A stretch of DNA of 37,999 nucleotides from Sulfurimonas sp. hsl 1-7 (GTDB lineage: Bacteria > Campylobacterota > Campylobacteria > Campylobacterales > Sulfurimonadaceae): contig NZ_JAUIRR010000007.1 in NCBI RefSeq assembly GCF_030577135.1, positions 8,883 through 46,881 of the forward strand, in the 5' to 3' direction. This document shows, in pieces, positions 1 to 37,999 of this stretch. Position numbers and translations under genes: made by a program. Every line of letters starts with the position of its first letter. Position 1 is the stretch's first letter. The notes beneath the pieces were generated by a model, which saw nothing but the letters and a program-made list of their open reading frames with translations, did no database searches and was not told the DNA's origin.

Positions 1-1
1 C

Positions 2-274
2 GATCTTTTTGAAGAGATGAAGATCTCTTTATTTAGTCATGGTGATGCACCTTTAGTAGCGTTTGCCGAAAGTTTGTTAAATGCTGCAACTAAAAATGCT
101 GCTGATGCTCTGGGATTAAATACGGGAGAGATAATAGAGGGGAAAAATGCCGATATGATCGTAATTGATCTAGAGAGTGAACCAAATGAAGAGCTTGCGG
201 TTCATCTCATACTACACCATTACAACATATCTAAAGTGTTTATCAATGGTAAACTTGAAAAAGGGGAGATATAA
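2..274 (+). CDS. Amidohydrolase C-terminus, probable aminofutalosine deaminase (partial)
   Basis: The reading frame is open from base 2, so the gene starts before the window and only its last 90 codons are here. The segment contains SHGDAPL, then a helix of the type NAATKNAADALGL, then GEIIEGKNADMIVIDL. This is the usual C-terminal end of metal-dependent amidohydrolases of the MtaD/SsnA type, where the metal-site region is followed by a small beta-sandwich. In Campylobacterota the homologue next to the short SppA peptidase is the aminofutalosine/5'-deoxyadenosine deaminase family, which feeds menaquinone synthesis through futalosine; that link is recalled knowledge. The stop codon overlaps the sppA start by one base (TAATG), so the two are probably translationally coupled. 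The exact substrate cannot be set from the fragment; another amidohydrolase is possible. Confidence 0.7.
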   Translation, partial: DLFEEMKISLFSHGDAPLVAFAESLLNAATKNAADALGLNTGEIIEGKNADMIVIDLESEPNEELAVHLILHHYNISKVFINGKLEKGEI

Positions 275-1143
275 TGGAGTTTTTAAAAAAGGTTTTTTTA
301 CCTATAACTATGCCTATAAAATTTATTCAGGAGCACTTTAAAGCAAGTGTTTTTGTATTAATACTGTTTTTATTGTTTGCACCGACTAATAACAATCAGG
401 TGTTTAACAATAATCTACAAAAAATCAACCTCGTTGGACCTATCTTTGATGCAACTGAAGTTGTTGAAAAAATAGATCAAGCTACAGAAAATAACACAAT
501 CAAAGGTATATTGCTTTGTGTAGATTCACCCGGTGGTGCAGTTTCCCCCTCTATTGAAATTGCTTATGCAATAAAACGCGCAAGTGCAAAAAAACCTGTA
601 GTTGTTTATGCAAAAGGAACAATTGCAAGCGGCAGTTACTACGCAAGTATCTGGGCCGATAAAATCATTTCAAATCCAGGAAGCATGGTTGGAAGTATTG
701 GTGTAATTATGCAAGGTGCAGATGTGAGTGAGTTGATGGATAAAATCGGCATAAAATCACAAGTAGTAAAAGCTGGAAAATATAAACAAGTGGGTACATC
801 AGACAGAGCTTGGACAGATTATGAGATAAATGAGCTCAATAAAGTGATACAAGACACTTACGATATGTTTTCTCAAGATGTAGCTGATGCCAGAGGACTT
901 AAGATCGCAAAACGTGACATCTATGCCAATGCACATATATTTACCGCATCTCAAGCTAAAGAGGTTGGACTTATAGATGCACTTGGTGTTGAGACAGATG
1001 CCAAAAATGAGCTTGTAAGACTCAGCGGTGTTAAAGAACCACTATGGAATAAAGAGGACAAGTTTGAAAAGCTTATGAAAAAACTTTCAGCTTCAGCAGC
1101 AGTTACACTCTATACGTACTTTCCTGAGATTACCCTAAAATAA
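274..1143 (+). CDS. sppA: Signal peptide peptidase SppA, short form
   Basis: This is a 289-residue serine protease of the S49 family, expected to be anchored in the inner membrane with its catalytic domain outside, where it degrades cleaved signal peptides. One hydrophobic segment lies at residues 24-37. The core carries VDSPGGAV (83-90), the GTIASGSYYAS block with the probable nucleophile Ser119, and AGKYKQVGTSDRAW with the probable general base Lys171. This Ser/Lys arrangement and the length match the single-domain (Bacillus-type) SppA rather than the double-domain E. coli form. The start overlaps the upstream amidohydrolase stop by one base. A hairpin overlaps its end and separates it from the convergent xseA. 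Confidence 0.93.
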   Translation: MEFLKKVFLPITMPIKFIQEHFKASVFVLILFLLFAPTNNNQVFNNNLQKINLVGPIFDATEVVEKIDQATENNTIKGILLCVDSPGGAVSPSIEIAYAIKRASAKKPVVVYAKGTIASGSYYASIWADKIISNPGSMVGSIGVIMQGADVSELMDKIGIKSQVVKAGKYKQVGTSDRAWTDYEINELNKVIQDTYDMFSQDVADARGLKIAKRDIYANAHIFTASQAKEVGLIDALGVETDAKNELVRLSGVKEPLWNKEDKFEKLMKKLSASAAVTLYTYFPEITLK

Positions 1144-1152
1144 GGGTATCTC
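1126..1152. terminator. Hairpin between convergent sppA and xseA
   Basis: TACCCT at 1131-1136 pairs with AGGGTA at 1143-1148 around a six-base A/T loop. The stem extends by GAGA/TCTC with one bulged T, giving about 10 base pairs. It covers the sppA stop codon and lies just before the xseA stop, so it could end transcription from both sides. The following T-run on the + strand is short (ACTTTTAAA), so termination strength is uncertain. Confidence 0.45.
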
Positions 1153-1158
1153 ACACTT

Positions 1159-2409
1159 TTAAATCTCTCTCTTTTGTAAAACTTTCGCAGATATAACCAC
1201 TTCATCACTTTGTGCTTCAAATATTTCATCAGGCTCTAAAGAGTTTAAGTCGATAACTTTATGTTCTTTTGATATCTGAGCAAACCCTTTTTTACGTTTG
1301 AGTTTCGGATGGTTTGATTCCAACATCCTTTCTAGATTTCGTACCTGTTCTTTAAAAGAGTTTATACGATTATCAATTGCTTGTGGATATCTCTCTTGAA
1401 GATTTTTCAGCTCTAAAGAGAACTTTTGGAATTTGTAACTCATAGTTTGATTAAAACTCTCTTGCAAAGCTTTAATACTCTCTTTGTGTTGTAATAACTT
1501 TCTGTCAACAGAGTGTTGTGCAAACGATTTTTGGAGATGTTGCAGTTCCTGAGTTTTATTAAAAAGTTTTTGAGATATTGTTTGTGTGAACTGATCTGAG
1601 AGTGAATCTATATATTGGTAAAGTTCATTATTATCGGGTAATATAATCTCCATCGCAGCACTCGGCGTTGCCGCACGAACATCGGCTACAAAATCTGAGA
1701 TGAGATAATCTATCTCATGTCCAACTGCAGATACAATAGGTGTAGTCGCCTTAAATATAGCATCTGCTACAATCTCTTCATTAAACGCCCACAGATCTTC
1801 TATGCTTCCCCCACCGCGTCCAACTACAATAACATCATACCCTACAAGGTCAGCTTGCTTAATCGCATTAGAGATAGCAAATGCTGCACCCTCACCTTGA
1901 ACAAGTACGTCATAAACATCTAGAGATATATTTCTATAGCGTTTATTTGCTACTCTAAGCATATCTTGAAGTGCTGCGCCAGTTGCAGAGGTAATTAGTG
2001 CTATCTTTGACGGAAACTTCGGAAGTTGTTTTTTTAATTGCGGATCGAAATACCCCTGGTTTGAGAGTTTTTGTTTCAACTGCTCATAGGCCAATGCTAA
2101 GGCACCCTGCCCTGAAGGCTCAATCATAAAACAGTTAATCTGGTAAGAACCTCGCGGTTTGTATACGGATATTGCTCCGTCAACTAAAACTTTCAGTCCC
2201 TCTTCTAATCGAAACTTCAGTTTTGTAGCGTTGCCTCGAAACATTACACAGCTTATGCTAGAATCTTTATCTTTTAGTGTAAAGTATATATGTCCGGAGT
2301 TGTGAAAAGTGATGCGTGAGAGCTCCCCTTCAACAAAAACTCTTTCAAAACTACTCTCAAGTAATGTTTTGATCTGTTCGTTTAATGCAGATACGCTAAG
2401 AGTATTCAT
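1159..2409 (-). CDS. xseA: Exodeoxyribonuclease VII large subunit
   Basis: The product is the large subunit of exonuclease VII, which degrades single-stranded DNA in both directions together with the small subunit XseB (not in this window). The N-terminus holds the OB-fold typical of XseA, with VEGELSR followed by GHIYFTLKD. The catalytic part has ITSATGAALQDML, then VGRGGGSIEDLWAFNEE and SAVGHEIDYLISDFVADVRAATPSAA, all family hallmarks. A coiled-coil-like helical region follows, with a conserved basic end (KLKRKKGFAQISK). At 416 residues it is a little shorter than the E. coli protein. It is the last gene of the minus-strand block and follows ubiE by nine bases. Confidence 0.95.
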   Translation of the reverse strand: MNTLSVSALNEQIKTLLESSFERVFVEGELSRITFHNSGHIYFTLKDKDSSISCVMFRGNATKLKFRLEEGLKVLVDGAISVYKPRGSYQINCFMIEPSGQGALALAYEQLKQKLSNQGYFDPQLKKQLPKFPSKIALITSATGAALQDMLRVANKRYRNISLDVYDVLVQGEGAAFAISNAIKQADLVGYDVIVVGRGGGSIEDLWAFNEEIVADAIFKATTPIVSAVGHEIDYLISDFVADVRAATPSAAMEIILPDNNELYQYIDSLSDQFTQTISQKLFNKTQELQHLQKSFAQHSVDRKLLQHKESIKALQESFNQTMSYKFQKFSLELKNLQERYPQAIDNRINSFKEQVRNLERMLESNHPKLKRKKGFAQISKEHKVIDLNSLEPDEIFEAQSDEVVISAKVLQKREI

Positions 2410-2418
2410 GGACAGAAA

Positions 2419-3129
2419 CTATTTTTTTCTCGCAATGAAGAGTGTAGAGATATCCATAGAGAAACTTTGTGTATAAAGCATCTCAAAGCCGGCTTTCTCA
2501 AGTTCTGCCTGCATCCCCTCAATCGTTACAAAGTTCTCAATAGAATCTGGAAGATAAGTGTACGCTTCTAGGTTTTTAGAGATAGCACCGCCTACGTAAG
2601 GTAAAATCTTATGCATATAAAAATCTCTGATTTTGTCTTTTAAAGTTTTTTTCTCTTGTTTCATAAACTCTAAGATCACAACAAGACCACCTTGTTTAAG
2701 TACTCTGTTAAATTCATAAAAGGCTTCTTGACGCTCAACAACATTACGGATACCGTAAGTGATACTTACAATGTCTGCATTAGCATCTTCTAAAGGTATC
2801 TCTGTTGCTTTAGAGATGTGGTAATTAAACTCAGGAAATTTTTTACGTGCTACGTCAACCATTCCGTTTGATGGATCAACACCTACGATCTCATCGATCT
2901 TGATATCTGCTTTTGATGCCTGTTTTTGCCAATGACCCATCATATCACCTGTTCCACAGGCAACATCGATAATTCTATCTATCTCTTTTTTCCCGAGATA
3001 ATCATATGCCAAATCACAAGCTTTTTTTCTCCAAGCGATATCTACACCCATGCTCATAACACGATTAGCAGTATCGTAAGTTGATGCAATATCATCAAAC
3101 ATTGAAACAATTTTTTCTTGTTTTTCCAT
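2419..3129 (-). CDS. ubiE: Demethylmenaquinone/ubiquinone C-methyltransferase UbiE/MenG
   Basis: This 236-residue SAM-dependent methyltransferase carries out the last ring methylation in quinone synthesis. Seen in the sequence are the N-terminal MFDDIASTYDTANRVMSMGVD block, motif I DVACGTGD, motif II around VGVDPSNGM, and ITYGIRNV, all classic UbiE features. Campylobacterota use menaquinones, so demethylmenaquinone is the likely substrate (inference from the lineage). It sits four bases after ribD and nine bases before xseA in the same direction, so co-transcription is likely. The amidohydrolase at the window start may act early in the same pathway. Confidence 0.93.
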   Translation of the reverse strand: MEKQEKIVSMFDDIASTYDTANRVMSMGVDIAWRKKACDLAYDYLGKKEIDRIIDVACGTGDMMGHWQKQASKADIKIDEIVGVDPSNGMVDVARKKFPEFNYHISKATEIPLEDANADIVSITYGIRNVVERQEAFYEFNRVLKQGGLVVILEFMKQEKKTLKDKIRDFYMHKILPYVGGAISKNLEAYTYLPDSIENFVTIEGMQAELEKAGFEMLYTQSFSMDISTLFIARKK

Positions 3130-3133
3130 TAGT

Positions 3134-4147
3134 CTATTTACCCCTTCTTTTCATCCACATAATTATATCTTCGCCCGCTTTATCTGCATTTAAAATCTCT
3201 AACTCGTCATCAATATTTTCAAATACTCTTTTACCGCCTATTTTTGGTGCCAAATAACACAAGTAAAGGTCTACAAACTCTTTTGTTAAACTGTAAAGAG
3301 TATCACCGCCCTCAATCATAATATTTTTATACTCTTTGATCAATTCAAAATTATCCGCTATAAAAACTTTTCTGTTTTCTACACCAAAAAGAGGGATCGT
3401 TTGATCAAACTCTTTTTCCCTGGAGATAATTAAAACATCGGGTGCTTTTCCATTGACCAAACGTGCATCAAGCGTCGGTTTGTCAACTCTTACTGTATTG
3501 CCGCCGATAATCATTAGATCACATCGATCACGCATCGCATGAACCTGCTTTTTTGATTCTTGTGAAGAGATCGAACCCTGATCGAAAGTTCCGTTTAACC
3601 TTTGTGCCCATTTAAAAAATACAAATCTTCCCTCAATATACTTTTTAAATGGCAGGAGTAAGTCACTACTCTCTTTTTCTAAAACCTGTGTCTCAACTTC
3701 CACATTATGCTTCTGCAGTATCTCATTGCCTTGTGCAGCTTCTTCATTGAAGTCATTTGCACCGACATATACTTTTTTTACACCCAAGCTACTTAGTAAA
3801 TTCGCACAAGATGGAGTTTTACCGATATGTGAGCATGGTTCAAGAGTTGTATAAACACTACACTCTTTAAAAAGGTTATTATGATTTTTAATTAAAAATG
3901 TGTGAATATCTTGTGAAGCAGAGAGTTCTAATATTTCTTGATTATTTGTCAGTTTGTAGTAAGCTTTTTGCAGAGCATTTACTTCAGCGTGTGGCTCACC
4001 CGCTTTGTGGTGTGCTTCAACAGCCAAAATCTCGCCATATTTTCCAACAACACAGCAACCGACTGCCGGATTTGGATAAGTAAGAACTTGATATTTCCAA
4101 GCCTCTTGCAAGGCAAGGTTCATATAAAACTTATGATCTATTTCCAT
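3134..4147 (-). CDS. ribD: Bifunctional riboflavin deaminase/reductase RibD
   Basis: The protein joins a cytidine-deaminase-like zinc domain to a C-terminal reductase domain and carries out two early steps from GTP-derived pyrimidine to riboflavin. The zinc site is visible as HAE at residues 53-55 with Cys105 (in LEPCSHIGKT) and Cys114 (in PSCANLL). The reductase half begins with FFKWAQRLNGT and has DLMIIGGNTVRVDKPTLDARL. Between the zinc His and the PC motif there is an extra stretch of about 25 residues (roughly 66-92) compared with the compact family core. At 337 residues it is slightly short overall, mainly in the reductase end. Its start overlaps the rimP end by 10 bases. Confidence 0.93.
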   Translation of the reverse strand: MEIDHKFYMNLALQEAWKYQVLTYPNPAVGCCVVGKYGEILAVEAHHKAGEPHAEVNALQKAYYKLTNNQEILELSASQDIHTFLIKNHNNLFKECSVYTTLEPCSHIGKTPSCANLLSSLGVKKVYVGANDFNEEAAQGNEILQKHNVEVETQVLEKESSDLLLPFKKYIEGRFVFFKWAQRLNGTFDQGSISSQESKKQVHAMRDRCDLMIIGGNTVRVDKPTLDARLVNGKAPDVLIISREKEFDQTIPLFGVENRKVFIADNFELIKEYKNIMIEGGDTLYSLTKEFVDLYLCYLAPKIGGKRVFENIDDELEILNADKAGEDIIMWMKRRGK

Positions 4148-4590
4148 TCAAAATAAGTTTTAGCTTTTCTAATGTCGTTAAACTCTAGCTCTGTAGTTCC
4201 ATCTTCATTTTCAAATGTAAGCTTAGAACCATCAACATTTACGAGTTTTGCTTTTATTTTCTCATTTTCCATTGTCGTAAAAGCAATATTTTCGTTTAGA
4301 GACTTTGCAAAATGCTCAAGAGTTGTCAGTTTTCTCTCTAAACCTGGAGAACCTACTTCAAGTCTATACTCACCTGAAACCGGAGGTGTTACATCTAAAA
4401 GTGGAGAGATTAAATGTGTCAGGTCAACACATTCATCCATCGTTACACCTTTTCTTTTACCATCTTCAAATTCAGGAGAGATGACAGCAACTCTATAGAT
4501 AGTTTCACCAAATTCAGACACAACTGAAGTATCATACAGTTCTAGGCCAACAGATTTTACTAAAGATTCTATATCATTTTGTAAGCTCAT
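4138..4590 (-). CDS. rimP: Ribosome maturation factor RimP
   Basis: RimP helps assemble the 30S ribosomal subunit. The 150-residue product has the family N-terminal LVKSVGLELYDTSVVSEFGETIYRV fold, then VDLTHLISPLLDV and the signature YRLEVGSPGLERKL, followed by a small Sm-like C-terminal domain. In many bacteria rimP is the first gene of rimP-nusA-ylxR-infB-rbfA. Here it comes last, directly after rbfA with a one-base overlap (TAATG), and nusA is absent from the cluster. Confidence 0.92.
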   Translation of the reverse strand: MSLQNDIESLVKSVGLELYDTSVVSEFGETIYRVAVISPEFEDGKRKGVTMDECVDLTHLISPLLDVTPPVSGEYRLEVGSPGLERKLTTLEHFAKSLNENIAFTTMENEKIKAKLVNVDGSKLTFENEDGTTELEFNDIRKAKTYFEWK

Positions 4591-4955
4591 TACTCTTCCT
4601 CTTTTGTATCTTTTGCTATTTTTTTAAATAACTCTTCGATTGTTTGTGTTTTTTTAAGGTGTTCATCAAACTCAAAAGCAAGTTTCGGTGATTTAAACCA
4701 ACCTTGATCTTTCATACAATAATCTTCAATAATTGGTCTTGCTTTTTTGAGTTGTTTTAATAAAAGTTTTTTTTCTGCTTCATTGAAGTATGAAGGGTCT
4801 ACATATACTTTCGCATCACTTCTACCGCGTGAACATTTAACAGCTGTTACGCTTAACTCATGTAAACGCCCATCGTTAAGTTGTGAAAGTGCTTCTGGAA
4901 TCAGTTCCTCAAGAACCGATTCTGTACGTTTAAGTTTGATCTGTGCTTCAGTCAT
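4590..4955 (-). CDS. rbfA: Ribosome-binding factor A
   Basis: This small KH-fold protein (121 residues) acts late in 30S maturation. Typical RbfA features are the N-terminal RTESVLEELIPEALSQL helix region, the LSVTAVKCSRGRSDAKVYVD strand segment and the RPIIEDYCMKD helix. It follows infB with three bases between stop and start and overlaps rimP by one base, so infB, rbfA and rimP are probably translated from one message. Confidence 0.9.
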   Translation of the reverse strand: MTEAQIKLKRTESVLEELIPEALSQLNDGRLHELSVTAVKCSRGRSDAKVYVDPSYFNEAEKKLLLKQLKKARPIIEDYCMKDQGWFKSPKLAFEFDEHLKKTQTIEELFKKIAKDTKEEE

Positions 4956-4958
4956 TAC

Positions 4959-7526
4959 TTACAGGCTTACTTTTTGCTCAACTTTTTTGAAAGTTTCAAT
5001 TACATCGCCAACTTGTACATCTTCATAGTTAGAGATAATAACACCACACTCGTAACCGTTACCAACTTCTTCAACATCATCTTTGAATCTTCTAAGACTC
5101 ACTAGTTCACCCTCGAATGCAACAACACCCTCACGGATAACACGAACAAGTCCACCGCGGATAAGTCTACCGTCTTCAACAACACATCCAGCAACCATAC
5201 CTTTAGGCGATTTAAACACATCCCTAACTGCTGCTTGACCTGTATTTTCTTCAGTAAATTTCGGTGCCATCATACCAGTTAACATACCAGTCATATCATC
5301 AAGTAATTGGTAGATAATAGAGTATGTTCTAATATCTACATTTCTTTGTTTCGCTAAGGCTTTAACTGAACCTGTTGGACGAACGTTAAATCCAAGAAGT
5401 ACACAGTTTTCACTATTTGATACAAGTTCAACATCACTCTCTGTAATTCCACCGACACCGCTAGAGATGATATCGATTTTAACCTCTTCATTTCTAAGTT
5501 CTGAAAGTGAAGATTTGATAGCTTCAAGTGAACCGTGAACGTCAGTTTTAAGTACTACTTTAAGAGATTTAAGTTTCCCTTCTGCAATCATAGAAGTCAT
5601 ATCTTCTAGAGTAGATTTCGTAGATTTACTTAACTCTTTATGACGATCATATTCATAACGTTTTTGAGCGTATTCTTTCGCCTCTTTATCGTTTTTCATA
5701 ACCATCATAATCTCACCTGCAGCAGGTACTTCATTAAGACCTACAACAACTGCAGTATGTGATGGTGGAACAGATTTAATCTGTTTTGCATTCTCATTGA
5801 TAAGTGCTTTTACACGTCCGTGTGATTTACCACAAACAACGTTATCACCTACTTTTAATGTACCGTTTTGAACGATTACCGTAGCAACCGGACCACGCCC
5901 TTTTTCAAGTGAAGACTCAACTACAGCTGCTTTTGCATTTGCATCAGGATTTGCTTTTAACTCTAGAATATCAGCAGTTAAAAGGATATTTTCAAGAAGA
6001 TCGTCAAGTCCCATACCTGTTTTTGCAGAAAGTGGAACGAATTCAATGTCACCACCCCAATCAACAGGAGAGATACCACGCTCAGCCATTTGTCCTTTTA
6101 CAAGGTCAGGGTTAGCAGTTTCTTTATCCATTTTGTTAAGTGCCACAATGATAGGTGCACCAGATTCTTTAGCAATTTTGATAACCTCTTCAGTTTGAGG
6201 TTTTACACCGTCATCAGCAGCAACTACGATAATGATGATATCTGTAATATCTGTACCTCTTTGACGCATTGAACTAAACGCCGCGTGACCCGGAGTATCG
6301 ATAAATGTAATCTCTCTACCGTGTTGAGAAATTGTATATGCACCGATATGTTGTGTAATTCCACCCGCTTCGTCTTCAGTTACTTTTGCTTCTCTAATTG
6401 CATCAAGAAGTGAAGTCTTACCATGGTCAACGTGTCCCATAATTGTAATAATAGGTGGACGTTCAACACCCTCTTCTTCAGTTTCAACTTCTTCAACATA
6501 GTTAAATTCATCTTTTGGATCTACGATAGTTACTTCAACTCCGAACTCTTCAGATAAGATCTCAATCTCATCAGCACCTAAGAAGTCATTTTTCGTCATC
6601 ATCATACCAAGGTCAAAAAGAACTTTGATAATGTCACTCATTGGACGTTTTAATTTTTCTGCAAATTCGTAAACACGGATATCTTCAGGGATCTCTACGT
6701 GTGTTACAACTTCATCAGTAGGTTTGTCTTTAGTATATTTTTTACGTTTGTCACGAGAAACTTTTCTTGCTCTTGGAGCTTGTTTTTTATTTGCATTTCT
6801 TCCGATTGGTTTTGGTTGTTTCGGCTTTCTAGGCTCTTCTGGCTCAATAACTTGTCTTTCAGTAGCATTCAGGTCAAGTAAAACAACTTGGTCATCCATA
6901 TCGATAGAAACATCAGCCAAAGAACCACCAAATATATCTAGTTTAGTACCTTGATCTTTTTTCGAAACAGGAGCAGTTTTTTCTTTATTTTTCTTCTTTT
7001 GTGCTAATTCTTGAAGAGCTTCTTCACTCATTTTTCCGTAAGAAGAAACAAGAGCTTCTTGTTTTTTCGGAGCTTCATAAACTTCTTCTTTTACCTGTTT
7101 TTTCTTTTTAACGATTTTTAAACCGGATTTTTTTACAACAGGTTTGATTCTAGGAGTAATATCAGCTGTTTTATCTTCTGAAGGTTCTTTTTCTTTAACC
7201 TCTTCTGACGTTGCCACTTTTACAGGCTCTTCTTCTTTAGCCTCTGAAGTTGTAGAGTTGTCAATTTTTGCTTTTGGTTCTTCTTTTGTAGGAGTTGCTT
7301 CTTTTTTATCTTCTGTCTTTGCTTTTGTTTTTTTCTCAGGTTTTGCTTCTGTTTCAGATGGTTCACCATTCATAATATAGTTTGCTAAACCTTCTGCTTG
7401 TTCCATTGTTACAACACTTTGTGCAGATTTAACATCTATTCCCATCTTATTGGCTTTTTCTAAAACATCTTTAGAAGTAATCCCCAATTCTTTAGCAATT
7501 TCGTGTACTCTAACTTTTTCACTCAT
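4959..7526 (-). CDS. infB: Translation initiation factor IF-2
   Basis: IF-2 brings initiator tRNA to the 30S subunit and promotes 70S joining with GTP. I place the start at the ATG at 7526 (855 residues) because AAAGGAG lies about 10 bases before it; an upstream TTG at 7535 would sit directly on that site. An IF2_N domain ([21 protein letters not shown]) opens the protein. A charged Lys/Glu-rich linker of roughly 200 residues follows, then a second IF2_N-like domain. The G domain holds GHVDHGKT near residue 364, DTPG near 410 and NKMD near 464, ahead of the usual domains II-IV. The start overlaps ylxR by eight bases. Confidence 0.97.
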
Positions 7527-7773
7527 TAATGACAATCTCCTTTAATTTACTCATAAGTTCATCTTTTTTACCACTACGGCACTGTCTCATCAGTACTTTG
7601 GCAATCTTCTTTTCATCATCTAGACAAACTTTACAAAAATAAAAACTTCTTCCAACTCCGCTAAATGCAGATATCTCTCCATCTATACATCTAAGCCTTA
7701 AAAGATTTTCTTGTGTGTGCTTTTCTCTACAAGCTACACACATCCTCGTTGGTCTATAAAAATTTTTCGCCAT
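7519..7773 (-). CDS. ylxR: YlxR-type RNA-binding protein (DUF448)
   Basis: A small basic protein with the DUF448 signature [12 protein letters not shown] at its start, then LLRLRC and further Cys residues (FYFCKVCLD). The YlxR family has been linked to RNA binding and, in some Gram-positives, to nucleoid or RNase P related functions; the role here is unknown. The ATG at 7773 gives 84 residues; an in-frame TTG nine bases upstream is possible. Its end overlaps the infB start by eight bases, the usual ylxR-infB coupling, but the usual nusA partner is not upstream; thrB is. Confidence 0.85.
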
Positions 7774-7803
7774 TATACCCAAATAATACTTGATCTTTAC
7801 TGT

Positions 7804-8685
7804 TTATCTCTCGATTATCAAACCGCTATTATCAAAATCTAAAATTTTGACAGCAAATTCCGGAAACTTTTGCTTTAAACGGTTTGCAATCATCGCTGCA
7901 TCATCATCATATGCTAGTGAAAAGAATGTACTTCCACTTCCAGATAACGTACTCATTAACGCACCACTTTCATACGCAACTTTTTGTACGGAAAAAAGTT
8001 CAGGCAATGTTTTCATTCTTGCTTTTTGATGGAATCTGTCTTGGGCTGCAAGCTTTAACATCTCCCAATCCTCATTAAAAAATGCAGCTACCGTCAAAGC
8101 AGTATGCGACAAGTTGTACACAGCATTTTCTTTAGAGTATGATTTTGGCAAAATTGTACGAGATTTTGATGTATTCATCTGCTTGTTTGGGATAACTACT
8201 ACTGCTTTAAGATAATCCGGCAGATGTTTCTTTTGAGAGAACACTTTATTTTTCTCAATAGTTGCAACATTAAAACCACCCATTACAGCAGGTGTAATGT
8301 TATCGGGATGCGGTTCATACACAAGTGCGTGGTTTAAAATACGACGCTTTGAAACTCTAATGTTTGCAGCTTCATGTGCAGAAGCGATAGCACTTACGAT
8401 TACAGCAGATGAACTTCCCAATCCTCTAGACATAGGGATAGAGTTATAAAATGTAAACTTGAAATTTTGCTTTTTCTTTGTCAGTCTTGAATAATGTTCA
8501 TTAAAAATGCTTACAAAAAGGTTATTACCTTTAAGTCTTGCATTGTTTTCACCTTCACCCTTAATACTTACACTAAAAAACTTTGATGGATGAAATTCAA
8601 CTCTATTTCTTAAATCAACTGCCAGACCTAATGAGTCAAACCCTGGCCCTAAATTTGCAGATGTAGCTGGTACACTAATTATCAC
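7804..8685 (-). CDS. thrB: Homoserine kinase
   Basis: This GHMP-family kinase phosphorylates homoserine on the way to threonine. The N-terminus reads [19 protein letters not shown], the standard ThrB opening. The ATP loop is [17 protein letters not shown], and near the end [17 protein letters not shown] is the third GHMP motif. The length of 293 residues is normal. The start is a GTG at 8685 with GGGAAG a few bases upstream; the conserved N-terminus leaves no room for a later start. It lies 13 bases after the tsaB-like gene in the same direction. Confidence 0.94.
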
Positions 8686-8698
8686 TAATACTTCCCTA

Positions 8699-9157
8699 TT
8701 AAACGGCAGCTATTTTATACAGCGGTGCCGCTTCCTTACTAAAATCTTTATACTCGAGTAGATCGGGGAGCTGAAAACTCGCCACCGGTACTGTTTCTAA
8801 TTTTTCTGTTTTTATATCGTCTTGCATTTTAACAAAAAATAGCTTTCCTATCGCTTTTATAGGTTGATTATTATTAAAATAAAAAGCATCTCTTGCATAC
8901 AGCGGTATATCTTTGAGGACACTTAATGACTTTAAAAAGATATATGCCACTTTAATAGCCATAAAACTCCCCGGTCCATTAACATAAAAAAGTGCTTGAA
9001 GATCATACTTTTGTAAAATCTCTTCAAAAATCAGAGGAAGAACATCTGAACTTTTTTCCTCAGATTCGATCACATCGATCAACTTTTGTTCTTCATAAAT
9101 CCCTATCATTATGGGTGAAGTCAAAGTAATACAGACAACATCAACTTTTTTACGCAT
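8699..9157 (-). CDS. tsaB: TsaB-like protein, shortened
   Basis: The 152-residue product resembles TsaB, the scaffold partner of TsaD in making the t6A modification of tRNAs. The recognisable core is the strand with [12 protein letters not shown], the segment [16 protein letters not shown], and [20 protein letters not shown], which corresponds to the family GPGSFTGLRIG motif. It lacks most of the C-terminal half of the roughly 230-residue E. coli protein, so it is a reduced form. It overlaps lpxC by eight bases at its start. Its position between lpxC and thrB fits the gene order I recall for Campylobacter. A diverged non-functional relative cannot be excluded. Confidence 0.65.
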
Positions 9158-10034
9158 ATGCTTTTTCTAACTCTCTTAACTCTTCACCTACAAGTTCTAT
9201 AACTTCATAGTTTTCAGGGTTTTTCAATAACTCTAAAGTAAGTTGATGATTCAAATCATGACTTCCTGCAAATGCTTCATAATTTCCGATAAAGTTCATC
9301 CCTATAAGACTCATATCACCGATCGCATCAAGTATTTTATGACGTACGAACTCATCATCGTAACGCAATCCTTCAGGATTTAGAATCTTTTTTTCATCCA
9401 ATACAACGGCATTTTCTAAACTACCGCCAAGTGCCAAACCTTTTGAACGAAGATATTGTACTTCATGTAAGAACCCGAAAGTTCTAGCCCTGGAAATCTC
9501 TTCTTTATACGATTGTTTCGTAAACTTTAATACATACGCTTGTTCTTGAATTACCGGGTGTGGGAACTTGATAGTAAAGTCGTAACTCAAATCTTTTGCA
9601 GGAGATAGTTTTACATACTTATCGCCCTCTCGTACCTCAACATCTTTTTTAATTCTCATAATGCGTTTTGGCTTATCAAGCTCAACAACTTCAGCCTCAT
9701 CTAAAAGCATACAATAACTTGCACTACTTCCATCCATTACAGGTACTTCATCAGCATCTACCACAACTCTTAAGTTGTCAATTCCGTATGCATATACGGC
9801 AGAGAGAAGGTGCTCAATCGTAGAGATCACATAACCATCTTTACCTATTACAGTAGCCATCTTTGTATCTACAACATTTTCAGGTACTAAGGGGATAGAG
9901 ACATCAACATCACTGCGATAAAAGACGATCCCGCTTTCTGCTTCCAATGGTTCAAGTCTTAATTTAACCGGTGAACCTTTGTGCAGTCCAATTCCAACGA
10001 GTTCAACACTCTTTTTTATAGTTGTTTGATACAT
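9150..10034 (-). CDS. lpxC: UDP-3-O-acyl-N-acetylglucosamine deacetylase
   Basis: LpxC is a zinc amidase that catalyses the committed step of lipid A synthesis. The 294-residue product shows [17 protein letters not shown] with metal ligand His75, [15 protein letters not shown] with His232 and Asp236, and the catalytic SHDLNHQLT near His259. [10 protein letters not shown] around residue 101 is also characteristic. It shows that the organism has a lipid A outer membrane, in line with bamA further right. It follows the M23 peptidase by eight bases and overlaps the tsaB-like gene. Confidence 0.96.
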
Positions 10035-10042
10035 ATCAGCCT

Positions 10043-11407
10043 CTATCTTTGATCTATAATTTTTTTAGCTTCTTTAATTATATCACTTATATTTAATTTT
10101 ATCCACTGTGCATCCATCCACTCTTGCGGACGAACTTCGATCCCTTGTACAAGTACACCGAAATGAAGGTGGTCACCCATTGCATATCCGCTTTTACCAG
10201 TATTTGCAATTTTAGAGTTAGCCGGAACATGTTCACCTGCAGTCACATCTACACTTGAACAGTGTCCATAAAGAGTGTACAGACCTAAACCGTGTGAAAT
10301 AATCGGCATATTGCCGTATAAGCCGTTATAGTCTGTAAACACTACATTCCCACCATTTTGACTCTTAATAGGAGCCATAGCATAACTTGCAAGATCTAAA
10401 CCTAAATGGTACGCTTCACTTACAAACTCTTTCTCATAATAGTATTTTCTATGGTCACCGAAATGTGCTACAACCTGCCCGTTTTTAAGAGGATAGATCT
10501 TTTTCATTTTAAAGTCACTGATCATCTCATCTGAAACTTTTGAAGTGATCTCATGGATTAACTTCTCATTTTTAGCACGTACATCTTCGTTAATAAGTTT
10601 AAATTGTTCTAATGAGCCCTCTACACCCTGTGTCTCTTCAAACTCTTCTGCAAGGTCATAAATTTTCCCTTTTAAAAACTTATCTGAAAGATTGATGTTG
10701 GAAACTTTGTATGCTTTATCTTTGAGGTATAAAGGCACATATGACTTAGCAACGTTTCCTGCACTGTCCGTTGCTATTACAGTCGCTTTAAATCCCTTGT
10801 CAATAACAGGCCAAGCTAATAGAGCTATATAATACCCCTCTTTATAAAAAGGTTGTGCTTTAAATTTTTTGTTATTGTTTCCAAGTACGTAAAAATCTTC
10901 AAGATTTTCATCTTTTACACTAAAGATAACAAGTGCTGAACCACCACGAGAGATCTTGTAAGAGTTATTAATAATACTTACATTCGGTCTTTTTTTGTCT
11001 ATCGTTAATTTATAAAGTTTTAGTGCCGTATTACCGTTTAGCATATTCCATTTACTAGTATCGTTTGCTTCAACAATAATCTCAATTTCCTTATCTTTTA
11101 AAGCATACATACCTCTTGGAGGTTCGATCGAAAGCTCAAGGGAATTCATTGGAGTGATAAGCTGTTCAAATTGCAACTGCTTCACACCCTTAGAAGTTTT
11201 CATAGAGATTTTATAAGACTTAATTCCGCTTGTATCACTAATTTTTAGATTTAAAGGCTCTTTTAAATTCCAAAAACCGTTAGTTTTTAAAGTAACCTCC
11301 GGTGCAACTCTTTCAAATGTAGATGAAAAATAGATATATAAACCTCCACCTACAAGCACTAACATTAAAAATAGTGTTACGAACGACGAATTATTTTTTC
11401 TTTTCAA
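10043..11407 (-). CDS. M23 (LytM) peptidoglycan endopeptidase, membrane-anchored
   Basis: A 454-residue envelope protein with one N-terminal membrane segment (about residues 8-28). Beta-rich domains containing Asp-rich turns such as DTSGIKSY and [11 protein letters not shown] follow (about 35-230), and the C-terminus is an M23 domain. Zinc and catalytic residues are all present: His334 and Asp338 in HLGLD, His381 in LYGH, and His413/His415 in HLHF. It should therefore be an active peptidoglycan endopeptidase, perhaps for cell shape or separation. The start is a TTG at 11407 within TTGA, overlapping the upstream stop by four bases. Placement beside lpxC is conserved as I recall it in Campylobacter. 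Which M23 subgroup it belongs to cannot be set here. Confidence 0.85.
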
Positions 11408-12069
11408 TTGTATCCCTTTATCTCTTTTATAACTTTATTTTCATCCTGTTTTATCAGAACAACTTTACTTACATGTGCTATCTCTAAAAGCTCTTTAGAG
11501 ACAAAAAAAGCATCTTCTAAGTCCGCACCGCTTTTTTTTAGTATCTCATCATCAATGTATACCTCTGCCAAAGTTCCCTCTTCTTTTAAAAGAAAATTTG
11601 CAAACAGAGCAGATTTGAGTCTAAAAAGCGCTAAACTTCTACTTTCTCTCAAAGAGCGATAACATAGCCGACAATCTGCCCCGAGTGAAATCAGTTCACT
11701 TAAAACAGTCAGTTTTTGACTCTCGCACAAAACATTACGTGATTCATCTTCTACAAGAAATGAGCTGTAAAAAGCGGTTGCCATCTTAGCATTAATCTTA
11801 ATAGATTCTGATTGCAACTGCGCATAAACTCCTAATGTATCCAGAGAGATTTTTATCTCAAGGTCACAAGAGTTTGGTATCTGTTTTCGTACTTTATCAA
11901 ACCAAGGTAAAAAAGTAAACTTTCTATCAAGCTCTTCCTCTACTACCAAAGATACTTTTTTGTGTAGAGTGAGTATGTATGTGTATAGTACATTAGCCAA
12001 TGAAAAGGATTCATTATCGCTAATCAGCACAATATGTTTACTTTCTTTTATCTTATTGAGTTCAATCAA
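11404..12069 (-). CDS. Degenerate DHH/DHHA1-like protein, no metal motif
   Basis: The 221-residue product (TTG start) is not a recognised named protein. Read against NrnA-type DHH phosphoesterases, its order of segments fits. HIVLISDNESFSLANVLYTYI lies where those enzymes have a metal-binding HxNPDxD loop. TAFYSSFLVEDESRNVL matches the region of the metal Asp, SELISLGADCRLCYRSLRESRSLALFRL matches the helix pair that follows, and the last 50 residues resemble a small DHHA1 domain. None of the metal Asp/His residues are in place, there is no DHH triad, and it is about 100 residues short. I infer a catalytically dead relative. It lies between flhB and the M23 peptidase and overlaps the latter by four bases. 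Confidence 0.55.
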   Translation of the reverse strand: MIELNKIKESKHIVLISDNESFSLANVLYTYILTLHKKVSLVVEEELDRKFTFLPWFDKVRKQIPNSCDLEIKISLDTLGVYAQLQSESIKINAKMATAFYSSFLVEDESRNVLCESQKLTVLSELISLGADCRLCYRSLRESRSLALFRLKSALFANFLLKEEGTLAEVYIDDEILKKSGADLEDAFFVSKELLEIAHVSKVVLIKQDENKVIKEIKGYN

Positions 12070-12100
12070 GAGTCTGCTACTTTTTAAGTGAAATTATAGC

Positions 12101-13153
12101 CTATCTTTTATTCATCTTGTAAACATATGCAAGAACTTCTGCAACTGCGGCAAATAGAGCTTCAGGGATCGGTTTGTCAATCTCTACATCACTATATAAA
12201 CTACGTGCTAACGGAGGATTTTGTACTATATGCACATCATTTTCCCGTGCTATCTTTTTAATCTGCTGAGCAATATTGTCCACCCCTTTAGCAACAACTA
12301 TCGGTGCACTGTATTTATCCTGATCGTACTTAATAGCAACTGCGTAGTGTGTCGGATTGGTAATAACCACATCAGCTTCGGGAACTTCTGCCATCATTCT
12401 ACGACGAGCCGTTTCCATCTGTATCTGTCTGATTTTTGACTTAACAAGAGGATCCCCCTCCATGTTTTTCATCTCGTCTTTAATCTCTTGTTTGGACATT
12501 TTGAGTCCGTCAAAATATTGTTTTCTTACAATGATTAGGTCAATAATCGCAAACACAAAAATGATCAAAAGCATCACTAAAGAGATGATAATCATCTTGT
12601 CTTTTAACCAGGAAAGCTGCTGATCCAGTCCAAAGAGTGCAACTGTCGGCAACTCTAAGATAAAGTAAAAGAAAAATACAAACCCTACACCCAAAGTGGT
12701 AAAAGATTTAAAGGTGATCTTGATCCCCTCTATCAATTTTTTCATAGAAAAAAGATTCTTTGTCCCCTTAATCGGGTCTATTTTTTTAAGATCGGGAACA
12801 ATCGCTTTTGTTGTAAACAAGAATCCAAACTGCGCAAAAGCAGCAATAATACCTGCGATAGCGACAGCAATAGCCAGCGGCATCATCATTAATAACACTT
12901 CACGAATCGTTACCAGCACGATATCCATTACAAAAAGTTTATCAACGGGTGTACCAACTAAAGAGAAGTAGTACTGAAAAAGCAATAACATGTGTTTTGA
13001 TATAAACGGAAAAAGCATCAATGTAGCCAAAATAGCTACAAATAAGGTGATAACACCTGAGGCATCTTGAGATTTGGGGACATTCCCCTCTTTGCGGGCG
13101 TCCTCTATCTTCTTGGCGGTGGGTTCTTCGGTCTTTTCCTGATCGTCAGCCAT
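12101..13153 (-). CDS. flhB: Flagellar type III export switch protein FlhB
   Basis: FlhB is the inner-membrane export component that switches flagellar secretion from rod/hook to filament substrates. The product of 350 residues opens with the conserved DDQEKTEEPTAKKIEDARKEGNVPKS and has four membrane segments (about 32-52, 88-112, 150-172, 186-208). The cytoplasmic domain carries the autocleavage site NPTH at 266-269. The length is normal for FlhB. No other flagellar gene is in the window, which fits the scattered flagellar genes of Campylobacterota. Confidence 0.95.
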   Translation of the reverse strand: MADDQEKTEEPTAKKIEDARKEGNVPKSQDASGVITLFVAILATLMLFPFISKHMLLLFQYYFSLVGTPVDKLFVMDIVLVTIREVLLMMMPLAIAVAIAGIIAAFAQFGFLFTTKAIVPDLKKIDPIKGTKNLFSMKKLIEGIKITFKSFTTLGVGFVFFFYFILELPTVALFGLDQQLSWLKDKMIIISLVMLLIIFVFAIIDLIIVRKQYFDGLKMSKQEIKDEMKNMEGDPLVKSKIRQIQMETARRRMMAEVPEADVVITNPTHYAVAIKYDQDKYSAPIVVAKGVDNIAQQIKKIARENDVHIVQNPPLARSLYSDVEIDKPIPEALFAAVAEVLAYVYKMNKR

Positions 13154-13173
13154 CTAAACCCGTTCCCGCTTTA

Positions 13174-13989
13174 TTAAGAGATTTTCATAGAAAGGTCTAT
13201 CCAGTTTGCCTGATGGATTAGGGAACCTGAACTGATTGCATCAACACCTGTTTTTGCATAAGACTCAATAGTCTCTAGAGAGATATTCCCACTTGCTTCA
13301 AGTAAGATATGTGGATGATTAGCATTACGATACTCCACAACCTCTTTTACCTGCTCGGGAGTCATATTGTCACACATAACTATATCCGCTTGTGCTTCAA
13401 ATGCCAACTTTGCAATTTCAAGCGTTTCAGCTTCAACTTCAATCTTAGCGGTAAAAGGGATAACCTTTCTCGCTTTTACAATATATTCTGCAAGATTGTC
13501 GATAGTTTTTAAGTGAGTATCTTTGATCATTAGAGAATCATCAAGTCCCATTCTGTGGTTTGTAGCCCCTCCGCATCTAGTAGCGTATTTCTCAAATACT
13601 CTTAGCATAGGACGTGTCTTTCTAGTATCTAAAAGTTTTACACCGTACGGAGCGATTATTTCAGCATATTTTCTTGTAAGAGTTGCTATTGAGCTTGCAT
13701 GCAGAGCAAGGTCCAAAAGAGTTCTTTCAGTTTTTAAAACATCGTGTGAAGCACCTTTTATGATTGCAATCACATCCCCTTTTACAAAACTTTCTCCATC
13801 TTTTTTACCCCAGATAACATCAAGGTTTTCCTCTTTTGCCAACACGTCAATATATTTTACTCCTGCAAATACACCGTCGCATTTAGCAATAATATCTGCT
13901 TTCGTAGGTACACTCTCTTCTACTAAAGCATAGAGATCACCACGCCCGACATCTTCAGCAAGTGCCGCTTTTACAAACTCTTTAATCAT
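13174..13989 (-). CDS. nadC: Nicotinate-nucleotide pyrophosphorylase
   Basis: NadC converts quinolinate and PRPP to nicotinate mononucleotide in NAD synthesis. The family signature DTRKTRPMLRVFEKYATRCGG is followed by NHRMGLDDSLMIKDTH, then a TIM-like barrel with IEVEAETLE, IVMCDNMTPE and LEASGNI. I choose the ATG at 13989 (271 residues) because it forms an ATGA overlap with the nadA stop and starts the conserved IKEFVKAALAEDVGRGD. An upstream in-frame start would extend into nadA. nadA and nadC form a two-step unit. Confidence 0.95.
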   Translation of the reverse strand: MIKEFVKAALAEDVGRGDLYALVEESVPTKADIIAKCDGVFAGVKYIDVLAKEENLDVIWGKKDGESFVKGDVIAIIKGASHDVLKTERTLLDLALHASSIATLTRKYAEIIAPYGVKLLDTRKTRPMLRVFEKYATRCGGATNHRMGLDDSLMIKDTHLKTIDNLAEYIVKARKVIPFTAKIEVEAETLEIAKLAFEAQADIVMCDNMTPEQVKEVVEYRNANHPHILLEASGNISLETIESYAKTGVDAISSGSLIHQANWIDLSMKIS

Positions 13990-14984
13990 AATGCCAACAT
14001 TCTTTCCAGAGCAATTTTTGCCCATTTTTGAGTCGATTCATCAACTTCGATCTCATTGATAGGTGCACCGTCTTCGATCGATTTTAGTGTTAGATACACA
14101 TCTTCTAAAGTTGTCTCATTCATAGTTGGACATTCAGGTTTTGTCGAACTTAAAACATAAGTGTTTTTCGGACGTAAACGGTTTACCATATTGAACTCTG
14201 TTCCAACTGCCACTTTTTGATCTTCAGGAAGTTCAGTAATATACTTAATAAGCTGTGAAGTTGAACCCACAAAATCACTCGCATCACAAATAGCAGGATC
14301 ACATTCTGGGTGTGTCGCTATTTTAATTCCCGGATATTTCTTTCTGTAAAACTCTATATCTTCAACAGTAAAAAGTTGGTGAACTGAACAAAAACCGTCA
14401 TAACAGATGATATCAGCCTCTTTAGGATCACCCTCTTGACCTATAACCATAGATTTTAGTCCCATTTGGTTTGCAATGTTTTGTCCTAAACATCTGTCCG
14501 GAACGAAAAGTATCTTTTTACCCTCTTCTAATGCAGTTGTTATAATTTTTTTAGCATTTGAGCTTGTACATACCATACCGCCCATCTCACCAACTTTCGC
14601 TTTTACATCTGCATTTGAGTTGATATATGTGATTGGAAGAATGTTTTCACTTGGAATTCCGTTATCGTTTAAATACTTTACAGATTCATCATAGTAAAGT
14701 GAATCGATCATTCTTGCCATTGCACAACATGCTATCTTTGGCATTACAACACGTTTTTCAGGACTTAATACTTTAACACTTTGCCCCATAAAACCAACAC
14801 CGCAAAAGAGTACAAACTCTGCATCATCAGCTTGAGTTTTCATTGCAAGCTCAAGTGAATCACCTGTAATGTCACCTATCTCAAACACTTCATCACGTTG
14901 ATAGAAGTGTGCGACAACCGTAACACTTAGCTTCTCTTTTAATCGTTGTATCTCTTGTTTTAATTCTTCGTTACTTAATTTCAA
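13986..14984 (-). CDS. nadA: Quinolinate synthase A
   Basis: NadA is a [4Fe-4S] enzyme that condenses iminoaspartate with dihydroxyacetone phosphate to quinolinate. The 332-residue product has VAHFYQRDEVFEIGDITGDSLELA, VLFCGVGFMGQSVKVLSP, and cysteines in KIACCAMARMID, GGMVCTSSNA and SSTKPECPTMNETT that match the cluster ligand regions. The start is TTG at 14984 with GAGGA about seven bases upstream. It heads the minus-strand block, with a -10 like element 28 bases upstream, and its stop overlaps the nadC start. Confidence 0.95.
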   Translation of the reverse strand: MKLSNEELKQEIQRLKEKLSVTVVAHFYQRDEVFEIGDITGDSLELAMKTQADDAEFVLFCGVGFMGQSVKVLSPEKRVVMPKIACCAMARMIDSLYYDESVKYLNDNGIPSENILPITYINSNADVKAKVGEMGGMVCTSSNAKKIITTALEEGKKILFVPDRCLGQNIANQMGLKSMVIGQEGDPKEADIICYDGFCSVHQLFTVEDIEFYRKKYPGIKIATHPECDPAICDASDFVGSTSQLIKYITELPEDQKVAVGTEFNMVNRLRPKNTYVLSSTKPECPTMNETTLEDVYLTLKSIEDGAPINEIEVDESTQKWAKIALERMLAL

Positions 14985-15012
14985 AAAATATCCTCAAATT
15001 AATAGTGTTGTA

Positions 15013-15018
15013 ATTATA
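15013..15018 (-). promoter_or_regulatory. Probable -10 element of the nadA promoter
   Basis: Reading the minus strand, TGATATAAT ends at 15013. TATAAT is a perfect -10 hexamer preceded by TG, 28 bases before the TTG start of nadA. No clear -35 is seen, as usual for Campylobacterota housekeeping promoters. It would drive the nadA block leftward. Confidence 0.5.
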
Positions 15019-15044
15019 TCAAAATTTATTTAGCATAATAAGTG

Positions 15045-15050
15045 TAAAAT
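15045..15050 (+). promoter_or_regulatory. Probable -10 element of the plsY-folB promoter
   Basis: TAAAAT lies 28 bases before the plsY ATG in the 94-base divergent region with nadA. The ribosome site AAGG is six bases before the ATG. No good -35 hexamer is seen. Confidence 0.4.
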
Positions 15051-15078
15051 ACGCCCACTAAAAAATTTAAGGTTATAT

Positions 15079-15693
15079 ATGGATTTCTTATTTAATATAA
15101 ATATACAGTTTTATATCGCTGCATACTTAGTCGGTGGTATCCCTTTTGGTTTGCTGCTAGCCAAAGCATTTGCAGGTGTTGATGTAAAATCAGCAGGAAG
15201 TAAAAGTATTGGAGCTACGAATGTTTTACGTGTTGTAAAGGAAACAAATCCTTCACTGGCAAAAAAACTTGGTGCTGCTACTTTAGCACTTGACGCACTT
15301 AAAGGGGTAGCTGTTTTAGCAGTTGGATATTTTGCAGGTGTAAGTGAAGCAACAATGTGGGCTATAGCAGTTCTGGCTGTAATCGGGCACTGTTTTTCAC
15401 CTTATTTGGGACTTGAAGGCGGTAAAGGGATCGCAACAGGTATGGGTGTAATGATGTTTATGCTTCCTATTGAAACTGCAATCGCTTTAGTGGTATGGAT
15501 TGTTATGGCAAAAACTGTACGCATCTCGTCTATCTCATCTTTAACAGGTGTTTTAGCGATGTTAATTTCAAGTTTCTTTATACATCCGGATATTGCTCAT
15601 GCACCTGTTGTATTTATCGTATTTATTCTGTTTTACAAACATATTCCAAATATTGTTCGCCTGCTTAAAGGTGAAGAGAAACGGGTAATCTAA
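15079..15693 (+). CDS. plsY: Acyl-phosphate:glycerol-3-phosphate acyltransferase
   Basis: PlsY makes lysophosphatidic acid from acyl-phosphate and glycerol-3-phosphate at the inner membrane. The 204-residue protein has five or so membrane segments and the three family motifs: GGIPFGLLLAK with SAGSKSIGATNVLR, GHCFSPYLGLEGGKGIATGMG, and HIPNIVRLLKGEE at the end. It is followed by folB after one base. The plsY-folB pair next to the HsrA/CosR-type regulator matches the order I recall in Campylobacter. Confidence 0.95.
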   Translation: MDFLFNINIQFYIAAYLVGGIPFGLLLAKAFAGVDVKSAGSKSIGATNVLRVVKETNPSLAKKLGAATLALDALKGVAVLAVGYFAGVSEATMWAIAVLAVIGHCFSPYLGLEGGKGIATGMGVMMFMLPIETAIALVVWIVMAKTVRISSISSLTGVLAMLISSFFIHPDIAHAPVVFIVFILFYKHIPNIVRLLKGEEKRVI

Positions 15694-15694
15694 A

Positions 15695-16027
15695 TTGAAG
15701 ATCTATGTTGAGGATTTAAGATTCCAATGTATCATAGGGATCTTGGATTTTGAAAGAGTAACTCCACAGGACGTTATCATCAATCTCGAACTTGAATACG
15801 ATTTTCAAGAGGAGTTTATCAACTACGCAGATCTTGCTTCAGAAATTAAAAATACTATGATAAATGAAAAATTTCTTCTTTTAGAAGATGCTATTGAGAA
15901 AATTTCAAAAAATTTACAAGAAAATTTTTCAAAAATAGATACTCTTAAACTAAAAATCACAAAACCCTCTATTTTACCCGACTGCAGGGTAAGTGTAGAG
16001 GATAGTTTCCATTTTAATCTTAAATAA
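15695..16027 (+). CDS. folB: Dihydroneopterin aldolase
   Basis: FolB cleaves dihydroneopterin to 6-hydroxymethyl-dihydropterin in folate synthesis. The 110-residue product begins KIYVEDLRFQCIIGILDFERVTPQDVIINLELEYDF, which aligns with the family N-terminus, and ends with the strand DTLKLKITKPSILPDCRVSVEDSF. The start has to be the TTG at 15695: it is one base after the plsY stop, and the conserved motif begins right there with no ATG upstream. Translation is probably coupled to plsY. Confidence 0.88.
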   Translation: MKIYVEDLRFQCIIGILDFERVTPQDVIINLELEYDFQEEFINYADLASEIKNTMINEKFLLLEDAIEKISKNLQENFSKIDTLKLKITKPSILPDCRVSVEDSFHFNLK

Positions 16028-16085
16028 AACTTCATTTTTTTTTAAAAAAAATTGAAAAAAACTTTAAAGTTACCTAAAATTATGC

Positions 16086-16117
16086 TATTATTCCGCACAA
16101 ATATTTAACTCATAGGA
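16086..16117 (+). promoter_or_regulatory. Probable promoter and ribosome site of the HsrA-like regulator gene
   Basis: The 98-base gap after folB has long T and A tracts (16036-16069), then TATTAT at 16086-16091 as a -10 candidate, and AGGA at 16114-16117 eight bases before the ATG. The phased A/T tracts without a -35 are the usual look of Campylobacterota promoters. There is no clear operator; a self-binding site of the regulator could lie here. Confidence 0.4.
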
Positions 16118-16125
16118 AAAAATTA

Positions 16126-16800
16126 ATGCGTATTCTTATTATAGAAGATGAAGTAACATTAAATAAGATGCTTGCTGAGGGACTAAAAGAATTTGGTTAC
16201 CAAAGTGATGTTGTTGAAACTTTAAAAGATGGTGAATACTACCTAGACATCCGTAACTACGATTTAGTTCTTATGGACTGGATGCTCCCGGATGGTAACT
16301 CTGTAGATATCATTGGTGATATCAAAGCAAATACACCAAAAACAGTTGTTGTTGTTCTCTCTGCTAGAGATGATAACGAAAGTGAAATCGAAGCACTTCG
16401 TGCCGGTGCTGATGACTATATCAGAAAACCATTTGATTTTGAAGTATTAATTGCTCGTCTAGAAGCAAGACTTCGTTTTGGTGGAAGCAATATCATCGAA
16501 ATTGAAGACTTAACAATTAATCCTGAAGAGGAAAAAATCACTTACAAAGAGACTGAGATTGAATTAAAAGGGAAACCTTTTGAAGTTCTTACTCACCTTG
16601 CACGTCACCGTGATCAAATCGTGTCTAAAGAGCAACTTTTAGATGCTATCTGGGAAGAGCCGGAACTTGTAACTCCAAATGTAATTGAAGTTGCGATCAA
16701 TCAAATCCGTCAAAAGATGGATAAACCTTTAAGTATTACTACGATAGAAACTGTTCGCCGCCGCGGATACCGTTTCTGTTTTCCAAAAGAAGTAAGCTAA
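16126..16800 (+). CDS. hsrA: HsrA/CosR-type OmpR-family response regulator with intact phospho-site
   Basis: The 224-residue protein is a receiver domain plus an OmpR-type winged helix. The C-terminal half (LKGKPFEVLTHLARHRDQIV, EQLLDAIWEEPELVTPNVIE and RQKMDKPL) is nearly the same as in Helicobacter HP1043 (HsrA) as I recall it, an essential regulator of metabolism and stress. In that protein and in Campylobacter CosR the receiver is atypical and lacks a normal phospho-acceptor. Here the pocket is complete: Glu7/Asp8, Asp51 in LVLMDWMLPDG, Ser79 and Lys101 in IRKPFDF. A histidine kinase gene follows 42 bases later. It is therefore probably a phosphorylation-controlled form. Confidence 0.92.
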   Translation: MRILIIEDEVTLNKMLAEGLKEFGYQSDVVETLKDGEYYLDIRNYDLVLMDWMLPDGNSVDIIGDIKANTPKTVVVVLSARDDNESEIEALRAGADDYIRKPFDFEVLIARLEARLRFGGSNIIEIEDLTINPEEEKITYKETEIELKGKPFEVLTHLARHRDQIVSKEQLLDAIWEEPELVTPNVIEVAINQIRQKMDKPLSITTIETVRRRGYRFCFPKEVS

Positions 16801-16810
16801 ATAATGGTAT

Positions 16811-16835
16811 AATCTCCTAAAAATCTTAGGGGATT
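16811..16835 (+). promoter_or_regulatory. Hairpin covering the kinase ribosome-binding site
   Basis: AATCTCCTAA (16811-16820) pairs with TTAGGGGATT (16826-16835) around a five-base loop, giving 10 base pairs with one G-T pair. The AGGGG at 16828-16832 is the only good ribosome site before the kinase ATG at 16843 and is held in the stem by CTCCT. No T-run follows, so it is not an intrinsic terminator. A TATAAT at 16808-16813 overlaps the 5' arm. Confidence 0.55.
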
Positions 16836-16842
16836 ATCGCAC

Positions 16843-18138
16843 ATGTCACGACAACAGAGTATAAGAAAGAACTTCTTAGTTCAACTGTTAATCTCCTCTG
16901 CTTCACTCATTTTAATATTTTCCTCACTATTATACTTTTATATCGAAAAATCTATCTATGATGAAAAAAGAGACGAACTTATCCATTATGCACAGAACAT
17001 CTCTAACTACAAAGCAGTGTATGATTTTGGTGAACTTCCCGACAACTTTTTATCTTTAAATATTGAAGTTATATCTCTTATCTCTCCGACCGATCAGATA
17101 GATGTTTATGAAAAAACTTCAGGCGATAAGACCTTTTTAACACTAATCTACCCTTTTGATACAAAACAAAATGTTTATCTCAAGCTTGTCAAAGATGTAT
17201 CACCGACAAAAAAGCTTCTTAAAAAGATTGTCAACTATATCTTCATAATCAATATAGCGGGCTTTTTACTTGTAATCTTATATGCTATCGCGCTTTCAAA
17301 AATGTTGGCTTCTCCTATTAAAAAATTGAGTCAAGATCTTGCAAATATGAATGAACACCTTATGAAGCCTATTCAAATGGATGAAATTCCACAAGAGTTT
17401 GCACCATTAGCAGGTACGATCAACCATCTTATTGCAAGGATTCAAAACTTTGTAAAGTACCAAAAAGAGCTCTTTATCGGAACTGCTCATGAATTAAAAA
17501 CTCCCCTTGCAGTTATCAAGCTCAAAAACCAGGTAACGTTAATTAAAAAACGCTCTGCCGAGGAGTATATAGAGGCTATTAATACTACCAATAAAACGAT
17601 TGATGAGATGAATGTGATTGTATCAAATATCTTAAATATCGGTCGTCAGGAGGGTGCACAGCTTGATCAGCCTCAAGAAGTAGATGTGATTGAGCTTCTC
17701 AAACAAAAGGCAAACGATTTTCAACTTTTAGCCGAGAATGAGGGGAAAACTTTAGAGATCAGTTTTGCTCCTGATGTATTTATGGCGACAATTCAAGTGG
17801 GACTGCTCAACCAGATCGTTCAAAACTTTTTACAAAATGCTTTAAAGTTCACGCCACAAGAGAAAAAAGTTACGTTGAGAAGCTCTCAAGATGATTTTGG
17901 ACTCTTAATCGAAGTTATCGATGAAGGGTGTGGAATTGATGAGAGTGTCGACCTTTTTGCGCCGTTTAAAAGACAGGGAAATAAAAGTGGTGTAGGTCTT
18001 GGTCTCTTTTTAGCAAAAAGCGCTGCTGATGCTTTAGGAGCTAAGATAAAACTGGAAAATAGAGATGATGGTATTGACGGAACAAAAGCTACATTACAAC
18101 TCAATTCTCAATTATCTTGTATAATTCCTCAAAAATAG
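16843..18138 (+). CDS. Membrane sensor histidine kinase paired with the HsrA-like regulator
   Basis: The 431-residue protein has membrane segments at about 13-34 and 131-152 with a roughly 95-residue outer sensor region between them. A HAMP-like linker and a HisKA helix with the phospho-acceptor His216 (TAHELKTPLAV) follow. The ATPase domain has the N box QNFLQNALKF (Asn328, Asn332), G1 DEGCGID and G2 GVGLGLFLAK, so all catalytic elements are present. It comes directly after the HsrA-like gene in the same direction and is its likely partner. The sensor region has no recognised domain and no cysteines. Its ribosome site is sequestered in a hairpin. Confidence 0.93.
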   Translation: MSRQQSIRKNFLVQLLISSASLILIFSSLLYFYIEKSIYDEKRDELIHYAQNISNYKAVYDFGELPDNFLSLNIEVISLISPTDQIDVYEKTSGDKTFLTLIYPFDTKQNVYLKLVKDVSPTKKLLKKIVNYIFIINIAGFLLVILYAIALSKMLASPIKKLSQDLANMNEHLMKPIQMDEIPQEFAPLAGTINHLIARIQNFVKYQKELFIGTAHELKTPLAVIKLKNQVTLIKKRSAEEYIEAINTTNKTIDEMNVIVSNILNIGRQEGAQLDQPQEVDVIELLKQKANDFQLLAENEGKTLEISFAPDVFMATIQVGLLNQIVQNFLQNALKFTPQEKKVTLRSSQDDFGLLIEVIDEGCGIDESVDLFAPFKRQGNKSGVGLGLFLAKSAADALGAKIKLENRDDGIDGTKATLQLNSQLSCIIPQK

Positions 18139-18220
18139 ATCGCTTTCAAATTTACTAAAGGTTTATTTTGTTATAAATCGGACACGTAAAACAAACTAAT
18201 ATACTATAAGGTTTTTGAAT

Positions 18221-18472
18221 ATGGCATTATTAATTAATGATGAATGTATTGCATGTGATGCTTGTCGTGAAGAGTGTCCAACAATAGCTATAGAAGAAGG
18301 TGATCCTATATACTTTATAGACCCAGATAGATGTACTGAATGTGTTGGTGTATATGATGAACCAGCATGTATCTCTGTATGTCCTGTTGATTGTATCGTT
18401 CCGGATCCGGATAATGTTGAAACAATTGCTGAATTAAAATTCAAATATAAAAACTTAGACTTAGAAGAGTAG
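18221..18472 (+). CDS. 2[4Fe-4S] ferredoxin, Allochromatium/YfhL type
   Basis: The 83-residue protein has a first cluster motif CIACDACREECP and a second with the longer loop, CTECVGVYDEPACISVCPVDC, followed by the C-terminal helix EFKYKNL-like tail. The eight-residue insert between the second and third Cys of the second motif marks the Alvin-type ferredoxins with low-potential clusters. I choose the ATG at 18221 because TAAGG ends nine bases before it; the in-frame TTG at 18215 is too close. A ferredoxin gene close to the HsrA/CosR gene is what I recall in Campylobacter, where no kinase lies between them. Confidence 0.93.
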   Translation: MALLINDECIACDACREECPTIAIEEGDPIYFIDPDRCTECVGVYDEPACISVCPVDCIVPDPDNVETIAELKFKYKNLDLEE

Positions 18473-18477
18473 TCAAT

Positions 18478-19944
18478 TTGGCAAAGCGCGTCTCAGTGAT
18501 AGATATCGGTTCTAACTCGGTTAGAATGGTTATCTATGAAAAAACCTCACGCTTTGCGTTCCACCTGTTACACGAAGAGAAATCTAAAGTTAGAATATCG
18601 GAAAATGCATATAAGCATGATGGAGTGCTTCAAGAGACTCCTATGCAAAGAACATTTGATGCACTTGAAAACTTTTTAAGGATCTCAGATTCTTTTAAAA
18701 CAAAGAAAGTGTTATGTGTAGCTACTTCTGCACTTCGTGATGCTCCCAATAAACAAGAATTCATTCAAAAAGTAAGAACAAAACTAAAACTCAATATTAA
18801 AATAATCTCAGGTGAAAAAGAAGCTTATTTCGGTGCAATCGCATGCGCAAATCTTTTACCCCAGCAACATAATGCCATGAGTATAGATATTGGTGGTGGT
18901 TCTACAGAGATTGCTTTTATAGATGCACACAATGTCTCTCATACCCAATCGTTAAAACTTGGAACTGTACGCCTTAAAGAGTTGTTTTTTGATACTAACG
19001 ATATAGATGGTGCAAAAGAATTTATACAAGCAGAGCTTGATAAAATTCCAACAAAAGAGATATCTAGTTTAGTTGGTATCGGTGGAACATTTAGAGCAAT
19101 CTCTTCAGCTATTCAAAAATCAAAAGAGTATCCGCTTAATAAACTCCATGCATTTGCATATGAACAACCCATCTTTGTAGAGTATATCAATAAGATTTTG
19201 GATGCAGATGAGATAGAACTCGGTGAACTCTTTATTAAGTCAAACAGATTTGATGTAATAAAACCTGGTGCACTTATCTTAAAAATGCTTCTAGAAAAGT
19301 TTGCTATTACAGACATCATCACTAGTGGTGTAGGTGTAAGAGAAGGTGTTTACTTATCCGATCTGCTTCGTTCATCTAAACATCAATTTCCTGCGAACTA
19401 TAACACTTCTGTAAGATATATACTCGATGCACACTTAAGCGATAAAGAGTTTTCAAACAATCTTACTAAGGTTTCAAAACAGCTCTTTGATCTTACACAT
19501 ACGTTTTTCAATATAGACAAAGTATATCGAGAAAGACTCTCAATTGCAGCAAAGTTATATCCTACGGGAAGTAGTATCCATTTTTATTCACAAAATAAAC
19601 ATAGTTATTACATTGCCCAAACAGCATTGGAATACGGCTTTACACATCAGGATATTACCCTTATCTCAACACTGATGAAATATGCGAGAAATAAACTCCC
19701 TGCAAAATCTCATCTTGAAAAATATCAAGAGCTTTTACCTAATGAAACAACTGTAAATGCATTAAGCTTTCTTCTGTCTATGAGTATTATTCTTCTCAGT
19801 CACAGACCTAGGAACATAGACTTTGAGCTTGCATTTAATGATGGTGTATTGGAAGTAAAAAGCAGTAGTAATCTATATCTAGTAAAAGATAGTGTAGAGA
19901 AACTACAATGTTTAAAAGATTTTAGAGTTATTTTTAACTCTTAA
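18478..19944 (+). CDS. Ppx/GppA-type exopolyphosphatase / pppGpp phosphohydrolase
   Basis: The 488-residue product belongs to the ASKHA-fold Ppx/GppA family. It has the phosphate loops VIDIGSNSVRMVIYE near the start and SIDIGGGSTEIAFI near residue 135, plus ISGEKEAYFGAIA and LVGIGGTFRAI. A C-terminal HD-like helical region follows. Whether polyphosphate or pppGpp is preferred cannot be told from sequence. The TTG start at 18478 is six bases after the ferredoxin stop and is needed for the conserved first strand. Its last four bases overlap the bamA end on the other strand. Confidence 0.92.
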   Translation: MAKRVSVIDIGSNSVRMVIYEKTSRFAFHLLHEEKSKVRISENAYKHDGVLQETPMQRTFDALENFLRISDSFKTKKVLCVATSALRDAPNKQEFIQKVRTKLKLNIKIISGEKEAYFGAIACANLLPQQHNAMSIDIGGGSTEIAFIDAHNVSHTQSLKLGTVRLKELFFDTNDIDGAKEFIQAELDKIPTKEISSLVGIGGTFRAISSAIQKSKEYPLNKLHAFAYEQPIFVEYINKILDADEIELGELFIKSNRFDVIKPGALILKMLLEKFAITDIITSGVGVREGVYLSDLLRSSKHQFPANYNTSVRYILDAHLSDKEFSNNLTKVSKQLFDLTHTFFNIDKVYRERLSIAAKLYPTGSSIHFYSQNKHSYYIAQTALEYGFTHQDITLISTLMKYARNKLPAKSHLEKYQELLPNETTVNALSFLLSMSIILLSHRPRNIDFELAFNDGVLEVKSSSNLYLVKDSVEKLQCLKDFRVIFNS

Positions 19945-22199
19945 AATCTTTGTCCCATCGTAAATTCAAATGTTTGTGTTTTATCACCGTCTTGCGGATT
20001 GATCGCTTTTGCGAACATTAACTGAATCGGTCCAACCGGGCTAAACCACTCAATACCTGCACCGTAACCTGCACGAGAGATATCATTATTTAAAAGTGAA
20101 GCATCTGTCACACTTTCACCAATGAATCCCCAGTCAAGATACGTTACAAGACGCATTTTTGCTTTTGGCACAAGTGGAAAACTCACCTCTAAAGAGTTTG
20201 AAAATGTTTGTGTACCACCTATTCTTCTAATTCCGTCAGTTGCAGCAGCATCCGCTACCGTTGGTGAAAGAGAGTAAGATTCATACCCTCTAACACTACC
20301 GATACCACCCATATAAAATTTCTCAGCTAATGGTACATATCCGTTGTCTAAGATATTATAAAATCTTGCCTTGTATCTAAGGATGGCATCAAAGCCTACA
20401 AACTCGTCTAAACCTTTATATGCCGAAAAATTCGTTCTAGATTTTAAGTAGTTTGCATCTGAACCTATACCTGCTTTCTCGAAACTTTGTGAAAGTTCAA
20501 ATCCTGTTCTAGGAAGATAGTAATCATCCGTATTATCCCATTTTACACTTACCGTTACACCCGATTTAGCATACTCTTCAAAATAGTAACTAGGGTATTG
20601 AGATGTGTTAAAGTCAGATGAAAACGTATATGAGTTTTTAGAGTATCCATATCCTAAGTATCCACTGATATATCTAGAAAATCTATGTCCAATACCTACA
20701 GAAGCTCCATCAGTTGTTACAGAGTAATCATTGTAATCATATGAAGAGTGAAAAACTGAAAAGTTACCTGAAAAGTCGCTATCGTTAAGTCTAGGATTTG
20801 AGATGTTAAACGAAATATTTTTATTTGTTTGTGATTTTTCGGCTTTTACACCAACATTGATACCGCTTCCCCAAATATTTCTGTCACTTACACCGATACT
20901 TACAAGAAGTCCACCGTATGAACCATATCCACCACCAACTTGAATGTTACCTGTCGGAGCCTCTTTTACTTTTACAACAAGGTCCATAGTTTCATTATCT
21001 ACTCTTTTTTCTTCGATCGTATTGCTATCAAAGTATCCAAGTCTTCCTATAGAGTTTCTTGAGTCTTTTAAATCTGTTAAAGAGTACATATCTCCAGGTC
21101 CGAGATAAAGTTCACGACGGATGATACGATCAAGTGTTCTTGAGTTCCCGGAGATCGTTACGTTTCTGATTTTTACTTTTTCACCCGGATTGATCTTAAA
21201 TACAACCTCAACAGTTTTATCTTCTTTATTTTTTCTAAGATCCGGAACAACTTGTACAAATGCGTATGATTGGTCAGCAATAAGTGTTTTTATCTTCTCT
21301 GCATCTTCTCTAAACGTTTTAATGTTAAACACTTCATCAGCTTTTAACTCTAACAGTTCTTCTATCTTCTCATCTTCAATTACATGTTTTACCTGATAGA
21401 TTGAAACCTTTGAGATTGTATACTGTTCACCCTCAACAATCTGATAAGACATATCCGCTTTATAGCTGTCAAAGTTTACACGTACGAACGGTTCATCAAC
21501 TTTTGAATCAAGGTAGCCGTGCTGCATATAATAGTCACGGATTCTAAGATTGTCATATTCTAAATCACGAAGAGACATTTTCCCATCGTTACGACCCCAG
21601 AACCAGCCCATAAATTGATGCTCTTTATTTGCGATAACTTCATCAAAGTCGTCACTGTCTAAACCGTATACACCACTGTAATTTAGACTGTCAATGATGA
21701 TCTCTTCACCTTCATTGACTAAAAACGTAATTTTAATACTTCCGTTTTCCAGATATGTTGTTTCAACTTCTACAACAGAGTCAATTTTTCCCTCTTGTGC
21801 TATCGCCTCAACTATACGATTTTTAGCAGCTTCAATCTTTTTTTCATCATACAGTGTCCCTTTTTTAATCTGGATAACACCGTCTTTAAACTCATCATCG
21901 TTTTCTTTATAGCCTTTGAGTTCAACTTTTGAGATAATAGCTTTCTCTTTGAAATAATAATTTAACTCACCATCTTCAAACTCTGTCCACACATCGTTGA
22001 AGTATCCTTGATCAAAGAAAGTTTTTATCGACTTATCAACCATCTCAACATCTATCTCGTCACCCTTGTCAAAACCTAACATACGAAGTGCTACACTGTC
22101 AGATATATGCACCATACCATGAAACTTGATAGAGTTCACAATCTCAGCAGCTAAACTAGATGTAAAAACTAAAAATAAAACCGATAAAAATATTTTCAT
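19941..22199 (-). CDS. bamA: Outer membrane protein assembly factor BamA
   Basis: BamA inserts beta-barrel proteins into the outer membrane. The 752-residue product has a signal peptide (MKIFLSVLFLVFTSSLAAE), about five POTRA domains (roughly 20-420, for example VRNVTISGNSRT-like repeats), then a 16-strand barrel. GGIGSVRGYESYSLSP is the conserved RGY loop, and the protein ends GQRF with the terminal Phe expected of barrels. It is divergent from tyrA and overlaps ppx tail to tail by four bases. Confidence 0.96.
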   Translation of the reverse strand: MKIFLSVLFLVFTSSLAAEIVNSIKFHGMVHISDSVALRMLGFDKGDEIDVEMVDKSIKTFFDQGYFNDVWTEFEDGELNYYFKEKAIISKVELKGYKENDDEFKDGVIQIKKGTLYDEKKIEAAKNRIVEAIAQEGKIDSVVEVETTYLENGSIKITFLVNEGEEIIIDSLNYSGVYGLDSDDFDEVIANKEHQFMGWFWGRNDGKMSLRDLEYDNLRIRDYYMQHGYLDSKVDEPFVRVNFDSYKADMSYQIVEGEQYTISKVSIYQVKHVIEDEKIEELLELKADEVFNIKTFREDAEKIKTLIADQSYAFVQVVPDLRKNKEDKTVEVVFKINPGEKVKIRNVTISGNSRTLDRIIRRELYLGPGDMYSLTDLKDSRNSIGRLGYFDSNTIEEKRVDNETMDLVVKVKEAPTGNIQVGGGYGSYGGLLVSIGVSDRNIWGSGINVGVKAEKSQTNKNISFNISNPRLNDSDFSGNFSVFHSSYDYNDYSVTTDGASVGIGHRFSRYISGYLGYGYSKNSYTFSSDFNTSQYPSYYFEEYAKSGVTVSVKWDNTDDYYLPRTGFELSQSFEKAGIGSDANYLKSRTNFSAYKGLDEFVGFDAILRYKARFYNILDNGYVPLAEKFYMGGIGSVRGYESYSLSPTVADAAATDGIRRIGGTQTFSNSLEVSFPLVPKAKMRLVTYLDWGFIGESVTDASLLNNDISRAGYGAGIEWFSPVGPIQLMFAKAINPQDGDKTQTFEFTMGQRF

Positions 22200-22227
22200 T
22201 AAAATTCCATACTTAAAATTGGAGTAG

Positions 22228-22233
22228 ATTTTA
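22228..22233 (-). promoter_or_regulatory. Probable -10 element of bamA
   Basis: On the minus strand GGGGTAAAATC contains TAAAAT, 28 bases before the bamA ATG. It lies in the 105-base divergent region shared with tyrA. No -35 is evident. Confidence 0.35.
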
Positions 22234-22265
22234 CCCCTTTTGAGGTTAACATTAGGTAAATTCTG

Positions 22266-22271
22266 TATAAT
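22266..22271 (+). promoter_or_regulatory. Probable -10 element of tyrA
   Basis: TGTATAAT gives a perfect TATAAT with an upstream TG, 33 bases before the ATG at 22305. A TTGACA follows at 22272, but it is downstream of the -10 with nothing suitable after it, so it is not used as a -35 here. Confidence 0.45.
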
Positions 22272-22304
22272 TTGACAAAAAATAGAAAGATAAAGAATAT
22301 AAAT

Positions 22305-23135
22305 ATGAATATTGCAATAATCGGCCTTGGTTTAATGGGTGGTTCTTTAGCTTTAAGCTTACAAAAGTTGGATTTTGTAGAGAGTGTTGTTGGTTACGAT
22401 CATAATGAGAACCACCAGACTACAGCTTTAGAACTTAATTTAGTACATAAAATAGTTTCATTTGAGCAGGTAAAAAAAGCAGACGTGATTTTTTTAGCTA
22501 TTCCGGTAAACGGTGTTATAGCTGCTCTTGAAAATCTTAAAGATGTGAGTGAGACAACAACTATTATCGATCTTGGAAGTACAAAAGAGAAGATTGTAGC
22601 TTCGGTACCTAAAGAGATACGCAAAAACTTTGTAGCTGCACACCCAATGACAGGGACTGAAAATTTTGGTCCGCAAGCTGCCATTGAAGGTCTTTATGAA
22701 GATAAAGTTGTAGTACTGTGTAATCTTGAAGATAGCGGTGAGCTTCAATGTACAAAAACGAAGCAGATCTTTAAAGCACTCAATATGAAAAAGATCTTCA
22801 TGAAAGCACATGAGCATGACCGCCACGCCGCTTTTATCTCGCATATGCCGCACGCTATCTCTTACTCATTGGCAAATACGGTAATGAAACAAGAAAATAA
22901 ACACAATATTTTAGCACTTGCAGCGGGTGGTTTTCGGTCTATGAGCCGTTTGGCAAAAAGTTCCCCAAATATGTGGGAAGATATTTTTAGACAAAACAAA
23001 GCAAATATTTTAGAGGCAATAGAACTTTTTGAAAATGAACTCTCAAATATGAAAACAGCTATCGAAAATGATGAGTGGGATGCTGTACATAAAGGGATGT
23101 CGGATGGAAACAAACTATACGATATCTTTAAGTGA
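22305..23135 (+). CDS. tyrA: Prephenate dehydrogenase
   Basis: TyrA oxidatively decarboxylates prephenate to 4-hydroxyphenylpyruvate for tyrosine. The N-terminus IAIIGLGLMGGSLALSL is the dinucleotide fold; HPMTGTENFGPQAA and the helix HDRHAAFISHMPHAISYSL match the prephenate-binding region. I use the ATG at 22305 (276 residues); the TTG at 22272 would add 11 residues with no family counterpart and lies inside the promoter. It is convergent with the BatD gene, overlapping it by eight bases. Confidence 0.93.
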   Translation: MNIAIIGLGLMGGSLALSLQKLDFVESVVGYDHNENHQTTALELNLVHKIVSFEQVKKADVIFLAIPVNGVIAALENLKDVSETTTIIDLGSTKEKIVASVPKEIRKNFVAAHPMTGTENFGPQAAIEGLYEDKVVVLCNLEDSGELQCTKTKQIFKALNMKKIFMKAHEHDRHAAFISHMPHAISYSLANTVMKQENKHNILALAAGGFRSMSRLAKSSPNMWEDIFRQNKANILEAIELFENELSNMKTAIENDEWDAVHKGMSDGNKLYDIFK

Positions 23136-24567
23136 TACCGTATTTTTTTATAATCTCTTTTAGTTTTGTCTTATCAACCTGCTCTTTCTCAGAAGAGTAA
23201 AGGTTTTTCTCCAAGATCTCTACGATTTTTCTTACATCCCCGTCAATATCTTTATACGGTAACAGTTTTACAAGAAGTAGTTTTTCATCTTTTAAAGAGA
23301 GCTTTTGTTTCTCATTTTTTGAAAACTTTCTCCCTTTTAAGAGCATCACTACTATACCGATTAAAATACCGAAAATAAATGCTAAAAGTACAGAGAGATA
23401 ATCTGTTTTTGCTGTAACTTCACTTTGTGTAGCAAATGGTTTTTCCTCTACTTCTTGCTCTTTTTTTATGTTCAGCGGCTGCTGTGTTTTTTGTGTAGAA
23501 CCGTGAACTTTAATATCTATAGGCCGTGTCTGTATAGTTTTGAGCTGTTTTGTTTTTGTATCGAAAAATGTAACTTCAAAAGGTTTGATCGTAAAGTCAT
23601 GATCTCCCACAAAAACAAGTTTTTGCGTCAAACTGTTTCCGTTTAGTTCACTCTTTTCATCAAAAACATTCACACCGTCTATATGGGGTTTAAAACTCTC
23701 AATATCTTCTAAATTTCCGCTGCCTTGCACTTTTACAACTACATTAACGGCCTCATTTGGATTGACACTTATTTTATCTACACTTGTAGCAATAGTAAAG
23801 TCCCCTATTAATTTCGCATCATGGGGCAGCGGTTTCACATCTAAAGTGATCTCATTGGAAAAATAGCTCTTCCATTGTACCTGAGGCATAAACGTCGGAC
23901 TCCACCCTTGCGAGTTTACCCTTGATGCCACCCGTAGTTGTGCCGCTGAAATCGTAACATTTCCCTCCCGTTGAGGAGTGAGTACATACTCCACTTTTGT
24001 CAGCACATACTCTCCGTCCTCACTTCTGCTCGGTTTAGATTCACTTTTTTTCCATAAACCTTTAAAGTCTGATGGTAAAAATTTACTGTCTACCACAGAA
24101 GCACTTTGCTTTTGTTTGAGAAGCAACGTTAATGTAATACTCTCCCCAACATAAGGATCTGTTTTAGAAACATCATATTCTAAAAGAAAATCCCTTCCCG
24201 CTTGTGCACTCTGCTTTTTAACCTCCAGCTTTACGCTGTTTGATTTTACTACCTTTCCGTCAAGCTCCACCTCAACAGGATCAATTGTACAACTTTTTTG
24301 TGCTATAAACTGATATACGTATGTATATGTCTTTTTATAATCGGTTCCAATCATTTCAATATTTGTACGTGAACCGCTTGAGATAATATTGTGTCCGCAA
24401 AGTTGATAGATAGATGGTTGCACAGCGTCAGAAGCGTCTACTTTTAAGGAATAGGTCACCATATCACCGAGAGTTACTACTTTCGGAGAGATGCTGGCAC
24501 TCACACCTCCGTATAAACTGCTTACTAAAAATAAAAATAATATAGAGATTTTACCAAGGCTTTTCAT
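23128..24567 (-). CDS. batD: BatD-like protein of the first Bat cassette
   Basis: The 479-residue product has a signal peptide (SLGKISILFLFLVSSLYGG), two or three beta-sandwich repeats in the periplasm, and a C-terminal membrane segment (about 389-411) with a short cytoplasmic tail. The repeats hold DPYVGESITLTLLL and SVNPNEAVNVVVKVQGSGNLEDI, typical of BatD proteins. BatD takes part in MoxR/BatA systems of the envelope; in Bacteroides the operon was named for aerotolerance, but the molecular role is unknown. I choose the ATG at 24567 because AAGGAG is five bases upstream; the GTG at 24573 overlaps that site. It overlaps the upstream Bat gene by 17 bases. Confidence 0.85.
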   Translation of the reverse strand: MKSLGKISILFLFLVSSLYGGVSASISPKVVTLGDMVTYSLKVDASDAVQPSIYQLCGHNIISSGSRTNIEMIGTDYKKTYTYVYQFIAQKSCTIDPVEVELDGKVVKSNSVKLEVKKQSAQAGRDFLLEYDVSKTDPYVGESITLTLLLKQKQSASVVDSKFLPSDFKGLWKKSESKPSRSEDGEYVLTKVEYVLTPQREGNVTISAAQLRVASRVNSQGWSPTFMPQVQWKSYFSNEITLDVKPLPHDAKLIGDFTIATSVDKISVNPNEAVNVVVKVQGSGNLEDIESFKPHIDGVNVFDEKSELNGNSLTQKLVFVGDHDFTIKPFEVTFFDTKTKQLKTIQTRPIDIKVHGSTQKTQQPLNIKKEQEVEEKPFATQSEVTAKTDYLSVLLAFIFGILIGIVVMLLKGRKFSKNEKQKLSLKDEKLLLVKLLPYKDIDGDVRKIVEILEKNLYSSEKEQVDKTKLKEIIKKYGIT

Positions 24568-26383
24568 CTTCACTCCTTTGGATTTTTTGGTCTTGATTGA
24601 GTTGGTATAGAAATGTTTTTTGTTTATGGTTTAAGGCTTTGAGCCATTTTTTCTCTTCAGCATCACTCATAGTATCTTGCTTATGGGCTTGAGCAGCACT
24701 GGAGTTTTGAGGATCTAACTTCTCCTCTTTATTCTCCTGTTTTTGTTGCTCTGACTCTTTTTGTTTCTCTTGTTCATTCTCTTTTTTGTTCTCTTCCTGC
24801 TTTTTTTGCTCAGATTTTTGTTTTTCATCTTGCTTTTTGTTTTGCTGCTTCTCTTTACTATCACCCTGATTTTGTTGCTGATCGTTTTGCTCTTTCTTCT
24901 GCTCGTCGTTATTTTTTTTCTGATCTTTTTGATCTTTGTTTTGTTGTTTTTGATCTTGATTCTTTTTATTTTCCTGTTGTTGTTTTCTCTTCTTTAGAGC
25001 TTTTTCAACCGCTTCAAGATTTTCACGAATATCTTTATCATCTTTTAGTTTTAATGATTTTTTATAGGCATCTATTGCACTTTGTAAACTTTTTTCATCA
25101 CCCATTTTTGCATAAGAGTTCCCGATATTTCCGTATTTGTTTGCTTCTGAATCATCATCTATAAAGTGTGCTTTTGTATAGTGTTCAATCGCTTTTTTAT
25201 ACTCTTTTTGTCTATATAGGGCATTTGCACTGTTATAGTAACTTGCATCGTCTTTATGGGTTGTTGCATAGTTTTTGTAAAGCTCTTGTGCTTTTTTGTA
25301 CTCTTTGTTTTCATAGGCACTTTTTGCATTGTCCAGGTCAACAAAATCCAATACACCCGCTTTGAGGTTTGTACCTCCAAATAGTGCTAGGGCTAATAAG
25401 ATAGTTGCAGGTACTTCAACATGTTGGCGTTTACTCATTGATGATGTTGCAATCAGAAAAATTATCATTGCCAAACCTAACGGATAGTAAAAGAGTGGAA
25501 TATACTTCTCAATCTTTTTCGATTTTAACTCTTTTTGCTTCGCGATCGATTCGATCTCGCTTATCATCTTTTTAATATCCTGATCGGAGTTCACACTCTG
25601 GATATACACACCGCCTGTATTAACAGCCAGTTCGGAGATATTTTCATTTAGTTTTGAGATCACTATATCACCGTTTTGTTTGATAAACTCACCGTTTTTC
25701 TCTCTGATCGGAGCACCTTGAGGAGTTGCTACACCAATTACAAAGAGAACAATATTGTTCTCTTTAGCAAATGCTATCTCCTCTGAGAACTCCTCTTTAT
25801 CACCCCCGTCACTTAAAACCAGAAGGTACTTTTGCTTATCACTCTCTATATTATTTTTGACAACTTCAAGCATTGAGAGAAGACTTGTTCCCTTCTCTGT
25901 TATTGAATCGGTATCGAGCTTATCGAGTAAAAAAGAGACCGCACTGTGATCGAAACTAAGAGGAGAGACAAGGTAAGAGTTTTTCGCATACGCGATCACA
26001 CTTACACGCTCATTGGGTGCCATTTTTAACAACTCCAAAGCTTTGTGTTTTGCAAGTTTCAACCTGTTTGGATAAAGATCTTCTGCAAGCATCGAATCAG
26101 ATATATCTAAAGCCAAAATAATATCTGCACTTTTAGCCTGAATCTCTATTTCCCCCTCTTTGATCACAGGAGATGCCAATGCAATTACCATCAAAACCGC
26201 CATTAAAAAAAAGAGTGCATTTCGGGCTCTTAGTGTCAATGTATTTGCACTCACACGCAGTTTTTGCATCACGGGCTCAGAGAAGAAAGTTGCCTGTGAC
26301 TCCTTTTGTGTCAGTAAAAGAACAAAGAGTATAAATACAGGCGGAAGCATATAGTATAAAAACTCCGGATGTAAAAAGCTCAT
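24551..26383 (-). CDS. BatB/BatC fusion: VWA plus TPR protein, first cassette
   Basis: The 610-residue protein has two N-terminal membrane segments, a von Willebrand A domain with the metal site DISDS beginning at Asp93, and a membrane segment near 300-315. A TPR region (about 355-460) follows, then a Lys/Gln/Glu/Asn-rich tail of about 90 residues before a short conserved end that finishes in KPW. The layout matches BatB and BatC fused in one chain; the VWA domain probably faces the periplasm. The ATG at 26383 has GGAGG six bases before it and overlaps the BatA stop (TGATG). Confidence 0.85.
   Translation of the reverse strand: MSFLHPEFLYYMLPPVFILFVLLLTQKESQATFFSEPVMQKLRVSANTLTLRARNALFFLMAVLMVIALASPVIKEGEIEIQAKSADIILALDISDSMLAEDLYPNRLKLAKHKALELLKMAPNERVSVIAYAKNSYLVSPLSFDHSAVSFLLDKLDTDSITEKGTSLLSMLEVVKNNIESDKQKYLLVLSDGGDKEEFSEEIAFAKENNIVLFVIGVATPQGAPIREKNGEFIKQNGDIVISKLNENISELAVNTGGVYIQSVNSDQDIKKMISEIESIAKQKELKSKKIEKYIPLFYYPLGLAMIIFLIATSSMSKRQHVEVPATILLALALFGGTNLKAGVLDFVDLDNAKSAYENKEYKKAQELYKNYATTHKDDASYYNSANALYRQKEYKKAIEHYTKAHFIDDDSEANKYGNIGNSYAKMGDEKSLQSAIDAYKKSLKLKDDKDIRENLEAVEKALKKRKQQQENKKNQDQKQQNKDQKDQKKNNDEQKKEQNDQQQNQGDSKEKQQNKKQDEKQKSEQKKQEENKKENEQEKQKESEQQKQENKEEKLDPQNSSAAQAHKQDTMSDAEEKKWLKALNHKQKTFLYQLNQDQKIQRSEDEKPW
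24719..24985 (-). repeat. Low-complexity K/Q/E/N coding tract in the BatB/C protein
   Basis: About 89 codons that are nearly all Lys, Gln, Glu, Asn and Asp. On the + strand the tract is T-rich. It follows the TPR region and is probably disordered. The second-cassette homologue has a shorter Ser/Gly/Lys-rich tail here instead. The repeat is imperfect, so replication slippage could change its length. Confidence 0.85.
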
Positions 26384-27312
26384 CACATACCTCCCCGTTT
26401 ATTTCTCAAATAGACATAAAACATTAACGATAAAAGGGCCACGAAAAGAGGATAAAAATAGTAGTACTGTTTATAGGTAAAAGTCTCATTCTTGATCTCC
26501 GATTTCTCTAGCTTATCGATCTTCTCATAGATCTCTTTAAGCTGTGAAGCGTTTGAAGCGCCGTATGCTACACCACCCGTATCTTGCGCTATTTTAGATA
26601 GTACCGCGCGGTTATATTCATTGGGTGCACCCACTCCGATCGGATATACTTTAATCCCCTCTTTTTTAGCCATATCAAGGGCAACATCAAGGGGAATCTT
26701 ATCAACCCCTGCCGTTGAATACCCGTCTGTTAAAAGAATTGCTATTTTTGTTTTAGAATCACTCTCTTTTAAGAGGTGAACACCTTGTGCCAGTCCCTCA
26801 TAAAGTGCCGTGTATTTTCCTGCGATCCCTTCATGAAGCTGCATAACCAGTGAAGAGAGAATGTTTTTATCGTAAGTAAGCGGTGAAGCGATAAAAGAGT
26901 ACTGCCCAAAGACAACAAGCCCCATATTATCGTTCTCCCTTTTTTGGATAAAGTCGCTTACTATATTTTTGACAATATCAAAACGACTTGATCCCGGGTT
27001 TAACATATCAAATCCGCGCTGAGCCATAGATTCCGATGCATCTAAAATAAGTGCTATCTCGTACCCCTGCTTAGGTTTTAACTCATAGGGCTCGTCTTTT
27101 ACCGGTGACATCAAAGCCAACACCATCATAACGATGCCAAGCCATTTGAGTAAAAACAGAAGTTTTGAGCTAGCTATAGAGTTTTTTATAAACTGTGTGG
27201 AGTGGGGAAAATAGATAGAGGGTAATCTCATTTTACACAGCGTCTCACACGCTATGTAAAAAAAGATCACAAATGCGATCTTAGGGAACTCAAAATAGAT
27301 GCCATCAAACAT
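26383..27312 (-). CDS. batA: BatA-like VWA membrane protein, first cassette
   Basis: The 309-residue product has two N-terminal membrane segments (about 8-24 and 50-70), a VWA domain with an intact metal site DASES at residues 91-95 and the later FGQYSFIASPLTYDKN and LLTDGYSTAGVDKIPLDVA, and a C-terminal membrane helix (about 285-303). This is the BatA layout. It starts within the end of the DUF4381-like gene (eight-base overlap) and is followed by BatB/C with a one-base overlap, so the cassette is tightly coupled. Confidence 0.88.
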   Translation of the reverse strand: MFDGIYFEFPKIAFVIFFYIACETLCKMRLPSIYFPHSTQFIKNSIASSKLLFLLKWLGIVMMVLALMSPVKDEPYELKPKQGYEIALILDASESMAQRGFDMLNPGSSRFDIVKNIVSDFIQKRENDNMGLVVFGQYSFIASPLTYDKNILSSLVMQLHEGIAGKYTALYEGLAQGVHLLKESDSKTKIAILLTDGYSTAGVDKIPLDVALDMAKKEGIKVYPIGVGAPNEYNRAVLSKIAQDTGGVAYGASNASQLKEIYEKIDKLEKSEIKNETFTYKQYYYFYPLFVALLSLMFYVYLRNKRGGM

Positions 27313-27715
27313 CTAACATCCCCTTATATACATCGATCTGTCGTAATGTTTCACCATCGAAAGGTTCAACACTTTTTTTATACTTATACGGTTCCAACTT
27401 CTCCACCATAAGCTCATAATGTTTAAGATGTCTTGGTGTGTCATCTTTAAACGTTGCACCATAGAGTGTGAGATCATACGCCGCTTGTTTTGTCTGTTCA
27501 AAATCCAACGCTTCTAGGATCGTAAAGTGTTCTTTTCTTTTGTTGTACTTTTTTCTGTCTCGTAGATATCTATAAAGAAGATACAGCATCCCTATAAGAA
27601 TAATAGATGTGATCGTAACGATTGCAATAAAGTAATATAAAGAGTACTCTTGCACTTCAATCAGGGGTTTTATATCGTGGAGCGGTATATCGTAAGTATT
27701 GTCTAGTTTATCCAT
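27305..27715 (-). CDS. Small single-pass membrane protein, DUF4381-like
   Basis: The 136-residue product has one membrane helix (about 26-47) after an N-terminal segment containing YDIPLHDIKPLIEV, then a cytoplasmic helical tail. The DIPLHDIKP start and the position between DUF58 and BatA are those of the DUF4381 family in MoxR operons. No function is known. I use the ATG at 27715 with GGGGAG six bases before it; the GTG at 27718 is too close to that site. It overlaps batA by eight bases. Confidence 0.65.
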   Translation of the reverse strand: MDKLDNTYDIPLHDIKPLIEVQEYSLYYFIAIVTITSIILIGMLYLLYRYLRDRKKYNKRKEHFTILEALDFEQTKQAAYDLTLYGATFKDDTPRHLKHYELMVEKLEPYKYKKSVEPFDGETLRQIDVYKGMLDV

Positions 27716-27717
27716 CA

Positions 27718-28548
27718 CTATCTCCCCTCAAAAACACGTCTGAGTGCTACACCCACACTGTCATCTGTATAGATCTTTGTAAAACGAATCTGTTGTTTTC
27801 TCAGTGCTTCATACAGCTTTCTGTCGTGAGCATGCACTCTTTTTGCATACTCATTTACACTTGCTTTATTAAAGTCACCCTCAAGCACCGCTCCGCTTTC
27901 TGGATCCACCAAAGAGGCAAATCCCATTTCAGGCGGTTTCTCCTCTAAATGATCACGTACAATAACTGCTACCACTTCATGTTTTTTAGCTAGAACTCGA
28001 AAATCGGGAATCTCAAAAAAATCTCCGATCACAATAATCAAAGATTTTCTTTTTATCCGTTTAAATAGGGTCTGGGCAAGATTATCATAATCCGCTTTTT
28101 GATTTAAAGGGTCAAACTCCAAGATCTCTTCAACTGCACGATGCACCTGAAACACTTTTTTACTCGGTTTAAGATGGGAGATTAATCTATCGCTAAAGTT
28201 ATAGTTGGTTAAGAGATCGCCGTTTTTAATTACAGAGAAACTCAGCAGTGCTACAAGTTCTGCGATCACATCTTGTTTAAAGCGTTTTGAACCGAAATGG
28301 ATACTTCCGTTGAGCATCGTTGCAACGACAACATTAAGTTCCCTCTCTTCGCGAAAGATCTTGATATAAGGACGCTGCATCTTAGCAGTGATATTCCAGT
28401 CTATATGACGAATATCATCTCCGGCCATATACTCTCGCAGCTCTATAAAGTCATACCCCTCCCCTTGAAAGATAGAGGGATTGTTTCCAACCATCTCCGA
28501 AAACACTTGACGACGAGCTTTTACTAAGATCTTTTGTAGTTTAGACAA
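27718..28548 (-). CDS. DUF58 protein with degenerate VWA metal site
   Basis: The 276-residue product has the DUF58 signature: GEGYDFIELREYMAGDDIRHIDWNITAKM at 29-57, then FREERELNV. After it, where relatives carry a DxSxS metal site before a FGS motif, this protein reads ATMLNGSIHFGS (76-87), so the Asp and first Ser are replaced by Met and Asn. The rest of the VWA-like fold is kept (SLIIVIGDFFEIPDF, VVAVIVRDHLEEKPPEMGF). DUF58 proteins partner MoxR ATPases. The start is a TTG at 28548 with AGGGG seven bases upstream. Confidence 0.87.
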   Translation of the reverse strand: MSKLQKILVKARRQVFSEMVGNNPSIFQGEGYDFIELREYMAGDDIRHIDWNITAKMQRPYIKIFREERELNVVVATMLNGSIHFGSKRFKQDVIAELVALLSFSVIKNGDLLTNYNFSDRLISHLKPSKKVFQVHRAVEEILEFDPLNQKADYDNLAQTLFKRIKRKSLIIVIGDFFEIPDFRVLAKKHEVVAVIVRDHLEEKPPEMGFASLVDPESGAVLEGDFNKASVNEYAKRVHAHDRKLYEALRKQQIRFTKIYTDDSVGVALRRVFEGR

Positions 28549-28559
28549 CGTATGACCCC

Positions 28560-29507
28560 TTATGGAATAGGAACTATCTCAAGAACTTTTTGGATAATTT
28601 CATCCGTTGTTACACCGTCAGCTTCCGCTTCATATGTTAAAACAATACGGTGTCTCATCAACTCTTTTACGATGTAAGCAACATCTACAGGTGTTACGTA
28701 ATCTTTTCCGCGCATAAATGCCATCGCTTTTACAGCTTTGAACATATCGATACTAACCCTTGGAGATGCACCGAACTGGATAAAATCTTTAATCTCTTCA
28801 AGTCCATACTCTTCAGGATTTCTAGTAGCTGAGATAAGCTCGATCATATACTTCTCAACCTCTTCATCCACATGGATATTTTTGATAGCTTGTTTAATTT
28901 CTGCAATCTCGTCTTTATTTAAAACCGCTTCGATAGTCTCAAAGTTTCCGGCTGATATACGTCTAGCTATCTCTAACTCTTCCTCTTTTGTGTTGTATCC
29001 AACAATAAGTTTTAGCATAAATCTGTCTAACTGCGCTTCTGGAAGTTGGTAAACACCCTCCTGTTCAACAGGGTTTTGTGTAGCCATTACGAAAAACGGC
29101 AGATCGAGTTTAAAAGATGTATCGCCAATCGTCACCTGCTTTTCCTGCATCACTTCAAGTAGAGCCGACTGTACTTTTGCAGGTGCACGGTTGATCTCAT
29201 CTGCAAGTAAAAGGTTTGTAAAGATTGGACCTTTTTTAATTTTAAACTGATTGTTTTGAGGATCATATATCTCAGCGCCTAAAATATCTGACGGTAATAG
29301 ATCGGGGGTAAACTGTGCACGTTTAAAGTCTAAACCTAAAGCTTTTGACAGTGCATTTACGGTTGTTGTCTTTGCAAGACCGGGAACACCTTCTATTAGG
29401 ATATGCCCTTCACATAAAAGTGCTATTAAAAGAGAGTCGATCATTTTCTCTTGACCCACTACAACTTTTGCAACCTCTTTTTTAACTTCTTCAATCTTAC
29501 TTATCAT
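28560..29507 (-). CDS. moxR: MoxR-family AAA+ ATPase
   Basis: MoxR ATPases are chaperone-like and act with VWA proteins to mature or activate envelope or metal-dependent targets. The 315-residue product has Walker A GVPGLAKTT at 40-48, Walker B LLADEINRAPAKVQSALLEVM with Asp103/Glu104, the sensor segment FFVMATQNPVEQEGVYQLPEAQLDRF and the lid domain starting at GYNTKEEELEI. It leads the first Bat cassette and is the only MoxR in the window; the second cassette has none of its own. AGGG lies five bases before the ATG, and a TATACT -10 candidate is 34-39 bases upstream. Confidence 0.95.
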   Translation of the reverse strand: MISKIEEVKKEVAKVVVGQEKMIDSLLIALLCEGHILIEGVPGLAKTTTVNALSKALGLDFKRAQFTPDLLPSDILGAEIYDPQNNQFKIKKGPIFTNLLLADEINRAPAKVQSALLEVMQEKQVTIGDTSFKLDLPFFVMATQNPVEQEGVYQLPEAQLDRFMLKLIVGYNTKEEELEIARRISAGNFETIEAVLNKDEIAEIKQAIKNIHVDEEVEKYMIELISATRNPEEYGLEEIKDFIQFGASPRVSIDMFKAVKAMAFMRGKDYVTPVDVAYIVKELMRHRIVLTYEAEADGVTTDEIIQKVLEIVPIP

Positions 29508-29540
29508 ACTTACCCTACCTAATTTATATAAAGTACTGTA

Positions 29541-29546
29541 AGTATA
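29541..29546 (-). promoter_or_regulatory. Possible -10 element before moxR
   Basis: The minus strand reads GATTATACTTAC in the 60-base gap between the LPP20-like gene and moxR. TATACT is a fair -10. If used, moxR and its cassette could be expressed apart from the genes upstream. No -35 is seen. Confidence 0.35.
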
Positions 29547-29567
29547 ATCGTTTGAGGTAAATAATTT

Positions 29568-30560
29568 CTAAATATTGATATTTAATACTTTATCAATTCC
29601 ATCTTTTTGAATTTTATCATTCAATTGTCTTACTAAATCCTGAATTGCAACATCATATCCCTGTGAAGACTGTCCCACTAAATGAAAGACATTTGATGCA
29701 ACATTTGCACCTTTATAGTTGCTTGTTACAATACGAAGTTCTGCCCTAGCTAAAGTAAATCCATAAGCATTTGCCTTCGTTACTGAAGTATTTATAGCAA
29801 TTTTATAGTGCATCTTTGAACTTGCGGTATTCACTTTAAAATTTCTTTTACTTAGTGCTTTTGCTATTGGTGCTTTTAAGTTTGCTATATTTGATACTAC
29901 CGAAAAACTAATATTTGACTGATAATATCTGTATTTTTTATTTACGCTATTGAGTGTTTGTAAATAAACTTCCGAATTAAAACGGTTATCTAACTCTTTC
30001 ATCACAACTAAAGTATGTGGTAAATTTTCTAACTCTTTTTGTAGTTTTTTGTAAAACAGATACTTTCCAAGAGCATCATCACCCAAGTTTTTTTCATTTG
30101 CCTTAGCGAGTGCAATCGTTTGATCTATCTCATGTTTTAAACTTCCAAATAGTTTTTGCTTATCTGATTTAATTAAAACTGCATATTTTCTAAAACCTAA
30201 ACTTTTTGCCTGAATCACTTCATAGTTACTGATTCTTATCTTTTTTACATCTGAAGATATATCGGATTTGTAAACACCCTCATGAGAGTTAACACTCCCC
30301 TCTCTTACTGTTGTTTTTGCATTATAGCTTGAAGAGATCGAAATGCTTAAAGTTGAAGCCATATAGTTTAAAGCATTTGCTATCGCTTCTTCTTTATTTT
30401 TCCCTTCACCTATCGCATATAGTGTTGCGCTGTTTGAAAGAGGTGGGTTTTGATACCATCCCGGGAGCTCTTGTTTTATGAGGACCTGAGGCTCTTTTGT
30501 TGCACCACATCCGCTAAGGAGAAAAATTAAAATTAAAGGAAGGAAATAGAGGATTCTCAT
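29568..30560 (-). CDS. LPP20-like lipoprotein
   Basis: The 330-residue product has a lipoprotein signal ending in LLSGC with lipidated Cys18. An LPP20-type domain follows: PGWYQNPPLSNSATLYAIGEGKNKEEAIANALNYMASTLSISISSSY, then SNYEVIQAKSLGFRKYAVLIKSDK. A second, less clear alpha/beta region (about 205-325) has TASSKMHYKIAINTSVTKANAYGFTLARAEL. LPP20-family proteins include Helicobacter Lpp20 and the flagellar FlgP. It overlaps the CsgG-like gene by four bases (ATGA), so the pair is translated together. Function unknown; outer-membrane location is likely but not proven. Confidence 0.75.
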   Translation of the reverse strand: MRILYFLPLILIFLLSGCGATKEPQVLIKQELPGWYQNPPLSNSATLYAIGEGKNKEEAIANALNYMASTLSISISSSYNAKTTVREGSVNSHEGVYKSDISSDVKKIRISNYEVIQAKSLGFRKYAVLIKSDKQKLFGSLKHEIDQTIALAKANEKNLGDDALGKYLFYKKLQKELENLPHTLVVMKELDNRFNSEVYLQTLNSVNKKYRYYQSNISFSVVSNIANLKAPIAKALSKRNFKVNTASSKMHYKIAINTSVTKANAYGFTLARAELRIVTSNYKGANVASNVFHLVGQSSQGYDVAIQDLVRQLNDKIQKDGIDKVLNINI

Positions 30561-31555
30561 CTGTTTATTTGCTCCATTGAACGTTGACGTTTTTCTATTA
30601 AAGTATCTATTCTGACAATTGCCGTGTTGATCTCTTTAATAGGCTCAATCATCAAGTTATCCGCATAACCGTAATACTCTTTTGCCTCTTTGTATTTTCC
30701 TTGTGCTTCTTTTATAACGCCTAAGTTATAAAAAGGGACATAACTTTTTTGATTTGTCGAGTCTATAAGCTGTGTTAAAAGCTGTTCCGCTTTATCATAT
30801 CTTCCTTGCTCGATATACTCTAAAGAGACCTCTAAAAGTTTTTCATCTCTATCACTGTATTCTATATCAGGCTCCTCTAACAATACCACGTTAAAACGTC
30901 TATAATGAGGGGTTAATTTATATGTAAATGCATCAGCTATAGAATTTGCCAACGATTGTCCGGACATCCCTCTTGACGGCAATACTTTCGAGTCATCACT
31001 ACAGTGTTTGTTTGTCATCGATCTAGTTAACGTATCTGCATAGATGATATCCCCTTTTGCAACATCAATAATTCTCATATCGGCAGAAAGACTTGATACC
31101 CTTTTTGTACAACGTACATTGTAATAAACAAGCTCTTTACACTTTAGATCTGCACATTTCACACGTTTTTCATAAAAACTACTATCTTGAAGTGTCGGAG
31201 TGCTCACTCTACCCGATATAATTGCCTGGGCTCCAATAATATTTCCAACTTTTACTGCATCCTTTGGATCTACCAAGCCGCTGTTTTGCAGTTTTTGTTC
31301 ACTAATAATATCGTTAAAATCTTTTCTGCTGACTATAGTAAAATATTTTTTTCTATCAAGTCTAAAACCCGCTAGTTTTGCTTCAACTTTGTCAGAAAGG
31401 CCTACTCTATCGTTTTGAAAATATGTTACTGTCACTTTTTTTGTTTGTGAAATTCTATCAACCTCTGCAGGCTCTAATGCAGAGATACCAACTTTTTGTG
31501 CACACCCACTAAAAAATATCGCTAATATCGCAACACCCCATAACGTTTTTTTCAT
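30557..31555 (-). CDS. CsgG-like lipoprotein with C-terminal TPRs
   Basis: The 332-residue product has a lipobox FFSGC (Cys18). The CsgG/curli-assembly-like domain has KKVTVTYFQNDRVGLSDKVEAKL, YFTIVSRKDFNDIISEQKLQNSGLVDP and GNIIGAQAIISGRV. The C-terminal part (about 245-310) holds two TPRs (LEYIEQGRYDKAEQLLTQLI, YNLGVIKEAQGKYKEAKEYYGYA). The middle has a cysteine cluster (VKCADLKC, VRCTKR, KHCSDD). The CsgG fold occurs in curli pores and in LpoB/FlgO-type lipoproteins; no curli genes are near. The ATG at 31555 has AAGGGG five bases upstream. It sits between the two Bat cassettes. Confidence 0.75.
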   Translation of the reverse strand: MKKTLWGVAILAIFFSGCAQKVGISALEPAEVDRISQTKKVTVTYFQNDRVGLSDKVEAKLAGFRLDRKKYFTIVSRKDFNDIISEQKLQNSGLVDPKDAVKVGNIIGAQAIISGRVSTPTLQDSSFYEKRVKCADLKCKELVYYNVRCTKRVSSLSADMRIIDVAKGDIIYADTLTRSMTNKHCSDDSKVLPSRGMSGQSLANSIADAFTYKLTPHYRRFNVVLLEEPDIEYSDRDEKLLEVSLEYIEQGRYDKAEQLLTQLIDSTNQKSYVPFYNLGVIKEAQGKYKEAKEYYGYADNLMIEPIKEINTAIVRIDTLIEKRQRSMEQINR

Positions 31556-31593
31556 CAAGTCCCCTTTGTTGAATCATTTTAGTTAAAAAAAGT

Positions 31594-32697
31594 TTAACCA
31601 CATATTAATTTTTTCACTTTTGAAATATCTTTGAATTCATTTTTCTCTATCTTCTCAATTATCTCTTTATATCTTTTTTCATCTTCTAAAACTAAAACCA
31701 CACTGAGCTCTTTTAAACTTTTTAATTTCGATATTTTTGCACATAAACCGAGTTCTTTCTTCCCTGCTTCTTTGTCTCGTTTAAACTTAATCTTAGCTAC
31801 TAAAAAGCCGGCTATAAATGTCAAAAAATAATATAGATACTCTTTTTTTAATTCTATCTTGTTCTCTTTTGGTGTATCTAAAAGTTCCTCTTTTTGAAAA
31901 CTACTTTTTTTAACATCGATTTGTGTCTCTTGGATCTGAAGTGTTTTTAATGCAGCTGATTTAAGATCGTAATAGTGCAGTTGTTTCATAGGGATAGAAA
32001 ATCCTTTCTCACCTACAAAAGCAAACTTTTGACTCCAAGTGCCTTCGTAACCGTTTTTAGTCAATTTTACGTTTAACTCCGGTTCCTCTTGAAATATTTT
32101 TACACCTTTGATCTCAAAACTAAAAGGTTGCAGTTTTTCAAAATTCCCTTCTCCGCTGATAAGAATCTCAAGATGGTAAGGTTCAAACTGACTCACTTTT
32201 GGTTCATCTTGGTTTACTTTTAAAGAAAAATTCCCTACAAGAGCTTGGTTTACATCCTTGACATCCAATACAATAGGCTCAAGCGGTAGTGTTTTGATCG
32301 AATACTCTTCATATACAGCATTATCACGCCCTAAAACTGTATTTTCGATCGAATCCTTATTTGTCTTTTTCATTCTGGCTTCAAGATTCAAAGAAAACTT
32401 TCCACCTTTTTTTACATATAATACAAATTCAAAACTGTTTACCCTATGATTCTCAACAATATTCTCTGTCTCACTTAAAAGTTTGACTGTGTAGTTCTCA
32501 TTATCTGTTACAGGATTAAACTCGATCACATACAACTCTGATTTATCACTAAATACACACTCATATTTAAAATAAACCGCTTCATTAGTTACAACATCTT
32601 TTTTATCCAGTTCCAAGTTCCATGTGTATGTACTTGCTTTTAAAGCAGCACTCAACAGAAAAAACAGTATAAGTACTCTACCAAGGTTTTTTTTCAC
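31594..32697 (-). CDS. BatD-like protein of the second Bat cassette
   Basis: A 367-residue paralogue of the protein at 23128-24567, shorter by about 110 residues. It has a signal peptide (KKNLGRVLILFFLLSAALKA) and beta-sandwich domains with YHLEILISGEGNFEKLQPFSFEIKGVKIF and FAFVGEKGFSIPMKQLHYYD. A membrane helix (about 285-301) and a tail ending DISKVKKLI follow. The block GNFEKLQPFSFEI corresponds to GNLEDIESFKPHI in the first copy. The GTG at 32697 has AGGGG five bases upstream; the GTG at 32703 is too close. It overlaps the upstream gene by 20 bases, as in the first cassette. Confidence 0.8.
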   Translation of the reverse strand: MKKNLGRVLILFFLLSAALKASTYTWNLELDKKDVVTNEAVYFKYECVFSDKSELYVIEFNPVTDNENYTVKLLSETENIVENHRVNSFEFVLYVKKGGKFSLNLEARMKKTNKDSIENTVLGRDNAVYEEYSIKTLPLEPIVLDVKDVNQALVGNFSLKVNQDEPKVSQFEPYHLEILISGEGNFEKLQPFSFEIKGVKIFQEEPELNVKLTKNGYEGTWSQKFAFVGEKGFSIPMKQLHYYDLKSAALKTLQIQETQIDVKKSSFQKEELLDTPKENKIELKKEYLYYFLTFIAGFLVAKIKFKRDKEAGKKELGLCAKISKLKSLKELSVVLVLEDEKRYKEIIEKIEKNEFKDISKVKKLICG

Positions 32698-34123
32698 TAA
32701 CACCCCTTTTATTAATCAATTCATATTGCGTTGAACTCAGCTTAGATTTTGAACCGCCTAGGTCCATCTTTGCAAGTGAAGATTTTATCTTCTTCCCTCC
32801 ATCACCTGCACCGCTCGAAGAGCTCTCTATCTTCATGTTTGAGCCCCCTCCGCTTTTAGCACTTTGCGAATTTTTTCTTTCGCTTGCAAGCTCTTTATTT
32901 TTCTTCGATTTTTGCATCCCTGTACTCATCTCAGTATTATCAGCTGCACCTTTTATATGCTGCAGGTTTTCATCCGCTTCTTTTGAATACATAAGAGTTA
33001 AAGACTTCAAGTATTCCACCCTTGCCTTTGTAAACTGCTTTAAACGGACAAAACAATTTCCTTTATTGTAGTACACAATCGCTTTTATCTTGGGACTGCT
33101 TGATTGAACAAGAGAAAAGTCACCTATTGCATCTTCATATTTCCCCTCTTGATAGTTGCTCACGCCCCTTTCAAAAGCCAGGTAATTTTCATTCTTTACA
33201 AAATCCAAAGCACTCGCTTGCATCTCTATACCAAAAAGTAAAAAGAGTGGAAGCAGATACTTTTTAAGTGTCGTAGTCGCTACTAAAAACAAGATCAAAG
33301 CAATTGCAACAAAATAGTAATACAATTCTTTGTTTTGAACGATCGTATTCTCCTGCATAAAGTTTTCATCTCGCTGCGCACTTAAAGCATCTTCAATAGA
33401 AGAGAGCTCTTTTGTATAAATACCACCCGTGGCACTGCTTAAACTCTCTATGGCACTATTTTCACGGCTTACTACAATATCTCCGTTTTCATCTTGGAGT
33501 AATGAGCCATCTTTTGTTTTTAGCGTACCTCCAAAACTTGTAGCACTCATAAATATGTTTACTATCAAATTATTCTCTTTGGCAAAAACGATCTCTTTTG
33601 AAAACTCTTTTTGATCACCTCCGTCACTAAAAAGAACGACACTCACTTTTTTCGCACTTGAGATCTTTCTTGCAAGTTCTAATGCAGGTAATACGGAACT
33701 CCCTTTTGTCAGGATCATATTTTGATCAAGTGAGCTAAACAGATGCAAAAGCAACTCGCTGTCTTGTGTCAGCGGGGAGAGGATAATCGCATTTGTAGTA
33801 AAACCTACTACACCAAAACGGCTCTTATGCTCATTCTTGACTAACTTTTCTAATTGTTGCTTTGCAAACTCCAGACGAGTCGGTTTGATATCATCTGATT
33901 GCATCGAGTATGAGAGGTCAATTCCCAAAACCACATCACTGAGTAACTCCTCGGATTTAATAGGTTTTTCTTCTATCACAGGTCTTGCAAGTGCTATAAC
34001 AAGTAAAATGAAACTCACTACATATGCCAGCATTCTAAAACTTGAAAACTTTAAATCGTTTTTCACTAAGGCTACTACCAGAAACAACATCAGCCAAAAA
34101 TATTCAGGACTTAAAAAATTCAT
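32678..34123 (-). CDS. VWA plus TPR (BatB/C-like) protein, second cassette
   Basis: The 481-residue protein has N-terminal membrane segments, a VWA domain with metal site DLSYS at 69-73 and VVLFSDGGDQKEFSKEIVFAKENN, and a membrane helix near 270-285. TPR-like repeats follow (about 318-390: FERGVSNYQEGKYEDAIGDF, YYNKGNCFVRLKQFTKARVEY). A Ser/Gly/Lys-rich tail ends in EKKPW. It is a clear paralogue of the 26383-24551 protein, down to the phrase GDKEEFSEEIAFAKENN versus GDQKEFSKEIVFAKENN. It begins with an ATGA overlap with the BatA-like gene and has GGGAGAG before the ATG. Confidence 0.85.
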   Translation of the reverse strand: MNFLSPEYFWLMLFLVVALVKNDLKFSSFRMLAYVVSFILLVIALARPVIEEKPIKSEELLSDVVLGIDLSYSMQSDDIKPTRLEFAKQQLEKLVKNEHKSRFGVVGFTTNAIILSPLTQDSELLLHLFSSLDQNMILTKGSSVLPALELARKISSAKKVSVVLFSDGGDQKEFSKEIVFAKENNLIVNIFMSATSFGGTLKTKDGSLLQDENGDIVVSRENSAIESLSSATGGIYTKELSSIEDALSAQRDENFMQENTIVQNKELYYYFVAIALILFLVATTTLKKYLLPLFLLFGIEMQASALDFVKNENYLAFERGVSNYQEGKYEDAIGDFSLVQSSSPKIKAIVYYNKGNCFVRLKQFTKARVEYLKSLTLMYSKEADENLQHIKGAADNTEMSTGMQKSKKNKELASERKNSQSAKSGGGSNMKIESSSSGAGDGGKKIKSSLAKMDLGGSKSKLSSTQYELINKRGVSEKKPW

Positions 34124-35049
34124 CGTTTACTCTCCCGAAAGATCAAGTATAGAAGTAAAGCGATTGCTATCAATAAAACACTTTGATAAAGATAATCTTT
34201 TACTTTATACTGGCTTGATTTGATTTTTGAAGATTCTAAACTGTCTATCTCTTCATATATACTCTGCAATTCCGTAGCATTTTTAGCAGAGAAAAACTCC
34301 CCTCCACTTTTTTGTGCTATATGTTTCATTAAAGCGGAATCAGCCTCCCCTATCGCTATAGTGTATATCTTTATATTTTGCTCAACTGCAAGCGCTACAC
34401 CCTCTTTTGGTGAAACTCTTCCGCTATTGTGTTCCCCGTCACTTAAAAGGATGATAACCTTGCTTTTTGCTTTTGAATGTTTAAAGGCTCGAACACTCAT
34501 TGCAATCGCTTCCCCTATTGCGGTATTTTGTCCGGCCATCCCTTGTGTGAGATACTCTAACATCTCCACTACGACATTTTTCTCGTAAGTGATCGGGGAG
34601 GCGATAAAAGCGAAATCTCCATAAAGGACTACACCGACATTATCATTCACTCGTTTTTTGATAAACTCTTTAGCTAGATATTTACTCAGATCAAATCTAC
34701 TGACATGTAAAGAGTCTTTAAATGCTTGTTCAAATGCTTCATCATCTTTTAAAAAGCCGCTTGCATTCATTGAACCGCTTCCATCAAGTGCTAAAACTAT
34801 ATCTTTACCAAACCTATTGTTTGGATTTGTTTTATCTACCTTGATGGGTGATGTTAATGTTATCAGTAATAGTACAAAGATAAGTACCTTTAAAAAAGAC
34901 TCAATTTTAAAAAATCTTCTTCCTGACCTTAAAAGATGCAGATGTACAAAATATCTTTGTTTTATATGCTCTTTACATCTATATAGACACCATAAGATTG
35001 GCAACAATAAAAATATTAAATATGGGTATTCAAAATCATAGTAATTCAT
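34120..35049 (-). CDS. BatA-like VWA membrane protein, second cassette
   Basis: A 309-residue paralogue of the protein at 26383-27312, with the same length. Membrane segments lie at about 9-22 and 50-68, the metal site is DGSGS at 89-93, then VGVVLYGDFAFIASPITYEKNVVVEML and LLSDGEHNSGRVSPKEGVALA, and a C-terminal membrane helix closes it. It is the first gene of the whole minus-strand Bat region. No ribosome site is seen before its ATG, and a TAAAAT -10 candidate ends only about seven bases upstream, so the message may be leaderless. It faces away from the tRNA genes. Confidence 0.87.
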   Translation of the reverse strand: MNYYDFEYPYLIFLLLPILWCLYRCKEHIKQRYFVHLHLLRSGRRFFKIESFLKVLIFVLLLITLTSPIKVDKTNPNNRFGKDIVLALDGSGSMNASGFLKDDEAFEQAFKDSLHVSRFDLSKYLAKEFIKKRVNDNVGVVLYGDFAFIASPITYEKNVVVEMLEYLTQGMAGQNTAIGEAIAMSVRAFKHSKAKSKVIILLSDGEHNSGRVSPKEGVALAVEQNIKIYTIAIGEADSALMKHIAQKSGGEFFSAKNATELQSIYEEIDSLESSKIKSSQYKVKDYLYQSVLLIAIALLLYLIFRESKR

Positions 35050-35056
35050 TAATGCT

Positions 35057-35062
35057 ATTTTA
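35057..35062 (-). promoter_or_regulatory. Possible -10 element of the second Bat cassette
   Basis: The minus strand reads GCTAAAATAGC, with TAAAAT about seven bases before the ATG at 35049. Transcription from here would start at or next to the start codon. Long T and A tracts lie upstream. Confidence 0.3.
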
Positions 35063-35110
35063 GCGAAAACAACCTTTTTTAAAAAAATTAATATTTTTTT
35101 CTAAAAACCC

Positions 35111-35139
35111 TTGACATATAATTTCTTTTTGTCTATAAT
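35111..35139 (+). promoter_or_regulatory. Near-consensus sigma-70 promoter of the tRNA pair
   Basis: TTGACA at 35111-35116 and TATAAT at 35134-35139, both perfect hexamers 17 bases apart. The start of transcription would be near 35146, about 22 bases before tRNA-Lys. This is unusually strong for the lineage, whose protein-gene promoters mostly lack a -35. Confidence 0.85.
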
Positions 35140-35167
35140 TCCAGCCTCTTAAATGAGAGAAACAAAT

Positions 35168-35243
35168 GTCTCGTTAGCTCAGCTGGTAGAGCACGTCACT
35201 TTTAATGATGTGGCCGATGGTTCGAATCCATCACGGGACACCA
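35168..35243 (+). tRNA. tRNA-Lys (anticodon TTT)
   Basis: A 76-base cloverleaf: acceptor stem GTCTCGT with ACGGGAC, D arm TAGCTCAGCTGGTAGAGCA, anticodon stem CGTCA/TGATG with loop CTTTTAA giving anticodon TTT, and the TTCGAAT T-loop. An encoded CCA follows discriminator A. It decodes both Lys codons. It shares a promoter with tRNA-Glu 15 bases downstream. Confidence 0.97.
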
Positions 35244-35258
35244 TTTACTACTATTGTT

Positions 35259-35333
35259 GGCCCCATCGTCTAGCGGTTAGGATCCATGGTTTTCATCCAT
35301 GTTACCGGAGTTCGAGTCTCCGTGGGGTCACCA
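35259..35333 (+). tRNA. tRNA-Glu (anticodon TTC)
   Basis: A 75-base cloverleaf: acceptor stem GGCCCCA with TGGGGTC, D arm with TCTAGCGGTTAGGA, anticodon stem CATGG/CCATG with loop TTTTCAT giving TTC, T arm CCGGAGTTCGAGTCTCCG-like, and encoded CCA. A run of six T follows within three bases of the CCA and may end transcription. The 79 bases to the tonB stop hold no gene. Confidence 0.97.
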
Positions 35334-35412
35334 TCTTTTTTATTAAAAACAATCAATTAAATTCTTTTGAAAACACAAACAAAACATCATGAATTTTTCA
35401 CTAATATTTTAA

Positions 35413-36144
35413 CTATTTTAAATCATAATCTATCGGTATTGTTAACGTCAATTCCTCATCAGGTTTTGGTAGTTTTTTATCTAAGTTTTCTATCGTTTCT
35501 CTAGCTGCACGTGAGAGTATCTCATAATCACTGTTTAGTACTTCAATATTTGAGATATCTCCATTTGTAGAGAGTGTAAACTTTATCTTCACTATCCCTT
35601 CCAATCCTTGTTTTCTAGCACGTCTTGGATAGTATAGATTTTCTTTCAACAAAGAAACTATTTCTTCGAGATGCAAAGAGATATAGTCATCCTCTTTATT
35701 TGTTACTTTTTTCTCCACGACAACCTCTGTTGCACAATGGGTGTCTGGAAGCTCTTCTTGGACACTCTGAGAGGCCTGTGTGGCATTTTTATCTGCTTGA
35801 ACTACTTCTGGAGTGCTTTGTAGCTTTTCTGCCGTTTTAGCCTCTTCTATCCTCTTTGGTTCTTGTGTTTGAACAACAACCGTTTCTTCTCTCTTTGGCT
35901 CTATTTTCTTAACAACTTTTTTTTCTTCTTTAGGCACTGTTTTTTGAACTAGTTCTTTCTTTTCGAGAGGCTTTTGAGTTTGTTTATTTGTTTCTACAGT
36001 ATTAAGATTGATTTTGGTTGTACAACAGGCACAAAGATGTTCTGCTTGTCGGGATTGCAAGATAGTTTTATATGAGACAAATATTACCACTGCCAATACT
36101 GTATGTATCAACAGTGATATGAGAAAAGATTTAGAATATCGCAA
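35413..36144 (-). CDS. tonB: TonB-like energy transducer
   Basis: The 243-residue protein has one N-terminal membrane segment (about 8-25, LISLLIHTVLAVVIFVSY with the His typical of TonB), a long Lys/Glu/Pro-rich spacer (about 55-115), and a C-terminal TonB domain. The domain shows LYYPRRARKQGLEGIVKIKFTLSTNGDI and the closing IPIDYDL strand. TonB couples the inner-membrane proton force to outer-membrane transporters, normally through ExbB/ExbD, which are not in the window. The TTG start is 10 bases after the amt stop, so it is probably read from the amt message. A CACC cluster (38-41) just after the membrane segment and Cys137 are unusual. Confidence 0.87.
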   Translation of the reverse strand: MRYSKSFLISLLIHTVLAVVIFVSYKTILQSRQAEHLCACCTTKINLNTVETNKQTQKPLEKKELVQKTVPKEEKKVVKKIEPKREETVVVQTQEPKRIEEAKTAEKLQSTPEVVQADKNATQASQSVQEELPDTHCATEVVVEKKVTNKEDDYISLHLEEIVSLLKENLYYPRRARKQGLEGIVKIKFTLSTNGDISNIEVLNSDYEILSRAARETIENLDKKLPKPDEELTLTIPIDYDLK

Positions 36145-36154
36145 GAACTTTTAA

Positions 36155-37330
36155 CTATATAGCGCGTTTAAATTCAGGGTATGCTTCCACACCCACCTCT
36201 TGAACATCAAGCCCTTCGATTTGTGCTTCATCTTCAGCACGGAATCTTATAACTTTGTTTATGATGTACAATACAACAAATGAAGTTACAAATACAAAAA
36301 CTGCAACTACAGCCACACCTTTAAGTTGTGCCATAAACGATACATCTGCTGCAAAGATACCTACCGCTAAAGTCCCCCAGATACCATTTACTAAGTGAAC
36401 CGAAAGCGCACCAACAGGATCATCGAGACGCAGCTTATCAAACATTGGAACTGCAAATACAACCAATGCACCACCGATAGCACCGATAAGTATAGGTGTA
36501 TACATATCATAAAGATCAGGTCCTGCAGTGATAGCAACAAGCCCGCCTAGAGCACCGTTTAAGATCATTGTAATATCTAAGAGTCTATATCTAATATACA
36601 TTAAAATTCCTGCAAGAAGAGCACCTGCTAAACCTGCAGTGTTTGTATTCATAATCGTTTTTGCAACGGCATCAGCATTTTCAACACTAGAGATTGAACC
36701 GACACTTCCGCCGTTAAATCCAAACCACCCGATCCATAGCAACAATGCACCAAGAACTACTAACGGAATATTAGATGCAGGGATAACTTTAATCTTACCG
36801 TCTTTATATCTTCCATGACGCGGTCCCATAATCATAATAGCAGCTAAAAGTGCCCAGCCGCCTGTAGAGTGAATAACTGTAGAACCTGCTAAGTCATACA
36901 TCTCTATATCTAACATTGTACCCGCTAAGATATCTGCACCCCAACTGATATTTACAACAACAGGGTAGATAAGACCAGCCATAACAACCGTAAAAAACAT
37001 TAAAGGTATTATGCGAACTCTCTCACTTACACCACCACTCATAATATTTACCGTTTTACCGACAAAAGCCATTTGAAATAAAAATGCTGCCCATATACTC
37101 ATAGACGTGCTTTCCCACGATCCAAAAGCTACTGTATAACCTACCAATAGAAACATTAACGAAGCTACTGCATATATCATCGTATTTACCGTAAGTACGG
37201 AAGAAACATTTTTAGTACGAACAAGCCCAGCCTCTAGCATAGCAAACCCTGGAACCATGAAAATGATTAAAACCATTGAGAAAAGTGCGAAGAAAGTATC
37301 TAAAATATACTTTAGATCTAGTTCTGACAT
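36155..37330 (-). CDS. amtB: Ammonium transporter Amt (second, complete copy)
   Basis: The 391-residue membrane protein has 11 expected helices and family motifs: VPGFAMLEAGLVRTKN, the twin pore histidines His154 (STVIHSTGG) and His312 (LSVHLVNGIWG), WIGWFGFNGGS, and TNTAGLAGALLAG. The C-terminal tail, which contacts PII in relatives, reads EAQIEGLDVQEVGVEAY; the usual His-Gly-Glu is changed to Val-Gly-Val. I use the ATG at 37330 with AAAGGG about seven bases upstream; the TTG at 37366 has no support. It follows the PII gene after a 126-base gap that holds the double palindrome. Confidence 0.95.
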   Translation of the reverse strand: MSELDLKYILDTFFALFSMVLIIFMVPGFAMLEAGLVRTKNVSSVLTVNTMIYAVASLMFLLVGYTVAFGSWESTSMSIWAAFLFQMAFVGKTVNIMSGGVSERVRIIPLMFFTVVMAGLIYPVVVNISWGADILAGTMLDIEMYDLAGSTVIHSTGGWALLAAIMIMGPRHGRYKDGKIKVIPASNIPLVVLGALLLWIGWFGFNGGSVGSISSVENADAVAKTIMNTNTAGLAGALLAGILMYIRYRLLDITMILNGALGGLVAITAGPDLYDMYTPILIGAIGGALVVFAVPMFDKLRLDDPVGALSVHLVNGIWGTLAVGIFAADVSFMAQLKGVAVVAVFVFVTSFVVLYIINKVIRFRAEDEAQIEGLDVQEVGVEAYPEFKRAI

Positions 37331-37412
37331 ATATACCCTTTTTAAATAATTGGGTAAGTGTAACAAAAAGAAGATTTTTTTTTAATTAAATAATTTTTAA
37401 CGGAGGGGTTTT

Positions 37413-37435
37413 TGCATATGCAAAATGCATATGCA
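37413..37435. repeat. Double palindrome between the PII gene and amt
   Basis: Two identical copies of TGCATATGCA, each a perfect palindrome, are separated by AAA. The unit can also fold as a 10-base-pair hairpin with a three-base loop. It lies 22 bases after the PII stop and about 83 bases before the amt start. No T-run follows on either strand, so it is not a normal terminator. The TGCA ends recur with nine bases between them, the spacing of NtrC-type sites. Confidence 0.8.
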
Positions 37436-37456
37436 GTGTAGAATTGTTCAAGACAA

Positions 37457-37810
<354 letters not shown>

Positions 37811-37820
37811 TCATTTCTTC

Positions 37821-37841
37821 GAAGAGCTTTGTTAGCTCTTC
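37821..37841. other. Hairpin between the two amt-PII genes
   Basis: GAAGAGCT and AGCTCTTC form an eight-base-pair perfect stem with a five-base loop, in the 93 bases between the partial amt and the PII gene. On the transcribed (minus) strand no T-run follows, so it is a weak terminator at best. It may shape the message leader of the PII gene or protect the upstream message end. Confidence 0.5.
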
Positions 37842-37888
37842 TTTCGATTTTAAAATTGTAACCACTTTTATGGTTTAAATCAACTACT

Positions 37889-37999
37889 TTATATGTTTAA
37901 TACTTTTTCGCCATGAACAGCTTCATCAAGACCAAGTTGTTCAGTTTCATCATCAACTCTACCACCACCAGTGATTGCAGCTGCGATATAGTAAACGAT
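37889..37999 (-). CDS. Ammonium transporter Amt, first copy, C-terminal end (partial)
   Basis: An open frame of 36 codons plus stop enters from beyond the right edge. Its end reads IVYYIAAAITGGGRVDDETEQLGLDEAVHGEKVLNI, with the conserved Amt tail pattern GLDEAVHGE. The His-Gly-Glu that relatives use in signalling to the pore is intact, unlike in the complete copy downstream. It precedes the PII gene on the same strand, so PII is flanked by two Amt genes. Only the tail is visible, so copy number and length are inferred. Confidence 0.85.
   Translation of the reverse strand: MVYYIAAAITGGGRVDDETEQLGLDEAVHGEKVLNI

Follow-up and report, generated by a model that had tools for sequence, protein, structure and literature searches.

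The response regulator CosR and the histidine kinase CosS were described as a pair by Hwang et al. (2014), who named cosS, found that it follows cosR in non-thermotolerant Campylobacter, and reported homologs from Wolinella, Arcobacter butzleri, Sulfurospirillum and H. pullorum (PMC3938529). In that report, C. fetus CosS phosphorylates CosR, cosR is probably essential in C. fetus, and a cosS knockout grows like the wild type and shows only slightly reduced aerotolerance. C. fetus CosR is further reported to bind the targets of C. jejuni CosR very weakly, and C. jejuni CosR, even when it carries N51D, is not phosphorylated by C. fetus CosS (PMC3938529). It was already remarked there that species without cosS miss D51, and an earlier report recorded D51 in Wolinella and Arcobacter, and K8 together with a deletion in HP1043 (Hwang 2011; PMC3139631). 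Because the CosR-CosS pair, the link between D51 and the kinase, and phosphotransfer were all published by 2014, the pair examined here is a further member of a described system rather than a new one. What is added here is a survey of the phylum, evidence that the kinase is lost before the phospho-site, and a cosR promoter module. We found no phylum-wide CosS survey by title or by the start of the abstract; as our coverage of the literature was partial, this is weak evidence of absence.

We analyzed a 37,999-nucleotide stretch of the Sulfurimonas sp. hsl 1-7 genome (2.28 Mb in 15 contigs), which we refer to as the window. It contains the following genes and sites:

15079–15693, + strand: plsY, conserved upstream neighbour (TIGR00023 over cut-off)
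15695–16027, + strand: folB-type gene, conserved upstream neighbour (PF02152 FolB and TIGR00526 over cut-off; TIGR00525 folB below)
16126–16800, + strand: cosR, ortholog of HP1043/HsrA, OmpR/PhoB-type with an intact acidic pocket (structure matches, Pfam, residue read)
16276–16278, + strand: Asp51 codon, predicted phosphoacceptor (counted along the ORF; D51 in all 85 CosS genomes read)
16843–18138, + strand: cosS, membrane histidine kinase with HisKA and HATPase_c (ORF, Pfam, motifs, profile)
16933–17208, + strand: predicted periplasmic sensor segment of CosS, residues 31–122, its least conserved part (AlphaFold2 model, identity)
17488–17490, + strand: His216 codon, predicted phosphodonor (H-box HELKTPL at 216; invariant in 27 aligned CosS)
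18215–18472, + strand: YfhL-type 2x[4Fe-4S] ferredoxin, conserved downstream neighbour (NF033683 over cut-off)
18478–19944, + strand: gene that we take to be ppx/gppA-like, conserved downstream neighbour (ORF; same position in loci of families f1, f5, f6, f7 and f10–f13)

The cosR ORF begins with ATG and encodes 224 amino acids, and cosS starts 42 nt downstream on the same strand. Response_reg and Trans_reg_C each score over their curated Pfam cut-offs, giving the protein an OmpR/PhoB architecture, and CosR is a full-length ortholog within the CosR/HsrA family with a highly conserved DNA-binding half. Its best matches among solved structures, 8uvx and 8uuz (titled DNA-binding response regulator; E about 1e-107), are followed by 2hqr (E 2e-87); we take 2hqr to be HP1043, and 8uvx and 8uuz to be C. 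jejuni CosR, the subject of PMC10936212. The acidic pocket is complete, with E7, D8, D51, S79 and K101 exactly where a first-pass annotation of this DNA had placed them in a CosR/HP1043(HsrA)-type regulator. With all pocket residues kept, CosR does not have the atypical receiver of HP1043, which has a degenerate pocket and no phosphoacceptor Asp. The phospho-site reads DWMLPDG in all of the 80 nearest named loci, which, where a genus is given, are Sulfurimonas throughout except for one Sulfuricurvum; in 75/80 a CosS match above 300 bits lies directly behind the regulator.

Three described systems lie close to this locus. The CosR-CosS pair of C. fetus likewise has the kinase gene directly downstream, D51 and similar neighbours, and its phosphotransfer has been reported (PMC3938529), but it belongs to a different family: the six CosS sequences of family f5 in alignment A1 are 38–44% identical to window CosS. 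H. pylori HP1043/HsrA is an orthologous regulator; in genus g21, the DNA-binding half averages 87% identity to the window and the half-sites and -10 element are arranged as in the window. HP1043 has K8, lacks the residues around 51–54 and has no kinase, whereas window CosR has D8, D51 and CosS; genome G024 carries this HP1043 signature (E7 K8 N9 and a deletion at 51). C. jejuni CosR (Cj0355c) is also orthologous, and genus g17 shares the neighbourhood plsY-folB-cosR-fdx with the window but, unlike it, has N or S at position 51 and no CosS.

The first-pass annotation had also read a complete histidine kinase directly after the regulator, and this reading held. The cosS ORF (431 amino acids, ATG start) carries HisKA and HATPase_c, each over its curated Pfam cut-off, and the kinase motifs: the H-box HELKTPL with H216, the N-box NFLQNALK at 328, and the two G-boxes DEGCG at 360 and GVGLGL at 383. 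Two hydrophobic, membrane-like stretches lie at about residues 10–35 and 125–160. In the AlphaFold2 model (mean pLDDT 69.5, pTM 0.39), the sensor is a small sheet, residues 72–118, between two long helices. Mean identity in the CosS alignment is 23% for the periplasmic part versus 67% for the DHp region; because the periplasmic part is the least conserved, its ligand or its tuning may differ by lineage. The best 50 of 630 Foldseek matches to the model were all to the kinase core. CosS shares this cytoplasmic core fold, and profile similarity, with kinases of the CpxA/HprS/CusS type, but it does not reach the curated cut-off for any of the 25 NCBIfam families among the matches listed, and its sensor differs from theirs as far as known. 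Against a CosS profile built on 27 aligned sequences, the window kinase scored 602 bits, a value that is not independent because its own sequence is part of the profile; the highest non-CosS match in a looser search reached 147.7 bits, and the weakest match counted as CosS had an E of 7e-82. By these scores the window kinase groups with other CosS and not with other kinases. Elsewhere, three of the 78 CosS adjacent to cosR (L206 and L219 in f5 g23, L131 in f9 g55) have Asp replaced by N in the G1 box next to a cosR that keeps D51, and these kinases may be catalytically weak. The CosS of G010 and G038 (L194 and L196; f4 g10) sit on a very long branch (1.96) with motifs intact.

By its gene order, plsY-folB-cosR-(cosS)-fdx-ppx, the window locus fits the family. 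This order is not kept in f4 and was not seen in f9; plsY occupies the same position in loci of f1, f5, f6, f7, f8 and f10–f14. The first-pass annotation had given Campylobacter the same neighbours without the kinase. That is correct for the thermotolerant type (g17, with N or S at 51 as published for thermotolerant species), in which five of six loci read plsY-folB-cosR-fdx-ppx without a kinase and the sixth reads cosR-ppx, and for the further genus g57. It fails for the rest: six of the seven other f5 genera have CosS, g57 alone being without it, and cosS is reported in non-thermotolerant species (PMC3938529).

To place the pair among its relatives, we used 397 genomes from 68 genera, all from the window's own order and with no outgroup. 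We found CosR in 397/397 genomes and 68/68 genera (E up to 1e-40) and CosS in 247/397 genomes and 50/68 genera (E up to 1e-60). The 18 genera without CosS are all four of f7, g52 (f6), g17 and g57 (f5), and eleven of f4; genome G039 (g10, f4) is also without it. An adjacency tally had suggested G138 and G307 (f1 g7) and G353 (f8) as kinase losses, but the genome search found a displaced CosS and we rejected them. Such displacement occurs in two of nine f1 g7 genomes: in G138 (L176), a 1034-amino-acid ORF on the opposite strand separates cosR from CosS, and in G307 the two lie on different contigs. In G215, cosR and the start of cosS lie at a contig end, and the remainder of a CosS lies on another contig.

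We read the pocket residues in 163 genomes of 67 genera, leaving out second regulator copies (L151, L152, L162, L163, L165 and L166) and L329, in which cosR is in two pieces and which duplicates G178. D51 was present in 85/85 genomes with CosS and in 25/78 without, and the full pocket in 85/85 and 17/78, a contrast that is clumped by descent, so that genomes are not independent observations. In 78 of the 85 CosS genomes, a CosS match above 300 bits lies directly behind cosR. In the CosS-less genomes without D51, position 51 is occupied by S, N, G, A, E, K or H, or is a gap. The two halves of the protein differ in how far they have diverged from the window: mean receiver identity is 40–57% in most orphan groups, 68% in g57, 74% in g36 and 64–93% in the CosS families, and the DNA-binding half of the orphans stays at 77–90% (69% in f7). 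Two oddities among the orphans deserve mention. In f7, residue 8 of CosR (L153, L155–L161) is K or R in 8/8, a change like the K8 of HP1043 but in an independent lineage. In the g17 genome G178 (L164/L329), the cosR frame is broken into two pieces, which is odd for an essential gene and possibly an assembly error.

The full pocket persists without CosS in g57 (3/3), g36 (3/3) and g37 (11/11). One reading of these orphans is that their input was swapped for another kinase or acetyl phosphate, rather than lost. All 17 genomes keep D51 and the pocket, which drift alone is not expected to favour for long. Against a swap, no kinase matching the CosS profile lies next to cosR in six such loci, and when 11 of the 17 genomes were searched more loosely (E up to 1e-25), covering the CosS family only, the best scores in the three genera were 134, 93 and 98 bits, compared with 389–602 bits for CosS in that search; in addition, the g37 receiver has drifted to 56% identity to the window. 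We therefore regard a swapped input as possible but doubtful.

We next placed these states on an RpoB tree of 79 genomes (one of 80, G370, gave no rpoB match), with the root set by hand at f7. The pocket is intact in 42/42 CosS-plus and 5/37 CosS-minus genomes of this tree, and the least number of state changes is 7 for the kinase, 5 for D51 and 6 for the pocket. The seven kinase changes fit one each in f7, g52, g57, g17, g36, the large f4 clade and G039. A strict independent-pairs sign test on supported branches, with six pairs, gave p of 0.06–0.125 for the pocket and 0.125–0.25 for D51, not significant with so few pairs.

The states themselves are informative about order. None of the 85 CosS genomes has lost D51, and g57 and g36 keep the pocket without CosS; these data suggest that the kinase was lost first and the phospho-site later, an order that we infer to hold as a general rule. 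The position of g37 is less simple. This genus sits within the large f4 clade, and the least D51 count of five, unweighted, implies a loss at the base of f4 and a regain in g37. We prefer that D51 survived in g37 and was replaced by differing residues in the sister genera; since this retention is a preference, the firm cases of a kinase gone and a pocket kept are g57 and g36 alone. The reverse order, in which D51 was lost before or together with the kinase and the loss uncoupled the pair so that the kinase became useless, would accord with the absence of D51 from 28 of the 37 CosS-minus genomes in the RpoB tree, and unweighted parsimony makes g37 a regain and not an intermediate. Against it, 0/85 CosS genomes lack D51, and CosS-less g57 and g36 (and g37) have a full pocket. 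In G013 (L091, f9), moreover, a cosS split by a stop adjoins an intact cosR; this kinase may be decaying, or the stop may be an error of sequencing. We consider the reverse order very improbable.

The first-pass annotation had proposed that the two-component form is ancestral. On the RpoB tree, the kinase-free regulators nest among lineages with the pair, f7 possibly excepted, and a CosS tree (39 genomes, quick method, 16/36 inner branches weak) recovers f1, f4, f6, f8, f9 and f10, and the f5 sequences except g65, which stands apart on RpoB too. Because the CosS tree mostly keeps families together, regain of the kinase by transfer is not indicated. The proposal thus stands for these lineages but does not extend to the deepest branch, f7: with f7 lacking CosS and no outgroup, a gain of the kinase after f7 and a loss within f7 cost the same. 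If the kinase was gained after f7 split off, the orphan state would be ancestral and the pair derived. Consistent with such a gain, CosS is absent from the locus in 8/8 f7 genomes though plsY-folB-cosR-fdx-ppx is unchanged, and is found in 0/4 f7 genera; f7 also lies outside all others on RpoB, where the root was placed by hand. The f7 receivers argue otherwise: they have D51, S79 and K101 in 8/8, with K or R at 8, and resemble a decayed phospho-receiver. Moreover, CosS is present at the locus in three of four genomes of f8, which branches next. A late gain is in our view unlikely.

It had also been suggested that the kinase was lost in host-associated lineages. We take f7 to be the vent-dwelling Nautiliaceae (G044 presumably being Nautilia profundicola) and g52 of f6 to be likely Sulfurovum, a name inferred, with G063 of the same family presumably Nitratifractor salsuginis; among other genomes, we take G127 to be Arcobacter nitrofigilis and G172 to be Wolinella succinogenes. 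On these inferred names, both f7 and g52 are probably free-living, yet neither has CosS. Conversely, animal-associated non-thermotolerant Campylobacter are reported to keep CosS (PMC3938529). Loss of the kinase therefore does not follow host association as a rule, and the suggestion is only partly right.

The region upstream of cosR contains a second set of features:

16041–16079, + strand: four CosR/HP1043-like candidate half-sites, 11 bp apart, spaced as in the published HP1043 site
16041–16046, + strand: half-site TTTAAA
16052–16057, + strand: half-site TTGAAA
16063–16068, + strand: half-site TTTAAA
16074–16079, + strand: half-site CTAAAA
16081–16091, + strand: extended -10-like element TATGCTATTAT of the cosR promoter (promoter comparison)

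HP1043 is reported to bind TTTAAG-N5-TTTAAG with a centre spacing of 11 bp (PMC5253667; PMC8345958) and to regulate its own expression (PMC9449129). An HP1043-type site architecture is thus seen at the cosR promoter, and CosR is predicted to bind there. Outside this promoter the window offered little: a general promoter scan was not above chance (14 found, 19.1 expected), and the bare motif TTTAAG-N5-TTTAAG was not enriched (11 found, 15.8 expected), so we make no claim about a regulon.

Across the upstream regions of 126 cosR genes, a related and non-independent set, a three-half-site score peaked at a step of 11 (13.67, versus 11.75 in shuffles), with 12.94 and 12.77 at steps 10 and 12. We found that a strict pattern of two half-sites and the extended -10 has a single match in the window's own 2.28-Mb genome, the cosR promoter, even when one mismatch is allowed. 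The strict pattern gave 26 matches in 26/101 genomes, one in each, and a reversed control gave none. Coordinates place 18 of these immediately before cosR, and the position of the G036 match fits its CosS. The other seven are from g21 genomes, six identical in letters to the verified G024 site and one similar. The strict pattern is absent from 75/101 genomes, four of them within the window's own family.

Among genomes with an extended -10, a score of at least 13.5, a cut-off picked after the scores had been seen, was reached by 42/60 CosS genomes, 12/49 orphans (seven in g17) and 0/33 other promoters; some CosS families scored low (f6 1/6, f8 0/2, f9 3/11, f11 0/1). The background set had held 38 promoters, four of them at 13.5 or above, the top two being cosR with another start; 33 remained after reclassification, with a maximum of 10.5 for a promoter from L119 that still begins like a cosR. 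The array is thus common to Sulfurimonas and H. pylori-type genomes, and weak or absent in many others, orphan or not.

An 11-bp TTTAA array might instead be nothing more than the A/T periodicity that Campylobacter promoters have in place of a -35 box, and not a CosR site. Periodic A/T promoters have been described for C. jejuni, and the scores at steps 10 and 12 are also raised, if less than at 11. The other extended -10 promoters of the fetched loci are hard to reconcile with a general signal of this kind, as 0/33 reach 13.5; a sharp phase is seen at cosR and a flat one elsewhere, and the strict pattern occurs once per matched genome, directly before cosR in 18 of 26 checked by coordinates. 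We judge the periodic signal decidedly unlikely to be the whole of the array. Its architecture suggests autoregulation by CosR, which would have outlived the kinase in H. pylori-type genomes.

Together, these results make it highly probable, in our assessment, that the locus is the Sulfurimonas CosR-CosS system, whose dispensable kinase was lost about six or seven times, the pocket drifting afterwards. In the mechanism we propose, CosS would be membrane-bound, with a small, fast-evolving periplasmic sensor; judging from its motifs, from orthology and from the C. fetus experiment, it would autophosphorylate on His216 and hand the phosphate to Asp51 of CosR. CosR would bind pairs of TTTAA-type half-sites 11 bp apart, its own promoter array included, and tune housekeeping and redox genes. 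Its vital work in Sulfurimonas would be free of phosphate, and, if the vital function needs none, CosS would be a dispensable input. In C. fetus, cosR but not cosS seems to be essential, which would account for repeated loss of the kinase; for Sulfurimonas we infer the same. Among the sampled lineages, about six or seven such losses would each have been followed by drift of the phospho-pocket (D51 to N, S, G, A, E, K or H, or deleted), the DNA-binding half remaining nearly fixed. The slight phenotype of the C. fetus cosS mutant and the very weak cross-binding of its CosR indicate that output and signal may differ by lineage.

A stronger proposition is that the vital function of CosR was never phosphate-dependent, and that an add-on kinase was shed six or seven times, always before the site decayed, with the DNA-binding half and, in several lineages, a self-binding promoter module locked; on this we are evenly divided. 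If true, these genomes would form a natural series toward an orphan master regulator: the pair; the kinase gone and the pocket intact; the pocket gone; and, in f8, both forms. In H. pylori and C. jejuni, CosR/HsrA is essential and has been put forward as a drug target. Read across the phylum, the series suggests which lineages had a phosphate input, which ones lost it and in what order. What phosphate adds to CosR could be asked directly in tractable relatives that have both genes (Sulfurimonas, Wolinella) and in the pocket-intact orphans.

Some genomes carry additional copies of the regulator. All four f8 genomes of the sample have CosR and CosS and, in addition, a degenerate further copy of CosR whose flanks contain no kinase (L151, L152, L162 and L163; also L337, L338, L339 and L343), so that both forms of CosR occur within one genome. 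These second copies form one clade and are 77–84% identical to the window in the DNA-binding half and 28–37% in the receiver; E7 and K101 are lost in 4/4 and D8 in 3/4, and D51 is kept. Diverged CosR-like extra copies (L340, L341, L342 and L344) also occur in f11 (G254, G052), f15 (G215, with one internal stop) and f9 (G139). They are 39–51% identical to the window protein, have no kinase in the fetched flanks, and lie on long branches where their placement is unsure.
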